Position numbers and translations under genes: made by a program
DNA from: Zoogloea oleivorans
Lineage (GTDB): Bacteria; Pseudomonadota; Gammaproteobacteria; Burkholderiales; Rhodocyclaceae
Assembly: GCF_008107625.1 (NCBI RefSeq)
Contig: NZ_SDKK01000005.1
Coordinates: 106,324 to 170,323 of the forward strand
Length of the DNA stretch: 64,000 nucleotides
Direction: 5' to 3'
Shown here: positions 1-64,000 of the stretch, piece by piece
Layout of the letters: each line of letters starts with the position of its first letter
Numbering within the stretch: position 1 is the first letter of the stretch
The notes under the pieces: model-generated
What the model was told of the DNA's origin: nothing
Databases searched by the model: none
What the model saw: only the letters and a program-made list of their open reading frames with translations

Positions 1-591
1 GCCGCGGCCGAAGCGCTCGGCGTCGAAAAGGCCGACCTGATCGAGGCAGGTTCGCCGGATATACATGCAGAAACCAACCCCGGTGGGGATTTCGATGGTC
101 CGGCCGGGCAGGGTTTCGGCAATCAGACGGTCGAGCCCGGCCAGGCCGAGGGTGCCCGGAACGCCGCCGTTCCAGCCCTCGAAGGGATAGGAGCAGATGG
201 TGGCGTTGTTGGAGAAGGGGGTCAGCGTGCCGGCGGCGGGGTTGTGCTGCGCGGTGGCGACGAGCCGGTCGAGCCAGTCGTTGGCGACTTCGGTGTCGCT
301 GTTGAGCAGGACGAGGTCACGCCCGGGATGCAGGGACATCCCGCGGTTTACGGTGAGGACGAAGCCCAGGTTGCGCTCGTTGGTGAGGAGCGTGAGGCGA
401 CCTTCCGCCGCGAGCTGCTCCAGCCATTCGCTCAATGCCGGTTCGGGGCTGGCATCGTTGATGGCGACCAGTTCGAAGGGGGTGCGTTGTGCGTTGTTCA
501 GGACGCTTTCAAGGCAGCGCCGTGTTTCGGCCAGGCCCCGATAGATGGGTACGATGACATCAATGGGGATGGTCTTCACTGGGGTTATCAT
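1..591 (-). CDS. Glycosyltransferase family 2 (partial, C-terminus beyond window)
   Basis: The reading frame is open from an ATG at 591 on the minus strand to the window edge, giving the first 197 residues of a GT-A fold glycosyltransferase. The N-terminus IDVIVPIYRG is the usual first strand and helix of family 2, NSDTEV near residue 97 is the DxD-type nucleotide-sugar/metal site, and RTCLDQVGLFDAERFGRG at the cut edge matches the family's acceptor-side G-x-F-D-x-x-x-F-G-x-G block. It would add a sugar to a surface glycan on the cytoplasmic side of the membrane. It is divergent from the glycosyltransferase starting at 761. The sugar and the acceptor cannot be told. It is truncated only by the window edge. 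Confidence 0.85.
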   Translation of the reverse strand, partial: MITPVKTIPIDVIVPIYRGLAETRRCLESVLNNAQRTPFELVAINDASPEPALSEWLEQLAAEGRLTLLTNERNLGFVLTVNRGMSLHPGRDLVLLNSDTEVANDWLDRLVATAQHNPAAGTLTPFSNNATICSYPFEGWNGGVPGTLGLAGLDRLIAETLPGRTIEIPTGVGFCMYIRRTCLDQVGLFDAERFGRG

Positions 592-760
592 TAGGCTGTG
601 TCCGCCAACCGCTGCAGAAGAGGGGTGGGCGGCGCATCGGCTTTCGCATCGAATGGGGAGGCATGTATTGTGCCAACAAGAAATCGATGGTGCCATGTTG
701 TCGTAAGGGTGCTGCGAAGAATGGCGACTTGTCGAGTGGGATCGGGTTGAAAGGTCTGGT

Positions 761-1609
761 TTGAGCTGTATGGGATTTTCGGTGTTGATGGCCACTTACG
801 GGCGCGACGATGTGGGGCATCTCGAGGAAGCGCTTGAGAGCCTGGTGCGTCAAACCCTGAAGCCCTCGGAAGTGGTGTTGGTGGAAGACGGGCCGATCAG
901 CGCAGAGGCCCGGCTGGTCGTCGAGCGGTATCGCGCTGTGCTCAATATCAAGTCGGTTGTCATGCCGGGCAATGTGGGCCTGGCGACAGCCTTGAACGAA
1001 GGGCTCCGCCAGTGTGCGAACGAGGTGGTTGCGCGCTTCGATAGCGATGACATTGCCGTGCCCGAGCGTTTTGCGCGGCAACTTGTGGCCATTGAGGGCG
1101 ATCAGTCGGCCGATGTCGTTGGCTGCTTCGCCCAAGAGATGGATATTGCCGGCAAGCTCGGCGGAATGCGTTCGATGCCGGTGGGGCATGAGCAGATTCT
1201 GGAGAACCTGTGGGCCTGTCCGATCATTCATCCGAGCGTGATTTACCGGCGCAGCAGGATTCTCGCCGTCGGCGCTTATCGGACCGACCTTCGGCGGAGC
1301 GAGGATTATGACTTGTGGTTTCGCTGTGCGAAGGCGGGCCTGCGCTTTGCGAATCTGCCGGAAGCGCTGATCCTGCATCGTTTCGACCAGACCAGCCATC
1401 TTCGTCATTCCTTTGGCGATGCTTTCGAGCGCGCGATGACCGGGTATCGGGGCGCCTGTCTGCTGGGTATGCCTGTGTGGAAGCGGCTGGCATGTTTCGT
1501 ACCCCTGCTGCGGGCCGTGTTGCCCACCCCTTTACGGCATCCGGCCTATCGTTTTCTGTCCCGTTTTGATCCGCGCCGCAAAACGCCCGTGAAGGGGGCC
1601 GACATCTGA
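761..1609 (+). CDS. Glycosyltransferase family 2
   Basis: A 282-residue GT-A glycosyltransferase, likely for surface polysaccharide. FSVLMATYGRDD at the N-terminus is the nucleotide-binding strand, FDSDD at residues 93-97 is the DxD metal/nucleotide-sugar motif, and RRSEDYDLWFRC near residue 184 is the ED motif that carries the catalytic base in this family. The chosen start is TTG at 761 because an AAAGG Shine-Dalgarno-like run lies 6 nt upstream; ATG at 770 is the alternative but sits 15 nt from that run. No membrane segment is evident. It leads the plus-strand polysaccharide genes that continue to 6405. Donor and acceptor are unknown. Confidence 0.85.
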   Translation: MSCMGFSVLMATYGRDDVGHLEEALESLVRQTLKPSEVVLVEDGPISAEARLVVERYRAVLNIKSVVMPGNVGLATALNEGLRQCANEVVARFDSDDIAVPERFARQLVAIEGDQSADVVGCFAQEMDIAGKLGGMRSMPVGHEQILENLWACPIIHPSVIYRRSRILAVGAYRTDLRRSEDYDLWFRCAKAGLRFANLPEALILHRFDQTSHLRHSFGDAFERAMTGYRGACLLGMPVWKRLACFVPLLRAVLPTPLRHPAYRFLSRFDPRRKTPVKGADI

Positions 1610-1693
1610 TGCCTTTGTGGTATTCGATGTCGTCGCTGCACGATAGAATTTCCACTCGTCATTTTTTGGATTGTGCGACTGGAAATGCGCCTG

Positions 1694-2566
1694 ATGAATT
1701 CTTCAAGACCGCGAAGCCGGGCCTGGCTCTGTGCCGCAGCATTGCTTCTGGCGCTGGCCGGCCCGTCCTGTGTGCTGGCCAAGGCGGGCCCCGAGGCGCC
1801 ACCATTGCTCCTCGCCGAAGTCCTGCGCGGCGATGTCGATGTGACCCGCTATTGGGTCAGTGAGAAACTCGATGGTGTCCGCGCGGTCTGGGATGGTCAT
1901 GCGTTGCGCTTTCGCAGCGGTCGCCCGGTGCACGCGCCGGCCTGGTTTGTCGCCGGCTTGCCGCCCGAGCCCCTCGATGGGGAGTTGTGGATTGGCCGTG
2001 GCCATTTTGATCAACTGTCCGGCATCGTGCGCCGCAAGCAGGCGCGGGACGAAGACTGGCGGCGGGTGAAATACATGATTTTCGAGCAGCCTGGTGGTGC
2101 CGGGATTTTCTCCGAACGTATCGAGCACATTCGCCGCATCGTGGCCCGTGTCGATGTGCCGTGGCTGCAGGCTGTCGAGCAGTTTCGCGTGGCCGATCGG
2201 CCAGCCTTGCAGGCGAAGCTCGATGAAGTGGTGGGCAGCGGCGGTGAGGGCCTGATGCTGCACCGGGCCGATGCGCCTTATCTCACCGGCCGCAACGAGG
2301 CGCTCCTCAAACTCAAGCCCCTGTTCGATGCCGAGGCGACGGTGATTGCCCATTTGCCGGGCCAGGGGCGGCTGACCGGCATGATGGGGGCGTTGCAGGT
2401 GGAAACTGCCGAAGGCGTGCGCTTCGAGATCGGCACCGGCTTCAGCGATGCCGTGCGCCGTGCGCCTCCGCCGGTGGGTACGCTGGTGAGCTTTCAGTAT
2501 CGGGCGTTGACGAAAGATGGCGTGCCGCGCTTTGCCAGCTATCTGCGTCGTCGGGAGGCTTTTTGA
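1694..2566 (+). CDS. Secreted (Lig E-type) ATP-dependent DNA ligase
   Basis: A roughly 290-residue minimal ATP-dependent DNA ligase with an export signal. The nucleotidyltransferase motifs are all readable: motif I SEKLDGVRA with the lysine that becomes adenylated (about residue 58 from this start), motif III DGELWIGRG, motif IV GEGLMLHR and motif V LLKLKP, followed by an OB-fold region that ends the protein. There is no zinc finger, BRCT or LigD-type domain. The N-terminus MNSSRPRSRAWLCAAALLLA is a good signal peptide, probably cut near VLA-KAG, as in the Lig E proteins of Neisseria and Haemophilus. ATG 1694 follows GGAA by 9 nt; in-frame GTG 1673 and ATG 1685 are alternatives. It would seal nicks in the periplasm, perhaps on imported or extracellular DNA. 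It abuts polysaccharide genes. Confidence 0.85.
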   Translation: MNSSRPRSRAWLCAAALLLALAGPSCVLAKAGPEAPPLLLAEVLRGDVDVTRYWVSEKLDGVRAVWDGHALRFRSGRPVHAPAWFVAGLPPEPLDGELWIGRGHFDQLSGIVRRKQARDEDWRRVKYMIFEQPGGAGIFSERIEHIRRIVARVDVPWLQAVEQFRVADRPALQAKLDEVVGSGGEGLMLHRADAPYLTGRNEALLKLKPLFDAEATVIAHLPGQGRLTGMMGALQVETAEGVRFEIGTGFSDAVRRAPPPVGTLVSFQYRALTKDGVPRFASYLRRREAF

Positions 2567-3525
2567 GCGGGATTGTGCTGGTTACCGGAGGACGCGGCTT
2601 TATCGGCCGCCGGCTTGTTGTCGCCTTGCGGGCCGATGGTCTGCGTGTGCGTGTGTTGACCCGCGGGCAGCCGGTCGGGCCGGATGAGGTGAGCGGCGAT
2701 CTGGCTGATCCGGCCGCCCTTGATGCGGCTTGCGCCGGTGTGACGACGGTTTTTCACTGCGCAGGTCACGCCCATGCCTTTGATGCCCTCACTGAGGCCG
2801 AGGAGGCGCGCCACTGGCAGGTCAATTACGAAGGCAGCCGGGCTCTCGCCGAAGCGGCGGGACGTGCCGGCGTGCAGTGCCTGGTCTTTCTTTCGAGCGT
2901 CAAGGCGCTGGGCGAGCCCGGCGAGGCCTGCATCGACGAGGATTGGCCGGTGCCGCCGGAGTCGGCCTATGGTTGCGCCAAGCGGGCCGCCGAGGATGCG
3001 CTGCTGCTGGCTGGCGAGCGTTACGCCATGCGCGTTACCTGTTTGCGTCTGGCCATGGTGTATGGCGCCGGTGGCCGCGGCAATCTTGATCGAATGGCCG
3101 CGCTGGTGCGTCGCGGGGTCTTTCCGCCCTTGCCGGAAACTGCCAACCGGCGCTCCCTGGTCCATGTCGCCGATGTGGTGGCGGTGTTGCGCCGGGTGGC
3201 CGCCGAGCCCCGCGCGGCAGGGCGGACCTACATCGTGGCGCACCCGGACACGCCGTCAGGGCGCGGTCTTTACGATGCGCTGCGGGTCGTGCTCGGGATG
3301 AAGCCGGTGGCCTGGGCCGTGCCCCGCTGGGGGCTGGCGAGCGTGGCCCGCCTGGGGGATCTGATCGCCTCGCTGTCGGGCCGGCGGATGCCCCTCGATA
3401 GCGAGGCGCTGGATCGTCTGCTCGGTTCGGCCTGCTACTCGCCGGCCCGCATCGAGGCCGAGCTGGGCTGGCGGGCCGAAGTCGGCCTGGTGGACGGATT
3501 GCGGGAGATGCTCGGTGCGCCTTGA
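2563..3525 (+). CDS. NAD-dependent nucleotide-sugar epimerase/dehydratase (extended SDR)
   Basis: A 320-residue extended short-chain dehydrogenase. The N-terminal VLVTGGRGFIGRRL is the Rossmann G-x-x-G-x-x-G site, SSVKALGE around residue 112 supplies the catalytic Ser region, and Y136-x-x-x-K140 (YGCAK) is the catalytic pair. It probably converts a UDP-HexNAc for surface glycan assembly, like the WbpV/WbpK group that sits beside WbpL-type transferases in O-antigen loci. The start is TTG at 2563, overlapping the stop codon of the ligase gene and preceded by GGGAGG, so translation is likely coupled. It overlaps the next gene by 11 nt. The exact substrate is not decidable from sequence. Confidence 0.85.
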   Translation: MSGIVLVTGGRGFIGRRLVVALRADGLRVRVLTRGQPVGPDEVSGDLADPAALDAACAGVTTVFHCAGHAHAFDALTEAEEARHWQVNYEGSRALAEAAGRAGVQCLVFLSSVKALGEPGEACIDEDWPVPPESAYGCAKRAAEDALLLAGERYAMRVTCLRLAMVYGAGGRGNLDRMAALVRRGVFPPLPETANRRSLVHVADVVAVLRRVAAEPRAAGRTYIVAHPDTPSGRGLYDALRVVLGMKPVAWAVPRWGLASVARLGDLIASLSGRRMPLDSEALDRLLGSACYSPARIEAELGWRAEVGLVDGLREMLGAP

Positions 3526-4519
3526 ATATATCGGGCCGCTGCTGGCCTTTGCCGTTGCCTGGGGGGTGACCTGGCTGTGCTGTCGGCCTGGTTCATGGCT
3601 GCATTTTCTCGATCATCCGAATGCGCGCTCCCTGCACGCAAGGCCGACGCCGCGCACAGGGGGTGTCGGGGTGATGACGGGTGTTGTGGCCAGTGGCTTG
3701 ACCAGTGCGGTGAGCGGTGGCCTGGACAGGTCTGTCGGGGCTGCTCTGGTGGGGGCGCTGCTGCTGGCCGCGCTGGGGCTGGTGGATGATCGGCGCAGTG
3801 TGTCGGCGCGTGTACGTCTGCTGGCCCAGTTGCTGGTGGCGGGCGGATTTCTGGTGATGACCGGGCCGACATCCGGCTGGCTGGCGGGCGGGCTGTTCCT
3901 CGTTGGTTTGGTGTGGATGGCCAATCTGTACAACTTCATGGATGGTTCGGACGGTCTGGCCGGTGGCATGGCGGTGTTCGGCTTCAGCGCCTTCGCCGTT
4001 GCCGCGGGTTTGGCCGGAGAGGCGCCGCTGGCCTGGGTCTGTGCCGGAATCGCGGCCGCTGCGGCGGGTTTTCTGTGCTTCAACTTTCATCCGGCCCGCA
4101 TCTTCATGGGGGACGTGGGGTCGGTACCGCTGGGTTTTCTGGCCGGCGCGCTTGGCCTGGTGGGCTGTGAGGCGGGTGCCTGGCCCTCGTGGTTTCCGCT
4201 GCTGGTGTTCTCGCCGTTCATCGTGGATGCGACGGTTACCCTGCTGCAGCGTGCCCGGCGCGGCGAAAGAGTCTGGCAGGCCCACCGGACTCATTACTAC
4301 CAGCGCATGGTGCAGATGGGGTTGGGACATCGTGGTACGGCCTTGTCGGCTTACGGTTTGATGCTCGGTGTGGCGTTGTCTGCACTCGGGATTTTGCGGG
4401 TGGGGTTTTCGCTGCAGTGCGGCATCATTACAATATGGTTATTCATCTACCTGATCCTGGGCTTCCTGATTGATCGCGCCTGGCGCCGTCATGAGGCAAC
4501 CGGGGCGCCAAGACCTTGA
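3515..4519 (+). CDS. Polyprenyl-phosphate HexNAc-1-phosphate transferase (WecA/WbpL/MraY family)
   Basis: A polytopic 334-residue membrane enzyme of glycosyltransferase family 4. It moves a HexNAc-1-phosphate from a UDP-sugar to undecaprenyl phosphate, the first membrane step of O-antigen or exopolysaccharide synthesis. Family marks are present: DHPNARSLHARPTPRTGG after the first membrane helix, NFMDGSDGLAGG with the metal-binding Asp residues, and FMGDVGSVPLGF. About ten hydrophobic segments cover the rest. The start is GTG 3515, inside the preceding epimerase gene, and the stop overlaps the TTG start of the following gene, so epimerase, transferase and dehydratase form a translationally coupled set. 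The order resembles wbpV-wbpL-wbpM in Pseudomonas. Confidence 0.88.
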   Translation: MRLEYIGPLLAFAVAWGVTWLCCRPGSWLHFLDHPNARSLHARPTPRTGGVGVMTGVVASGLTSAVSGGLDRSVGAALVGALLLAALGLVDDRRSVSARVRLLAQLLVAGGFLVMTGPTSGWLAGGLFLVGLVWMANLYNFMDGSDGLAGGMAVFGFSAFAVAAGLAGEAPLAWVCAGIAAAAAGFLCFNFHPARIFMGDVGSVPLGFLAGALGLVGCEAGAWPSWFPLLVFSPFIVDATVTLLQRARRGERVWQAHRTHYYQRMVQMGLGHRGTALSAYGLMLGVALSALGILRVGFSLQCGIITIWLFIYLILGFLIDRAWRRHEATGAPRP

Positions 4520-6405
4520 TTAGCAAACCCTATCACCCACTGCTGGTGTACCTGTCGGATGTGATCGGGGTTGGGCTGACCTGGTGGCTGGCTTATCTGA
4601 TTCGCTTCAATTTCGCGATCCCGGAAGAGTTTCTGCCGGCCTTTGGTGTGGGTATCGGCGTCACGCTTGTCGTGCAGGGCCTGTTGCTGCGTGCCTTCGG
4701 CCTGTACCGCGGTGTGTGGGTATTTGCCAGCCTGCCAGATCTGCTCCGGATCGCCCGCGCGGTCGCTGTTGCCGCGGTGCTGACGCCGCTGGTGGTGGTG
4801 GTGGCTGTGCGTTATTCCCTTGCCGTGCCCCGGCTGGTTTTCCTGCTGCAGCCGCTGCTGCTGGCGATGTACATGGGGGGCTCGCGGGCCCTCTACCGGA
4901 CCTGGAAGGAATTCCGTCTTTACGGTGGCCTGCGTGCGCTGGGCAAGCCGGTGATCGTGCTGGGCGCGGGGGATGCCGCGGTCACGCTGGTACGCGAGCT
5001 GTCGCGCTCGGCGGAATGGCGGGTGGTTGGTCTGCTCGACGACAATCGTGCCAGCCAGGGCCGCGAGATCTACGGCTGCAAGGTGCTGGGCGTGATCGCC
5101 GATCTGGAACGGGTTGCCGAAGAGTTGCGCATCGGTCATGCCATCATCGCCATGCCCAGCGAGCGTCACGAGGTACGCCGGGCGGTGGCGAGTGCCTGCG
5201 TCCGGGCCGGCGTCAAGGCGCTGATCGTGCCGGCCATTGCCGACGTGATGACCGGGCGGGTCAGCGTCAGCGAGGTGCGTCAGGTGAATGTGGAGGATCT
5301 GCTCGGGCGCGATCCGGTGCATATCAACACCGCGGATGTGCGCGAATATCTGCGCGACAAGGTGGTCATGGTGACCGGCGCCGGTGGCTCCATCGGTTCG
5401 GAGCTGTGTCGCCAGATCGCCTGTTTCGAGCCATCGCTGCTGGTGTGCTTCGAAATGAACGAGTTTGCCCTGTACCGGATGACCGAAGAGTTCGCTGCGA
5501 ATTTTCCGTCCATTCAGGTTGTCGCCCTGGCCGGTGACGTGAAGGATGCGGTTCGGGTGGATGACGTGTTGTGCCGCTATCGCCCCCACGTGATCTTTCA
5601 TGCCGCCGCGTACAAGCACGTACCGCTGATGGAGGACGACAACGCCTGGCAGGCAGTGCGCAACAACGCCCTCGGAACCTGGCAGATGGCGCGCAGCGCG
5701 GTGGCCTATGGGGTTGCCCGTTTCGTGCTGGTGTCCACCGACAAGGCGGTCAATCCCACCAATGTGATGGGCGCTACCAAGCGTCTGGCTGAACAGATCT
5801 GCCAGTCCCTGTCCAGCCATGGCAAGACGCAGTTCGAGATTGTCCGTTTCGGTAACGTGCTGGGCAGTGCGGGCAGTGTGATTCCCAAGTTCCAGGAGCA
5901 GATTGCCGCTGGCGGGCCGGTGACGGTGACCCATCCCGACATCACCCGCTATTTCATGTCGATTCCCGAGGCCGCCCAGCTGGTTCTGCAGGCCGGCTCG
6001 ATGGGGCTGGGCGGCGAAATCTTCGTGCTCGACATGGGCGAGCCAGTCAAGATAGCCGAACTGGCCCGCGACATGATTCGGCTTTCCGGGCATTCGGAAG
6101 AAGAGATCCGGATCGTTTTTACCGGCTTGCGTGCCGGCGAGAAGCTGTATGAAGAAGTGCTCGCCGATGCCGAGCAGACGCGTGCCACGCACCATCCCAA
6201 GCTGCGTATCGCCCGGGCTCAGGCCGTGGACGAGGGCTGGCTGGATGCCCTGCTCCAGTGGTTGCGCCAGCGCCGGGCTGTTGGTGCCGCCGAAGTGCGG
6301 CGCGAGTTGCGCCGCTGGGTGCCCGAATATGCCCCGTCCTACCCCGTCACGCCCCAGCTGCAGGTCGTGGATAACCAAGAACCACGTACCGGACACCGAG
6401 CCTGA
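4516..6405 (+). CDS. Membrane nucleoside-diphosphate-sugar 4,6-dehydratase (CapD/WbpM/PglF family)
   Basis: A 629-residue two-part protein. Residues 1-130 hold about four membrane helices; residues 135-260 form a first Rossmann domain (VIVLGAGDAAVTLVREL); from residue 286 comes the SDR catalytic domain (VTGAGGSIGSELCRQI). In place of the usual SDR tyrosine it has Met418 in NVMGATKR with Lys422, as in WbpM-type UDP-GlcNAc C4,C6-dehydratases, and STDKAVNP precedes it. It would make the UDP-4-keto-6-deoxy-HexNAc used by the epimerase and transferase just upstream. The start is TTG at 4516, overlapping the preceding stop codon. Length and architecture are normal for the family. Confidence 0.9.
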   Translation: MISKPYHPLLVYLSDVIGVGLTWWLAYLIRFNFAIPEEFLPAFGVGIGVTLVVQGLLLRAFGLYRGVWVFASLPDLLRIARAVAVAAVLTPLVVVVAVRYSLAVPRLVFLLQPLLLAMYMGGSRALYRTWKEFRLYGGLRALGKPVIVLGAGDAAVTLVRELSRSAEWRVVGLLDDNRASQGREIYGCKVLGVIADLERVAEELRIGHAIIAMPSERHEVRRAVASACVRAGVKALIVPAIADVMTGRVSVSEVRQVNVEDLLGRDPVHINTADVREYLRDKVVMVTGAGGSIGSELCRQIACFEPSLLVCFEMNEFALYRMTEEFAANFPSIQVVALAGDVKDAVRVDDVLCRYRPHVIFHAAAYKHVPLMEDDNAWQAVRNNALGTWQMARSAVAYGVARFVLVSTDKAVNPTNVMGATKRLAEQICQSLSSHGKTQFEIVRFGNVLGSAGSVIPKFQEQIAAGGPVTVTHPDITRYFMSIPEAAQLVLQAGSMGLGGEIFVLDMGEPVKIAELARDMIRLSGHSEEEIRIVFTGLRAGEKLYEEVLADAEQTRATHHPKLRIARAQAVDEGWLDALLQWLRQRRAVGAAEVRRELRRWVPEYAPSYPVTPQLQVVDNQEPRTGHRA

Positions 6406-6408
6406 CCC

Positions 6409-7242
6409 ATGGCCACTTATGCAATCGGCGATATCCAGGGCTGTTTCACATCCCTGACGGCCCTTCTCAAAAGGGTTGCCTTCGACCCGTCCCACGACCG
6501 TCTGTGGCTGGTCGGCGACCTGGTGAACCGCGGCCCTGACTCCCTGCAGACCCTGCGCTTTGTGCGTGATCTGGGGACGGCGGCGGTCACGGTGCTTGGC
6601 AATCACGACATCTACCTGCTGATGGTGGCCTACGGGAGCGTCCGCAGCCGGGGCAAGGATGACACCATTCAGAGCGTGCTCGATGCGCCGGACCGGGAGG
6701 AACTCCTTGGGTGGTTGCGCACCCGCCCCCTGATGCACGTGGAGAATGGTTTTGCGATGGTGCATGCGGGGCTGCTGCCCGGCTGGACCGTGCCCCAGGC
6801 CCGGGCGCTGGCGCGGGAGGTTGAGGGCGCACTGGCCGGGCCCTATCACGTGGATCTGCTCAATCACATGTGGGGCAGCGAGCCCGCCGCCTGGCGCGAT
6901 GACCTGCAGGACTACGAGCGCATGCGGGTGATCGTCAATGCCATGACGCGCATGCGCTTCTGTACGCCGGATGGCGTCATGGACTTCAAGGTCAAGGGTG
7001 AAGTGTCGAAGGCGCCCAAGGGTTACATTCCCTGGTTCGAGGCGCCGGGCCGCAAGAGCGTGGATACACCGGTTGTGTTCGGCCACTGGTCGGCTCTCGG
7101 GCTGCGCATCGAGTCCAACCTGCTGGCGCTCGATTCCGGTTGCCTGTGGGGGCGCGAACTGACGGCGGTGCGTCTGGAGGACCGCAAGGTGTTCCAGGTG
7201 GCCTGCCCGGGCCTGACCCACGGCAAGCTCAAGCCGTCCTGA
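6409..7242 (+). CDS. apaH: Bis(5'-nucleosyl)-tetraphosphatase, symmetrical
   Basis: A 277-residue metallophosphoesterase that splits Ap4A into two ADP. The metal-binding motifs are in order: YAIGDIQGC at residues 4-12, LVGDLVNRGPDS near residue 36, and VLGNHD near residue 63, then histidines in MVHAGLLPGW and in FGHWSALG near the C-terminus. GDIQG in place of GDxHG is typical of ApaH. It starts 3 nt after the dehydratase stop, so it may be cotranscribed with the polysaccharide genes, and it ends 3 nt before the end of the convergent olsA. Length matches the family. Confidence 0.93.
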   Translation: MATYAIGDIQGCFTSLTALLKRVAFDPSHDRLWLVGDLVNRGPDSLQTLRFVRDLGTAAVTVLGNHDIYLLMVAYGSVRSRGKDDTIQSVLDAPDREELLGWLRTRPLMHVENGFAMVHAGLLPGWTVPQARALAREVEGALAGPYHVDLLNHMWGSEPAAWRDDLQDYERMRVIVNAMTRMRFCTPDGVMDFKVKGEVSKAPKGYIPWFEAPGRKSVDTPVVFGHWSALGLRIESNLLALDSGCLWGRELTAVRLEDRKVFQVACPGLTHGKLKPS

Positions 7243-7245
7243 ATC

Positions 7246-7998
7246 CTAGTCTTCGAGGCGTGCCACGATCGCCTCCCGGGCGGCGTGGGCGAGGGCCCGG
7301 CGATCCGGCAGGTCGATCGTCGGCATGGGCGGCGCGACGCGAATCCGCGCCACGATCTCCGGTTCCGCAACAATGGCCCTGATGCATTCCAGCAGGCTCA
7401 CGTCGTCGTCGTAGGCGGCGGCGCGCGTGAAGCTGCCATCCGGCAGGCGGTAGGCGATGGCCAGCGGCTGGATTATCGCACCGGCCCGGATGGCCGGCTG
7501 CAGCAGCGCCGCATGGAAACCCAGCACATGGCTGCCGTCGGTGGTGGTGCCTTCCGGAAAAATCGCCACATGGCGCTGGCGGCCCAGCAGGGCACCGATT
7601 TCGGCGTTCACGATTCTCGCGTGGCCGCGACTGCCCCGACGCAGGAAGACCGTTTCGTTTCGTGAGGCCAGCCAGCCGATCAGCGGCCAGTTCCGGACTT
7701 CTGCCTTGGAGACGAAGGCGGCCGGATAGGCGGCGTTGATGACGAAGACGTCCAGCCAGGAGATGTGATTGGCGACCAGCAGGCTTCCCGGGTCGACGAA
7801 GGGCGCGTCGGTGACCAGGCGCACGCCGAGAATTTTCAGTAGCCGGGCCGACCAGCGCTGCTTGAAGCGCAACTGGCGGGTGGGCGTGATGAACGGGTAG
7901 CTGAGCGCCGTGGTGCCAAGCCCGTGCAGCAGGTGACCTGCCAGGCGGGCGTAGCGGATAAAGCGCGTGAGGCGGTGGGTGGGGCTGGCGGGTTTCAG
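7246..7998 (-). CDS. olsA: Lyso-ornithine lipid O-acyltransferase (PlsC-like), likely OlsA
   Basis: An acyltransferase of the PlsC family. VANHISWLDVFVIN holds the H-x4-D catalytic motif and FPEGTTTDGSHV the acyl-acceptor loop; an N-terminal hydrophobic stretch should tether it to the inner membrane. The gene directly before it encodes an OlsB-type acyltransferase, so I infer it acylates lyso-ornithine lipid, although 1-acyl-glycerol-3-phosphate is also possible. The start is uncertain. No ATG, GTG or TTG lies between the upstream gene's stop and the conserved region, and the homologous N-terminus appears to begin at a CTG at 7998 that overlaps that TGA (CTGA). The nearest standard start in frame is TTG 8109, which would give a 115-nt overlap and 37 unconserved-looking residues. 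Confidence 0.8.
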   Translation of the reverse strand: MKPASPTHRLTRFIRYARLAGHLLHGLGTTALSYPFITPTRQLRFKQRWSARLLKILGVRLVTDAPFVDPGSLLVANHISWLDVFVINAAYPAAFVSKAEVRNWPLIGWLASRNETVFLRRGSRGHARIVNAEIGALLGRQRHVAIFPEGTTTDGSHVLGFHAALLQPAIRAGAIIQPLAIAYRLPDGSFTRAAAYDDDVSLLECIRAIVAEPEIVARIRVAPPMPTIDLPDRRALAHAAREAIVARLED

Positions 7999-8753
7999 TC
8001 CTTGCGTCCCATGAAGTGTTTGGCGTAGCGGGCATCGAGCCGGGAAACCGGCAGCAGGATGGGCAGGTCGGCCGTGTTGAAATCGGGATCCCAGGCCGGT
8101 TCGCCGCAAATCCAGGCACCGGCCCGCAGGTAACCCTTGATGAGGGGCGGCGTGTCGGCGTCGAGATCCTGGCGCAAGGCCTGAAGGGGCAGCGGGGTAC
8201 GCGGGAAAACGCGGTACTCGAGGGGGCAGAGATGCTCTTCCTTGAGACGATTATACAGACTGGCCGCCGTGTGCCCGCCGTCGGCCATGCTGATCGAGGC
8301 GCAGCCGGTCAGGTAGTCGTAGTTGTTCTCAAGCATGTAGCGGGCGAGACCAGCCCACAGCAGGGTGATGACGGCGCCGGAACGGTAGTCGGCATCGATG
8401 CAGGAGCGGCCGATCTCCACCATGCGCTCGCGCAAGTGACGCAGGCGGGTCAGGTCGAACTCGCTCTCGGAATAGTAGCTGCCCACTTCCCGCGCGGCGC
8501 TTGGCGACAGGATGCGATAGGTACCGACGATGCGTCCGGCGTCCTCGTCACGCACGATCAGGTGATCGCAGAAGGCGTCATACAGGTCGCGATCCACACC
8601 CGGCGTGCGGCTCGGCAGGCGGGCACCCATTTCGTCGGCGAATACCCGGTAGCGCAGCTTCTGGGCCTCCAGTATCTCGGTGGGGCAGCTGGCAAGGCCC
8701 ACGTGCAGGTTGCGACCGGGGCGGTGGGCGACTTGTTGTTCCTTGTGCAGCAT
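7995..8753 (-). CDS. olsB: L-ornithine N-alpha-acyltransferase (OlsB family, GNAT fold)
   Basis: A 252-residue GNAT-fold protein of the OlsB/hemolysin-like group, which adds a 3-hydroxy-fatty acyl chain from acyl carrier protein to ornithine, the first step of phosphorus-free ornithine lipid synthesis. Visible marks are EAQKLRYRVFADEMGA near the N-terminus, CDHLIVRDEDAGRIVGTYRI, and EIGRSCIDADYRSGAVITLL with the acyl-donor-binding turn. The ATG at 8753 has GAGGA 7 nt upstream. Its stop overlaps the probable start of olsA, the enzyme for the second step, which supports the assignment. Such lipids often replace phospholipids under phosphate limitation; no Pho box was recognised here. Confidence 0.85.
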   Translation of the reverse strand: MLHKEQQVAHRPGRNLHVGLASCPTEILEAQKLRYRVFADEMGARLPSRTPGVDRDLYDAFCDHLIVRDEDAGRIVGTYRILSPSAAREVGSYYSESEFDLTRLRHLRERMVEIGRSCIDADYRSGAVITLLWAGLARYMLENNYDYLTGCASISMADGGHTAASLYNRLKEEHLCPLEYRVFPRTPLPLQALRQDLDADTPPLIKGYLRAGAWICGEPAWDPDFNTADLPILLPVSRLDARYAKHFMGRKD

Positions 8754-8852
8754 GGCGGAATCCTCGTTGGGTTTCCGCGCATTGTGGAAATGCTGCGTTG
8801 CGACGCCGTGAAGGGGTGGTTACGGGTATGTGACGCACAGCCGCCCCGCATG

Positions 8853-8882
8853 AAAAAAGGGGACCATGACGGCCCCCTTTCT
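8853..8882 (-). terminator. Rho-independent terminator of the aroQ-acc run
   Basis: On the minus strand, GGGGGCC-gtcat-GGTCCCC forms a hairpin followed directly by six T residues. It lies 18 nt past the stop of the glycine-zipper lipoprotein gene at 8901 and so closes the long minus-strand run that begins near 16207. Confidence 0.85.
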
Positions 8883-8900
8883 GGCGCTGCGAGATGTCGC

Positions 8901-9356
8901 TCAGCGAGTCACGCGGGTGGTGCGGCCGTCCTGCAGCAGGCGAATTCGTTCGCCGGGCTTGAAGCCTTCGCCGCCGTCTTCCTGGATGATCGCCAGCATT
9001 TCCCCGTTGTCCATCTTGACGGTGACTTCCACGCCCTGCTTGCGGGTCATGCCTTCTTCGGCGGCCGCGCCGGCCATGCCGCCAACCACCGCGCCCACTA
9101 CGGCGGCAATGGCGGAGCCCTTGCCGCCGCCCACCGTGCTGCCGGCGATGCCGCCAACCGCTGCGCCGCCGAGGGTGCCGATTGGCGAGTTGGTGCCTTC
9201 CAGCTTGACCAGACGGACGCTTTCGATGACGCCCATGCGCACATTCATGACGCGTCGGGTTTCAGCCCGTTCGTAGTCTCCGCCGCCGAGGCCGGAAGCG
9301 CAGCCCGTGACAGTCACGGCGGCCAGCAGGGCCAAGGTCAGATTGAGAACTCGCAT
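8901..9356 (-). CDS. Glycine-zipper outer-membrane lipoprotein (SlyB/PcP-like)
   Basis: A 151-residue lipoprotein. The N-terminus MRVLNLTLALLAAVTVTGC ends in a lipobox with Cys19 as the lipidated residue. The middle is a glycine-zipper 2TM segment rich in small residues (IGTLGGAAVGGIAGSTVGGG and AAVVGAVVGGMAG), and the C-terminus DGGEGFKPGERIRLLQDG is the soluble end seen in SlyB/PcP proteins. It should sit in the outer membrane and help envelope integrity; a specific role is not shown. The ATG at 9356 follows AAAGGAAG. It starts 11 nt after the kinase gene ends and is followed by a terminator, so it is the last gene of the operon. Confidence 0.85.
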   Translation of the reverse strand: MRVLNLTLALLAAVTVTGCASGLGGGDYERAETRRVMNVRMGVIESVRLVKLEGTNSPIGTLGGAAVGGIAGSTVGGGKGSAIAAVVGAVVGGMAGAAAEEGMTRKQGVEVTVKMDNGEMLAIIQEDGGEGFKPGERIRLLQDGRTTRVTR

Positions 9357-9367
9357 TTTTCTTCCTT

Positions 9368-10303
9368 TCACCACAGGGTTGATCCAAAGGCTGTCCGATA
9401 GGCATCGCCGATTTCGTCCCGGCTGGGGGCGTGATTTTGCCCGCCGCGGTGGGCTATTTTGATGGCACCCATCAGGGAGGCAAGGCGCCCGGTCTGTTCC
9501 CAGTCGAGGCCTTGCTCGATGCCATAGAGCAGACCGGCTCGGTAGGCATCTCCGCAGCCGGTCGGGTCTTCGAGGCGGCCTGCAGCAGCACAGGGAATGT
9601 CGATCTTGCGTCCGTCGGTGTGGATCTCCGAGCCTTCTCCACCGCGGGTCACGATCAGAGCCTTTACCTCGTCGGCCAGGGATTCGATGGTGCGACCGGT
9701 GCGTTCGCACAGCAGGCGCGCTTCATAGTCGTTGACCGTGCAGTAGTCGGCCAGTTGCAGGCAGGCGAGAAGTTCTTCGCCGTTGAACATGGGCAGGCCC
9801 TGGCCTGGATCGAAAACGAAGGGGATGCCGGCCTCGGCGAACTGGCGGGCGTGTTCGAGCATGCCATCGCGGCCATCCGGCGAGACGATGCCCAGCGTCA
9901 CGCCCTGGGTGTGCTCCACCTTGTTGAGGTGGGAGTGGACCATCGCTCCGGGGTGGAAGGCGGTGATCTGGTTGTCGTCCAGGTCAGTGGTGATGAAGGC
10001 CTGGGCCGTGAAGCTGCCGGGTACCTGGGTGACGTGGGTGCGGGACAGGCCGAGGCGGTCCAGGCGCTCCAGGTAGGGTGCCGCGTCGTCGCCAACGGTG
10101 GCCATGATCAGGGCTTCGCCACCGAGCAATTGCAGGTTGTAGGCGATGTTGCCGGCACAGCCGCCAAACTCGCGCCGCATTTCCGGCACGAGGAAGGAGA
10201 CGTTCAGGATGTGGATCTGCTCGGGCAGGATGTGGTTCTTGAAGCGGTCATGGAACACCATGATCGAGTCGAAGGCGATGGAGCCGCAGATAAGTGTGGA
10301 CAT
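9368..10303 (-). CDS. PfkB-family carbohydrate/nucleoside kinase
   Basis: A 311-residue ribokinase-fold kinase. EFGGCAGNIAYNLQLLGG near residue 45 is the substrate-side G-G-x-x-x-N signature, and DPTGCGDAYRAGLLYG near residue 245 is the C-terminal PfkB signature with the catalytic Asp and anion hole. Proteins of this type in betaproteobacteria are commonly annotated as adenosine or sugar kinase; the substrate cannot be fixed by eye. It lies between the DUF3426 gene (62 nt away) and the lipoprotein gene (11 nt away). The ATG at 10303 opens a full-length family member. Confidence 0.85.
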   Translation of the reverse strand: MSTLICGSIAFDSIMVFHDRFKNHILPEQIHILNVSFLVPEMRREFGGCAGNIAYNLQLLGGEALIMATVGDDAAPYLERLDRLGLSRTHVTQVPGSFTAQAFITTDLDDNQITAFHPGAMVHSHLNKVEHTQGVTLGIVSPDGRDGMLEHARQFAEAGIPFVFDPGQGLPMFNGEELLACLQLADYCTVNDYEARLLCERTGRTIESLADEVKALIVTRGGEGSEIHTDGRKIDIPCAAAGRLEDPTGCGDAYRAGLLYGIEQGLDWEQTGRLASLMGAIKIAHRGGQNHAPSRDEIGDAYRTAFGSTLW

Positions 10304-10365
10304 GGGCGCAGGGCAATTGGGCGAATGGATTGCGGCCGGGGGAGACGCTCGTTTCCCCCGGCCGG

Positions 10366-11667
10366 TCAGGGGTAAAAGGCGTACACGCGATAACCTGCTG
10401 CCGCCACACCCGGTGCTTCAAAGGTGACCCGTGTGACCACTTCGCGCCGTGCCGGGAAAGCATCCCTGGGGGCGTCGGTGGGCAGCCACTGAATGGGTTC
10501 TAGGACGCGTCGGACGAGGGCCTTGTCGCGGGCATCGGTGAGCGTGATTTCGAGGTGCGGCCAGGCTTGCTGGAATTCAGCTCGATTGCGCAGGGTGGCA
10601 TGCAGCGTGAAGAAGGCTTCCCGGCCGGCGTCGGGCTGGATGTCGGAGCTTTCGATGGCGATGGCGGCGGGGTCGCGGGGCAGGGGGAGCTCGCAGCCCA
10701 GGCCGGCACACAGGCTTTCCATGAAGGGCCGCATCTGCGGTGTGGACTGGACGATCTCGTCGCGTAAGACCAGAACCCCCTGGGCGAGCAGGGCGAGGAA
10801 CAGCAGTGTTGCGCCCGCCGACCACGCGGCCTGCCTGAGGGCCGGTGAGACACCGCTTTCCTCGCTGACGGCGGGTGCGTCAGCCGGGTCTTCTTCGGGC
10901 TCCTCCTCAATCGGCAGCGCAGGTTCATCGCTCCGATGGGGTCTGGCGAGCGGGCTTATGAGTGGCTGGGTGACGTCCCGGGTGTGGATCAGGGCGTCGA
11001 AATCCACCGGGCCTTGGTGGGTGTCCGGCAGGGGCGGCGCTGTTTCGAAAGGTTGGGGGGCGGGAACCTCTTCGATCGCCCGCGGTGTTTCGTCGTCGGG
11101 GAGCGGAAATTCCATGGCCGGGGCGAAGATGTCTTCGGCTTCGGTGTCCGCCGGCGGCCATTCCTGTGCGGCTTCTGCGCCGATTTCCCCGGTGGGCTCC
11201 AGCCACTCTGCGTCGTCCTGGTGTGCGGCGAAGGCGGGTTCCTCCCGGAATTCCGGCTCGGTGTCCTCCTGAAGGAGAAACGTGGGCGGCTCGTTCGGGA
11301 ACTCGGTGTCGACGGGGGGCAGTGGCGGGATGTCTATGGCCAGAGGCGCCGCGGGCTCGGTCGCTTCGGCGGGTGCGTCGATCTCGGGCGGCCAGGTGTA
11401 ATCGTCGCTGACCGTGGCTTCCACGGGGGGCGGAACTTCTTCGTCCGGCAGTTTTTCTTCGAGAACGAAGAGGGATGTTTCGATGCCGGTGGGCAGGATG
11501 ACTGGCGCGGGTGTCGCGTCGGCGAGCGGACTTTCGTCGACGACGGACTCCAGCGCGTTGAAGGCATGATTGCACTGACCGCAGCGCACTCGTCCCTGAC
11601 GCGCGCTCAATTGCTCGGGGCGCACCCGGAAGGTGGTGGAGCACGCCGGGCAGCGCGCGAGGATCAT
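10366..11667 (-). CDS. MJ0042-type zinc-ribbon / DUF3426 membrane protein
   Basis: A 433-residue protein of unknown function that usually follows prmA in betaproteobacteria. Residues 1-38 form a zinc ribbon of the MJ0042 type (C6-x2-C9 and C29-x2-C32). A long acidic, proline-rich, probably disordered region follows to about residue 270. One membrane helix (about 273-297, AGATLLFLALLAQGVLVL) precedes a C-terminal DUF3426 domain that should be periplasmic, so the zinc ribbon would face the cytoplasm. Its ATG overlaps the prmA stop as ATGA, indicating coupled translation. Function is unknown. Confidence 0.85.
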   Translation of the reverse strand: MILARCPACSTTFRVRPEQLSARQGRVRCGQCNHAFNALESVVDESPLADATPAPVILPTGIETSLFVLEEKLPDEEVPPPVEATVSDDYTWPPEIDAPAEATEPAAPLAIDIPPLPPVDTEFPNEPPTFLLQEDTEPEFREEPAFAAHQDDAEWLEPTGEIGAEAAQEWPPADTEAEDIFAPAMEFPLPDDETPRAIEEVPAPQPFETAPPLPDTHQGPVDFDALIHTRDVTQPLISPLARPHRSDEPALPIEEEPEEDPADAPAVSEESGVSPALRQAAWSAGATLLFLALLAQGVLVLRDEIVQSTPQMRPFMESLCAGLGCELPLPRDPAAIAIESSDIQPDAGREAFFTLHATLRNRAEFQQAWPHLEITLTDARDKALVRRVLEPIQWLPTDAPRDAFPARREVVTRVTFEAPGVAAAGYRVYAFYP

Positions 11668-12566
11668 GACACCGCTTGTTCCGGCCGTTCGCCCTGCAGG
11701 CGCACCCAGCCGTCAAAGGTGGCGCCGACCGTGAGGGCGATGTAGGGCGCGTAGGCTGCGATGACATCCTCGGCCTGGGCTTCCAGTACGCCTGACAGCG
11801 CGAGCCGTCCGCCGGGGGCGACGCGGGCGGCCAGCAGTGGTGCCAGCATCTTGAGCGGATTGGTCAGGATGTTGGCGACGACCCGCTGGAAGGTGCCCTC
11901 GAGGGGCTTGGCGGAAACCTGCAGATGCAGGCTGACACCGTTGCTGGCGGCGTTGTTGGCCGCGGTTTCGACGGCTTTCTCGTCGATATCCACACCGGTC
12001 ACTTCGCCGGCGCCCAGCTTGACTGCGGCAATTCCCAGGATGCCGGAGCCGCAGCCGTAATCGAGCACGCTGACGCCGGGCTGGGTGTTGTCGGTGAGCC
12101 ACTCGAGGCATAGCCGGGTGGTCGGGTGGGAGCCCGTGCCGAAGGCCATGCCTGGGTCGAGGACCAGGTTGATCGCGCCGGCGTCGGGGGCGACGTGCCA
12201 CGAGGGCACGATCCACAGATGCTCGGTGATGCGGATCGGATCGAACTGGCTCTGGGTCAGTTGCACCCAGTTCTGTTCTTCCACCTCTTCGATGGTGAAG
12301 GGCGGTACCGTCTTGAGCCCTACCGCCGCCGAGGCGGTAGCCAGGGCCTGGGCGAGGTCGGTGTCGGTGTCGAACAGGGCTACCACGCGGCTGTGGTCCC
12401 ACAGGCTGGCCGGGGACATGCCCGGTTCGCCGAACTGGGGTTTTTCCGCGTCGGTGCCGGCGTCCGCGTCGTCGATACTGACCGACAGCGCGCCATGTTC
12501 CATGAGTGCTTCAGAGAGGGCTTCGGCGCGCGTGGCGTCAGCCTGCAGGATGACCGATAACCACAT
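11664..12566 (-). CDS. prmA: Ribosomal protein L11 methyltransferase
   Basis: A 300-residue class I SAM-dependent methyltransferase that trimethylates ribosomal protein L11. The N-terminal domain (WVQLTQSQFDPIRI near residue 105) binds L11; the SAM site is VLDYGCGSGILGIAA near residue 170; VVANILTNPL is the N-x-x-x-x-P-L motif IV. The start is ATG 12566, which overlaps the accC stop by one base (TGATG). The frame stays open far upstream, opposite codon use of accC, and that extension is not real. Genes accB-accC-prmA are commonly linked in proteobacteria. Confidence 0.93.
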   Translation of the reverse strand: MWLSVILQADATRAEALSEALMEHGALSVSIDDADAGTDAEKPQFGEPGMSPASLWDHSRVVALFDTDTDLAQALATASAAVGLKTVPPFTIEEVEEQNWVQLTQSQFDPIRITEHLWIVPSWHVAPDAGAINLVLDPGMAFGTGSHPTTRLCLEWLTDNTQPGVSVLDYGCGSGILGIAAVKLGAGEVTGVDIDEKAVETAANNAASNGVSLHLQVSAKPLEGTFQRVVANILTNPLKMLAPLLAARVAPGGRLALSGVLEAQAEDVIAAYAPYIALTVGATFDGWVRLQGERPEQAVS

Positions 12567-13933
12567 CAGGTTTTGCTCACTTCGTTGCGCCCGGCCAGCT
12601 TGTGCTCGAGGTAGTGAATGCTTGTGCCACCCTCGACGAAGCGGGCGTCGAGCATCAGTTCCTGGTGCAGCGGAATGTTGGTCTTGATGCCTTCGACGAG
12701 CATCTCGGACAGGGCGATGCGCATGCGGCGGATGGCCTGATCGCGGGTGTCGCCATAGGCGATCAGCTTGCCGATCATCGAGTCGTAGTGCTGCGGCACG
12801 GTGTAACCGTTGTACACGTGGGAATCGACGCGGATGCCGGGGCCGCCGGGGACGTGCCAGTTGCTGATCTTGCCCGGGCAGGGAGTGAACTTGAACGGGT
12901 CTTCGGCGTTGATCCGGCATTCCACGGCGTGACCGCGGAATTCGATGTCTTTCTGCTTGTAACGCAGTTTCTGGCCGGCGGCGACGCGGATCTGTTCCTG
13001 CACGATGTCGACCCCGGTGATGAGTTCGGTGACCGGGTGCTCGACCTGGACCCGGGTGTTCATCTCGATGAAGTAGAACTCGCCGTTCTCGTAGAGGAAT
13101 TCGAAGGTGCCGGCGCCCCGGTAGCCGATCTTGCGGCAGGCTTCGGCGCAGCGCTCGCCGATGCGCAGGATGTGGCGGCGTTCGATGCCGGGAGCGGGCG
13201 CTTCCTCGATGACTTTCTGGTGGCGGCGCTGCATGGAGCAATCGCGCTCGCCCAGGTGGATGGCGCTGCCGTGCTGGTCGGCAAGAATCTGGATTTCCAC
13301 GTGACGCGGATTTTCCAGGAACTTTTCCATGTACACGACCGGATTGCCGAAGAAGGCACCGGCTTCGGAACGGGTCGTGGTGACGGCGTTGAGCAGCGCG
13401 GCTTCGGTGTGCACCACGCGCATGCCGCGGCCGCCACCGCCACCGGCCGCCTTGATGATCACTGGGTAACCAACGGCACGGGCGATCTTGACGATCTCCT
13501 TCGGGTCTTCCGGCAGGGCGCCTTCGGAGCCCGGCACGCAGGGCACGCCGGCAGCCTTCATGGCGTCTTTCGCCGAAACCTTGTCGCCCATCAGGCGGAT
13601 GGTTTCGGCGCGGGGGCCGATGAAGACGAAGCCGGATTGCTCGACCCGCTCGGCGAAGTCGGCGTTCTCGGAGAGAAAACCGTAGCCCGGGTGGATGGCC
13701 TCCGAGTCGGTGACTTCAGCGGCGGAAATCAGCGCCGGGATGTTCAGGTAGCTCAGCGTGGACGAGGCCGGGCCGATGCACACGGATTCGTCGGCCAGCT
13801 TGACGTACTTGGCCTCGGCGTCGGGCTCGGAATGGACCGCGACGGTCTTGATGCCGAGTTCGCGGCAGGCTCGCAGCACGCGGAGGGCAATTTCGCCCCG
13901 GTTGGCGATGAGGATCTTCTCGAACATGGCCAT
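12566..13933 (-). CDS. accC: Acetyl-CoA carboxylase, biotin carboxylase subunit
   Basis: A 455-residue biotin carboxylase that carboxylates the biotin on AccB with bicarbonate and ATP, the first half of malonyl-CoA formation. The N-terminal domain opens with [20 protein letters not shown]; the ATP-grasp glycine loop is [11 protein letters not shown] near residue 160; [16 protein letters not shown] holds the catalytic Glu/Asn/Arg residues. ATG 13933 and ATG 13927 (MFEKIL) are both possible starts. The gene begins 3 nt after accB ends and runs into prmA. Confidence 0.95.
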
Positions 13934-13936
13934 GGC

Positions 13937-14386
13937 TCAGCCGATGATGAAGAGGGGTTCGCCGTACTCCACGGGTTCGCCGTTTTCGACCAGGATGGCC
14001 TTGATGACGCCAGTGCCGTCCGATTCGATTTCGTTCATGAGCTTCATCGCTTCGATGATGCACAGGGGGTCGCCGAGCGAGACGTTCTGGCCGACTTCCA
14101 CCAGGGCCTTGCCGCCGGGGGCGCTGGAGCGGTAGAAGGTGCCGACCATCGGCGACTTGACCACGTGGCCTTCGGGCAGGGCCGGTTCGGCCGGAGCCGC
14201 GGGGGCGGCAGCAGGTGCTGCGACCATCTGCTGGGCAGCGGGTGCTTGGGTGACGTAATTGACCGGGGCGGGGCCGGTGACATGCTTGGCGATGCGGACC
14301 TTTTCCTCGCCTTCGGTGACTTCCAGCTCGGAGATGCCGGATTCCTGGACCAGGTCGATCAATTTCTTGAGCTTGCGAAGATCCAT
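13937..14386 (-). CDS. accB: Acetyl-CoA carboxylase, biotin carboxyl carrier protein
   Basis: A 149-residue carrier protein. [14 protein letters not shown] near the C-terminus is the biotinylation motif with Lys115 as the acceptor. The N-terminal part ([18 protein letters not shown]) is the helical region, followed by an Ala/Pro-rich flexible linker (residues 50-75) and then the barrel-sandwich biotinyl domain with the bacterial 'thumb' segment. It is the first acc gene of the run and lies 58 nt after aroQ. Both length and layout fit the family. Confidence 0.95.
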
Positions 14387-14444
14387 AGTATTCCCCTTGA
14401 TGTATTGGGCGGCTCGCCGGACGGCGGGCCTGCCGATGTCTGAT

Positions 14445-14942
14445 TTAGCCGCGAGCGGCGCGGAGACGGGCGAGGGCGAACTCGAGGGCGAGTTGGTAGC
14501 CCTGGGCGCCCAGTCCGCAGATCACTCCGACAGCCTTGTCGGAAAAGTAGGAGTGATGACGGAACGGCTCGCGGGCGTGGATATTGGACAGATGCACTTC
14601 GACGTACGGAATGTCGACCCCGGCCAAGGCGTCCCGCAGCGCAACGCTGGTATGGGTGTAGCCGGCCGGGTTGATGATGATGAAATCGACCCCTTCAGCG
14701 CTGGCCGCCTGGACCCGGTCGATCAGTTCGCCTTCGTGGTTGCTCTGGAAGGATTCCAGCAGGACCGCGTCGGCCTTGGCCCGGCTCTCCATGGCGAGAT
14801 GGATGTCGGAGAGGGTGGTGAGCCCGTAGATGCCGGGTTCACGGCGACCGAGCAAATTGAGGTTGGGGCCATGCAGAACGAGAATGCGGTGCTGCGGCAG
14901 GTCCTCGGGGCTGGCTTCCTGGGTGCGATTTTTCCGCGTCAT
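14445..14942 (-). CDS. aroQ: 3-dehydroquinate dehydratase, type II
   Basis: A 165-residue type II dehydroquinase, the third step of the shikimate pathway. [20 protein letters not shown] contains the active-site Asn/Arg/Tyr cluster, [18 protein letters not shown] the substrate-binding Asn and Thr/Ser, and [18 protein letters not shown] the catalytic His region. The start ATG 14942 gives an N-terminal extension of about 20 residues beyond the usual IxVLHGPN start; no closer start has a better ribosome site. The order aroQ-accB-accC is conserved in many proteobacteria. Confidence 0.93.
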
Positions 14943-14999
14943 GTGTGCAAGTTTGCCGTAATTCGACGCAATTTGTCCACCTTGGACGGCTTTCCCGGC

Positions 15000-15548
15000 T
15001 TATCGGGGTTGGCTCAGTCCGGCCAGTTTGCGATCAAGTTCGTCCTCGGAGAGGGCTCCGAGCTTGATCTGGCTGATGGCGCCATTTTTGTCGATGATCA
15101 ATGTAAAGGGAAGGCCCTGGGAGGCATTGCCGAGTTCTTCGGTGAGTTGAACCACGGCTGGCGAGGCGATCACCAGCGGATAGCTGACTTTCTGCGCCGT
15201 CTGGAAGTTGCTGACGTTCTTCTCCGTATCGATGCTGATCCCTACGAACTGAACGCCCTTGTCGGCGTATTTCTGGCTCATCGCCGAAAAGGCCGGGATT
15301 TCCTTGCGGCAGGGCGGGCACCAGGTGGCCCAGAAGTTAACTACCAGCACCTTGCCCTTCCATTGGGCGAGGGGCTGCTTGACGCCCTTGGTGTCGGGCA
15401 GTTCAAGGGCCAGCAGCTTGGCGAGGGCTGCACTTTGTGCTGGAGAGGCCGCTGCCACAGGGGCCTCCTTGCGGGCGTAGAGAACGCCGGCGCCGCCGGC
15501 AAGCAGGGCCACGAGGGGGACGAGAACGAAGGAGATTCCGCGATTCAT
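15000..15548 (-). CDS. TlpA/ResA-like thioredoxin-fold protein, membrane-anchored
   Basis: A 182-residue periplasmic thiol-disulfide protein. An uncleaved signal or anchor helix (VLVPLVALLAGGAGVLYA) precedes a thioredoxin fold with active site W76-C77-P-P-C80 in VNFWATWCPPCRKE, as in TlpA/ResA reductases, and a cis-proline in LPFTLIIDKNG. The CPPC motif suggests a role in keeping apo-cytochrome or other exported cysteines reduced. Its ATG overlaps the stop of the upstream gene (ATGA), and aroQ follows 57 nt later. Confidence 0.88.
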   Translation of the reverse strand: MNRGISFVLVPLVALLAGGAGVLYARKEAPVAAASPAQSAALAKLLALELPDTKGVKQPLAQWKGKVLVVNFWATWCPPCRKEIPAFSAMSQKYADKGVQFVGISIDTEKNVSNFQTAQKVSYPLVIASPAVVQLTEELGNASQGLPFTLIIDKNGAISQIKLGALSEDELDRKLAGLSQPR

Positions 15549-16207
15549 GGAGGGGTATTGGCCGCAGCCGGAGTTTCATTGACGAGGGCTTCGACGCCGG
15601 AAAGACGGGCGCGTTCCATCTGTCGGGCGCCGTGGGGGCGGCGATGGAGGCGTTCTGCGTCCTGGGCGTAGATGCGCAGCTTGACGGGGATCTCGTCCCA
15701 GTCGAAGACCAGGATGGCCTCCGGGGCGTCCGGCTGGTTGCGACGCGGCTCCTTGTGTTCGTAAGCCACGTCCTGGTTGAGGAAGAAGATTTCCACTTCC
15801 TTGGCGCTTTCGGGAAACAGGTCGATTTCGATTTCCGAATAGCGTCCGGCGGTGCCTTCCAGCACGGCACCGACAAGATAGGGGCGGAAGGGCTCCAGTT
15901 CGCGCATGATTTCGATGGCCGCCAGACGCATCACATGCTGGCGTTCCAGGTGTTCTTCGTCCTGGAAAACAGCCAGGTAGGTGCGGACTTCCGCTTCGAT
16001 CTCGGCGTTGTTGGGGAGCTCGTCGGCGTTGCTGGCGCCCAGTTGGCGGGCGGCCTTGCGCTTGGCAAAGCCATAATCGTTGATGCCGTCTTCGGCGATC
16101 ATGCGCGCCGCCAGGGCGGCGATTTCGCGGCGCAGGTTGCCGCGGTTCAGAACGACAGGGCGCGGCATGGCGGTCGGTGCTCCCCGTTCGATTAGAATGT
16201 CCTCCAT
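15545..16207 (-). CDS. Conserved hypothetical, weakly nucleotidyltransferase-like
   Basis: A protein of 220 residues if it starts at ATG 16207, or 207 if it starts at ATG 16168 (MPRPVVLNRG), which I think is more likely because a TAGAAT box overlaps the first start. VGAVLEGTAGRYSEIEIDLF recalls the G-S-x5-S-D-I-D core of nucleotidyltransferases, but the paired aspartates are not clearly kept, so activity is doubtful. A helical N-terminal half precedes it. It is translationally coupled to the TlpA-like gene (4-nt overlap) and divergent from mpl. I do not recognise a characterised homologue. Confidence 0.7.
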   Translation of the reverse strand: MEDILIERGAPTAMPRPVVLNRGNLRREIAALAARMIAEDGINDYGFAKRKAARQLGASNADELPNNAEIEAEVRTYLAVFQDEEHLERQHVMRLAAIEIMRELEPFRPYLVGAVLEGTAGRYSEIEIDLFPESAKEVEIFFLNQDVAYEHKEPRRNQPDAPEAILVFDWDEIPVKLRIYAQDAERLHRRPHGARQMERARLSGVEALVNETPAAANTPP

Positions 16208-16211
16208 TCTA
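16193..16211. promoter_or_regulatory. Symmetrical TAGAAT dyad in the mpl divergent promoter region
   Basis: TAGAATG-tcctc-CATTCTA is a perfect 7-bp inverted repeat with a 5-nt spacer between the divergent genes. Each arm offers a TAGAAT -10-like hexamer, one for each direction, so the two transcripts could start almost back to back. No good -35 was found for either, so the promoter reading is tentative. Confidence 0.35.
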
Positions 16212-16255
16212 CACACGACTGTTGCGGCGCTGTTTCGGCCGCGCTCACGGACTAC

Positions 16256-17602
16256 ATGCACATTCACATTCTCGGGATCTGCGGCACCTTCATGGGTGGC
16301 GTGGCCTTGCTGGCGCGCGCCGCCGGCCACACCGTGACGGGCTGCGATGCCAACGTCTATCCGCCGATGAGCACCCAGCTGGAGGAGCAGGGCATCGGCC
16401 TGGTCGAAGGCTATGGGGTCGACCAGCTGAAGCTGAGTCCGGATGTTTTCGTTGTTGGCAATGCGATTTCCCGCGGTAATCCGCTGCTCGAGGAAATTCT
16501 CGACAAGGGCCTGCCCTATGTGTCCGGCCCCCAGTGGCTGGCCGAGAACGTACTGCAGGGGCGCTGGGTGCTGGCGGTGGCCGGCACGCACGGCAAGACC
16601 ACGACGACGTCGCTGCTGGCGTGGATCCTGGAGGACGCGGGTCTCAATCCGGGCTTTCTGGTGGGTGGCGTGCCGAAGAACTTCGGATTGTCGGCGCGGC
16701 TTACCGAGTCACCCTTCTTCGTCATTGAGGCCGACGAGTACGACACGGCCTTCTGCGACAAGCGCTCCAAGTTTGTTCACTATCGCCCGCGCACGGCGAT
16801 CCTGAACAACCTCGAATTCGATCATGCCGATATTTTCGCTGATCTGGCGGCGATCGAGACTCAATTCCATCATTTGGTGCGGATCGTGCCGAAATCTGGC
16901 CGAATCATCGCCAATGCGGCCGAGGAAACCCTGCCGCGGGTGATTGCGCGCGGTTGCTGGTCCGAGCTGGAGTGGTTCAACGACGCGGCGGGCTGGTCAG
17001 TGGCCGAAGGTTCGGTGGAGGATGAAGTGGTGGTGCGCTTCCGCGGCAAGGAGATCGGCCGCCAGCGGCTGCCCCTGTCCGGCCGCCATAACCGGGCGAA
17101 CGCGCTGGCGGCCATCGCCGCGGCGCGTCACGTGGGCGTCACGCCTGAAGTGGCGCTCGACGCGCTGACCCGTTTTGAGGGCGTCAAACGTCGTTTGGAG
17201 CTGCGTGGCACCGTGCGCGGCGTGGCGGTGTATGACGACTTTGCCCATCACCCGACGGCGATCACCCTCACCGTCGAAGGCCTGCGCCGCCAGGTGGGTA
17301 AGGCGCGCATCCTCGCGGTGCTCGAGCCGCGCTCCAACACGATGAAGCTGGGCGTGATGAAGGATCAGCTGCCGGCCAGCCTGACCGAGGCCGACAAGGT
17401 CTTCTGCTACGGGGCCAACCTGGGTTGGGACGCCCGTGAGGCGCTGGCGCCGATCGCCGGCAAGACGCTCGTCGAGGATGATCTGGACGCGCTGGTGGCG
17501 GCCATCGTTGCCGAGGCGCAAGACGGTGATCGCATTCTGGTCATGAGCAACGGTGGTTTTGGCGGCATTCACGGCAAGCTGCTGGTGGCCCTGGGCGGCT
17601 GA
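16256..17602 (+). CDS. mpl: UDP-MurNAc:L-alanyl-gamma-D-glutamyl-meso-DAP ligase
   Basis: A 448-residue Mur-ligase family enzyme that joins recycled murein tripeptide to UDP-MurNAc. The N-terminus HIHILGICGTFMGGVALLAR with NVYPPMSTQLEEQGI is the Mpl variant of the MurC Rossmann domain; AGTHGKTTTTS near residue 112 is the P-loop; LNNLEFDHADIF and SGRHNRANALAA are the central-domain signatures; VYDDFAHHPTAI starts the C-terminal domain. ATG 16256 is the only sensible start. It is a single gene with its own terminator 29 nt downstream. Confidence 0.95.
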   Translation: MHIHILGICGTFMGGVALLARAAGHTVTGCDANVYPPMSTQLEEQGIGLVEGYGVDQLKLSPDVFVVGNAISRGNPLLEEILDKGLPYVSGPQWLAENVLQGRWVLAVAGTHGKTTTTSLLAWILEDAGLNPGFLVGGVPKNFGLSARLTESPFFVIEADEYDTAFCDKRSKFVHYRPRTAILNNLEFDHADIFADLAAIETQFHHLVRIVPKSGRIIANAAEETLPRVIARGCWSELEWFNDAAGWSVAEGSVEDEVVVRFRGKEIGRQRLPLSGRHNRANALAAIAAARHVGVTPEVALDALTRFEGVKRRLELRGTVRGVAVYDDFAHHPTAITLTVEGLRRQVGKARILAVLEPRSNTMKLGVMKDQLPASLTEADKVFCYGANLGWDAREALAPIAGKTLVEDDLDALVAAIVAEAQDGDRILVMSNGGFGGIHGKLLVALGG

Positions 17603-17630
17603 AACGACGCTTCCTCCCACGCCTCATCTC

Positions 17631-17660
17631 AAGGCCCGCTGCGTTCCAGCGGGCCTTTTT
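17631..17660 (+). terminator. Rho-independent terminator after mpl
   Basis: AAGGCCCGCT-gcgttcc-AGCGGGCCTT followed by TTT: a 10-bp GC-rich stem with a 7-nt loop and a T-run, 29 nt after the mpl stop. It separates mpl from the nap operon. Confidence 0.9.
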
Positions 17661-17759
17661 GCTTCTGCGCTGCAACATTGATTTTCTTCGCACAGATCAA
17701 GGTTTCTATCTATGGTGAGCAATATCATCGATGCGTTCTGAAATAACCCTGATCTCACA

Positions 17760-18260
17760 ATGGATGCTTCCCGACGTCGCTTTTTGGGTGGCCGTGCGCC
17801 TGCCCCGGCGCCGTTCCGACCGCCCTGGAGCGCATCCGAGTCTCTCTTTCTTGATCGTTGCACCCGCTGCGACGACTGCCTGAAGGTGTGCCCGACAAGC
17901 CTGCTGGTGCGTGGCTCGGGCGACTACCCGGTGGCTGATTTTTCCGCCGCGTCGTGCACCTTTTGTGGTGATTGCTCCCGCGCCTGCACCACCGGCGCCA
18001 TCGGTCGCGATGTGGCGCAAACCCCCTGGTCCTTCGGCATTGCCATCGGCGAAGGCTGCCTGGCGGCCCAGAACGTGGAATGCCGCGTGTGCGGCGAAAT
18101 CTGCGATGTAAGCGCGATCCGTTTTCGTCCGCGTATCGGCGGGGTGGCCCTGCCGGACGTGGATAACACCGCCTGTAACGGCTGCGGTGCCTGCATTCCC
18201 ACCTGTCCGGTCCTGGCCGTTCAGCGCGTGGCCCTCAATCCAGAGTCGGAGCTTCCATGA
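17760..18260 (+). CDS. napF: Ferredoxin-type protein NapF
   Basis: A 166-residue iron-sulfur protein that helps mature or reactivate the cytoplasmic NapA precursor. Cysteine clusters of the C-x2-C-x2-C-x3-C-P form appear at about residues 36-48 ([12 protein letters not shown]), 66-78 ([11 protein letters not shown]), and 139-151 ([12 protein letters not shown]), with another C-x2-C group near 107. The N-terminus [10 protein letters not shown] looks like a twin-arginine motif but lacks a long hydrophobic stretch, as is usual in NapF. It is the first gene of napFDAGHBC, and its stop overlaps napD by 4 nt. Confidence 0.92.
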
Positions 18261-18541
18261 ACATAGTCAGTCTCGTCCTGCGCATCCGTCCAGAGGCGCG
18301 CGCCGAAGCGGAAGCCGCGCTGACCGCTTTCCCCGGTGTCGAGTGTCACGGCATGTCGTCCGACGGCAAGCTCGTGGTCACCGTCGAGGATGCGGAAGGT
18401 GCGGCCGTGTCCGACACCCTGATCGCCATTCACCGGGTTCCGCAGGTGCTTGCGGCAACCCTGGCCTACGAACACCGCGACGTTCAAGTTTCAAATCATC
18501 AGCCAGCAACGAATTCCCCTTGCGAGGAGGCTCAATCATGA
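18257..18541 (+). CDS. napD: Chaperone NapD
   Basis: A 94-residue cytoplasmic chaperone that binds the Tat signal peptide of NapA and holds export until the cofactors are loaded. The ferredoxin-like fold signature is seen in [20 protein letters not shown] and [10 protein letters not shown]. Start ATG 18257 overlaps the napF stop and its own stop overlaps the napA ATG, so F, D and A are translationally coupled. The tail after residue 80 is slightly longer than in E. coli NapD. Confidence 0.92.
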
Positions 18542-21090
18542 CCATCAATCGACGCGACTTCATCAAGACCCAGGCGATCGCCACCGCCGCCGCCTCGGCC
18601 GGCATCTCCATTCCGGTGCTGGCGGCTCCCAAGGACGGAGCTGCCCCGGCCGGTGACAGCAAGGTGCGCTGGGACAAGGCACCCTGCCGTTTCTGCGGCA
18701 CCGGCTGTTCGGTGCTGGTGGGCGTGCAGGACGGCCGCGTGGTGGCCACCCAGGGGGATCCGGATTCCCAGGTGAACCGGGGCCTCAACTGCATCAAGGG
18801 TTATTTTCTGTCGAAGATCATGTATGGCGAGGACCGCCTGACGCGGCCGCTGTTGCGCATGAAGGACGGCAAGTACAGCAAGGACGGTGAGTTCACCCCG
18901 ATCAGCTGGAACCAGGCCTTCGACATCATGGCCGAAAAGTGGAAGACCGCCATGAAGGCCGACGGGCCGGGCTCGGTCGCCATGTTCGGTTCCGGCCAAT
19001 GGACCATTTTTGAAGGCTACGCCGCCTCCAAGCTGATGAAGGCCGGCTTCCGCTCCAACAACCTCGACCCCAACGCCCGCCACTGCATGGCTTCGGCAGT
19101 GACCGGTTTCATGCGCACCTTCGGCATGGACGAGCCGATGGGCTGCTACGACGACATCGAGCAGGCCGACGCCTTCGTGCTGTGGGGCTCGAACATGGCC
19201 GAGATGCACCCCATCCTGTGGACCCGCATCACCGACCGTCGCCTGACCAAGACCGACACCCAGGTGCACGTGCTGTCCACCTTCGAGCATCGCAGCTTCG
19301 AGCTGGCCGACAACGGCATGATCTTCGTGCCCAACACCGACCTGGCGATCCTCAATTACATCTGCAACCACATCATCCAGTCGGGCAAGGTTAACCAGGA
19401 CTTCATCAAGGCCCACGTTAACTTCAAGATGGGCGAAACCGACATCGGTTTCGGTCTGCGCCCCAACAACGTGCTGGAAAAGGATGCCAAGTTCAACGGC
19501 TACCCCGGCGCCGACGGCAAGCCCAAGAACAACCCCAGCGACGCCAAGCCGAGCAACTTCGAAGAGTTCAAGAAGTTCGTTTCCGAATACACCCTGGAGA
19601 AAGTCTCCAAGCTCTCCGGCGTGCCGGCCGAGCGCCTCAAGAAGCTCGCCGAGCTGTATGCCGACCCGAAGAAGAAGGTCGTCAGCTTCTGGACCATGGG
19701 TTTCAACCAGCATACCCGCGGTACCTGGGCGAACAACATGATCTACAACGTCCACCTGCTGGTGGGCAAGATCGCCACGCCGGGTTCCGGTCCGTTCTCG
19801 CTGACCGGCCAGCCGTCCGCCTGCGGCACTGCGCGCGAAGTGGGCACCTTTGCCCATCGCCTGCCGGCCGACATGCTGGTGACCAACCCGGAGCACCGCA
19901 AGCACGCCGAGGAAATCTGGCAACTGCCGGACGGCACCATCCCTGACAAGATCGGCCTCCACGCCGTGGCCCAGAGCCGCGCCCTGAAGGATGGCAAGCT
20001 CAAGTGCTACTGGACCAGCACCACCAACAACATGCAGGCCGGTCCCAACGTCAACCAGGAAATCTATCCGGGTTGGCGCAACCCGGCGGCTTTTGTTGTG
20101 GTTTCCGATGTGTATCCGACGGTGTCCGCAATGGCCGCCGACCTGATCCTGCCCTCCGCCATGTGGACCGAGAAGGAAGGCGCCTTCGGCAACGCCGAAC
20201 GGCGTACCCAGGTGTGGCGCCAGCAGGTCAAGGCGCCGGGCGAAGCCCGCTCCGACCTGTGGCAGTTCATGGAGTTCTCCAAGCGCTTCAAGGTCGAGGA
20301 AGTGTGGCCGGCCGAGCTGATCGCCAAGAAGCCCGAGCTGAAGGGCAAGACGCTCTACGACGTGCTGTACGCCAACAAGGTGGTCAACAAGTTCCCGAAG
20401 AGCGAGCTGGCCAAGGTGAACGATCACGCCATCAAGGGCTATACCAACGACGAAGCCGAGGCTTTCGGCTTCTACGTGCAGAAGGGCCTGTTCGAGGAAT
20501 ACGCCCAGTTCGGTCGCGGCCACGGTCACGATCTGGCCAACTTCGACGTCTATCACAAGGCGCGCGGCCTGCGCTGGCCGGTGGTCGATGGCAAGGAAAC
20601 CTTGTGGCGCTACCGTGAAGGCTACGACCCCTACGTGAAGACCGGTGAGGGCGTGAAGTTCTACGGCCACAAGGACGGCAAGGCGGTCATCTTCGCGCTG
20701 CCCTACCAGGATCCTCCCGAGAAGCCCGATGCCGAGTACGACATGTGGCTGTGCACCGGCCGTGTGCTGGAGCACTGGCATACCGGCACCATGACCCGTC
20801 GCGTGCCCGAACTGCACAAGGCCGTGCCGGAAGCGCAAGTCTTCATGCACCCGGACGACGCCAAGAAGCGCGGTCTGCAGCGCGGCATGCAGGTGAAGGT
20901 GGTTTCGCGGCGTGGCGAGATGCTGGCCCGCATCGAGACCAAGGGGCGCAACAAGCCCCCGGTCGGCCTGATCTTCGTGCCCTTCTTCGATGAATCGAAG
21001 TTGGTGAACAAGCTCACTCTTGATGCCACCTGCCCGATCTCGAAGCAGACCGACTTCAAGAAGTGCGCGGTCAAGGTGCTTCGCGCCTAA
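18538..21090 (+). CDS. napA: Periplasmic nitrate reductase catalytic subunit
   Basis: An 850-residue Mo-bisMGD enzyme reducing nitrate to nitrite in the periplasm. [19 protein letters not shown] is the Tat signal; C50-x2-C53-x3-C57 and C85 bind the N-terminal [4Fe-4S] cluster; C183 in [12 protein letters not shown] is the molybdenum ligand. The ATG at 18538 has AGGAGG 7 nt upstream; an in-frame extension back to 18187 lies within napFD and is not used. The protein is about 20 residues longer than E. coli NapA, part of it in a lysine-rich stretch near residues 315-345. NapB receives electrons for it from NapC or NapGH. Confidence 0.97.
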
Positions 21091-21110
21091 GCAGGAAAAA
21101 AGGGTTCATC

Positions 21111-22025
21111 GTGGACACCGGCAAAAAAACTGCCCGCACGCCATCGACCGCCGCTTCTCCGGCGTCGCTGGCGCGGCGCAAGTTCATCAACAGCGTGGCT
21201 GCCGCGGCTGGCGGCGGCTGCCTGTTGGCGCTGGGCGCGGGCTTGTACTCGCGCCAGGCAGCGGCCTTGCCGGCCCAGGCTTTGCGTCCGCCCGGTGCGC
21301 TGCCGGAGGCCGACTTCCTGGCCGCCTGCGTGCGCTGTGGCCTGTGTGTGCGCGACTGCCCCTACGACACCCTCAAGCTTTCCGACCTGGGCGACCCGGT
21401 CGCCACCGGCACGCCTTATTTCACCGCCCGGAAGATCGCCTGCGAAATGTGCGACGACATTCCCTGCGTGAAGGCTTGCCCCACCGGTGCGCTGGACCGC
21501 CAGCTCACCGACATCAACAAGGCCCAGATGGGTCTCGCAGCCCTCGTCGATCACGAGAGCTGCCTCAATTTTCTCGGTCTGCGCTGCGACGTTTGCTACC
21601 GGGTGTGCCCGGTCATCGACAAGGCGATCACCCTCGAAACGCACCACAACCCGCGCTCCGACCGGCACGCCATGCTGTTGCCCACCGTCCATTCGGACGC
21701 CTGCACCGGTTGTGGCAAGTGCGAAAAATCCTGCGTGCTGCCCGAGGCGGCGATCAAGGTCTTCCCGCGTCAGCTCGCCCAGGGGGCCCTGCCGGCGCAT
21801 TACCGCAAGAGCTGGGAAGAAAAGGCCCGTCACGGTGGTTCCTTGATTGGCGATCAGGTTGAAATGCCTGCCCGCGGCTTTGAAGGCTCCACCGCCGGTC
21901 GTGCCGCCACCGAGACCGTGACGGCGCCGACCGGCTCGGCTCCAGTCGCGCCGAGTGTTGCGCCGCCGCCCGCGAAGGCGGCAGGCGGCATCCGCAGTGG
22001 TCTCGACTCCCGCTGGAAGCCATGA
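21111..22025 (+). CDS. napG: Quinol dehydrogenase ferredoxin subunit NapG
   Basis: A 304-residue periplasmic iron-sulfur protein that passes electrons from NapH toward NapC/Nap[18 protein letters not shown] at residues 20-36 is the Tat signal. Four ferredoxin-type cysteine clusters follow ([46 protein letters not shown]). The start is GTG 21111, 20 nt after napA; translating from further upstream would overlap napA. The C-terminal 60 residues are Ala/Pro-rich and not part of the usual core. The stop overlaps the napH ATG. Confidence 0.92.
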
Positions 22026-22903
22026 CCATGGCCACCACGACCGTTTCCATCAAGCCCTCCGCCGATTCCGGCTGTGCGCCCGCCCGCAGCCTGTGGCAGC
22101 GCCAGCGCTGGCTGATCCTGCGCCGGGCCAGCCAGTTGCTGATCCTGCTGGCCTTCCTCAGTGGCCCGTGGTTCGGCGTATGGATTGCCAAGGGCAACCT
22201 GTCCTCGTCGCTGACCCTCGGCGTGCTGCCGCTCACCGACCCCTTGCTGGTTCTGCAGACCCTGGTCACCGGCCATTTGCCCTACAGCAGCGCATTGATC
22301 GGCGCCGCCATTGTCCTTGGCTTCTACCTGCTGATCGGCGGGCGGGTGTTCTGCAGCTGGGTGTGCCCGGTGAATGTGGTCACCGATGCCGCTGCCTGGT
22401 CGCGGCGTCGGCTTGGCATCAAGACCGGCCGGGTGCCCGACGCCAATACCCGCTACTGGCTGCTTGGCGGCTTGCTGCTCGCCGCTGCACTTACCGGCAC
22501 GCTGGCCTGGGAATGGGTCAATCCGGTGTCCCTGCTGCAGCGGGGCCTGATTTTCGGCATGGGCGGTGGCGTGTTCGTCATTGCCGGCATCTTCATGTAC
22601 GACCTGCTGGTGGCCAGCCGCGGCTGGTGCGGCCACCTGTGCCCGGTCGGTGCCTTTTACGGTTTGCTCGGCAAAAAAGCCCTGCTGCGCGTCGCCGCGC
22701 CCAACCGCAAGGCCTGCGACGACTGCATGGACTGCTTCGCCGTCTGCCCCGAACCCCAGGTAATCCGCCCGGCCCTCAAGAAGGTCGGGCAGGAAAGCCC
22801 GCTTATCCTGGCCTCAGACTGCACCACCTGTGGCCGCTGCATTGATGTGTGTGACAAACAGGTTTTCAAAATGACCCACAGGTTTGACCAAAGGAGCGAG
22901 TGA
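22022..22903 (+). CDS. napH: Quinol dehydrogenase membrane subunit NapH
   Basis: A 293-residue inner-membrane protein with about four helices that oxidises quinol and feeds NapG. Cys motifs CSWVCPVN and [12 protein letters not shown] at membrane boundaries are typical of NapH/NosR-type proteins, and two cytoplasmic [4Fe-4S] motifs lie near the C-terminus ([12 protein letters not shown] and [13 protein letters not shown]). It is coupled to napG (ATGA) and its stop overlaps the napB start region. Length is normal. Confidence 0.93.
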
Positions 22904-23382
22904 TGAACAAGCCGACCCTCAATTCCACCCGCCTGCGTGCGGCAGCGCTGGCCCTGTGCCTGGCGCAGACTTTCCTCGCTCCCGCTGTTGTGGTGGCTGC
23001 CACCGAAGCGCCCGTCAAGCTGCAAAGCCTGCGTGGTGCCGAGATCAACGCCAGCGATCCGGAAGGCGATGGCACGCGTCAGGGCCGCGACCAGCCGCCC
23101 CTGCCGCGGGACTTCGTGCAGCAACCGCCCTTGATCCCGCATACGATCAAGGGCTACAACATCACCAAGAACTTCAACAAGTGTCTCGACTGCCACGCCT
23201 GGGCGCGCGCCAAGGAGTCCGGTGCCACCAAGATTTCGGTGACCCACTTCAAGGATCGTGACGGCCAGGAGTTGTCCAGCGTGTCGCCGCGCCGCTACTT
23301 CTGCAGCCAGTGCCACGTGCCGCAGAGCGACGCCAAGCCGCTGGTGGGCAACACCTTCAAGCCCGGCACAGGAATGCGCTGA
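22903..23382 (+). CDS. napB: Diheme cytochrome c NapB
   Basis: A 159-residue periplasmic electron carrier to NapA. A cleavable signal peptide (ALALCLAQTFLAPAVVVA) is followed by two heme-binding motifs, CLDCH and CSQCH, and the NapB signature histidines (PHTIKGYNITKNFNKC). ATG 22903 is preferred to the in-frame GTG 22900 because AGGAG lies at a better distance from the ATG. It overlaps the napH stop by one base. Confidence 0.93.
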   Translation: MNKPTLNSTRLRAAALALCLAQTFLAPAVVVAATEAPVKLQSLRGAEINASDPEGDGTRQGRDQPPLPRDFVQQPPLIPHTIKGYNITKNFNKCLDCHAWARAKESGATKISVTHFKDRDGQELSSVSPRRYFCSQCHVPQSDAKPLVGNTFKPGTGMR

Positions 23383-23407
23383 GCGACAGACAAAGGGAGT
23401 CGGATAA

Positions 23408-24064
23408 ATGGAAACCAACAAGAAAGGCTTCGTCGGCCGCATCAGGGCGATGGGCTGGGGCTTTGCCGCGATGCTCTTCATCGGCGGCATCCTGTTCTGG
23501 GGCGCCTTCAACACGGCCATGGAATGGACCAACCGTGAAGAGTTCTGCATCTCCTGCCACGAGATGAAGGACAACGTCTATCAGGAGTACCGCAACACCA
23601 TCCACGCCTCCAACCGCTCCGGCGTGCGGGCTACCTGCCCGGACTGTCACGTGCCGAAGGCCTGGGGCCCCAAGATGATCCGCAAGATCCAGGCGTCCAA
23701 CGAAGTCCTGCACAAGGTCCTGGGTACCATCGACACGCCCGAGAAGTTCAACGCCAAGCGGCTTGAACTGGCCAAGCATGAATGGGAGCGGATGAAGAAG
23801 ACCGACTCGCGCGAGTGCCGCAATTGCCACAACTACGACGGCTTTGACTACGCCGAACAGGGGCGTCGCTCGTCCAAGGCACACCAGACGGGCTTGAACG
23901 AAGGCAAGACCTGTATCGACTGCCACAAGGGCATTGCCCACACGCTGCCGGAAGTGGAACAGGCCATTGGCGCGCCGAAGCAAGGCGCCACGCCGGAAGA
24001 GTTCCATCCGCCGGTCAAGCCTGAAGAGGCCAAGCCCGAAGCCGACAAGCCTGCCAAGGGCTGA
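23408..24064 (+). CDS. napC: Tetraheme cytochrome c NapC (NapC/NirT family)
   Basis: A 218-residue membrane-anchored quinol dehydrogenase. One N-terminal helix (GWGFAAMLFIGGILFWGAF) is followed by four C-x2-C-H heme sites: CISCH, CPDCH, CRNCH and CIDCH. A Lys/Pro/Glu-rich tail ends the protein. It takes electrons from quinol to NapB/NapA. A GGGAG ribosome site precedes the ATG. It is the last nap gene; a terminator follows 53 nt later. Confidence 0.95.
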   Translation: METNKKGFVGRIRAMGWGFAAMLFIGGILFWGAFNTAMEWTNREEFCISCHEMKDNVYQEYRNTIHASNRSGVRATCPDCHVPKAWGPKMIRKIQASNEVLHKVLGTIDTPEKFNAKRLELAKHEWERMKKTDSRECRNCHNYDGFDYAEQGRRSSKAHQTGLNEGKTCIDCHKGIAHTLPEVEQAIGAPKQGATPEEFHPPVKPEEAKPEADKPAKG

Positions 24065-24116
24065 ACGAAGGAGAGAGGGAGAGCAGAACGCCGGGCCGCG
24101 AGGCTTGGTATGGGGA

Positions 24117-24153
24117 GTCGACGGGCCGCTTTTTGCGGCCCGTCGGCTTTTAT
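24117..24153 (+). terminator. Rho-independent terminator of the nap operon
   Basis: CGACGGGCCGC-ttttt-GCGGCCCGTCG followed by GCTTTTAT: an 11-bp perfect stem with a 5-nt loop, 53 nt after the napC stop. Confidence 0.9.
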
Positions 24154-24255
24154 ACCGCCGCTGACGGTGGTGGTGCGGCGGCCGACGATTGCCGTCAGGG
24201 TGTAGAGGCCGGCGATCCAGCACTCGATGGCAATCATCAGGGCGCTGACGACTTT

Positions 24256-24292
24256 CATGAGGCGCTTCATGGTGGGCATGAAGCGCCTCATG
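24256..24292 (+). repeat. Perfect 16-bp inverted repeat inside array A
   Basis: CATGAGGCGCTTCATG-gtggg-CATGAAGCGCCTCATG is a 16-bp perfect stem with a 5-nt loop, followed by GTTTTTAG. On the plus strand it has the form of an intrinsic terminator and would back up the nap terminator upstream. Confidence 0.8.
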
Positions 24293-24305
24293 GTTTTTAG
24301 GCGCG

Positions 24306-24347
24306 CCCTGACGCCCGGCATGAAGGCCCTGATGCCGGGCGTCAGGG
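24306..24347. repeat. Second perfect 16-bp inverted repeat inside array A
   Basis: CCCTGACGCCCGGCAT, a 10-nt loop, then ATGCCGGGCGTCAGGG: another 16-bp perfect stem, 13 nt after the first. There is only a short T-run (CTTT) after it. The arms are built from neighbouring 21-bp units. Confidence 0.8.
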
Positions 24348-24424
24348 CTTTGATGATTCTTCCTCAGACCCTGGTGATTGTCATGAGGGGCCTGGTGATG
24401 GATGTCAGTTCAGCGGTGTTGACT

Positions 24425-24650
24425 GTGAGTTCGGGGCCGCAGCTTGCGGGAAGGTGTGGTGCGCGCAGGCGGCCCTGCCTGCCTCTTCTGGCATGCAACT
24501 TTCTCTGTTTGTACCGATTTCCGAAAAGATACCAATGCGTTCCGAAATGTAGCGGAAATGCTCTGTCCCGGCAGTCCGTTTGTCAAACGATGTGTCTGAA
24601 ATGGACAGTGTCCGTTTTGGTGTAGGGAAACGACTCACAGAGGATTAGCG
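24425..24650. other. Upstream region of the chemoreceptor gene
   Basis: This stretch has lower GC than its surroundings. It contains TTTCCGAAAA near 24517, a second TTCCGAAA about 22 nt on that pairs with CGGAA 8 nt later, and the 13-nt palindrome CGTTTG-T-CAAACG at 24577-24589. These could be operators for the chemoreceptor gene. I found no convincing -35/-10 pair or sigma-54 site and no gene. Confidence 0.4.
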
Positions 24651-26834
24651 ATGAAATTCAGTTCGATACAGCACCGGATTTCTGCGGTGGCGGGGGCGTG
24701 TTTGGTGGGTGCGGTGGTGTCCACCGTCGGCTACGGCGTCTATTCGGCCCGGGATACCCAGGATTTGGTCAGCACCCGGGTGAGCGGGCAGGTGAAGGAC
24801 AGTACCCTGGCGAGCCTGAAGGGTGTGGCCGGCACCCAGGCCGGCACCATCCAGGCGAAATTCGACGTGGCCCTCGACGCCGCCCGCACCATGGCGCATG
24901 TCTTCGAACTGGGCAAGCAGGACAACGGGCTGACCCTTGGCCGCAACCAGATCAATGCGGTCCTGCTCAATGTGCTCAAGCACAACCCCGATTTCAACGG
25001 CACCTATTCCTGCTGGGAGCCCAATGCCCTCGACGGGCGGGACGACCAGTTCCGTACCGGGCGCGATGGCAACAACGAAAAGCATGGCCGTTTCACCCCC
25101 TACTGGAACCGGGACGCGAAGGGCAATATCGCCGTTCAGCCGCTGGTGGAATACGACACCATGGACAAGCATCCCAATGGGGTGCTGAAGGGCGGCTGGT
25201 ACATCGGCCCGCGGGATACCCAGACCGAGAGCGTGCTCGATCCCTTCCCCTACATCGTGCAGGGCAAGCAGGTGTGGCTTACCACCCTGTCGGTGCCCAT
25301 TGTGGTGAACGGCAAGTTCATGGGTGTGGCGGGGACCGACTACAACCTGGATTTTGTCCAGGAGCTGTCCCAGCATGCCGACCGTGGATTGTTCGATGGC
25401 AAGGGCGAGGTGGTGATCATCAGCAACATGGGTCTGATCGTTGCCGACAGCGAGAAGCCCGATCTCATCGGCAAGCATTTCCAGGAGGTGATGCCGGGCG
25501 AGGGCTGGAAGACGGTGCTGGCCGATATCCAGGCCGGCAAGTCGGTGTCTTCGGTGGATGAGCGCACCGGCATCATCACGGCCCTGGCGCCGATCCAGCT
25601 GGGCCGCACGGGCAAGCCCTGGTCGGTCATGATCAAGGTCAGCAAGGATGTGGTGCTCGCCGACGCCTACGCGCTGGACAAGGATCTGTCGAGCCGTGCC
25701 AGTACGTCGGCCTGGTGGCAGGTGGCGGTCGGGCTGCTGGTGGCGCTGGGGGGCACGAGCTTCCTGTGGTTTGCCGCCGGTTCCCTGAGCCGGCCGATCC
25801 GCGAGGCGGAGGTGCTGGCCAACACGATCCGGCTGGGCGATTTTTCGAGCCGCATCGATCACCACACCGACGACGAAGTGGGCCGCCTGGCGGTGGCCCT
25901 CAACGATATGGCGGCCCGTTTGCAGGCCCGGGCCGAGATTGCCGAACGTATTTCCCAGGGTGATCTGAACATCGAGATCGAACTGGCGTCGAGCAACGAT
26001 CAGCTCGGCTCGGCCCTGCAGCGCATGCTCGACAACCTGAACGACATGGTTTGCCAACTGCAGGGCGGGGCGCGGGAGATTACCGCCAGCGCCGAGCAGG
26101 TTTCCGAGCTGAGCCAGGGCTTGTCGGCGGGGGCGGCGGCGTCGGCCTCGTCGGTCACCGAGATCGGCAGTGCGGTGCAGCAGATGACCGCCAACACCCA
26201 CCAGAATGCGCACAACGCGGGTCAGGCAGACAGCCTGTCCAAGTCTGCCCAGGCGGTGGCCGTGAGCGCCAGCAGCCACATGAGCGAGATGGTTCGGGCC
26301 ATGGGTGAGATCGAGCAGGCCGGTACCCGCATTACGGAAATCATCCGGGTTATCGACGAGATCACCGAGCAGACCAATCTGCTGGCACTGAATGCCGCCA
26401 TTGAGGCGGCCCGCGCCGGTGAGCAGGGTCGCGGCTTTGCCGTCGTGGCCGACGAAGTGCGCAATCTGGCCAATCGCAGTGCCGAAGCGGCGCGCAAGGC
26501 CGCCGGCATGATCGCCGGGTCGGCCGACAAAACCCGTCAGGGCGCCACCATTGCGGCCACAACCTCTGCGGCTTTGGGCGAAATCCTGAGTTCCTCGGCA
26601 AAGGTGTCCACCCTGCTTTCGGAAATCGCGCGGGCCTCCCAGGAGCAGGCGTCCGGCTTCTCCGAAGTGGCGGCGGGTCTCGGTCAGATCGATGGGGTGA
26701 CCAACCGCAATAGCGGCGACGCCGAAGTGTGCGCCAGTGCCTCGGTGATATTGCGGGAACAGGCGGCCAACCTCGTCAGTCTGGTCGGCCGATTCCGCGT
26801 CCGTCCGGGGGCATCGGCGGGGCGCAGAACATAA
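24651..26834 (+). CDS. Methyl-accepting chemotaxis protein with Cache sensor
   Basis: A 727-residue transmembrane chemoreceptor. An N-terminal helix ([21 protein letters not shown]) is followed by a periplasmic double-Cache domain (about residues 35-350, with [20 protein letters not shown] and [20 protein letters not shown]), a second helix (about 352-380), HAMP (about 381-435), and the cytoplasmic coiled coil with the CheA/CheW contact tip [20 protein letters not shown]. No C-terminal CheR/CheB pentapeptide (NWETF type) is present. The ligand is unknown. The position between nap and nor suggests taxis to nitrogen oxides or energy status, but this is inference. Confidence 0.93.
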
Positions 26835-26932
26835 AGCGCTTTTGTGCGTTTGTTTCACTGCGGAGTCTGGTGTTTTTAAAGGAGTAAAATCAGCCCTTCA
26901 ATTGGCCTCTCGGTTAAGGAATTACGGCCTTT

Positions 26933-28957
26933 ATGGTTTCCCTTCAGAACGGTGACGAATTTCGCACGTCATTACATCGGGCAATCCTGAACGGTGTGCC
27001 GGACGGCATTCTGGTGGTGGACCAGGCCGGCATGCTCGTCTCGGTCAATGAACAGTTTTTCAGGGTCTGGGGGCTGCCCGCGCCCGCCTGCCCCCTGGAA
27101 GCGCTGCTGCATACCTCCGACACGCCAATCCTTGAGCAGGTCTTGGCCCGGGTGGCATTCCCGAAGGCATTCCTCGAGCGGGTGCAGGATTTGTACGCCG
27201 ATCCTGCCCGGGAGGATGTCAGCGAGATTCCGCTGAAGGACGGGCGCACCCTGGAGCGCCACTCGCGCGTCCTGCACAGTAGCGATGGTCAGTACCTGGG
27301 GCGCGCCTGGTACTTCCGCGACATCAGTGACATCGTCAATTCGAGGCTGGCCCTGGAAGACAGCGAGAAGCGCTATCGCACGGCCTTCCAGACCACGCTC
27401 GATGCGCTTGCCATCACGACCCTGGAGGGCGGGGTTTACGTTGAAGTCAATCAGGCTTTCCTTGAGATCACGCGCTATGCGCGAGACGAGATCATCGGCC
27501 GCAGTTCCCTTGAACTTGGCATATGGGCCGACCCGGCCGACCGCCAGAACTTCAGTGAAAGGCTGCGCAACGAACAGTCTCGCCTGAAAATCGAAGCCCG
27601 TTTTCGCAAGAAGGACGGCGAGATTTTCTGGGGCGTGTTCTCCGTTTCGCCCATGGAGCTGAATGGCGTTCCGTGCCTGTTGTCGATCACCCGCGACGTG
27701 ACGCAGAACAAGGCCGCCCAGGATGAGCTGGCCCGCCACCGCGACCGCCTCGAGCAACTGGTCGAGGCGCGCACCGCCGAGCTGTCCCGTGCCAAGGAGG
27801 CGGCCGAGGCGGCGAGTGTGGCGAAGAGTGCCTTTCTGGCCAATATGAGCCACGAGATCCGGACGCCGCTGAATGCCATTACCGGGATGGCCTATCTGAT
27901 TCGTCGTGGCGGATTGACGTCCAGGCAGGCCGAGCAGCTCCACAAGCTCGAAGGGGCGGGCGAACACCTCCTGAACATCATCAATGCCATTCTGGAGCTT
28001 TCCAAGATCGAAGCCGGGAAGCTCGTGCTGGCGGAGTCGGTGATTCGGGTGGAGAGCATCCTGGATAATGTGGTGTCGATGCTGCAGTCCCGTGCCCTGG
28101 CCAAGGGCCTGCGTCTGAGGGCGGAAGCCGACGCTGTGCCACCCAACCTGCTTGGCGACGCCACCGCGTTGCAGCAGGCCCTGCTCAACTATGCGGCGAA
28201 TGCGGTCAAGTTCACCGACGCGGGCAGCGTCACGCTGCGGGTCAGGCTGGTGGACGTGGATGCCGGCAGTGCCGTGCTGCGTTTCGAGGTGCAGGATAGC
28301 GGCATCGGCATTCCGGAAGATGCGCTACCGCGACTCTTCGCGGCTTTCGAGCAAGCCGACAACACGATGACCCGCAGGTACGGCGGAACCGGTCTGGGGC
28401 TGGCGATCACGCGCAAGCTGGCCGAGCGGATGGGAGGGGCGGCGGGCGCCAGCAGCACGCTCGGGCAGGGCAGCACCTTCTGGTTTACCGTTCGACTCAA
28501 AAGCGGTCTGGCGTCAGGCCTGGCGGTACCGGTGCGGACTTCGGTCAGTGCCGAAGACATCCTCGTCCGCGACTATCCGGGGCGGCGTTTTCTGCTGGTC
28601 GAGGATGAACCCATCAATCGGGAGATCGCCTCGATGATGCTGATGGATGTCGGGCAGGTGGTCGATACCGCCGAGGATGGTGTCCAGGCGCTTGAGCGGG
28701 TGCGTCAGCACGCCTACGACCTGATCCTGATGGACATGCAGATGCCGACGATGGACGGGCTGGAGGCGGCCCGGCGCATCCGCGCGCTTGCCGATCGCAA
28801 GGACATACCCATCATCGCGATGACGGCCAATGCCTTTGCCGAGGACAAGGCGCGCTGCCTGGAGGCCGGCATGGATGACTTCATCGCCAAGCCCGTCGAT
28901 ACCGACGTGCTGTTCGCCACGGTGCTGCACTGGCTGCAAAAAGGCGCGCCCGACTGA
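26933..28957 (+). CDS. Cytoplasmic PAS-PAS hybrid sensor histidine kinase
   Basis: A 674-residue hybrid kinase without membrane segments. Two PAS domains (about residues 12-125 and 150-275) precede HisKA with phospho-acceptor His307 in [17 protein letters not shown], an HATPase domain (N box near 415; G boxes [15 protein letters not shown] and [10 protein letters not shown]), and a C-terminal receiver with Asp601 in [12 protein letters not shown]. No output domain follows, so it should signal to another protein. The ATG 26933 has only a distant AAGGA. It lies between the chemoreceptor gene and norCB; a link to nitrogen-oxide control is plausible but unproven. Confidence 0.92.
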
Positions 28958-29017
28958 GGGGCGCGATCCGGGCCGTCAGCACGTCCGGATATGCCGTTGC
29001 AAGCCCTGAACCTGCCA

Positions 29018-29035
29018 CCTTGACCCCAGTCAAGG
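29018..29035 (+). promoter_or_regulatory. FNR/NNR/DNR-type box upstream of norCB
   Basis: CCTTGAC-CCCA-GTCAAGG is a perfect dyad whose core TTGAC-N4-GTCAA fits the CRP/FNR-superfamily site used by NO-responsive DNR/NNR regulators. Its centre lies about 80 nt before the norC ATG, so a site at -41.5 would place the start of transcription near 29068, leaving a leader of about 39 nt. Which regulator binds is not shown. Confidence 0.75.
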
Positions 29036-29106
29036 ACTCGGCCCCTGCCAATCCGGAACATCCGCTCCAAGCTGCGCCGTGCAGCGATGCCATCCAGGGA
29101 GGTTCC

Positions 29107-29532
29107 ATGAGCGGGACATTCACCAAATCCATGGCGCGAAACATCTTCTTCGGGGGCACCGTCTTTTTTGCGCTCCTGTTTCTCGCGCTGACCTTCGATT
29201 CAATGCAAGCCATCCCCAAGCGGGATAACCACGCCAACCTTACGCCGTCCGTCGTCGCAGGGAAAAAGGTGTGGGAGACCAACAATTGCATCGGTTGCCA
29301 TACGTTGATGGGCGAGGGGGCTTACTTTGCACCCGAACTCGGCAACGTTTACAAGCGCCGTGGCCCCGAGTTCATCAAGGCGTGGATCCAGTCCCAGCCC
29401 ACCGGTGCACCCGGACGTCGTCAGATGCCCAACTTCCACCTTACGGAAACGCAGCTCAACGACCTCGTTGAATTCCTGAAGTACAGCTCGGAAATCAACA
29501 CCGCCAACTGGCCGCCGAACATCGAAGGCTGA
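29107..29532 (+). CDS. norC: Nitric oxide reductase cytochrome c subunit
   Basis: A 141-residue membrane-anchored monoheme cytochrome c. One N-terminal helix (FFGGTVFFALLFLALTF) is followed by C61-I-G-C64-H65 and a distal Met in RRQMPNFHLT. It delivers electrons to NorB. The ATG 29107 follows AGGGAGG; the frame is open upstream to 29020 but that part would cover the regulatory box. NorB starts 27 nt downstream. The length is typical of cNOR NorC. Confidence 0.95.
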   Translation: MSGTFTKSMARNIFFGGTVFFALLFLALTFDSMQAIPKRDNHANLTPSVVAGKKVWETNNCIGCHTLMGEGAYFAPELGNVYKRRGPEFIKAWIQSQPTGAPGRRQMPNFHLTETQLNDLVEFLKYSSEINTANWPPNIEG

Positions 29533-29544
29533 TTGCCGATCTGA

Positions 29545-30939
<1,395 letters not shown>

Positions 30940-30966
30940 TCTTCCCGCGAAGTCTTGAGTCGTACC

Positions 30967-30994
30967 GAAAAACCCGGCTGTTGCCGGGTTTTTC
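30967..30994 (+). terminator. Rho-independent terminator after norB
   Basis: AAAAACCCGGC-tgtt-GCCGGGTTTTT, 28 nt after the norB stop. The A/T flanks make it usable in both directions, but only the plus-strand norCB transcript approaches it directly. Confidence 0.9.
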
Positions 30995-31182
30995 GCATCT
31001 GGCAGTGGCCCCCAGGCGCACCAGTACGGTGCCATATGCCAGAGTCGTGGGCTGTTGCTGGGCACGGGGTGGGCCTGCGAAGCGGTTTTTAACGGAATTT
31101 TGCCCGGCACGGGATTTGCTGCAGGTGCACATCCGCTCTTCAGGAGCGGCGCATCCTGTCAAACCGCAAACCGGGAGTCTGT

Positions 31183-31494
31183 ATGGAATCCGATTCAGTC
31201 ATCTACGGCCTGCTTGGGCGCATTCACCTGCTGATGCGACGAGTCGGCAACCGCATCACCGATGTGGAATACATGCGGGTCAACAAGGATTACGCCCGCG
31301 AGATCGTGCGTATCGCACTGGCCACCGATAATGGGGAACTGGCCGAACTGTGCGGCCGGCTGCGTGTGGCCATGGAACTGGATGCCGCGCCGGAGGTGGA
31401 GGTGAAGTCCGGCCCGGGGCTGCTCGAGCGCCTGCGGGCCATCCGTCCCCAGGCTACCCACCCGACCGAGCGTTACGTGGGGTCGCTACGCTGA
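31183..31494 (+). CDS. Hypothetical protein next to norCB
   Basis: A 103-residue, probably soluble, helical protein of unknown function. The N-terminal two thirds (SVIYGLLGRIHLLMRRVGNR, EYMRVNKDYAREIVRIALAT) look well ordered with coding-like codon use; there is no signal peptide, membrane helix or metal motif. The ATG follows GGGAG. It lies beyond the norB terminator and its 3' end overlaps the convergent kinase gene by 22 nt. I do not recognise the family. Confidence 0.65.
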   Translation: MESDSVIYGLLGRIHLLMRRVGNRITDVEYMRVNKDYAREIVRIALATDNGELAELCGRLRVAMELDAAPEVEVKSGPGLLERLRAIRPQATHPTERYVGSLR

Positions 31495-32906
31495 ACGGGG
31501 TGGATTGCCAGAGGCAGTTCGTCCGCTGTCAGGGGCTCGACCCAGTCGAGCTGCCTTTTGAGCACCGCCACGGTGGCTTCGGACGCATCGCCCCGGCGTG
31601 CCTCCAGGCGGCGGCATAGTTCGTCGAAGGGCGCCGAACAGGCGAGGATCGCGAAGTCTGCGTTGTGTTGGTCGGCCAGCGTGTGGAAGTTTGCCCGTTC
31701 GCTGTGCTTCAGGAAGGCCGCGTCGATGATTACCGACCAGCCCGCATCGAGCATGAGCCCGGCCACTTCGCCGAGTCGTGCATAAGTGCGCACGGTGGCC
31801 TCCTGCGTGTAGATGCCGCCGGCCAGGTCGGAGCGGCTGCGGGCCAGTGGTGGCAGGCCGTGGAGGCGCTTGCGCTCGACGTCGGCCCGCAGGCGCAGCG
31901 TCGATGCGACGGGGTCCGCCATCAGCAGTTCGCCACTGCAGGTGGTCTTGCCCGAACCGGACAGGCCGTGGGTGATGAGCAGCCGGGGGGCGGGCGGCGT
32001 AGCCAGGCTTTCGGCCAGATCCAGATAGCCGGTGGCCACCTCGGCAGTGCCTGACAGGCCGGCGACCTTGGCGCGCACCATGGCCTTGTACACGGCATAG
32101 AAGCGCAGCACCGGCACGGCGTCGAAGTCACCCGATTCGGCGAGCCATTCGTTGAGCAGCCAGGCGGCCAGGTCGGGCCGGCGGTGGTCGAGCAGATCCA
32201 CGTAGGTGAAGGCCAGCTCGGAGGCGACGTCGATCCAGCGGAAATCCTCGTTGAACTCGATGCAGTCAAAGGGGATGACCTGTCCGTGGAGCAGCACCAG
32301 GTTGCCCAGGTGCAGGTCTCCGTGGCATTCGCGCACCCGGCCGGTGGCCTTGCGGGCTGCCAGATGGCCGCGGATGCGGGTGAACTCGGCCTGCGTCCAT
32401 GTCGCCAGGCGGTCGAGACGCGAAGACTCGGCGGGCAGCAGGGGAAGCAACTCGGTGAAGTTGTCGAGGGCCGGGGCGAGCACCTGCTCCGGTTCGCCGA
32501 AGCGGCTGTCCGCTCCGGCCACGGCGGCGCCGGCATGCAGGGCATGAATGACCTGGGCGAGTTCGGACAAGTGGGCCCGCCTCAGCTGGCCCCGGGCGCA
32601 CACCCGGTCGAGGCGCTGGCTTTCCGGAAAGCGGCGCATCTTGACGGCCCATTCGCCGCTGTTGCCGGCTTCATCCAGGCCCAGGTACAGCTCCGGGGCG
32701 AAGCGCCGGTTGAGGCGCAGCTCTTCCTGGCAAAAGAAATGCCGCTTCTCCTGCGTGCCATAGTCGAGAAAGGGCAGGGTGAGCGGCTTCTTCAGCTTCC
32801 AGGCGCAGCCGTCGGCGAGGAGCAGCCAGGAAATGTGGGTTTCGATGACTTCTGCGCCGAGTTGAGCACGGAACTCTTCCAGCCAGTCGGGAAGGGGGGC
32901 GAACAT
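31473..32906 (-). CDS. Two-domain APH-like phosphotransferase / AAA P-loop kinase
   Basis: A 477-residue fusion. The N-terminal half is aminoglycoside-phosphotransferase/choline-kinase-like, with the catalytic loop CHGDLHLGNLV near residue 205 and the metal-binding IPFDCIEFNE. The C-terminal third is a small P-loop kinase domain with Walker A GLSGSGKTT near residue 325 and VIIDAAFLKHSER. Proteins of this layout are widespread in proteobacteria and uncharacterised. ATG 32906 begins 5 nt after the CdsA-like gene ends, so it closes the lipid cluster. A role in antibiotic resistance is not implied. Confidence 0.85.
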   Translation of the reverse strand: MFAPLPDWLEEFRAQLGAEVIETHISWLLLADGCAWKLKKPLTLPFLDYGTQEKRHFFCQEELRLNRRFAPELYLGLDEAGNSGEWAVKMRRFPESQRLDRVCARGQLRRAHLSELAQVIHALHAGAAVAGADSRFGEPEQVLAPALDNFTELLPLLPAESSRLDRLATWTQAEFTRIRGHLAARKATGRVRECHGDLHLGNLVLLHGQVIPFDCIEFNEDFRWIDVASELAFTYVDLLDHRRPDLAAWLLNEWLAESGDFDAVPVLRFYAVYKAMVRAKVAGLSGTAEVATGYLDLAESLATPPAPRLLITHGLSGSGKTTCSGELLMADPVASTLRLRADVERKRLHGLPPLARSRSDLAGGIYTQEATVRTYARLGEVAGLMLDAGWSVIIDAAFLKHSERANFHTLADQHNADFAILACSAPFDELCRRLEARRGDASEATVAVLKRQLDWVEPLTADELPLAIHPVQRSDPT

Positions 32907-32911
32907 TTGGC

Positions 32912-33856
32912 TCAGGCCACCCACCAGTAACGCACGATGTGAAAGAAGATCGGCGCCGAAAAGCTGATCGAATCGACCCGGTCGAGCATGCCGCCGTGGC
33001 CTTCGATCATGGCGCCCCAGTCCTTCACGCCGCGGTCGCGCTTGATGGCCGACAGCACGAAGCCGCCAAAGAAACCCATCATGTTGATGACCAGCGCGAT
33101 CAGCCCGGCTTCCAGCGGCGAAAACGGGGTGATCCACCACAGGGCGGCGCCGACCGCCGTGGAGGTGAGCACGCCGCCGACCAGGCCTTCGACGGTTTTC
33201 GACGGGGAGATGGCCGGCGATACCTTGTGCTTGCCAAGGAGCTTGCCCCACACGTACTGGAACACATCGCTGGATTGCACGGTGAGCACCAGGAAGACCA
33301 CCAGCAGCGCGTTGCGACCTTCATAACCGGCGATCTGGAGAGTCAGCAGGGCCGGCACGTGGGACAGGCAATACACGCAGATCATCAGCCCCCACTGGAC
33401 TTTGGCGGCACGCTCCAGGAAGCGCGTGGTGTCGGCGCCGAGCGACGAGGAAATCGGCAGCAGCAGGAAGGCATATACCGGGATGAGGATGGAGAACAGG
33501 CCGTACCAGTCGATGGCGATGAGGTAGTACTGCAGCGGCAGAAAGACGAAGAAGCTCCAGATCAGCGCCCGGTGATCGCCGCGCCGGGTGTGGGTGAGGG
33601 ACACGAATTCGCGCAGGCTCTGAAAGGAGATGAAGCCGAAGAGGCCGATGACGCCCCATTTGCCGATCCAGATGGCCCCGCCGATGAGGGCGATCATGGC
33701 CCACCAGGCCTTGATGCGGGCGTTGAGGTTGTCGATGACACCATGCGGCGCGCCCGGCGAAATCCGGTACTTGAGCACCGCGCCGATGGCGCTGAAGACG
33801 GCCAGCAGGCCGAAGATGCCGCCGAAGACGGCGATGAGGTCGTGGGTCAGGTTCAT
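32912..33856 (-). CDS. Phosphatidate cytidylyltransferase-like protein (YnbB/CdsA family)
   Basis: A 314-residue membrane protein with about eight helices. The CdsA signature is readable: SSDVFQYVWGKLLGKHKVSP, SPSKTVEGLVGG and KRDRGVKDWGAMIEGHGGMLDRVDS with the terminal catalytic Asp residues. It should make a CDP-activated lipid from phosphatidic acid and CTP. The neighbours (CDP-alcohol transferase, PAP2-phosphatase fusion, hydrolase-methyltransferase fusion) match the partners of E. coli YnbB, so I see it as the cluster's own CDP-lipid synthase and not the housekeeping CdsA. Confidence 0.88.
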   Translation of the reverse strand: MNLTHDLIAVFGGIFGLLAVFSAIGAVLKYRISPGAPHGVIDNLNARIKAWWAMIALIGGAIWIGKWGVIGLFGFISFQSLREFVSLTHTRRGDHRALIWSFFVFLPLQYYLIAIDWYGLFSILIPVYAFLLLPISSSLGADTTRFLERAAKVQWGLMICVYCLSHVPALLTLQIAGYEGRNALLVVFLVLTVQSSDVFQYVWGKLLGKHKVSPAISPSKTVEGLVGGVLTSTAVGAALWWITPFSPLEAGLIALVINMMGFFGGFVLSAIKRDRGVKDWGAMIEGHGGMLDRVDSISFSAPIFFHIVRYWWVA

Positions 33857-33862
33857 GGCGGA

Positions 33863-34486
33863 TCAGTCTTCGGGGGGAGCGAGATCGAGGAGGGCGCTGC
33901 GGGCGCGGTTCAGGAAGGCGTCGCGGCTTTCGCCGTCGATCAGCGCCAGCGCCGGCCCGAAGGTCAGGGTGCACAGCAGGGGCACCGGGATCAGGCTGCC
34001 CTTGGGCATCACGCGGCCGAGGTTTTCGATCCACACGGGGATGAATTCGGCCTCCGGGTGGGCCTTGACCAGATGGTGGATGCCGCTCTTGAAGGTCTGC
34101 ACGCCATCATTCAGGTTGCGGGTGCCCTCCGGAAAGAGGATCAGCGATTCGCCAGTGGCCAGCGCTGTGCCCATCTGCTCGATGGGGTTGGCGCCGTGGC
34201 GGTCGGGCCGACGGTCGATGGTCACGCCGCGAAAGACCCGGTTGATCAGGAAGCGCCGCAGGCCGGTGGTGAGCCAGTAGTCGGCCCCCGCCACCGGCCG
34301 GGTGCGGTGGCGCAGGTGGGGCGGCAGCGCGGCCCAGATCAGTACGAAATCCCCGTGGCTGCGGTGGTTGGCGAAGTACACGCGGGGGCGGGCGTCCGGT
34401 TCGCTGCCCAGCCACACGGCGCGCACGCCGGTGAGCAGCTTGGCAAATCCGCACAGGCCGGAGGCGATGAGGTGATCGAGGGACAT
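33863..34486 (-). CDS. 1-acyl-glycerol-3-phosphate acyltransferase-like (PlsC family)
   Basis: A 207-residue acyltransferase. FANHRSHGDFVLIW holds H-x4-D, and LFPEGTRNLNDGVQTFKSG is the FPEGTR acceptor motif. The start is ATG 34486 (MSLDHLIASG), overlapping the stop of the upstream 161-residue gene as TGATG; the longer open frame upstream is a shadow. It could make the phosphatidic acid used by the adjacent CdsA-like enzyme. E. coli ynbABCD has no such gene, so this is an addition to the cluster. Confidence 0.85.
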   Translation of the reverse strand: MSLDHLIASGLCGFAKLLTGVRAVWLGSEPDARPRVYFANHRSHGDFVLIWAALPPHLRHRTRPVAGADYWLTTGLRRFLINRVFRGVTIDRRPDRHGANPIEQMGTALATGESLILFPEGTRNLNDGVQTFKSGIHHLVKAHPEAEFIPVWIENLGRVMPKGSLIPVPLLCTLTFGPALALIDGESRDAFLNRARSALLDLAPPED

Positions 34487-34971
34487 CAGGGGCTTCCTGT
34501 GTGGCTCAGGTGCCACAGTATGGCGCCGAGGAGGGCGCTGAACTGGACGGCCAGCGCGATGGATTGATGGCGCAGCAGGCGCAGGGCGCCGCGCACCCGC
34601 TCGGCCAGCGGACGAGGCGGTGTCGGTGTCTCGCTGGTGCCGAAAACGCCCGTCAGGGCGTGATCGAAAGCGACCAGATCTGCTTGCGGATCGGGTGCCC
34701 ACAGGCCTGACCAGCAGGCTGCCCAGTGGGCAAAGAGACGGGCGTCGAGATCGCAGCGGAAGGCGTAGTAACGCTGGACGAGGCCGGCTGTCACGCTGAC
34801 GCCGAGGAGGCCGTGCCCGGTGAGGCCGGTGGTGGCCAGCAGCAGGGTGGCGAGGGCGAGCAGCAGCAGGGCCAGGCTCAGAAGGTCGAGCTGCCGGCCC
34901 TGGCCGAGGGTGGCGGCGGTGAGGGCTGCGGTGGCCGCGTCCTGGCGGGTTTCGGGGGTGTCAGGCGCCAC
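34486..34971 (-). CDS. Hypothetical inner-membrane protein in lipid cluster
   Basis: A 161-residue protein with a strong hydrophobic pair near residues 28-60 (LDLLSLALLLLALATLLLAT and TGHGLLGVSVTAGLV), a loop of about 65 residues and a C-terminal helix (ALAVQFSALLGAILWHL). No family is recognised. Its start overlaps the PAP2-phosphatase gene by 11 nt and its stop overlaps the PlsC-like gene, so it is translationally embedded in the lipid cluster and may be a scaffold or accessory protein. Confidence 0.7.
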   Translation of the reverse strand: MAPDTPETRQDAATAALTAATLGQGRQLDLLSLALLLLALATLLLATTGLTGHGLLGVSVTAGLVQRYYAFRCDLDARLFAHWAACWSGLWAPDPQADLVAFDHALTGVFGTSETPTPPRPLAERVRGALRLLRHQSIALAVQFSALLGAILWHLSHTGSP

Positions 34972-36301
34972 CGACGGTCTCCGGCGGCGGACTCAGGCGG
35001 GCGAGGGCGTCCCGGTGGGCGGCGCCGAGGACGATGTGCGGCCTGGCGCCTTGCAGGATGGCGATGGCTGCATCCACCGATTCGGCCCGCCCGCTGCTGA
35101 CCAGCCATGCGGCCACCGCACTGGCGCTGCGCGAATAGCCGAGGGCGCAGCACACCAGTAGCGGGCCGTGGCGGCGCAGCCTGTCGATACAGGCGGCGGC
35201 CTGTTCCAGCTGCTGCGCGGTTGGCGCGACGAGATCCAGCCACGGCAGGCCGGCGTAGGCCCAGTTGCCGCGGGGGGCCGGCAGTTCGGCGGTGAGGTCG
35301 AGAAGGGCCTTGAAGCCGCCAGCTTCCATTGCCGCGGCGTTGGGCAGACGGCCCAGCCACACGCCGTCGGCGATCAGGTCGGGGGCGGGGTGCGCCCGCG
35401 TCCACAGGCGCGAGTTGAGCCACGCGGCGAGGGTGTAGGGCGCCAGCAGCAGCGCGGCGCCGAGGCTGTGACGGCCATTCTGCTTCTGGAATCCGGCCGG
35501 GCCGAGGAGGGCGTAATTGAGGGCCACCAAGCCGAGGGCAAGGCCCAGCCAGACCAGCCACAGTCCGGCGCCACCGAGCACGTAGCCCAGCCCGCCAGCG
35601 CCGAGGGCGGCCAGCAGGTAAGCGCCGGTCAGCCGCCACTGCCGCGGCGAGCGGCTCAGGCGCGCGCGGGCAAAGGGCGTCGGCCCGGCCTCCGGCCATA
35701 GCCACAGGCACAGCAGGCCGACCAGTGCGCCGGTGGGAATGTCAATGAAGTGGTGCTGGTAGGTGGTGAGCACCGAAACGGCAATGAGCAGCGCCCAGGC
35801 ATCCACCGCCACGCGCAGCCAGCCGCGGCTGGCCGCCGCAAAGCGCACCCACAGGATCACCAGCAGCCCGATGTGCAGGGACGGTGCCTGGTTGTAGGGC
35901 ATGTCGAAGCCTGCGAGGGCGTTGAAAAGTTCGCCGAAGACGCCGTCGGTGGCGGGGCGCTCGAAACTGAAGTGCAGCGGGAAGAGCAGGAAGCAGGCAA
36001 CCGACACCAACTGGGCGCTGAGCAGGCGCAGGGCGTGGCGGTCCACCTGCTGGTTGTTGCGGCACAGCAGGAAGGACAGACCGTAGAACAGGTCGATGGA
36101 CCAGTAAGGCAGGATGGTCCATGGCACGAAGGGGATGTGCCGCTCCCAGTCGTAGGCCAGCGCGTCGCGCACCTGCCAGCTGGCGGCCATGCTGTTGGCA
36201 AAACCGTAGCTCAGGAAGAAGAAGGGCCCCAGGAAGAGCAGCCAGGCGACGCCCCGTTGCCAGGGAATGGCCGCTTCGGTGGCGGGCGCGGGCTGCCTCA
36301 T
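34961..36301 (-). CDS. PAP2 membrane phosphatase fused to dual-specificity phosphatase (YnbD-like)
   Basis: A 446-residue two-domain protein. The N-terminal half is polytopic and PAP2-like (SFERPATDGVFGELFNALAG, APSLHIGLLV, TTYQHHFIDIPTGALVGLL, which holds the C3-type H-x3-D). The C-terminal cytoplasmic part is a dual-specificity/tyrosine-phosphatase domain with the C-x5-R loop in VCCALGYSRSASAVAAWL near residue 382. The same pairing is found in E. coli YnbD. ATG 36301 overlaps the preceding stop by 4 nt. It probably removes phosphate from lipid intermediates such as phosphatidyl-headgroup phosphates. Confidence 0.85.
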   Translation of the reverse strand: MRQPAPATEAAIPWQRGVAWLLFLGPFFFLSYGFANSMAASWQVRDALAYDWERHIPFVPWTILPYWSIDLFYGLSFLLCRNNQQVDRHALRLLSAQLVSVACFLLFPLHFSFERPATDGVFGELFNALAGFDMPYNQAPSLHIGLLVILWVRFAAASRGWLRVAVDAWALLIAVSVLTTYQHHFIDIPTGALVGLLCLWLWPEAGPTPFARARLSRSPRQWRLTGAYLLAALGAGGLGYVLGGAGLWLVWLGLALGLVALNYALLGPAGFQKQNGRHSLGAALLLAPYTLAAWLNSRLWTRAHPAPDLIADGVWLGRLPNAAAMEAGGFKALLDLTAELPAPRGNWAYAGLPWLDLVAPTAQQLEQAAACIDRLRRHGPLLVCCALGYSRSASAVAAWLVSSGRAESVDAAIAILQGARPHIVLGAAHRDALARLSPPPETVGGA

Positions 36302-38055
36302 GGGTTGCGCCGCCGGGCCATGGACACGGTGAAGATGCCCCATTCGTCGATGCGCTGCTCAATCTTGTCGAAGCCGGCTTCGTCCACCAGCTGGTCCATT
36401 TCGGCCTGACTGCGCCGGCGCATCACCCAGGCCTGGCCACTCCGGTGGCTGGTGAGGGCGCGGGCGATGAGTTCGAGTTGCGGGTGCCACGGCTGGCCGG
36501 TGTACAGCAGCATGCCGCCGGGCTCCATGGCGTCGGCCATGCCGGCCAGGGAGCGGCGCACCATGCTGTTGTCGGGGAAGAGTTCGTAGAGCCCGGAGAC
36601 GATGCCGATGGTGGGTTTGGGCCATACCGCGGCCACCGAGGCGCGGTCGAAGGCGTCGCCTTTCTCGAAGCGGGCGATGGCTTCGAGCCCCTTTTCGCGG
36701 ATCAGGGCGCCGCCGTCGCGCACGTTGATGTCGCTGAAGTCGCGCAGCAGGATGGATTCGGGCCGGCGCGGGGCTTCGCTCAGGGCTTCGAGCACGTAGC
36801 GCCCGTGGCCGGCGGCGATGTCGAGCACCCGCAGCGGCTGGCCTTCCGTGTACAGGCGGGCGAGGGCGAGGCGCAGGAGTTCTTCGAGGTGGCGTTTGCG
36901 CTGGCGGATGCCGCGCCAGCCGATGGCGTCGAGGTAGTTGCGGTCGATGGCCCGGCCGACGGGGCCGGCACCGGTGGGCGTGTTGCGATAAACGTAGTCG
37001 AGGGTGCTGCCGGAATCGAAACCGGTGCGGTGGCCCAGCGCGACGCCTTCGGACAGCCGCCCGCCGAGCCTCATGCTGGCCCGGTAGGCGGCCCAGTAGA
37101 GGCCGCGCGGGCTCAAGGCCGGCAGCGGGCGGGCGAGGGCGTCGGATTCGTCCCTGGTGGCGCCGTGCAGGTCGGCATGCAGCAGCCCGATGCGCTGGGG
37201 CGGGCTGGCGAACTGGCGCAGGATGAAGTCGCGGGCCTTGTCGGTGGCGAGCTGGCGGTCTTTCTCGCCGAGGGTGTCGTGGTAGAAGCCGTCGAGGACG
37301 TGCTTTTCCTTCACCGTGCTGCCGAGGCGTTCGAAGAACTGGTGCTGGGGCTTGTGATGCACGACCCAGTCGGCGCCGGAAATGAGCAACTGGGTCGGCA
37401 GGGTGATGGCCTGAGCGTCGGCGACGACCCGTTCGGCGGCGCTGTAGAGGCCGAGCAGGATGTTCACCGAGATGGCCCGGGCGATCAGCGGGTCGCTGTC
37501 GTAGCTGGCCTGGCGGGCTGGGTCGTGGGTCAGGAACCTGGCCTTGACGTAGCTGTTGACGAAAAAATTGCCGCGCAGCTTTTCCATCAGGGCCAGGCCG
37601 GGGCGGGCCAGGGGCACGTAGAGCTTGACCTTGAAGGCCGGCGAGGCGAGCACCAGGCAGCGCACCTGCGGGGCGTAATCGTGGGCCCAGGTGGACACCA
37701 GCACCGCGCCGACGCTCTGCGCCAGCACGGCCATGTCGGCCAGGGCGATGCCGTAGGTGTCGCGGATGTGTTCGACAAAGGTCTGCACGTCGCGCACCGA
37801 GGTGCCGAAGCTCGGCGAATAGCCGCGCACGCCGGGCGAATGGCCGTGGCCGCGGGCGTCCCAGGCGAAGAAGTCGAAATCCGCCAGATTCAGCTCGTCG
37901 GCCAGGTGGGCGATGCGCCCGGAGTGTTCGTGGCCCCGGTGGAACATCACCACTGCGCCGCGCGGCGTGCCAGCGGCAGGCCAGTGGCGATAGAACAGGG
38001 AAACCCCGTCGTGGGTCTCGAAATGAAGTTCGGTAACCGGGCGGGCAGTGGTCAT
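36298..38055 (-). CDS. Alpha/beta hydrolase fused to SAM-dependent methyltransferase (YnbC-like)
   Basis: A 585-residue fusion. Residues 1-290 are a serine hydrolase of the monoacylglycerol-lipase type (FFAWDARGHGHSPG; nucleophile elbow LAQSVGAVL with Ser114; catalytic His likely in DGFYHDTLGE). Residues from about 370 form a class I methyltransferase with VLDIAAGHGRYVLEAL near 405. Length and domain order match E. coli YnbC. The hydrolase elbow reads A-x-S-x-G, not the canonical G-x-S-x-G. It sits between the CDP-alcohol transferase and PAP2-phosphatase genes and may deacylate and methylate the cluster's lipid product. The true substrate is unknown. Confidence 0.87.
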   Translation of the reverse strand: MTTARPVTELHFETHDGVSLFYRHWPAAGTPRGAVVMFHRGHEHSGRIAHLADELNLADFDFFAWDARGHGHSPGVRGYSPSFGTSVRDVQTFVEHIRDTYGIALADMAVLAQSVGAVLVSTWAHDYAPQVRCLVLASPAFKVKLYVPLARPGLALMEKLRGNFFVNSYVKARFLTHDPARQASYDSDPLIARAISVNILLGLYSAAERVVADAQAITLPTQLLISGADWVVHHKPQHQFFERLGSTVKEKHVLDGFYHDTLGEKDRQLATDKARDFILRQFASPPQRIGLLHADLHGATRDESDALARPLPALSPRGLYWAAYRASMRLGGRLSEGVALGHRTGFDSGSTLDYVYRNTPTGAGPVGRAIDRNYLDAIGWRGIRQRKRHLEELLRLALARLYTEGQPLRVLDIAAGHGRYVLEALSEAPRRPESILLRDFSDINVRDGGALIREKGLEAIARFEKGDAFDRASVAAVWPKPTIGIVSGLYELFPDNSMVRRSLAGMADAMEPGGMLLYTGQPWHPQLELIARALTSHRSGQAWVMRRRSQAEMDQLVDEAGFDKIEQRIDEWGIFTVSMARRRNP

Positions 38056-38065
38056 CGGTGAAGCC

Positions 38066-38680
38066 TCAGCGGGGGGCGCGGGCCTGGCGGACGCCGCTCC
38101 GGATGCGGTTGAAGGTGTTGAGCAGGATCGCCAGCACAGCCGCCGGCATGATCCACACGGCCCAGCCGGGCAGGCTGCCGGCCAGCCCCAGCCACAGGCC
38201 CAGCACGCCGAACAGGAAGGCCCGGTCGCTCTTGCCCATCGGACCGTCGTACTGGCGCGGGCTGCCCACCATCGGGCCGAGTGCGCCGGCCATCTCGGAG
38301 ACGGCAGAAAGGAAGACCACCGCGCCCACGCTGCCCCAGCCGAAGGGCGCGATCCATACGAAGGGCAGGTAAAGCGCGGCGTCGGAGATCACGTCGGAGA
38401 GTTCGTTGAGATAGGCGCCGAGGGCCGATTGCTGGCCGAATTCCCGTGCCAGCATGCCGTCGACGGCATTGAAGGCCATGCGCAGGAACATCCACAGAGG
38501 CAGCAGCAGGAAGGCGGCGGGCTTGTCCGGGTGGAGGAACAGCCCGATGCCGAGGGCGATGGAAACGCACATCGCCGCCAGGGTTACCTGGTTGGCCGTG
38601 ACGCCGGCATCGGCAAGGCGGCCGACGATGGGCCGGAGGAGGGCCTGGAAGCGGGGCTTGAGCTGGTAGATGCTGATCAT
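38066..38680 (-). CDS. CDP-alcohol phosphatidyltransferase (YnbA/YnjF-like)
   Basis: A 204-residue membrane enzyme if it starts at ATG 38680 (MISIYQLKPR); an in-frame ATG at 38725 would add 15 residues. It should exchange CMP of a CDP-lipid for an alcohol headgroup. The motif reads N-x2-D-G-x2-A-R-x8-G-x3-N-x3-D in FNAVDGMLAREFGQQSALGA and following, so the first and third aspartates of the standard D-x2-D-G-x2-A-R-x8-G-x3-D-x3-D motif are both asparagine. The YnjF subgroup shows similar changes. It begins the ynb-like part of the cluster and starts 60 nt after the DUF805 gene. Confidence 0.85.
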   Translation of the reverse strand: MISIYQLKPRFQALLRPIVGRLADAGVTANQVTLAAMCVSIALGIGLFLHPDKPAAFLLLPLWMFLRMAFNAVDGMLAREFGQQSALGAYLNELSDVISDAALYLPFVWIAPFGWGSVGAVVFLSAVSEMAGALGPMVGSPRQYDGPMGKSDRAFLFGVLGLWLGLAGSLPGWAVWIMPAAVLAILLNTFNRIRSGVRQARAPR

Positions 38681-38740
38681 CTTCGGCACGGGTGGGTTTG
38701 CGGACGGGCCGATTCTGACATGCATACGGGCTGTGCGGAT

Positions 38741-39973
38741 TCAGCCCTTGCTGGTCCGGGTGAGGTGCCGGGCGATCTCGTCGAGGTCCGGGTTGTTGGG
38801 GAGCAGCGTGCCGTTGACCTCGATGATTGGTGTGCCGATGGCATCCACGGGCAGGCCGGCCTGGCGCATGCGGCTGGTCAGACGATCCTCGGCGGCCTGA
38901 TCTTCGTCGATCATGTACTCGGTATAGCGCACGCCCAGGCGGTCGAAAAGGCGCCGCTTCTCGGCGCAATAGCCGCAGGTGGACAGGGAATACATGAGAA
39001 TCCGGTCGCGGCCGGCATCGTAGCGGGCTTTGAAGGTGGCCTCGGGCGTGCTGCCGCTGTGCACCTGGCGGGTCATGGCAGGCAGGCGGTAGAGGTCGGC
39101 GGACATCGACGCAAAGCCGGCGATGGACGCGATGGCGAGGGCCAGGCCGCCCGCAAACGCTGGCCAGCCCAGGCTGCGGGGTTGGGCGCCCCAGTTGTTG
39201 TCGTCCTTTTGCCCCGGCATCAGGGTCAGAATCATTCCGGCGATCGCCCCCAGGTAGGGAATGCCCGTCGCGAGGCTCCACCAGCCGCTTCGGCCCAGGT
39301 CATGGCAGCGCAGGACGGAAAGGCGGAGGCTGTAGACGATGAAGAGCAGCAGGCCGAGACCGCCAAGGATAAGGCTCTGGGTTTTGACGAAGAGCAGGCC
39401 GGCCAGCAGAAGGGCGGCAAAGCCGAGCGTGGCGCCGAGAAAGTAGGCCTGGCGCCCGAGGCGTCCCTTGAAATCGAGGCCCAGCAGGCGGCTGCCCGGC
39501 TCGGCGAAGGCGTCGTGCGCAGGGGGCTGTGCCTGCGCGTCTTCCGCGGGGGCTTTCCGGACCTCGCGCACCGCATTTTCAAGCGCCGCCTGGAAGCGCG
39601 GCATGTCGGTGGCGCACGCCCGGCACAAGGTGCGGCGGGGTTGCTGTTCGCCGCACTTCGGGCAGCTTACGGTCTCGTCGGGAACGCTGGCTGGCGTGGG
39701 TTCGGCGACTGTCGGGGCCGGGATTTGTGCGACGTCGGGCTGAACGGCCGGCTCGATCACGACGATCAGCCCGATGCCCTTGAGGCGTAGCTGGTAGAGC
39801 CTGGCCTCATCGGCGTCGAGCCCTTTGCGCAGGCCGACCCGCTGCCCGGAAAACACCTGCTCCAGGGCTGCCGGCGAGCATTTCAGCAGGGCCTGCAATT
39901 GTTGTCGGGCGACTGCGCGATCGTAGCCGGGAAGGGTTTCGCCGAAGAAGACGACATTGAAAACGGGGTTCAC
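38741..39973 (-). CDS. DUF805 membrane protein fused to glutaredoxin domain, with zinc ribbon
   Basis: A 410-residue chimeric protein. The N-terminal about 85 residues resemble a small regulatory domain (RQQLQALLKCSPAALEQVFS). A zinc ribbon follows (CPKCGEQQ...CRACA, about 105-125). A DUF805 region with about four helices spans 165-275 (LGRQAYFLGATLGFAALLLA, LRCHDLGRSGWWSLATGIPY). The C-terminus is a glutaredoxin-like fold with CGYC near residue 328, cis-Pro in GTPIIEVNG. The start is GTG 39973. It lies 60 nt before the CDP-alcohol transferase gene on the same strand. Function unknown; redox control of a membrane process is a guess. Confidence 0.8.
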   Translation of the reverse strand: MNPVFNVVFFGETLPGYDRAVARQQLQALLKCSPAALEQVFSGQRVGLRKGLDADEARLYQLRLKGIGLIVVIEPAVQPDVAQIPAPTVAEPTPASVPDETVSCPKCGEQQPRRTLCRACATDMPRFQAALENAVREVRKAPAEDAQAQPPAHDAFAEPGSRLLGLDFKGRLGRQAYFLGATLGFAALLLAGLLFVKTQSLILGGLGLLLFIVYSLRLSVLRCHDLGRSGWWSLATGIPYLGAIAGMILTLMPGQKDDNNWGAQPRSLGWPAFAGGLALAIASIAGFASMSADLYRLPAMTRQVHSGSTPEATFKARYDAGRDRILMYSLSTCGYCAEKRRLFDRLGVRYTEYMIDEDQAAEDRLTSRMRQAGLPVDAIGTPIIEVNGTLLPNNPDLDEIARHLTRTSKG

Positions 39974-40134
39974 GATGCAGCTCCGGCGGGGTGGTGCCTG
40001 ATTCTAGCGGTGCGGGGAATATTCGGGCAATGACAGCGGGTTGGTTGCGCGGCGGCGCACGCCTGTCGTGACACTTGCGCCTTTCCTGCCACCGGCTCCG
40101 ATGGTATGTTCGCGACCCCGCCGGAGATCGCGCC

Positions 40135-40401
40135 ATGAACCCGTCCCTCAGCCCTTCGCTTTGCCGCCCCTTCGACCGTCGCCCGGCGAATCTCGCCGAG
40201 GCCGAGGCGCAGATCGCCGACATTCGCGATCTTCTTGCCAGCCGGGCCATCGGACACCGCAATCCGCCTCCGCCGCCCACCACCTGCTGCGGCCGCGGCT
40301 GCAATGGCTGTGTTTGGGAGGGGTATTACACGGCGCTGCACGGGTGGCGGGAGGATGCGCGGGCCCTGTGGCAGCAGGCTGCACAAGGCCGCGGCGGTTA
40401 A
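40135..40401 (+). CDS. Small oxidoreductase-like domain protein (Oxidored-like family)
   Basis: An 88-residue protein whose C-terminal half has the Oxidored-like signature: PPPPPTTCCGRGCNGCVWEG with four closely spaced cysteines followed by YY and an aromatic-rich helix. The N-terminal part (LAEAEAQIADIRDLLA) is helical. The family occurs in bacteria and mitochondria and has no settled function; the cysteines probably bind metal or are redox active. GGAGAT precedes ATG 40135. Its end overlaps the convergent next gene by 4 nt. Confidence 0.75.
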   Translation: MNPSLSPSLCRPFDRRPANLAEAEAQIADIRDLLASRAIGHRNPPPPPTTCCGRGCNGCVWEGYYTALHGWREDARALWQQAAQGRGG

Positions 40402-40892
40402 GGGGGGCCCCGACGCAGGCGTTCGCGGTGCGGAAAGATCACTTCGCGCGCCATCCACAGGCGAAAGCGCAGGGCCTGCGGGCTGGCATCGCCGTCCAGC
40501 AGACGGCCTAGCGCCTGTTCCGGGAAGCCCATCAGGCGGCCTTCGCCGAGGGGGCCGTATTCGTTGCGGCCGAGCTTGCGCCGGACAGCCTCCGGCGCCC
40601 AGCCGAGAATCGCGACCACGTCCGGCTCGGCAAACCACAGGGTGTCGCCGAGCGTCACCACGCGAACCTGCCGCCCGTCGAACTCGTAATAACGTCCTTC
40701 CCAGGCCTGCAGGTGCAGATGGCCGGCCCAGCGCAGCAAGGCTGGCACGCCCTCGATGATCGGGCGGGCCAGCGCGGCACCCCACAGCGGCAGCGTCAGC
40801 ATCATGGTCGTTGGCCCCACCTCGCGGTAGGCCAGATAGCTGACGGCGAAGCAGGCCGCGAGGCGCAGGGCGATCGTCAGCAGGAGTGGCAT
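40398..40892 (-). CDS. Hypothetical membrane protein
   Basis: A 164-residue protein with two adjacent hydrophobic segments near the N-terminus (LLLTIALRLAACFAVSYLAY and TTMMLTLPLWGAALARPII), then a soluble domain of about 100 residues (YYEFDGRQVRVVTLGDTLWF, FAEPDVVAILGWAPEAVRRK) faintly like a BRO/phage-regulator N-terminal fold. I do not recognise a family. ATG 40892 is chosen since the longer open frame upstream would run over the metH promoter. It is divergent from metH. Confidence 0.65.
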   Translation of the reverse strand: MPLLLTIALRLAACFAVSYLAYREVGPTTMMLTLPLWGAALARPIIEGVPALLRWAGHLHLQAWEGRYYEFDGRQVRVVTLGDTLWFAEPDVVAILGWAPEAVRRKLGRNEYGPLGEGRLMGFPEQALGRLLDGDASPQALRFRLWMAREVIFPHRERLRRGPP

Positions 40893-40946
40893 CGAAGGCA
40901 GTCCGGGGAGGCTGGAATGCGCAGCATAACGTCCCCTGCTGAAGCC

Positions 40947-40976
40947 TTGGCAAGGCAGGCGCCGGAACGCTACAAT
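40947..40976 (+). promoter_or_regulatory. Sigma-70 promoter of metH
   Basis: TTGGCA (-35, 40947-40952), an 18-nt spacer and TACAAT (-10, 40971-40976). The predicted start near 40983 coincides with the first paired base of the riboswitch. Confidence 0.7.
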
Positions 40977-40983
40977 CTCGCCC

Positions 40984-41060
40984 TTGTCGAGGGGCGTTGC
41001 GACCTGTTCAGCGGTATCTTTGTGAAACAGGCCAGGCTCGGCAATCACAACGGCGCTCGC
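40984..41060 (+). promoter_or_regulatory. S-adenosylhomocysteine (SAH) riboswitch
   Basis: The leader of metH folds as the SAH riboswitch found in betaproteobacteria. P1 pairs TTGTCGAG (40984-40991) with CTCGGCAA (41037-41044) with one G-U pair; P2 pairs CCTGTT with AACAGG around a 17-nt loop; the conserved GCCAGGCTCG precedes the P1 3' strand; and AACGGCGCTCGC (41049-41060) pairs back to GGGCG to form the pseudoknot. High SAH should turn on metH expression so that homocysteine is re-methylated. About 94 nt separate it from the metH ATG, which could hold the expression platform. Confidence 0.88.
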
Positions 41061-41154
41061 AAACCTTTCCAGCCGGGTTTGCCGCGCCGTTCGCTTTTGC
41101 GTCGCTGCTGCGTCACCTTCCGGCTGTGTACATACGCACCACTGAGGTAGATCC

Positions 41155-44868
<3,714 letters not shown>

Positions 44869-44895
44869 GCGGCCAGCCTGGGCCTGTGTTGTACG

Positions 44896-44922
44896 GGAGC
44901 CGCCTGCGGGCGGCTCTTTTTA
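44896..44922 (+). terminator. Rho-independent terminator after metH
   Basis: GAGCCGCC-tgcg-GGCGGCTC followed by TTTTT, 28 nt after the metH stop. Confidence 0.9.
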
Positions 44923-44999
44923 TGCGGTCGCCGAGGCCGCGTGGGGCGGTGGCGGCACTTCGAGCGACGGTCGCGACGCTGAAAGCCTTGCAGGCGAAG

Positions 45000-45209
45000 G
45001 GGAAGGCGTCGCCACCGTCAGAAAAAGCTTCGCTTGCGAGCCAAAAAGCGTCGCTGTCGTCGAAAAAAGCTTCGCCTGCGAGGCAAAAAGCGTCGCTTGC
45101 GAGGGGGCTTGCTTCGCAAGCGACGCACAAAGTGTCGCTGTCGACGGTGCTTGGGTCGCCAGCGACACAAAAAGCGTCGTGCGCGAGGGGTAAAGTTTCG
45201 CCGCCGGAG
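45000..45209 (+). repeat. Diverged 21-bp tandem repeat array (array B), 10 units
   Basis: Ten consecutive 21-nt units align without gaps from 45000; a weaker eleventh may start at 44979. The consensus is about caaaaagcgtcgcttgcgag plus g. The units at 45042, 45084 and 45168 are closest to it. On the plus strand the heptads read EKASLAS, QKASLSS, KKASPAR, QKASLAR, QKASCAR; on the minus strand SDAFCLA, GEAFFDD, SDAFWLA. It fills the gap between the metH terminator and the 3' end of norQ. I treat it as non-coding. Confidence 0.85.
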
Positions 45210-45225
45210 CCCAGTGGGGGGCGTC

Positions 45226-46023
45226 TCAGCGCCCGAAGGTTGCCCGCACGACCTCCAGCAGCGCATCGGCCACTTCCACGTCGTCGGTCAGGCTTTCCAC
45301 CAGCGCCGAGCGGCAGGCTTCCACCGGATCGAGGCCGACCTTGACCAGCTTGGCCGCGTAGACCAGCAGGCGCGTCGACACCACTTCTTCCAGGTCCACA
45401 TCCTTCAGGCTGCGCAGGCGTCCGGCGATGGAGACGAGCTGCTTGGCGAGCATCGGGTCGCAGGCGGCTTCGCCGATGAGGATGGTTTCTTCGCGGGCGG
45501 CACTCGGGAAGTCGAAGCGCAGGCTGATGAAGCGCTGGCGGGTGGATGGCTTGAGGCCCTTGAGAAAGTTCTGGTAGCCCGGGTTGTAGGACATCACCAG
45601 CATGAAACGGTCTGGCGCGTGGAGGAGTTCGCCGGTGCGCTCGATGGGCAGCACGCGGCGGTCGTCGGCCAGCGGGTGGATGACGACGGTGGTGTCGCGG
45701 CGGGCTTCGACGACTTCGTCGAGGTAGCAGATGCCGCCTTCGCGCACGGCGCGGGTCAGCGGGCCGTCGCACCATACCGTTTGCCCGTCGCCGAGCAGGT
45801 GGCGGCCGACCAGGTCGGCGGCGGTCAGGTCGTCGTGGCAGGCCACGGTGAACAGCGGCAGTCCGAGGCGGGCCGCCATGTGGGCGACAAAGCGGGTCTT
45901 GCCGACCCCGGTGGGGCCCTTGATGAGCAGCGGCAGGCGGTTTTTCCAGGCCTGCTCGAAGACTTCCATCTCGTTGCCGGACGCTTCGTAGAAGGGAATG
46001 TTGGTTTCCATGGGGGCGTTCAT
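45226..46023 (-). CDS. norQ: NorQ/NirQ/CbbQ-family AAA+ ATPase
   Basis: A 265-residue MoxR-type ATPase. Walker A GPTGVGKT is at residues 36-43, Walker B GGICYLDEVVEARRD near 100, sensor-1 Asn in MSYNPGYQN, and an arginine-finger region in TRQRFISLRF. With its usual VWA partner NorD it inserts the FeB iron into NO reductase; norD is not in this window. ATG 46023 overlaps the norF stop (ATGA), and the frame's upstream extension covers norF and is not used. The gene ends 16 nt from array B. Confidence 0.9.
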   Translation of the reverse strand: MNAPMETNIPFYEASGNEMEVFEQAWKNRLPLLIKGPTGVGKTRFVAHMAARLGLPLFTVACHDDLTAADLVGRHLLGDGQTVWCDGPLTRAVREGGICYLDEVVEARRDTTVVIHPLADDRRVLPIERTGELLHAPDRFMLVMSYNPGYQNFLKGLKPSTRQRFISLRFDFPSAAREETILIGEAACDPMLAKQLVSIAGRLRSLKDVDLEEVVSTRLLVYAAKLVKVGLDPVEACRSALVESLTDDVEVADALLEVVRATFGR

Positions 46024-46292
46024 TTGAGGGCGATCCAGTAGGCGATGGCAATCAGGGACGAGACGAGGAGCAGCCAGCCGAGGAGCAGGCCGCGCCAGAA
46101 GAATTTGACCCCGCGCAGGCCCATGAAGTCCAGTGCCACGAGACGGCCCTTGATGAAGCTGATGACGAGGAGGCTGGCCATGGCCAGCGGGCCGGCGATG
46201 CCGAGGCTGTCGCCGATTTCGCCAATGGCGAAGGTGGCCAGGGTGGCGAGGATCAGGATGACCCACGCGATGTTGAGCTGACGGGTATTCAT
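46020..46292 (-). CDS. norF: NorF-like cytochrome c oxidase subunit IV family protein
   Basis: A 90-residue membrane protein with three predicted helices (IAWVILILATLATFAIGEI, GPLAMASLLVISFIKGRLVA, WRGLLLGWLLLVSSLIAIAY) and the loop GLRGVKFFWRGLLLGW typical of COX4/NorF proteins. It supports assembly or activity of NO reductase. It lies 4 nt after norE and overlaps norQ, giving the order norE-norF-norQ. Confidence 0.85.
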   Translation of the reverse strand: MNTRQLNIAWVILILATLATFAIGEIGDSLGIAGPLAMASLLVISFIKGRLVALDFMGLRGVKFFWRGLLLGWLLLVSSLIAIAYWIALK

Positions 46293-46296
46293 GACC

Positions 46297-46893
46297 TCAC
46301 CTCATCACGTAAACAAGCGGGAAGAGGACGATCCACACCAGATCCACCATGTGCCAGTAGGCCGCGCCGCTTTCGATGCTGTTCATGTCGGCCGGCCCGT
46401 AGGCGCCCTGGCGGGTTTTTACCCACAGGACGACGAGGATGACCATGCCGAGGATGACGTGCATGAAATGGAAGAAGGTCAGCGACAGATAGAACATGTA
46501 GAAGGTGTTGGTGGACAGGTTGATGCCGGCCCCGAACTTGTCGGCGTACTCGAAGCCCTTGACCACCAGGAAGCCACCGCCGCAGGCGATGCCGGCCAGT
46601 AGCCAGCGGGCGCCGGTGGCGGAGCGGCTGCGCCCGACGGCTTCGACGGCGCGGGCCACGCACCAGCTGCCGGTGATCAGCAGGACGGTGTTGAAGGCTC
46701 CGGCCTGGCGGTCGAGGGTTTGCTGCATCTCGTTGAAGAGTTCGACGTTGTGGGCCCGGCCGAAAGCGTAGGCGCCAAAAAACACCCCGAAGGCGAGCAG
46801 TTCGGCGAGGATGAAGAACCAGATCGCCAGGTCTCCGGGGGGGGAGGCGGCGGGGCCGCTGTGCGGGGGCGATGTGTCGGGGGAGGTATCCAT
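46297..46893 (-). CDS. norE: NorE, cytochrome c oxidase subunit III-like protein
   Basis: A 198-residue protein with five helices and subunit III marks: LAIWFFILAELLAFGVFFGA, SLTFFHFMHVILGMVILVVL and AAYWHMVDLVWIVLFPLVYV. NorE proteins help NO reductase function but carry no metal site. ATG 46893 (MDTSPDTSPP) is preceded by GGAGGTATC on the coding strand; the longer frame upstream is unlikely. A half-conserved box (TTGAT-N4-CCCAA) at 46928-46941 is too degenerate to call. Confidence 0.88.
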   Translation of the reverse strand: MDTSPDTSPPHSGPAASPPGDLAIWFFILAELLAFGVFFGAYAFGRAHNVELFNEMQQTLDRQAGAFNTVLLITGSWCVARAVEAVGRSRSATGARWLLAGIACGGGFLVVKGFEYADKFGAGINLSTNTFYMFYLSLTFFHFMHVILGMVILVVLWVKTRQGAYGPADMNSIESGAAYWHMVDLVWIVLFPLVYVMR

Positions 46894-47037
46894 GCGCGCA
46901 GTGTCACCGGCGTGGCCTTGCACGGCCTTGATCTGTCCCAATTTCCTGTGCATCGGGCGGCACCGAAAAGTCCCCTCAAGTTTTGGGGTTTTACTGCGTT
47001 AGTAACACTTCGGTTATCAGCACACAGGAACAGGACT

Positions 47038-47976
47038 ATGCGCATTTTGCTTGTGGACGATTCGCGGGCGGTGGCTGCGGTGATCGGCGCACGCCTGGAG
47101 GTGATCGGCCACAAGGTGACGGTTGCCGAGAACGGGGAGGTGGCGCTGGCACGCTTTCGGGAGGCGCTGCCTGATCTGGTGCTGATGGACATCGAGATGC
47201 CGGTGATGAACGGTTTCGAGGCAGCCCAGCGGATTCGTGCGCTGGAGGCCACGCAGGACTGGGCATGGACACCGATCATTTTTCTGACCGCTTCGGACAC
47301 GCCGGAGAATCTGGTGACCGCGATTGAGGCGGGGGGCGACGATTTCATCGCCAAAACGGTGCCGGAAGCCGTGCTCCAGGCCAAGATGAAAGCCATGTCG
47401 CGTATTGCCAGTCTGCGTGCCGAGCTGGCTCACGCCAACGGCAAGCTGGAGGCGCTGGCCCGTCAGGACGGACTCACCGGTCTCTGTAACCGGCGCTACA
47501 TGGATTTGCGTCTTGATCATCAATGGGCGGAGGCCTGCCGCGTGGGCGCGTCTTTCGGCTTGCTGATGCTCGACGTGGATAACTTCAAGAAATACAACGA
47601 TGGCTACGGGCATCTGGCTGGCGACGACTGTCTGCGGGCCATTGCGGCGACACTGGCGGAGGTGGTGGCGAAGGCCAATGCCGCCGGGCTGGTCCGGGAT
47701 GCCTTTGCGGCCCGTTACGGCGGCGAGGAGTTTGCGGTGCTGATTCCCCGCTGTTCGGCGGCTGCCCATGCCGGGCTGGGCGCCAGCCTGGTGGCAGCGG
47801 TGCACGCCCTGGGGATTCCCCATCAGAGCAATGCCGGCTGGGGCTGCGTGACGCTGTCGGTGGGGGGCGCGCACGTGCTGCGCGCCGACGGCAAGCTGGT
47901 GCAGCTGTTCCGCCGCGCGGATGCCCACTTGTATCTGGCCAAGGAAAAGGGGCGCAACCGGGCCGAGATGGACTGA
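47038..47976 (+). CDS. Response regulator diguanylate cyclase (REC-GGDEF)
   Basis: A 312-residue protein of PleD/WspR type. The receiver domain (1-125) has the acidic pocket VDDSR and phospho-acceptor Asp51 in LVLMDIEMPVMNGF. The GGDEF domain shows DGLTGLCNRRY and active site GGEEF at residues 228-232, so it should make c-di-GMP. No R-x2-D inhibitory site lies five residues before it. The ATG 47038 directly follows a CAGGA-rich stretch. It is divergent from norE and has no cognate kinase beside it; the hybrid kinases in this window are candidates. Confidence 0.92.
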   Translation: MRILLVDDSRAVAAVIGARLEVIGHKVTVAENGEVALARFREALPDLVLMDIEMPVMNGFEAAQRIRALEATQDWAWTPIIFLTASDTPENLVTAIEAGGDDFIAKTVPEAVLQAKMKAMSRIASLRAELAHANGKLEALARQDGLTGLCNRRYMDLRLDHQWAEACRVGASFGLLMLDVDNFKKYNDGYGHLAGDDCLRAIAATLAEVVAKANAAGLVRDAFAARYGGEEFAVLIPRCSAAAHAGLGASLVAAVHALGIPHQSNAGWGCVTLSVGGAHVLRADGKLVQLFRRADAHLYLAKEKGRNRAEMD

Positions 47977-47992
47977 GCCCGGTTGCCCGCCT

Positions 47993-50317
47993 TCAGAGGC
48001 GGCTCTGGATTTCCTCGATGTAGCCGAGCATGCCGGTGCGGATACTGGCGGCGTTGCCTTCGTCCGTATCGATGTGCATGGCCAGCCGGTAGGCCGGATT
48101 GACCCGTACCACCACGTCGCCGAAGATCAGTTCCCGCTCGCCTTCGACCCGCACGCGCACGATGTACTTGTCGCGCACGCGGAAGCGCTTGGCGTCTTCC
48201 GGCGTCATGTGGATGTGGCGCTGGGCGCAGATCACGCCCCGCTCGATGGTGGTGCTGCCGGCCGGCCCTTCGAGGGTGATGCCCGGCGTGTTGACCAGGT
48301 CGCCGGATTCGCGGATCGGCGGCTGGATGCCGACCTTGAACTGCTCGGTCATGGCGATCTCGACCTGCGTTTCCTTGCGCGTCGGGCCAAGTACGCGAAC
48401 GTTGGCGATGCGTCCCTTGGGGCCGACCAGGTGCACTTTCTCGGCACAGGCGAACTGGCCGGGCTGGGACAGCTCGTGTTCGGGGGTCAGCTGGTGGCCG
48501 GGGCCAAACAGCTTTTCCACGTCGGCCTGGCACAGGTGGATGTGGTGGGCCGAGATCTCGATCGGAATCGGCGCCTCGGCTTCTTCTTCCTTCATCGCCA
48601 TGATGAGCTGGTTGCGCTCGATGGCCCGCAGGGTTTCCCAGGCCACCAGGCGCTCGTCGTCGTTGGCAATGACCAGGATGGTGACCGGTGAGTCGTCCGC
48701 CGAGATGATGGCGTGGGAGCTTACGGGGCCGAGGTTGCGGTTCTTTTCCTCGTCGAGCTTGATGCCCATGTAGCCGAGACCCTGGCAGGCCAGGCTGCGT
48801 ACGGTGGCGCTGGTTTCACCGATGTCGCCGGTGAAGGCCAGCACGTCGATGCCGCCCATCGCCGCCACGTAGGCGCCGATGTTCTTGCGTACCTGGTAGC
48901 AGAAGGCCTTGTGGGCCAGCAGGGCACGGTGATGGCCGTCGCTGGCGGCGTTCTCGATGTCGTGGATGTTGCTGGAGATGCCGGAGATGCCCTTCAGGCC
49001 GCTCTCGGTATTGATCAGGTTGGACAGCGCCTCCGGCGACATCTTGTGATGTTCGAGCAGGTGGATCATGACTGCCGGGTCGATGCTGCCGGAGCGGCTC
49101 GGCATGATCAGGCCGTCGGTGGGCGTCATGCCCATGCTGGTGTCCACCGAGCGACCGTGGTCGATGGCGCACAGGGAGGCGCCGATGCCCAGGTGGCAGG
49201 AGACGATTTCCAGTTCGCCCAGTTGGCGTTTGAGCACTTCGGCCGACTTCAGCGAGACGTAGCGGTGGGAGGTGCCGTGGAAACCGTAGCGACGGATGCC
49301 GTCCTGCTTGTAGAGGTCGTAGGGCAGGCCGTACAGGTAGGCGTAGGGCGGCAGGGTCTGGTGGAAGGCGGTGTCGAAGACGGCCACGTGGGGCACGTCA
49401 GGCAGCTGCTTCATGGCCTCGCGGATGCCTTCCACGTTGACCGGGTTGTGCAGCGGCGCAAACACCGACAGGGCTTCGATGTCGGCAATCACCGTCGGGG
49501 TGATGACCACAGCGCTGGAGAATTTGCTGCCGCCATGCACGACCCGGTGGCCGACGGAGGAGACGTCTTCCGGGTGGAAGATGAAGCCGTCGCCGAGCAG
49601 GCTGGTGGCGTCGTGGATGACCCGGAACAGCTCGGAGAGCGGGAAGGGATCACAGGTCAGGATCTTGGTCTGGGTGCCCACCACCACGCTGATGCGGGAA
49701 ACGCAGTCGTCCGAATTGTCGATGATGCCGTGCACATCGGAGCCGAGGTCCTGGGTGTCGTAGATGCCGAAGTGAATCTGGCTGAGACCGACATTGAGCA
49801 CCAGCACCTTGCCCGGGGTGTCGGTGTGCAGGGACAGGGCGTAGGGGTCGTCGGACTTGCTCATGGCGCTGCTCTGGTCGGCGACGAGATCCACCGACAT
49901 CGTCCGCATGCGGTCGAGGAGCAGGCGCGACAGATAGCCGACGGCCTTGGGGTTGGTCAGGATCTGGGCGTTGAAGACGCTCAACGGGATCAGCAGCACG
50001 AAGCAGCGGTTGCCGGCGATCACGTCGGCGGTCACGCGGTCACCGGTGAGGGTGGACATCACGCCGAAGACATCGCCTGGTCCGAGCTGGCTGATCACGG
50101 AGCGGGTGCCCGTGTTGTCGGTGACGGAAATCTCCGAGTGGCCGGTGATCATCACGCCGATGAACTTGCCTTCATCACCGGTTTCGAGGATGGCCTCGTT
50201 CCCCTCGTAGGTGGCAAGGTGGCCCTGACGGACGATTTCCTCGACCTTGTCGGCCGGAAAGCTTTCGAACAGACGGACCTGTTCGAGGAAAAACCGTTTC
50301 AGATCAATTTCGCTCAC
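47993..50317 (-). CDS. Three-part fusion: cNMP-binding domain, acetate kinase, PduL phosphotransacylase
   Basis: A 774-residue protein. Residues 1-140 form a cyclic-nucleotide-binding/CRP-like beta-barrel (LGPGDVFGVMSTLTGDRVTA; the usual Glu of the phosphate cassette is Val, the Arg is kept). Residues 168-570 are acetate/propionate kinase: Asn175, GHRVVHGG with Arg258, FDTAFH with Asp315, RRYGFHGTSH, SRSGSIDP with Arg408, and TGDIGET with Glu501. Residues 585-774 are PduL-type phosphotransacylase with HHIHL, QPGQ, GPKGRIANVRVLGPTR, RHIHM and TDEGNAA. One chain could thus turn acyl-CoA into acyl phosphate and then acid plus ATP. The start is GTG 50317 with a weak GAGA site. It stands alone. 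The kinase N-terminal loop (VGLSQIHF) departs from the usual CGSSSLKF. Confidence 0.88.
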   Translation of the reverse strand: MSEIDLKRFFLEQVRLFESFPADKVEEIVRQGHLATYEGNEAILETGDEGKFIGVMITGHSEISVTDNTGTRSVISQLGPGDVFGVMSTLTGDRVTADVIAGNRCFVLLIPLSVFNAQILTNPKAVGYLSRLLLDRMRTMSVDLVADQSSAMSKSDDPYALSLHTDTPGKVLVLNVGLSQIHFGIYDTQDLGSDVHGIIDNSDDCVSRISVVVGTQTKILTCDPFPLSELFRVIHDATSLLGDGFIFHPEDVSSVGHRVVHGGSKFSSAVVITPTVIADIEALSVFAPLHNPVNVEGIREAMKQLPDVPHVAVFDTAFHQTLPPYAYLYGLPYDLYKQDGIRRYGFHGTSHRYVSLKSAEVLKRQLGELEIVSCHLGIGASLCAIDHGRSVDTSMGMTPTDGLIMPSRSGSIDPAVMIHLLEHHKMSPEALSNLINTESGLKGISGISSNIHDIENAASDGHHRALLAHKAFCYQVRKNIGAYVAAMGGIDVLAFTGDIGETSATVRSLACQGLGYMGIKLDEEKNRNLGPVSSHAIISADDSPVTILVIANDDERLVAWETLRAIERNQLIMAMKEEEAEAPIPIEISAHHIHLCQADVEKLFGPGHQLTPEHELSQPGQFACAEKVHLVGPKGRIANVRVLGPTRKETQVEIAMTEQFKVGIQPPIRESGDLVNTPGITLEGPAGSTTIERGVICAQRHIHMTPEDAKRFRVRDKYIVRVRVEGERELIFGDVVVRVNPAYRLAMHIDTDEGNAASIRTGMLGYIEEIQSRL

Positions 50318-50811
50318 GCTGATTCTCGCTTCAAAATGTGGGTGCCGTAGACCAGAGGATAGTCCCCTTGTTGCGATGCAGCAAACGACTATCTCCTCAT
50401 CCGTTGCCTTCAGTGCCTGTCGAACGGGTGCCCCGGGGGGAAAGGAAAGTCGAATGTACTACCCGTAGATGTTGAAAATATAAAGATGGAGGGCGTGGAC
50501 TGCTGGAACGGCAGCGAAATCTGTGTTTTTCAGGGCGTTTTTCATCAAAGACGGGCCTTTTTGTTGGCTATCCAGGTAAAAGCGCCTCCGCTTCGGCACA
50601 GCTTCGCATGGCCGAAATCCTTCCCGCCAGTGTCGATATTCCACTTGGTATTTTTAAGGGCCCGAACAAGCCCGAAGTGATCTGCGGGTTTCCATGGGGC
50701 CGCGTTGCGCGGTGCTGTACCGCGCGGTGGTCGCCGATCAGGTCGGGCTCGTGGCGCTGGAGTCAGCTGTCCGGGCTGCGCCGGGGGACGTACCGGGCGC
50801 GCATCCGGGCC
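50318..50811. other. 494-nt intergenic region without recognised gene
   Basis: It separates the start of the fusion gene from the stop of the bestrophin-like gene, both on the minus strand. The half nearer the fusion gene has lower GC than its surroundings (50440-50660). Short open frames there have no ribosome site or coding-like composition. I see no clear promoter, terminator, repeat or FNR-type box, although the promoter of the fusion gene must lie here. Confidence 0.5.
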
Positions 50812-51753
50812 TCAGTTCAGGCAGTAATCCACCGGCTCCAGCAGTGGCGGGATGTTGGTGTCCACGAGCGCTTCGCGCAGATTCACTTCAATATGCCGGC
50901 ACAGGGCGTTGAGAGGCAAATCGTCCGGTCCGCTGCCGAAGGGCTGCTCGATGGCGTCGCCGACCGCATCCAGCCCGAAGAAGGTGTAAGCCACGAAGGT
51001 CACTACGAAGGGCGTGGTGGCACCGAGGGTGTCCACCAGCCCGAAGGGCAGCAGGAAGCAGTACAGGTAGGCGGTGCGGTGCAGCAGCAGCGCGTAGGGG
51101 AAGGGGATCGGCGTGCCCTTGATCCGCTCGCAGCCGGCGACGGCCGCGGCAAGGGACGACAGGGTCTGGTCTATGCCGCAGGCGATATTGGTGTCGATGC
51201 GGCCGGTGTCGAGACACAGGCGCAGGTCGGTACCCATGCGCTGCAGCAGGTAATCCGGTGGGTTGGTGCTCTTCTGCATGGCCTCCCACTCTTCGGGTTG
51301 CAGGAAGGGCTTGGTGTCGGGGCCGGGAGGTGTGCCGCGCAGGTAATGCCGCGATGCGTGGGCGAGGGCAATGGCCCGATAGATGAAGCGCACCCGTACA
51401 TCGGCCAGGCCATTCGAGGCCAGCGCAGGGCCGTTCTCCTGCACCATCGACAGCACCTGGCGGGACAGGCTGCGGCTGCGGTGGATGAGCTCACCCCACA
51501 GCTTGCGTGCTTCCCAGTAACGGTCGAAGGCCGCGCTGTTGCGAAAACCCAGGAAGATGGCCAGCGCCAGCCCGATCAGCGAAAAGGGCGCAGTGGTAAC
51601 GACGATCTTGTGATTGAGGAGTTCGCCGTGGGCGAGTGTGACAAGGATTGCCGTCAGCGCGTTGCCGGCCAGCGGGACCAGGATGCGCTTGAGGATCGAG
51701 CCCTTGACGATGAAGAACAGGTGGGGGCCGGTGGGGCGGTCACGGATGATCAT
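50812..51753 (-). CDS. Bestrophin-like anion channel (YneE/UPF0187 family)
   Basis: A 313-residue membrane protein of the bacterial bestrophin family. PFSLIGLALAIFLGFRNSAAFDRYWEARKLWGEL is summarised by its marks GFRNSAAFDRYWEARKLWG near residue 75, and the C-terminal part has FVAYTFFGLDAVGDAIEQPF with acidic residues that line the cytosolic domain. About four helices are evident. The start is ATG 51753 (MIIRDRPTGP); the frame stays open upstream into tRNA-Thr, which cannot be coding. It lies 71 nt after the tRNA on the same strand with no terminator between, so readthrough transcription is possible. Confidence 0.88.
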   Translation of the reverse strand: MIIRDRPTGPHLFFIVKGSILKRILVPLAGNALTAILVTLAHGELLNHKIVVTTAPFSLIGLALAIFLGFRNSAAFDRYWEARKLWGELIHRSRSLSRQVLSMVQENGPALASNGLADVRVRFIYRAIALAHASRHYLRGTPPGPDTKPFLQPEEWEAMQKSTNPPDYLLQRMGTDLRLCLDTGRIDTNIACGIDQTLSSLAAAVAGCERIKGTPIPFPYALLLHRTAYLYCFLLPFGLVDTLGATTPFVVTFVAYTFFGLDAVGDAIEQPFGSGPDDLPLNALCRHIEVNLREALVDTNIPPLLEPVDYCLN

Positions 51754-51824
51754 CGGGGCCTGGTATCGCAGCAGCGCACAGCGAAGAAATAACCGGGAAT
51801 GGACCGAGGAACTACAGGGTTCGG

Positions 51825-51899
51825 TGGTGCCCATGGGCAGGATTGAACTGCCGACCTCTCCCTTACCAAGGGAGTGCTCTGCCACTGAGCTACATGGGC
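51825..51899 (-). tRNA. tRNA-Thr(GGU)
   Basis: Read on the minus strand, GCCCATG pairs with CATGGGC and CCA is encoded. The D arm is AGCTCAGTGGCAGAGC, the anticodon arm CTCCC-TTGGTAA-GGGAG with anticodon GGT, and the T arm has GTTCAATC. It follows tRNA-Gly by 102 nt. Confidence 0.96.
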
Positions 51900-52001
51900 T
51901 GAATCACGCAAACGATGGGGACGCCCACCTTACATCTGACTCTCATGATTACCGAGAGTTAAAACCACCGACTTGGTGAGCCAGGTGAAATGCAGAAAAT
52001 C

Positions 52002-52077
52002 TGGAGCGGCAGAAGAGTCTCGAACTCTCGACCTCAACCTTGGCAAGGTTGCGCTCTACCAACTGAGCTACTGCCGC
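52002..52077 (-). tRNA. tRNA-Gly(GCC)
   Basis: On the minus strand, GCGGCAG pairs with CTGCCGC, with encoded CCA. The anticodon arm is CAACC-TTGCCAA-GGTTG with anticodon GCC, and the T loop is GTTCGAGAC. It is upstream of tRNA-Thr and probably shares its transcript. Confidence 0.96.
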
Positions 52078-52313
52078 TTTGTACGCCTTGCATGACGGGC
52101 ATGCAAAAGAGTGCCGGATGCTCCGGGTGAGACAGCTTTTTGCTTGCAACTCTTCGCCTGATAAAGAGTTCATCAACCTGCAAAAAGCGAGGCCGAATAG
52201 TATCAAGGGAAGTGGAAGGAGGCAAGCCCTGGCGCCGCCTTTGGTGCGTGGGTCCGTGCTCTCGGGGTGAAAAAAGGGTTTTTGTTATCATCGGACCGAA
52301 CTGACAAGAAAGC

Positions 52314-52592
52314 GTGGTTAAGCCCGTGGATGCGTTTTTCGGTAATTTTTTTCTTGCACTGTTCCTTGCCGGACTGTTCCGGTTTTTGTGGACGATATGC
52401 GGAATGCTTGTCCGGTCGAAGGATGTCGGGAATGCTGTCTTTGCGGTTGCGCTGCCGTTGTCGATGCTCTATTTGCTGATCGGCAAAATATTGCCGATCG
52501 AGAGCTGGGAAGGCTTTGCCGCCGGGGCTGTCACGGGTGGACTGTGCTGTCTTGCCTGGGCGCGAATGCGGCCGGGCAAAGTGGTGCCATGA
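52314..52592 (+). CDS. Small hypothetical membrane protein
   Basis: A possible 92-residue protein starting at GTG 52314 or GTG 52326. It has three hydrophobic stretches (FFGNFFLALFLAGLFRFLWT, AVFAVALPLSMLYLLIGKIL, GFAAGAVTGGLCCLAWARM). There is no strong ribosome site, and codon use is less GC-biased than in the neighbours. No family is recognised. It could be a genuine small protein or a chance frame; the hydrophobic pattern favours the former. Confidence 0.45.
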   Translation: MVKPVDAFFGNFFLALFLAGLFRFLWTICGMLVRSKDVGNAVFAVALPLSMLYLLIGKILPIESWEGFAAGAVTGGLCCLAWARMRPGKVVP

Positions 52593-52616
52593 GCCGCTTG
52601 CGTGGAGGCTGGTCCG

Positions 52617-52811
52617 CTATTTGCGCAATTGAAAACGCGCCCACCAGTTCAGGCTGGTGCGTTCTGGCGCGGCATGACTGAAGCCGATGAGCGACAGAAG
52701 GTGTTCCCGGCGTCGGTGAGCCATCAGCATTCTTCGCCTGTGTCGCGCAAAGATAATGCTGCCAACGAGCAGGGCACTGATGGCGAATCCAATCACAACG
52801 TTTTCGAGCAT
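52617..52811 (-). CDS. Small single-helix membrane protein
   Basis: A possible 64-residue protein: MLENVVIGFAISALLVGSII is a membrane anchor followed by a very basic segment (ARHRRRMLMAHRRREH). GAGG lies 6 nt before ATG 52811, which is the main support. No family is recognised. It lies 151 nt from the end of the diguanylate cyclase gene in a gap that otherwise holds nothing. Confidence 0.5.
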   Translation of the reverse strand: MLENVVIGFAISALLVGSIIFARHRRRMLMAHRRREHLLSLIGFSHAAPERTSLNWWARFQLRK

Positions 52812-52962
52812 GGCAGACCTCAAGACTGCGAGCTGGCAATGAGTCGGCACAGCGCGGATGGATGCAAACAAGAAACCTTATCGGCCGTTTTTGGGAATCT
52901 TTAAGTGCGTGCGGGTGCACGACTCTCCCTGCGGCCGGTGTTGGTGCTGATCTTGTTCCCTG

Positions 52963-54033
52963 TCAGCCTGCAACCCGGTTGCGTCCTTGCGCCTTGGCCA
53001 GGTACATCGCCTGGTCGGCGCGGCGTTGTAGGGCGGAGATGGTGCTGTCTGTCGGCAGGCTTTGCGACACGCCGATGCTGGCTGACACCTGAATCTGCGT
53101 GTCATCGGCAAGCGATATGCGCATCGCCTGGATTGCCAGGCGCAGCTTCTCGGCCACTTCGCGGGCGCTGTCGGCGGTGGTGTCAGGCAAGAAGAACAGA
53201 AACTCCTCGCCGCCGATACGGCCCAGAACGTCACTTTTGCGGGTGTGGTTGCCCAGCTCCTGTGCCACGGCGCGCAAGACGATATCGCCGGTGGCATGTC
53301 CGTACTGGTCGTTGATGTGCTTGAAGTGGTCGAGATCGATGAACAGCATGGAAGCCGTCTGCCCCTTGCGCTGGGAGATGCGGATCAACTGGTTGGCAAT
53401 GTCGCCAAACGCACGGGGATTCAGCAGGCCCGTCAAGGGATCACGGCTGGCCAGCGCGCGCAGTTCGATGTTGGACATGCGCAAGCGCTCGAAGGCCGAT
53501 TCCGAGCGCCGGGTATAGGTGAATGCCCCGAAACCCGTCACCAGCAGGCTGATGACCAGGGTGGTCAGTGCGTTGGGTGTGAAAGGTGGCGCCATCAGCG
53601 GCTGCGCCATGAGAATGAGGCCGATGGACAGCGCGGTCATCGTCAGGCCGGAACGCGACCCCAGCAGGACGCAGGAGAACATCACTGCCAGATGAAACCA
53701 CAGGACCCGCAGTTCATCGTTGGTGACCCAGATCAGCGCTGATGTGTAAGTCATCAGATTGACCAGGATGAAGGTCGTCGATATGGGCCGCAGCAGTTGT
53801 TTCCGATTGCGCAGGGCGACCATCAGCAGTGCTGTCAGGAGCAGGTTGGCCTGCGTTGCGGCGAGCTGCCGGTGCCCCAGTGAGTTGATGCCTGTCCAGT
53901 CGAGTCCGATGAACAGGCCGGTGGACAGCAGCCCCACCAGCATCAGCGAATTCAGGACGCGGAAGCGCAGTTCAAGGTATTCCTCGTCGGCCGCGAATGT
54001 GATGCCACTGGTCAGCAGAAAATGAAAGGGCAT
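52963..54033 (-). CDS. Membrane-bound diguanylate cyclase
   Basis: A 356-residue protein with about six N-terminal helices (roughly residues 25-180) and a C-terminal GGDEF domain. RDPLTGLLNPRAF opens the domain, LFIDLDHFKHINDQYGHATG binds substrate, and the active site is GGEEF in GRIGGEEFLFF. An R-K-S-D sequence five residues earlier fits the R-x2-D product-inhibition site. It should make c-di-GMP in response to an unknown membrane signal. The start is ATG 54033 (MPFHFLLTSG); the longer frame upstream runs toward the slyD terminator. Confidence 0.9.
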   Translation of the reverse strand: MPFHFLLTSGITFAADEEYLELRFRVLNSLMLVGLLSTGLFIGLDWTGINSLGHRQLAATQANLLLTALLMVALRNRKQLLRPISTTFILVNLMTYTSALIWVTNDELRVLWFHLAVMFSCVLLGSRSGLTMTALSIGLILMAQPLMAPPFTPNALTTLVISLLVTGFGAFTYTRRSESAFERLRMSNIELRALASRDPLTGLLNPRAFGDIANQLIRISQRKGQTASMLFIDLDHFKHINDQYGHATGDIVLRAVAQELGNHTRKSDVLGRIGGEEFLFFLPDTTADSAREVAEKLRLAIQAMRISLADDTQIQVSASIGVSQSLPTDSTISALQRRADQAMYLAKAQGRNRVAG

Positions 54034-54131
54034 GAAGCGTGTGCCGGCGGGGTGTGTTTTGCGGACAAGTGTAGCAAAGGGCTCGGGATGGTACGCAAAC
54101 TGCGCGGCACCTCTGTGCGTGTCTACGGCAA

Positions 54132-54164
54132 GAAAAAACCCGAGGGGCCTGCGCCGCTCGGGTT
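54132..54164 (-). terminator. Rho-independent terminator after slyD
   Basis: On the minus strand, AACCCGAG, a 12-nt loop, CTCGGGTT and then a T-run. It lies about 43 nt past the slyD stop. Confidence 0.85.
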
Positions 54165-54206
54165 GCCAATCCACACCCGTGAGGAGGGTGTAAAGAATGT
54201 GGGCTC

Positions 54207-54692
54207 TTAGTTGCTGTCTTCCGGGTCGATGACGCTGCTGACAGCCAGCTCTTCGGCAGTTGCCGGACGTACGGAGGCAACCGTGCAGGTGAACACGAGG
54301 GCCTTGCCGGCCAGGGGGTGGTTGCCATCCAGCACCACTTTGTCGCCGTCGATTTCGGTGACGCGATAGAGAATGACTTCGTCGTCTTCCTCACCATCTT
54401 CCGGATCGCCCTCAAGCTCCATGCCGACTTCCAGTTCTTCCGGGAGGTCGTCGCGGGACTCGATCTGTACCAGTTCGGCGTCGTATTCACCGAAGGCCTC
54501 GTCCGCGTGCAGCCGGACCTTCACGGTTTCGTTGATACCCTTGCCTTCGAGGGCTTCCTCGATCTTGGGGAAGATGTCGTCGTAGCCGCCGTGGAGGTAG
54601 ACCAGTGGTTCCTTGCCGTCATCGACCAGGGCGCCATCGGGATCGGTGACGCTGTAATTGAGGGTGACGACGCTGTTTTTCACTACTTGCAT
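54207..54692 (-). CDS. slyD: FKBP-type peptidyl-prolyl isomerase SlyD
   Basis: A 161-residue isomerase and chaperone. The FKBP half (NSVVTLNYSVTDPDGALVDD; YLHGGYDDIFPKIEEALEGK) encloses the insert-in-flap domain (about residues 70-125), and GNHPLAGKALVFTCTV closes the fold. The C-terminus (VSSVIDPEDSN) lacks the His/Cys-rich metal-binding tail of E. coli SlyD, so a nickel-delivery role is not supported. AGGAG precedes ATG 54692. It has its own terminator. Confidence 0.93.
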   Translation of the reverse strand: MQVVKNSVVTLNYSVTDPDGALVDDGKEPLVYLHGGYDDIFPKIEEALEGKGINETVKVRLHADEAFGEYDAELVQIESRDDLPEELEVGMELEGDPEDGEEDDEVILYRVTEIDGDKVVLDGNHPLAGKALVFTCTVASVRPATAEELAVSSVIDPEDSN

Positions 54693-54719
54693 GAGGGCTC
54701 CTAAGTTTCTTGATCCAGT

Positions 54720-54734
54720 GCGGAATTATTCCGC
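54720..54734. promoter_or_regulatory. Palindrome in the slyD leader/promoter
   Basis: GCGGAAT-T-ATTCCGC is a perfect 7-bp dyad with a one-base centre, 27 nt before the slyD start codon. It may be an operator or a leader hairpin. The function is not known. Confidence 0.3.
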
Positions 54735-54863
54735 TGCAGGCTGCGCAATGGCGGCTTGCTGGAAGTTTTGGCACTTTAACACTGACAAATATGTGGACGC
54801 ATCCCGGTTAACCCGCCTCGGTGTCCCATCTCCCGGGCTGCTTCAAGGCGCCTGGTGAGTGCC

Positions 54864-55094
54864 TCATGGATGCCATTCCGAGTGACGCTGCAAACAGGCG
54901 CGAATCCGTTCAATGGTCTGCTCGACCGGCGCTCGGCGGGAAACTTCAAGTCCAAGGTCCCGGGCGATGGCATTCACTCTGGCCGGATTGAGCGGAATGC
55001 CGCCGCGATCAATGGCCTGGATGAGTATCCGGGCCCGAGCAATCTCGGAGGGGATGTTGCGCTTGAACAGTCGCAGCCGAATCCAGGTGAGCAT
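54864..55094 (-). CDS. Small conserved hypothetical protein
   Basis: A 76-residue, basic, probably helical protein: MLTWIRLRLFKRNIPSEIAR at the N-terminus and NPARVNAIARDLGLEVSRRA in the middle. It looks like a compact domain with a helix-turn-helix-like second half, but no specific family can be named. ATG 55094 is preferred to the longer open frame from 55232, which overlaps the response regulator gene. It lies 34 nt downstream of that gene on the same strand and may belong to its transcript. Confidence 0.6.
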   Translation of the reverse strand: MLTWIRLRLFKRNIPSEIARARILIQAIDRGGIPLNPARVNAIARDLGLEVSRRAPVEQTIERIRACLQRHSEWHP

Positions 55095-55128
55095 GGGGAT
55101 TTTGTTTGAGCGTTTCAACTTGCCGGCC

Positions 55129-58059
55129 TCACGTTTTTCCCACGTAGCCCAGGTGTCGCCAGCCTGATATCCAGGCGGGCAGGTCTGTCGCCGGCATCGG
55201 CCGGGCAATGCCGTAACCCTGAGCATCCTCACAGCCCATGGAGATCAGCAAGGTCGCATGCGCAGCCGTCTCGACGCCTTCGGCGATGACTGAGCGACCG
55301 AAGGCGCGGGCCAGTCCAATCACGCCGTTGATGATTGCCAGGTCGTTGGGGTCATCCAGCATGTCGCGGACAAAGCTCTGGTCGATCTTCAGGGTTGCCG
55401 CCGGCAGATGTTTGAGATGGCTGAGCGACGAGTAGCCTGTACCGAAGTCGTCCAGGGTGAAGTCCACGCCGACGGCCTGGCAGGCTTTCATTACGGCGCC
55501 AACCTTGCCCAGGTCTTCCAGGCAGGAGGTTTCCAGGACCTCGAGTTGCAAGCTCCAGGGCTGCACGTTTGGATGCTCTGCCAGCAACTGGCTGAGTCGC
55601 GTGGCGAAACAGTCCTGCTGCAATTGCCGCGCGCCGATGTTTACGCTGACCGGCACTGCCAGCCCCCTGGCGTGCCAGGAGCTCATCTGCGCCAGCGCGG
55701 TGCCGATCACCCATTCACCGATTTCAATGCTGATGGGGTGATCTTCGGTGATCGGTAAAAACTCGGCAGGGTTCAGCAGCCCGCGTTCGGGATGCTGCCA
55801 GCGGATCAGGGCCTCGGCGCCGATCACTTCGCCGGACTTCATGTTGACCTTGGGCTGGTAATACAGCAGAAACTCGTGCCGGCTCAAGGCGAGACGAATG
55901 CGCTCCAGGCTATCGTGCTGGATCTTGATGGCATTGTCCTGGGCAACATCGAACAAATGGTAGCGGTTCTTGCCAGCCTGCTTGGCGGCATACATGGCCT
56001 GGTCCGCGTGGCGCATCAGTACATCCGTATCGGAGCCGTCCTGCGGGTAGAGCGTGACACCCATGCTGGCAGAGACCTGCAGGCTTGTCTCACCGGAGAT
56101 CACGGGGTCGGAGACTGCAATCAGCATGCGCTCCAGTATCCGCTGACAATCCTCTGCCTGTTCCAGGTCGACCAGTACCGCCACAAACTCGTCGCCGCCT
56201 ATGCGCGCGAGGGTGTCGCCTTCGCGCAGTGCCGATTTCATGCGTTGCGATACGGTGATCAGCAGTTCATCGCCCACGCCATGTCCATGGGTGTCGTTCA
56301 CTTCCTTGAAGCTGTCCAGATCCAGAAACACCACCGCCAGCGAATTGTTGCGTCGCTGGCTCTGCAGCAAGGCCCGCTGCAGTCGGTCGGCCAGCAGGAC
56401 CCGGTTGGGCAGGTGGGTCAAGGCATCGTAGTGGGCAATGTGCTCCAGCCTTTGCTCGTGCTCCTTCATGGGTGTGATGTCGGAGAACAGGGCGACGAAG
56501 TGCTGTGTTTTGCCCGTGGCATCGCAGACGGCACTGATGGTCTGCATTTCGGCAAAAATCTCGCCGTTCTTGCGTCGATTCCAGACTTCGCCGTACCAGT
56601 GTTTCTTTTCGCAGAGACTCTTCCACATGGCTGCGTAGTCTTGAGGCGTGTGCCGGCCTGACTTGAGGATGCGCGGGTTCCGACCGATGACTTCCTCTTT
56701 CTGGTACCCCGTGATGCGGGTAAAGGTGTCATTGACCTCGATGATGGTGCCTTCGGCATCGGTGATCATGATGCCTTCGCGGGCATGGGTGAACACACTG
56801 GCGGCCAATTGCAGTTTCTTGTCTGCGGTTTTCCGTTCGGTAACATCCTGGGCGATGCCGAGATAGCTGACGATCTCACCCGTGGCGGAGTAAACCTCCG
56901 TCACCACCAGTGCTACGGTCAAGTGCGAGCCATCCTTGCGCACATAAGTCCATTCGTGGCGATCCTGTCCTTCGGTATCGAGCTTGGCGATGAATACGTC
57001 GAATCCGGCAACTGGGCGACCCAGCTCTGCACTTAATGCTTCACCGCGTTGCTGTACTTCGGCTGCAACATGGAGCACTGCCGGAACGGCCTTGCCGATC
57101 AGTTCATCGGCGCGATAGCCCAGCATGCGCTCGGCGCCCCGGTTGAAAATCCTGATCACTCCGTTCTTGTCGGTGAGAATGATGGAAAACTCGGAGGCGG
57201 CCGACAAGAGATCCTGGTATTGCCGGTTTGCATCTTTGATGGTTTCTTCGGCGGCCTTGCGCTTGGTGACGTCCGACTTGACGGCGACGTAATGGGTAAT
57301 CGCACCAGAGGCGTCGGTGACGGGGGCGATCAGGGATTCTTCCCAGTAGTGCTCGCCGTTCTTGCGTTTGTTGATCAGTTCTCCCTGCCAGGCCTGGCCG
57401 GCCTCCAGGTGCTGCCAGAGGTTCTGGTAGGTGTTTTGGCTGGTTTCGCCGGACTGGAGGATGCGCGGGTTTTCCCCGATGACCTCCGTCGCGTCGTAGC
57501 CCGTCATGGCGGTGAAGCCGGGATTGACGTACTGGATGGTGCCGTCCGGGTCGGTGATGACGACCGCCGCCGGGCCTTGCTCGATGGCGACGGTGAGTTT
57601 GCGCAGCATGACCTGGGTTCTGGCATGTTCCGCCACCTCGAGCGCCAGCTGATCGCGCTGGGCCATGAGTTGCCGGCGCAGTTGCTCGCGCTCAAGCAGA
57701 TTACGGATGCGCTGGCGTGCAATGCTCACCTGGATCGGCTTGGTGATGTAGTCGACGGCGCCCAGGCCAAGTCCCTGGATTTCCGATTCGATGTCGTTCA
57801 GCGCGGTGACAAAGATCACCGGAATGTCCTTGAGCCGGGTGTCTGCCTTGAGCCGTCGACAGGTCTCGAAGCCATCCATGCCCGGCATCATGACGTCGAG
57901 CAGAATCAGGTCAGGCGGCATTTCCGCGGCCAGCGCCAGTCCTTGTGCGCCCGACGTGGCGATCTGGACGTCGAACTCCTCACTCAGTGCGGCACCCAGA
58001 GTCAGCAGGTTGGCCGGGGTGTCATCGATGGCCAGGATGCGGGAGTGACGCTCGTTCAT
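55129..58059 (-). CDS. Response regulator with PAS domains, GGDEF and EAL domains
   Basis: A 976-residue c-di-GMP enzyme. The receiver domain (1-120) has [10 protein letters not shown] and the phospho-acceptor Asp in [14 protein letters not shown]. Three PAS/PAC units follow (about 140-520; [49 protein letters not shown]). GGDEF (about 540-690) reads [12 protein letters not shown] with R-E-G-D five residues earlier as inhibitory site. EAL (about 710-960) has GAEALIRW and [15 protein letters not shown], so both synthesis and breakdown of c-di-GMP are possible. ATG 58059 overlaps the kinase stop as ATGA; ATG 58077 is an alternative. It is the output gene of a three-gene operon. Confidence 0.92.
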
Positions 58060-60725
58060 TCCGGCTTGATGCTCCATTTGCAGGTCATGGCGATGTCGAG
58101 CAGGCTTGCGTATGTCTGCTCAAAGCGCATTTCAGCCAGAGGTTTGCCGGCTTCCGTGATCCTGTCGGCGACCGCGGTATTGGCGACGAGGTGTTGCAGC
58201 TCCCTGAACTTGCCAAGGGCGTTGAACTTGTTGTGGGCAAGCAGCGGGAGTAGTTGGCCGAGCAGGGCTTCGATCTTCTCGACGTCAGGGGCCTGGCTGG
58301 CATCCGCTTGCCTGTCTGGCGCGGTCACGGTGGCTGGCTGCGGCGGAAGCCAGCGGGCGAGGAGCGCAGTCATGGCGGCCATGTCGATGGGTTTGGTCAT
58401 GAAGTCATCCATACCGCAGCGTGTCGCGCGCCGCCGGTCTTCCTCGAAGGCATCTGCGGTCAGGGCCACGATGGGCAGGTGCGCTCGGTGGTTTGCCGTT
58501 TCCCACTGGCGAATGCGCTCGGTGGCGGTATAGCCATCCATCACTGGCATCTGAATATCCATCAGCACGAGGTCGACCGCTTCGCCACGCATTACGGTCT
58601 CGAGCCCGAGCAGTCCGTTTTCTGCCACGATTACGCTCAATCCCTGCTTGCCAAGCAGGGCCGTGATGACCTTGCGATTGGTCGGATTGTCCTCGATCAC
58701 CAGAACCCTTCCCCGGAAATGCGACACATCGGCGTCAGCCTGCGTGCTGTCTGCCGCCTGCAGGGGATTGGCGAGCACAGCGGCCAGCCTGGCCGGAATG
58801 CGAAACCAGAACCGGGAGCCTTTCCCGGGCGTGCTTTCGACGCCAGCTTCCCCTTTCATGTGCACGGCCAGACTGCGCACGATCGAAAGGCCAAGCCCTG
58901 TGCCGCCGAATTGGCGGGTGGTCGAACTGTCGGCCTGAGAGAAGGGTTTGAACAGGTGTGCCTGCTTGTCGGGGGAAATGCCGATGCCGGTATCGCTCAC
59001 GGCGAATTCCAGTTGGGCCGCATCCGCGTCACGCTGTATCTCGCGGGCCTCGATGCGTATGGCACCTGCCGCCGTGAATTTGACGGCATTGCCGATGAGG
59101 TTGGCGAGCATCTGGCGCAGGCGCTGAGGGTCTCCGTAATAGCGCTGTCGCCCCGGGCCTGACCAGGTCAGTTCGAACTCAAGACCCTTGGCGCTGGCGG
59201 CATGGTTGAACAGGGTCTTGATTTCGTGAAGAATTTCGGCCGGATCGAAGGCCACGGATTCCAGTTCGAGTTTGCCGGCCTCGACTTTCGACAGATCGAG
59301 AATGTCGTTGAGCAGGGTCAGCAGGGCGTGTCCCGAGTTCAGGATGGTACGTGTGTAGTCAAGCCGCTCTGAGTCCCTGGTTTCCGGCAGCATGAGCAGT
59401 TGTGCCATGCCGAGAATGCCATTCATGGGGGTACGAATCTCATGGCTCATTGTGGCCAGGAAGGCCGATTTTGCGCGATTGGCGGACTCGGCTTCCTCCT
59501 TGGCTTCACGCAGAGAGATTTCGCCTTGCTGCAATTCCGCCATCGTTTGCATCCGGTCGAGGAAGGCACCGACCCAGCGGGAAAGGAGCCGCACGAACTC
59601 GATGTCGAAGTTGTCGAAATCGACAGCTCGCCCCGTTGTTGATGAGAAATTGAGGGTCCCGAAAATCTCTCCGCGAACCCAGATCGGAATCCCGATATAG
59701 GCAGCAAGACCGAAGTCGCGCAAGCACGGATGGCCTGCGTATTCCGACGTGGTGGCATCGGGAATGGCGAGCAGGTCACCCCTGGCCAGGGTTTCGCTGC
59801 AATAGGTGACGCCGAGGGGAAAGCTGGCGCCGTCGACGAGTGTGTCGGGGGGCGAGGCTTGCGCGACAATCCGGTATTCGTCGCCCTGGATCCGGCTGAT
59901 GATGCCGAACTCCAGTTGCAGGTGTCCGGTGGCGACTTTCAGGGCACGACGCAGGGTGGTGTCCGGTTCGAGGCCGGCGAGGGCGGTCACATCGTTGAGC
60001 AGTCGCAGGGCGGACAACTGTCGCTGGAGGCGCGTCGCGTGGATCGTCCGCGCCGCTTCTTCGGCCCGCAACTGGGACACCATGTGATTGAACGCGGCAG
60101 TGGTTTCGGCGAGTTCGTCGTTGCCGATTACCTCCAGGTCGTGGGACAGGTTGCCGCTGGCAATGGTCTGGCTGGCGTTGCGCAGCAAGAGAAGCTGGCG
60201 GGTCAGGTAAGTGCCCAGAATCGATGAGAACACTGCCACGAGCAGTATTTCAAGCAGGGAAATGGATAGGGTCCAGTTGCGGGTCTTGGTGATCAATGCC
60301 TGCAATGGCGCAACATCGATGCCGAATTGAATCCGGCCGAATTCCTGCCCCGAAACGTTCATCATCACTTCACGGTCGTAGATCCCGTCGGTGACGTTCC
60401 AGATATTGTTGTCCGGCGCAAAGGTGCCGGCTGGCAATGCCCCGCGCATGACGAGAGGACGTTGCTGCTGGTCGAGTACCCGAACGTAGGCAAGATCTCC
60501 TGTGCCGAGAATGTCCGATACGACGCTTTCCAGTGTTGCGAGATCATAGGCAATCAGCGCATCGCGCACGCTCGCGCTGAGGAGGCGGGCTGTTGTCGCT
60601 ATCCGGCGTTCGAGTTCCGCCTCGTTCGATGATTGCAATTGCCCGAGCACGCTCAGTCCGAGGATGGTCAGCAGAACCCCTTCGATCAGGGCAATGCCAA
60701 GAATCGTCTTGGTCCGAAATTTCAT
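58056..60725 (-). CDS. Membrane hybrid sensor histidine kinase (HAMP-GAF-HisKA-HATPase-REC)
   Basis: An 889-residue kinase. Two helices (about 8-28 and 165-190) flank a periplasmic domain; HAMP follows (about 190-245), then a GAF domain (about 255-400), HisKA with [19 protein letters not shown] (His near 427), HATPase ([34 protein letters not shown]) and a receiver with [13 protein letters not shown]. The C-terminal 90 residues are helical like an HPt domain but show no clear H-x-x-K-G acceptor. ATG 60725 overlaps the stop of the binding-protein gene (ATGA), so sensing and phosphorelay are coupled in translation. Confidence 0.92.
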
Positions 60726-61570
60726 GGTTGCCTGCCGATGCCCTGCGCAATCTTGAGACGACGTATCTCGTCCCACTCATGGTCGGAGGCTGCTTCGATC
60801 CCCTTGAAGCTCAAGGGGGCGAGCAACTTGCGGCCCGCATCATCGTTGTCAAGGGAGTTCAGTGCTGAAAACACCCGGCTCAGGATGTCCGGGGTGATGC
60901 GGGGGTGGGCTGCGAAAGCGTGGGGGGTATAGCTCGGCGTTGTCGTCAGTACGCGCAGTTTCGACGAAACGTCGGGGTCGATCGCCTCCAGGGTGCGCTT
61001 GATGCCCCCGCCCGCTGCGAATACCCCCTGTGCTACGCCGCGATATACGGAGTCGTGGGAATTGACATAACGCGCTTCGATCGGAATTCCCTGCCTGGAG
61101 AATTCGGCCCGGGGCAGGATGCTTGCGGCAAATGCCGCTGGTGCAGGGAAGGCGACGGCCTTGCCCGACAGCTGTTTGATGTCGGAAATGGCGGCATTTT
61201 TGGCGACAACGATGATACCGACCAGGCGCCGGTCTTTTTCCTTGGCGAAGACCTTATATCCGGGTGCCCGACTGAACACCGCATAGTGATAAGGGTTCAT
61301 GTATGCAAGATCGTATTCACCACGCTTGAGCCGTTCTTCAAAAACAGGAATGTCCGGCGCTGTCCGGAACGCCAGACGAACCCCGCTGCGGGAGGCGGCT
61401 TCCTGGAGCAGGGGAATCCAGACCCTCGCGAGTTCCGTCGCCGACTGCTGCGGGACAATTCCTACGGTGATCTCCGGCTGCTCGGCCAGAGGAGACCCGG
61501 AAAAGAACAAGAGAAAGAGGATGGATAGCCAGCGTGTCTGGTGCGTGAGCGCGTTTCGCAAGGTGTCCAT
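60722..61570 (-). CDS. PhnD-like periplasmic substrate-binding protein
   Basis: A 282-residue exported binding protein of the phosphate/phosphonate-binding (PhnD, transferrin-fold) group. A signal peptide ([18 protein letters not shown]) is followed by [38 protein letters not shown] and [20 protein letters not shown], the usual ligand-cleft segments. There is no ABC permease or ATPase nearby; the next gene is a membrane kinase. I infer that it presents a ligand to the kinase's periplasmic domain. Start ATG 61570 is chosen; ATG 61597 is an alternative. The ligand is unknown. Confidence 0.88.
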
Positions 61571-61847
61571 GTCTTGTGCCTGATTGGTCCATCGCATGTC
61601 GTCCAGTAATCCCTGCAGGTCCCAGGTCACGTGTGGAGGGCTGTGACTCCCCGCTCTTGGTGGGCGGGCAGGGCTTGCCGGAGGCGAGTGTGTCGGGAAA
61701 TCTTACACACTTTAACCTTTGCTTAGGCTTTGTTGCAGCAGTCTTCGGCTCCGCATCGCGTCAGGGAAATCCTGCAGATTTGCCATATGCGTAAATGGCG
61801 CGCTGGCGCATCAGGCGATGCGAGGAAGGCATCAAGTCCGGACCACA
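61571..61847. other. Upstream region of the signalling operon
   Basis: Between the binding-protein start and the tRNA-Lys terminator I see no gene. GTGTG and CACAC arms surround an A/T-rich centre at about 61690-61710, and the stretch 61700-61740 has lower GC, so the operon promoter is probably here. No confident -35/-10 pair was found. Confidence 0.4.
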
Positions 61848-61885
61848 AAGCAAAAGGCCAACCCCGGAGGATTGGCCTTTTGCTT
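61848..61885 (-). terminator. Terminator of the tRNA-Lys transcript
   Basis: AAGCAAAAGGCCAA and TTGGCCTTTTGCTT form a perfect 14-bp stem around a 10-nt loop, 8 nt past the tRNA-Lys(CUU) gene. A/T-rich ends make it work in either direction. Confidence 0.85.
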
Positions 61886-61893
61886 GGTATCTT

Positions 61894-61969
61894 TGGTGGG
61901 TTGTGAGTGGCTCGAACACTCGACCTACGGATTAAGAGTCCGCTGCTCTACCAACTGAGCTAACAACCC
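61894..61969 (-). tRNA. tRNA-Lys(CUU)
   Basis: On the minus strand, GGGTTGT pairs with ACAACCC and CCA is encoded. The anticodon arm is CGGA-CTCTTAA-TCCG with anticodon CTT; the T loop is GTTCGAGC. Confidence 0.95.
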
Positions 61970-62010
61970 ATTCTTCATTCAGGAGCCGGCTTTTTTAGCC
62001 CCACCATTGC

Positions 62011-62086
62011 TGGTGGGTCGGGCGAGATTCGAACTCGCGACCAACGGATTAAAAGTCCGCTGCTCTACCGACTGAGCTACCGACCC
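62011..62086 (-). tRNA. tRNA-Lys(UUU)
   Basis: On the minus strand, GGGTCGG pairs with CCGACCC and CCA is encoded. The anticodon loop is CTTTTAA with anticodon TTT; the T loop is GTTCGAAT. It precedes tRNA-Lys(CUU) by 41 nt and both share one promoter and terminator. Confidence 0.96.
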
Positions 62087-62102
62087 CCCGGAAGAGATGC
62101 GC

Positions 62103-62130
62103 ATTATAGCCCGTCTAAAAAATCCGTCAA
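62103..62130 (-). promoter_or_regulatory. Sigma-70 promoter of the tRNA-Lys pair
   Basis: On the minus strand, TTGACG (62130-62125), a 16-nt spacer and TATAAT (62108-62103), followed by a GC-rich GCGC discriminator, as in stringently controlled stable-RNA promoters. The -35 hexamer includes the TGA stop of the transporter gene upstream. Confidence 0.85.
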
Positions 62131-63233
62131 GCGTTTCTTAGCTGAATTTTTATCGACAGGCTGGCGCCACCGAAAATGGCCAGCACGGTGAGGGCAGAAC
62201 CAAGGGATAGCGTGGACAGGCCGCTGAGCCCCTGGCCGATGGTGCAGCCCAGCGCGGTGACGCCGCCGAAGCCCATCAGTACGGCACCGACGAGGTGGCG
62301 GGCGAGGTCGGGTGCATCGCGGAAGCTTTCGATACGGAAGCTGCGGGTCTGGATGGCGGAGAGGAGTGAGCCGACGATGACCCCGGTGCTGCTGGCGATG
62401 CCGATGGTGACGATGCGGCTGGTGTCGGACCACAGCATCAGCAGGTCGAGGCTGTAGGCGTAGGGGGCGACGAAGCTGAGGGATTCCATGCGCCCGCTGT
62501 TGGTGGCGAGGAAGGCGGCCTGCAGGGTGTCCGGGTCTTCGGCGAGCCAGGCGAGCTGGCCGCTCAGGTACCAGCCGGCAACGATGCAGCCGCCGATGGC
62601 GAGACTGCCCAGCAGCGCCGCCGGGCGCCACATCTCGCGGCGCGACAGGGCGAAGAGACCGAGGCTGCCGGCGGCAACGCTGCTACAGGCGAGCCAGGCA
62701 CTGCGGCTGTCGAGCTGGAAGCGGGCGGCGAGGAGAGTGGGGATGTCCTGCGCCGTGCCGAGCTGAATGGCGATCGGGTCGAGCCAGGCGACGCGCCAGC
62801 TGCCGAAGAGTCCGCGCAGGCTCATGTAGGCCGACAGGCCGAGGAAGGCGAAGACAACCAGCGATTTGAGGTTGCCACTACCCAGTCGCACGAGTGTTTT
62901 GGCACCGCAGCCGGAAGCGAGGGTCATGCCGATGCCGAAGAGGGTGCCGCCGACGATGTGGGACAGCCAGGGCACGCGGGTGCCGGTGTAGATCGTGTTG
63001 TGGACGTCGATCAGGCCGACGACCTGCAGGCCGGTGGTGCCGATGATGGCGACGGCGATGGACAGGGCCCACATGCGCAGGCGGGTCCAGTCTTCCATGA
63101 TGAAGAGGTCGGCAATGGCGCCCATCGTGCAGAAGTTGCTGCGCTGGGCGGCAAAGCCGAAGACGGCACCAATGGCACCGGCCAGCCAGGCGATGGCCGG
63201 CAGGCTGAGGGGAAGGGAGGTGGGGGCGTCCAT
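62127..63233 (-). CDS. YeeE/YedE-family sulfur-compound transporter
   Basis: A 368-residue membrane protein with about ten helices. The family's internal repeat is seen in FAAQRSNFCTMGAIADLF, ASGCGAKTLVRLGSGNLKS and ALGCTIGQGLSGLSTLSLGS, whose conserved cysteines line the pore of the thiosulfate transporter TsuA. It probably imports thiosulfate or another reduced sulfur compound. It lies 31 nt after queC on the same strand. The stop codon falls within the tRNA-Lys promoter. The exact substrate is not shown. Confidence 0.88.
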   Translation of the reverse strand: MDAPTSLPLSLPAIAWLAGAIGAVFGFAAQRSNFCTMGAIADLFIMEDWTRLRMWALSIAVAIIGTTGLQVVGLIDVHNTIYTGTRVPWLSHIVGGTLFGIGMTLASGCGAKTLVRLGSGNLKSLVVFAFLGLSAYMSLRGLFGSWRVAWLDPIAIQLGTAQDIPTLLAARFQLDSRSAWLACSSVAAGSLGLFALSRREMWRPAALLGSLAIGGCIVAGWYLSGQLAWLAEDPDTLQAAFLATNSGRMESLSFVAPYAYSLDLLMLWSDTSRIVTIGIASSTGVIVGSLLSAIQTRSFRIESFRDAPDLARHLVGAVLMGFGGVTALGCTIGQGLSGLSTLSLGSALTVLAIFGGASLSIKIQLRNA

Positions 63234-63264
63234 CGTCGTTGGAGATGCGCTGGCGCCCGCAGGT

Positions 63265-63948
63265 TCAGCGGTAGGGGGTCGGGTCTGCCACGCCGGCAGC
63301 TTCGAAGCCGGCCCGACGCAGCCGGCAGGCGTCGCACAGGCCGCAGGCCTTGCCGTCGTCGTCGGCCTGGTAGCAGGACACGGTGAGGCTGTAATCGACG
63401 CCCAGGGCGGTGCCGCGGCGAATGATGTCGGCTTTGGAAAGGTCGATCAGCGGGGCGTGGATGTGCAGTTTGTGGCCTTCGACGCTGGCCTTGGTGGCCA
63501 GGTTGGCCATGGTTTCGAAGGCGTCGATGAAGGCTGGGCGACAGTCGGGATAGCCGGAGTAGTCGACCGCATTGACGCCCACGTAAATGTGCTCGGCGCC
63601 GAGCACTTCGGCCCAGGCCAGGGCAATCGACAGCATGATGGTGTTGCGGGCCGGCACGTAGGTGATCGGGATGCCGCCTTCGAGGCCTTCGATGGGCACG
63701 GCGAGCGATGCGTCGGTGAGGGCCGAGCCACCGAACTGGCCGAGATCCACATGGGCCACCCGGTGGGCGATGGCGCCGAGGGTGCTGGCCACGCGCTGGG
63801 CTGCGGCCAGCTCGGCAGCGTGGCGCTGACCGTATTCGACGGACAGGGCGTAGACGTCGAAGCCTTCGGCGCGGGCGATGGCGAGGCAGGTGGCGGAGTC
63901 AAGCCCGCCAGAAAGCAGGACGAGGGCGCGGGGGCGTGGAGTGTTCAT
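63265..63948 (-). CDS. queC: 7-cyano-7-deazaguanine synthase
   Basis: A 227-residue PP-loop ATPase that makes preQ0 from carboxy-deazaguanine and ammonia for queuosine in t[19 protein letters not shown] is the SGGxDS loop, FVPARN-type segment [18 protein letters not shown] binds substrate, and the zinc cysteines are in [20 protein letters not shown]. The start is ATG 63948, 52 nt before the window edge. It precedes the sulfur transporter on the same strand. Confidence 0.95.
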
Positions 63949-64000
63949 GGTTTCTCCGGGGAGTTCGGAAATGCGGGCGTCTGGTTGTGGCCGTTCGGGC

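Follow-up and report, generated by a model that had tools for sequence, protein, structure and literature searches.

The window analysed here is a 64,000-nucleotide stretch of the Zoogloea oleivorans genome (contig NZ_SDKK01000005.1, positions 106,324–170,323). On its minus strand, at 47,993–50,317, lies a single open reading frame with a GTG start that encodes a fusion protein of 774 amino acids. Three Pfam domains follow one another in this frame, in the order that an earlier note on the same DNA had read from its letters. The N-terminal part is a cyclic-nucleotide-binding-like (CNB) barrel with its C helix (aa 1–141; minus strand, 49,895–50,317), in which the cNMP_binding profile matches aa 36–120 (E 7.6e-14; 51.9 bits against a cut-off of 27.5). 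It is followed by an acetate-kinase-like (AckA) domain (aa 170–559; minus strand, 48,641–49,810), matched by Acetate_kinase PF00871 over positions 1–391 of the 392 in the profile (E 1.5e-125), and by a PduL-type phosphotransacylase (PTAC) domain (aa 585–759; minus strand, 48,041–48,565), matched by PTAC PF06130 over positions 1–175 of 176 (E 4.8e-78; 261.4 bits against a cut-off of 25). The protein also scores above the cut-offs of the NCBIfam models for the acetate/propionate family kinase and for phosphate propanoyltransferase (NF011652; 265.8 bits against 209), and its sequence matches in the PDB include the acetate kinases 2iir, 6ioy and 1g99 and the R. palustris PduL 5cuo. Structure prediction, which the earlier note had proposed, was partly informative: Foldseek recovered the AckA, PduL and CRP-like folds, but the full-length AlphaFold model (37 rows; pLDDT 66.1, pTM 0.52) was too poor for reading domain contacts. 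In that low-confidence model residues 123–154 form a helix.

The fusion gene is convergent with the gene of a response regulator carrying a GGDEF domain (46,720–47,976), and a bestrophin-type gene (50,812–51,885) lies on the same strand, 494 bp upstream. The window also holds a degenerate tandem array with periods of 21 and 42 bp (45,006–45,179), flanked by a metH-like gene on one side and an AAA+-like gene on the other, both named by reading of their translations.

An assembly artefact, a frameshift or a chance fusion was ruled out by the presence of the single open frame in same-genus relatives and in many public genomes. In the genus of the host, the fusion was found in 20 of 22 relatives: 19 of them carry it as a single frame, and in the 20th it falls into two pieces at contig ends. 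The separate genes that the earlier note had allowed for, in a frameshift-corrected assembly, were thus not what these relatives showed. In a public genome collection, 175 stretches carried a relative of the fusion, and the best 80 of the 175 shared 71–94% identity with it; the titles of these 80 name Zoogloea, Dechloromonas, Azonexus, Azoarcus, Thauera, Propionivibrio, Rhodocyclus and related groups, a good part of them being titled to class or phylum level only.

The whole-genome searches covered Pseudomonadota and used thresholds set for each rank. Within the family, 92 of 385 genomes matched a query made of the C end of the kinase and the PduL domain (E 1e-60); five of these, all from one genus, had stop codons inside the match and were left out, giving 87 fusion genomes. 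In one of these five (L138, genome G143), AckA and PduL are encoded by separate adjacent genes, and the AckA has an intact ATP site. Five of 300 genomes of the order matched at E 1e-40, all five from the same family, and 7 of 398 genomes of the phylum matched at E 1e-30. These seven comprise the Z. oleivorans genome itself, genome G705 with a three-domain relative, two genomes with a two-domain AckA-PduL fusion and three with a standalone PduL gene. Within its own class, G705 was the sole match at E 1e-55 (1 of 240). The three-domain order, whose distribution in Rhodocyclales the earlier note had proposed to examine, is therefore found in relatives and is concentrated in one family, with Rhodocyclales names.

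Two kinds of protein resemble the fusion most closely. The G705 protein (L142/L175), from another class of Pseudomonadota, has the same CNB, AckA and PTAC domains and 54% identity overall, but differs in keeping intact all seven of the ATP/metal sites described below, as well as the CNB glutamate; because L175 lies on an 18-kb contig, its host is less certain. The two-domain fusions have the same AckA-then-PTAC chain, and were found in G739, G748, G1268 (from the order of G705) and G1382 (from the class of Z. oleivorans), and also on plasmids of Polaromonas naphthalenivorans (PNAP_RS22490 on pPNAP02) and Paracoccus. In contrast to the three-domain proteins, no CNB domain was seen in them, and the ATP site is intact in the five that were tabled and, by eye, in that of G1382. 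On pPNAP02 (L178, 1,388–9,420), the AckA-PduL gene stands in a run with genes for polyphosphate kinase 2, a P-type ATPase, fabI and a DUF3141 gene.

The alignment for the kinase domain comprised 104 three-domain proteins, all distinct, together with 5 two-domain fusions and 22 rows of standalone AckA, and residues were numbered after the M. thermophila acetate kinase (MtACK) by alignment to 1tuu/1g99. Partial proteins (L024, L095, L102, L114, L180), identical copies, L149 (the same gene as L176) and standalone AckA pieces shorter than 360 aa were dropped before counting; L182 was read by eye and stands outside the residue table. The 22 standalone rows represent 21 distinct genes (L002 and L117 are one gene of the Z. 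oleivorans genome), and this duplicate is also within the 28 reference rows. All three-domain proteins other than L175 form the clade considered here, 103 in number, which count as sequences and not as independent events since some are near-identical.

In all 103 distinct proteins of this clade, the equivalents of MtACK S10, S12, K14, N211, G239, G331 and E384 are replaced. In the window protein, the PHOSPHATE1 loop, a motif named in PMC4390882 (aa 175–182; minus strand, 49,772–49,795), has L178, Q180 and H182 for S10, S12 and K14, while N7 and S11 are kept, in agreement with the earlier note, which had described the N-terminal loop of the kinase as altered. In the PHOSPHATE2 loop (aa 375–381; minus strand, 49,175–49,195) N211 is replaced by I378; in LOOP3 (aa 405–410; minus strand, 49,088–49,105) G239 is replaced by P406, with R241 retained as R408; in the ADENOSINE loop (aa 495–503; minus strand, 48,809–48,835) G331 is replaced by D498; and the equivalent of the metal ligand E384, aa 554, is Asp (minus strand, 48,656–48,658). 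Across the clade, S10 is mostly Ile or Leu, S12 is Gln or Arg, K14 is His or Arg, N211 is mostly Ile or Val, G239 is Pro, Ser or Ala, G331 is Asp, Glu, Arg, His or Gln, and E384 is Asp in 95 proteins, Asn in 6 and His in 2.

The same residues are well kept elsewhere. In the reference rows, S10, G239, G331 and E384 are present in 28 of 28, S12 and K14 in 27, and N211 in 20; the corresponding counts for the standalone rows are 22 of 22, 21 and 14, and the five two-domain fusions and L175 keep all seven sites. Among the kinase positions, 62 are conserved in 27 or all 28 of the reference rows. Seven of these 62 are lost in all 103 clade proteins; six of the seven are nucleotide/metal sites, and the last is a Gly to Ala change at 415. 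The nucleotide-site set used in a Fisher count of these losses held eight sites, two of which (N7 and S11) are not lost; it was drawn from MtACK papers and applied after the counts had been seen, and the p value is not independent because the sites share one branch. In MtACK, the beta phosphate is contacted by Asn211 and, along with the alpha phosphate, by Gly331; replacing N211, G239 or G331 singly reduces activity by a factor of 6 to 200 (PMC4390882). Glu384 is a presumed metal ligand, and activity was undetectable in the P. gingivalis enzyme when the corresponding residue was changed (Glu385Ala; PMC6461089). L158 carries the three-domain gene as a tandem pair; both copies have altered ATP sites, with different signatures.

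The acetyl side of the same domain is preserved. The equivalents of R91, V93, H123, D148, F179, H180, P232 and R241 are unchanged in 103 of 103 proteins and that of L122 in 92. Arg91 and Arg241 contact the carboxyl group of acetate (PMC6461089). P232 is not a general AckA marker, being Pro in 3 of the 22 standalone rows. An unusual acyl preference, which the earlier note had considered, is not indicated, as the pocket looks ordinary (V93, F179 and P232 invariant, L122 nearly so). That note had also described the acetate-kinase core as complete: the description suits the fold, but in the active site Ile378, Pro406, Asp498 and Asp554 stand for N211, G239, G331 and E384. Thus, compared with canonical acetate kinases (M. 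thermophila 1g99/1tuu and Thermotoga 2iir), the fusion has the same fold and acetyl-side residues, at about 40% identity in the Foldseek rows, but replaced PHOSPHATE1, PHOSPHATE2, LOOP3, ADENOSINE and E384 sites. From the seven replaced sites and the kept acetyl-side residues, the sequence predicts that the use of Mg-ATP has been lost and the acetyl side retained.

PduL-type phosphotransacylases catalyse the reaction acetyl-CoA + Pi ↔ acetyl phosphate + CoA. In the PduL domain, H592, H594, R647, E653, H701, H703 and H748 are present in 109 of 109 proteins, and include both histidine motifs reported in the earlier note. All seven align with the zinc ligands and the phosphate-binding arginine of R. 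palustris PduL 5cuo, whose roles (two HxH pairs, a third His and a Glu for zinc, and the Arg for phosphate) are taken from PMC4784909. These residues are common to both proteins, while the PduL of the window forms the C-terminal part of a larger chain. Since its metal and phosphate residues are intact, phosphotransacylase activity would be expected.

The barrel is less conventional. Placed by alignment to a PKA regulatory subunit, the equivalents of CRP Glu72 and Arg82, residues of the phosphate-binding cassette, are Val86 and Val95 in the window protein. The earlier note had rightly seen that the glutamate of the cAMP cassette is missing. In the clade, the Glu72 equivalent is present in 20 of 103 proteins and the Arg82 equivalent in none, and the latter is absent from the ATP-intact sister L175 too, in spite of its kept glutamate. 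With Arg82 absent in 103 of 103, ordinary cAMP binding is unlikely; the gating that the earlier note had suggested, by a nucleotide or redox ligand, might involve some other ligand.

In a tree of the kinase domain, the altered proteins form one side of a single branch (SH-aLRT 99), the ATP-intact L175 joins them next (99), and the two-domain fusions follow (83). The tree was built by a quick method from 66 of 131 rows, with six of the seven sites removed and 554 retained; long branches were flagged in its checks, and the branch joining two-domain and three-domain proteins has a support of only 83. The position of the altered proteins on one branch next to L175 is most simply explained by a single loss, after the three-domain protein had arisen. 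Since that loss, the kinase domain has been under purifying selection. For six pairs, dN/dS was 0.10–0.31 in the kinase domain against 0.03–0.09 in the PduL domain, values which place the kinase domain as less constrained than PduL and far from neutral. Nine pairs were compared in all, position by position and without gap handling; those of L036, L038 and L040, where an indel makes the PduL values unusable, were left out of the quoted range, and their kinase values (0.20–0.23) fall inside it. The most changed part of the kinase domain is its N-terminal lobe, which carried PHOSPHATE1: the median identity of the clade to L175 is 25% there, against 62% in the core.

The fusion occurs once in the Z. 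oleivorans genome, which elsewhere encodes one standalone AckA, beside a Pta-type gene. This genome has three PF01515 (Pta) matches, and its single PF06130 match is the fusion itself. A standalone AckA was present in 53 of 55 fusion genomes (this genome and 54 of the 87, picked from other genera and at least 90% complete) and absent in G082 and G1032; within the genus, 21 of 23 genomes had a standalone AckA match. The idea that the fusion replaces the ordinary AckA was ruled out by these 53 genomes, and the fusion is therefore an extra protein rather than the usual acetate kinase of the cell.

No conserved gene neighbour was found across the 98 loci scanned, some genes of which are counted twice through two collections; the largest shared cluster occurred in 22 loci and the next in 17, so no pathway is indicated by context. 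Read from sequence, these two clusters are putative signalling genes and sulfite reductase. FNR-like and CRP-like sites were found upstream of the fusion gene in 0 of 79 loci, and the window had no FNR-like site.

The reading that we favour, to which we give an even chance, is that the protein combines a PduL phosphotransacylase with an N-terminal module, made of a degenerate barrel and an AckA domain that is blind to nucleotides and serves as an acetyl-phosphate receptor. The PduL site would make or consume acetyl phosphate, the AckA domain would bind acetyl phosphate from the adjacent PduL without using ATP, and the closing of the cleft, a typical feature of the AckA fold, would pass this binding on as a regulatory signal to the PduL site or the barrel. 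In short, the likely role of the fusion is to sense acetyl phosphate or to divert it, and not to form ATP from it. Such a receptor explains why the acetyl pocket was kept while the nucleotide and metal half was lost. Against it count D148, N7 (101 of 103), S11 (86 of 103) and the acidic residue in the place of E384 (Asp in 95 of 103), all of which are kept and hint at a possible residual phosphate or metal chemistry. The variable replacements, such as D, E, R, H or Q for G331, also count against it, as they fit a loss better than a defined new site, and conserved contacts such as a regulatory role predicts were not identified. The fuller version, in which a receptor that lost its ATP and metal sites once, in one family, gates the fused phosphotransacylase and the barrel serves a second ligand, is only tentatively put forward.

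The kept D148 and nearly invariant N7 would be explained if the AckA domain, which is under selection and retains its acetyl-side catalytic residues, transferred phosphate with a partner other than a nucleotide, either Pi/PPi, as in the acetate kinase of Entamoeba histolytica (4h0o), or water. The net reaction would be acetyl-CoA + 2 Pi ↔ acetate + CoA + PPi, or the hydrolysis of acetyl-CoA via acetyl phosphate. The PPi-dependent Entamoeba enzyme is likewise altered at N211, G239 and G331, where it has Thr, Ser and Gln (PMC4390882). The commonest replacements in the fusion, however, are Ile, Pro and Asp; the extra Gly that the Entamoeba PHOSPHATE2 loop carries, according to PMC5517563, has no counterpart in the fusion, whose loop shows no insertion relative to 1tuu; E384 is Asp, Asn or His in 103 of 103; and the former beta-phosphate contact is in most cases occupied by a hydrophobic residue. 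As the features specific to Entamoeba are not common to the fusion, we regard this alternative as possible but rather unlikely.

We consider it improbable that the window protein works as an ATP-dependent acetate kinase and a phosphotransacylase in one, channelling acyl phosphate under the control of a nucleotide, as the earlier note had proposed. Both enzyme domains are full length, a fusion of AckA and PduL for channelling is suggested in PMC4784909, and the ATP sites of L175 and of the five tabled two-domain fusions are intact. An ATP-forming channel fits these relatives better than the clade of the window protein, in which all seven sites are replaced throughout, including four that no reference row has lost (S10, G239, G331 and E384), the Arg82 equivalent of the barrel is missing and a standalone AckA nearly always coexists. 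Slightly less probable again is a purely structural AckA domain, serving as a spacer or as a scaffold for dimerisation in what would simply be a PduL enzyme; the lost nucleotide sites and the strongly diverged N-terminal lobe would agree with this, but a mere scaffold would not seem to require an acetate pocket and transition-state residues that are invariant in 103 proteins.

AckA-PduL fusions are already known: fusions of PF06130 with Ack, and the idea of channelling, were in print in 2016 (PMC4784909). What appears to be new is the loss of the ATP site in the three-domain clade. In the open-licence literature, searched by titles, abstract openings and term counts, the matches listed held nothing recognisable on the three-domain protein or on ATP-site loss in such fusions, and among the matches listed for acetate kinase with pseudoenzyme terms, the term acetate kinase was absent. 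Acetyl phosphate has a central place in metabolism and donates phosphoryl and acetyl groups to proteins, and we know of no dedicated receptor for it. If the receptor reading is true, a single protein would be the place where the cell adjusts its pool of acetyl phosphate. The clade is a natural set of proteins in which one half of the acetate-kinase site has been lost and the other kept, with the ATP-intact sister as a control, which makes the receptor, the non-ATP kinase and the scaffold directly testable. Such fusions probably pass for ordinary acetate kinases in genome annotations; the three AckA-PduL relatives whose annotation was available are all called acetate/propionate family kinase.
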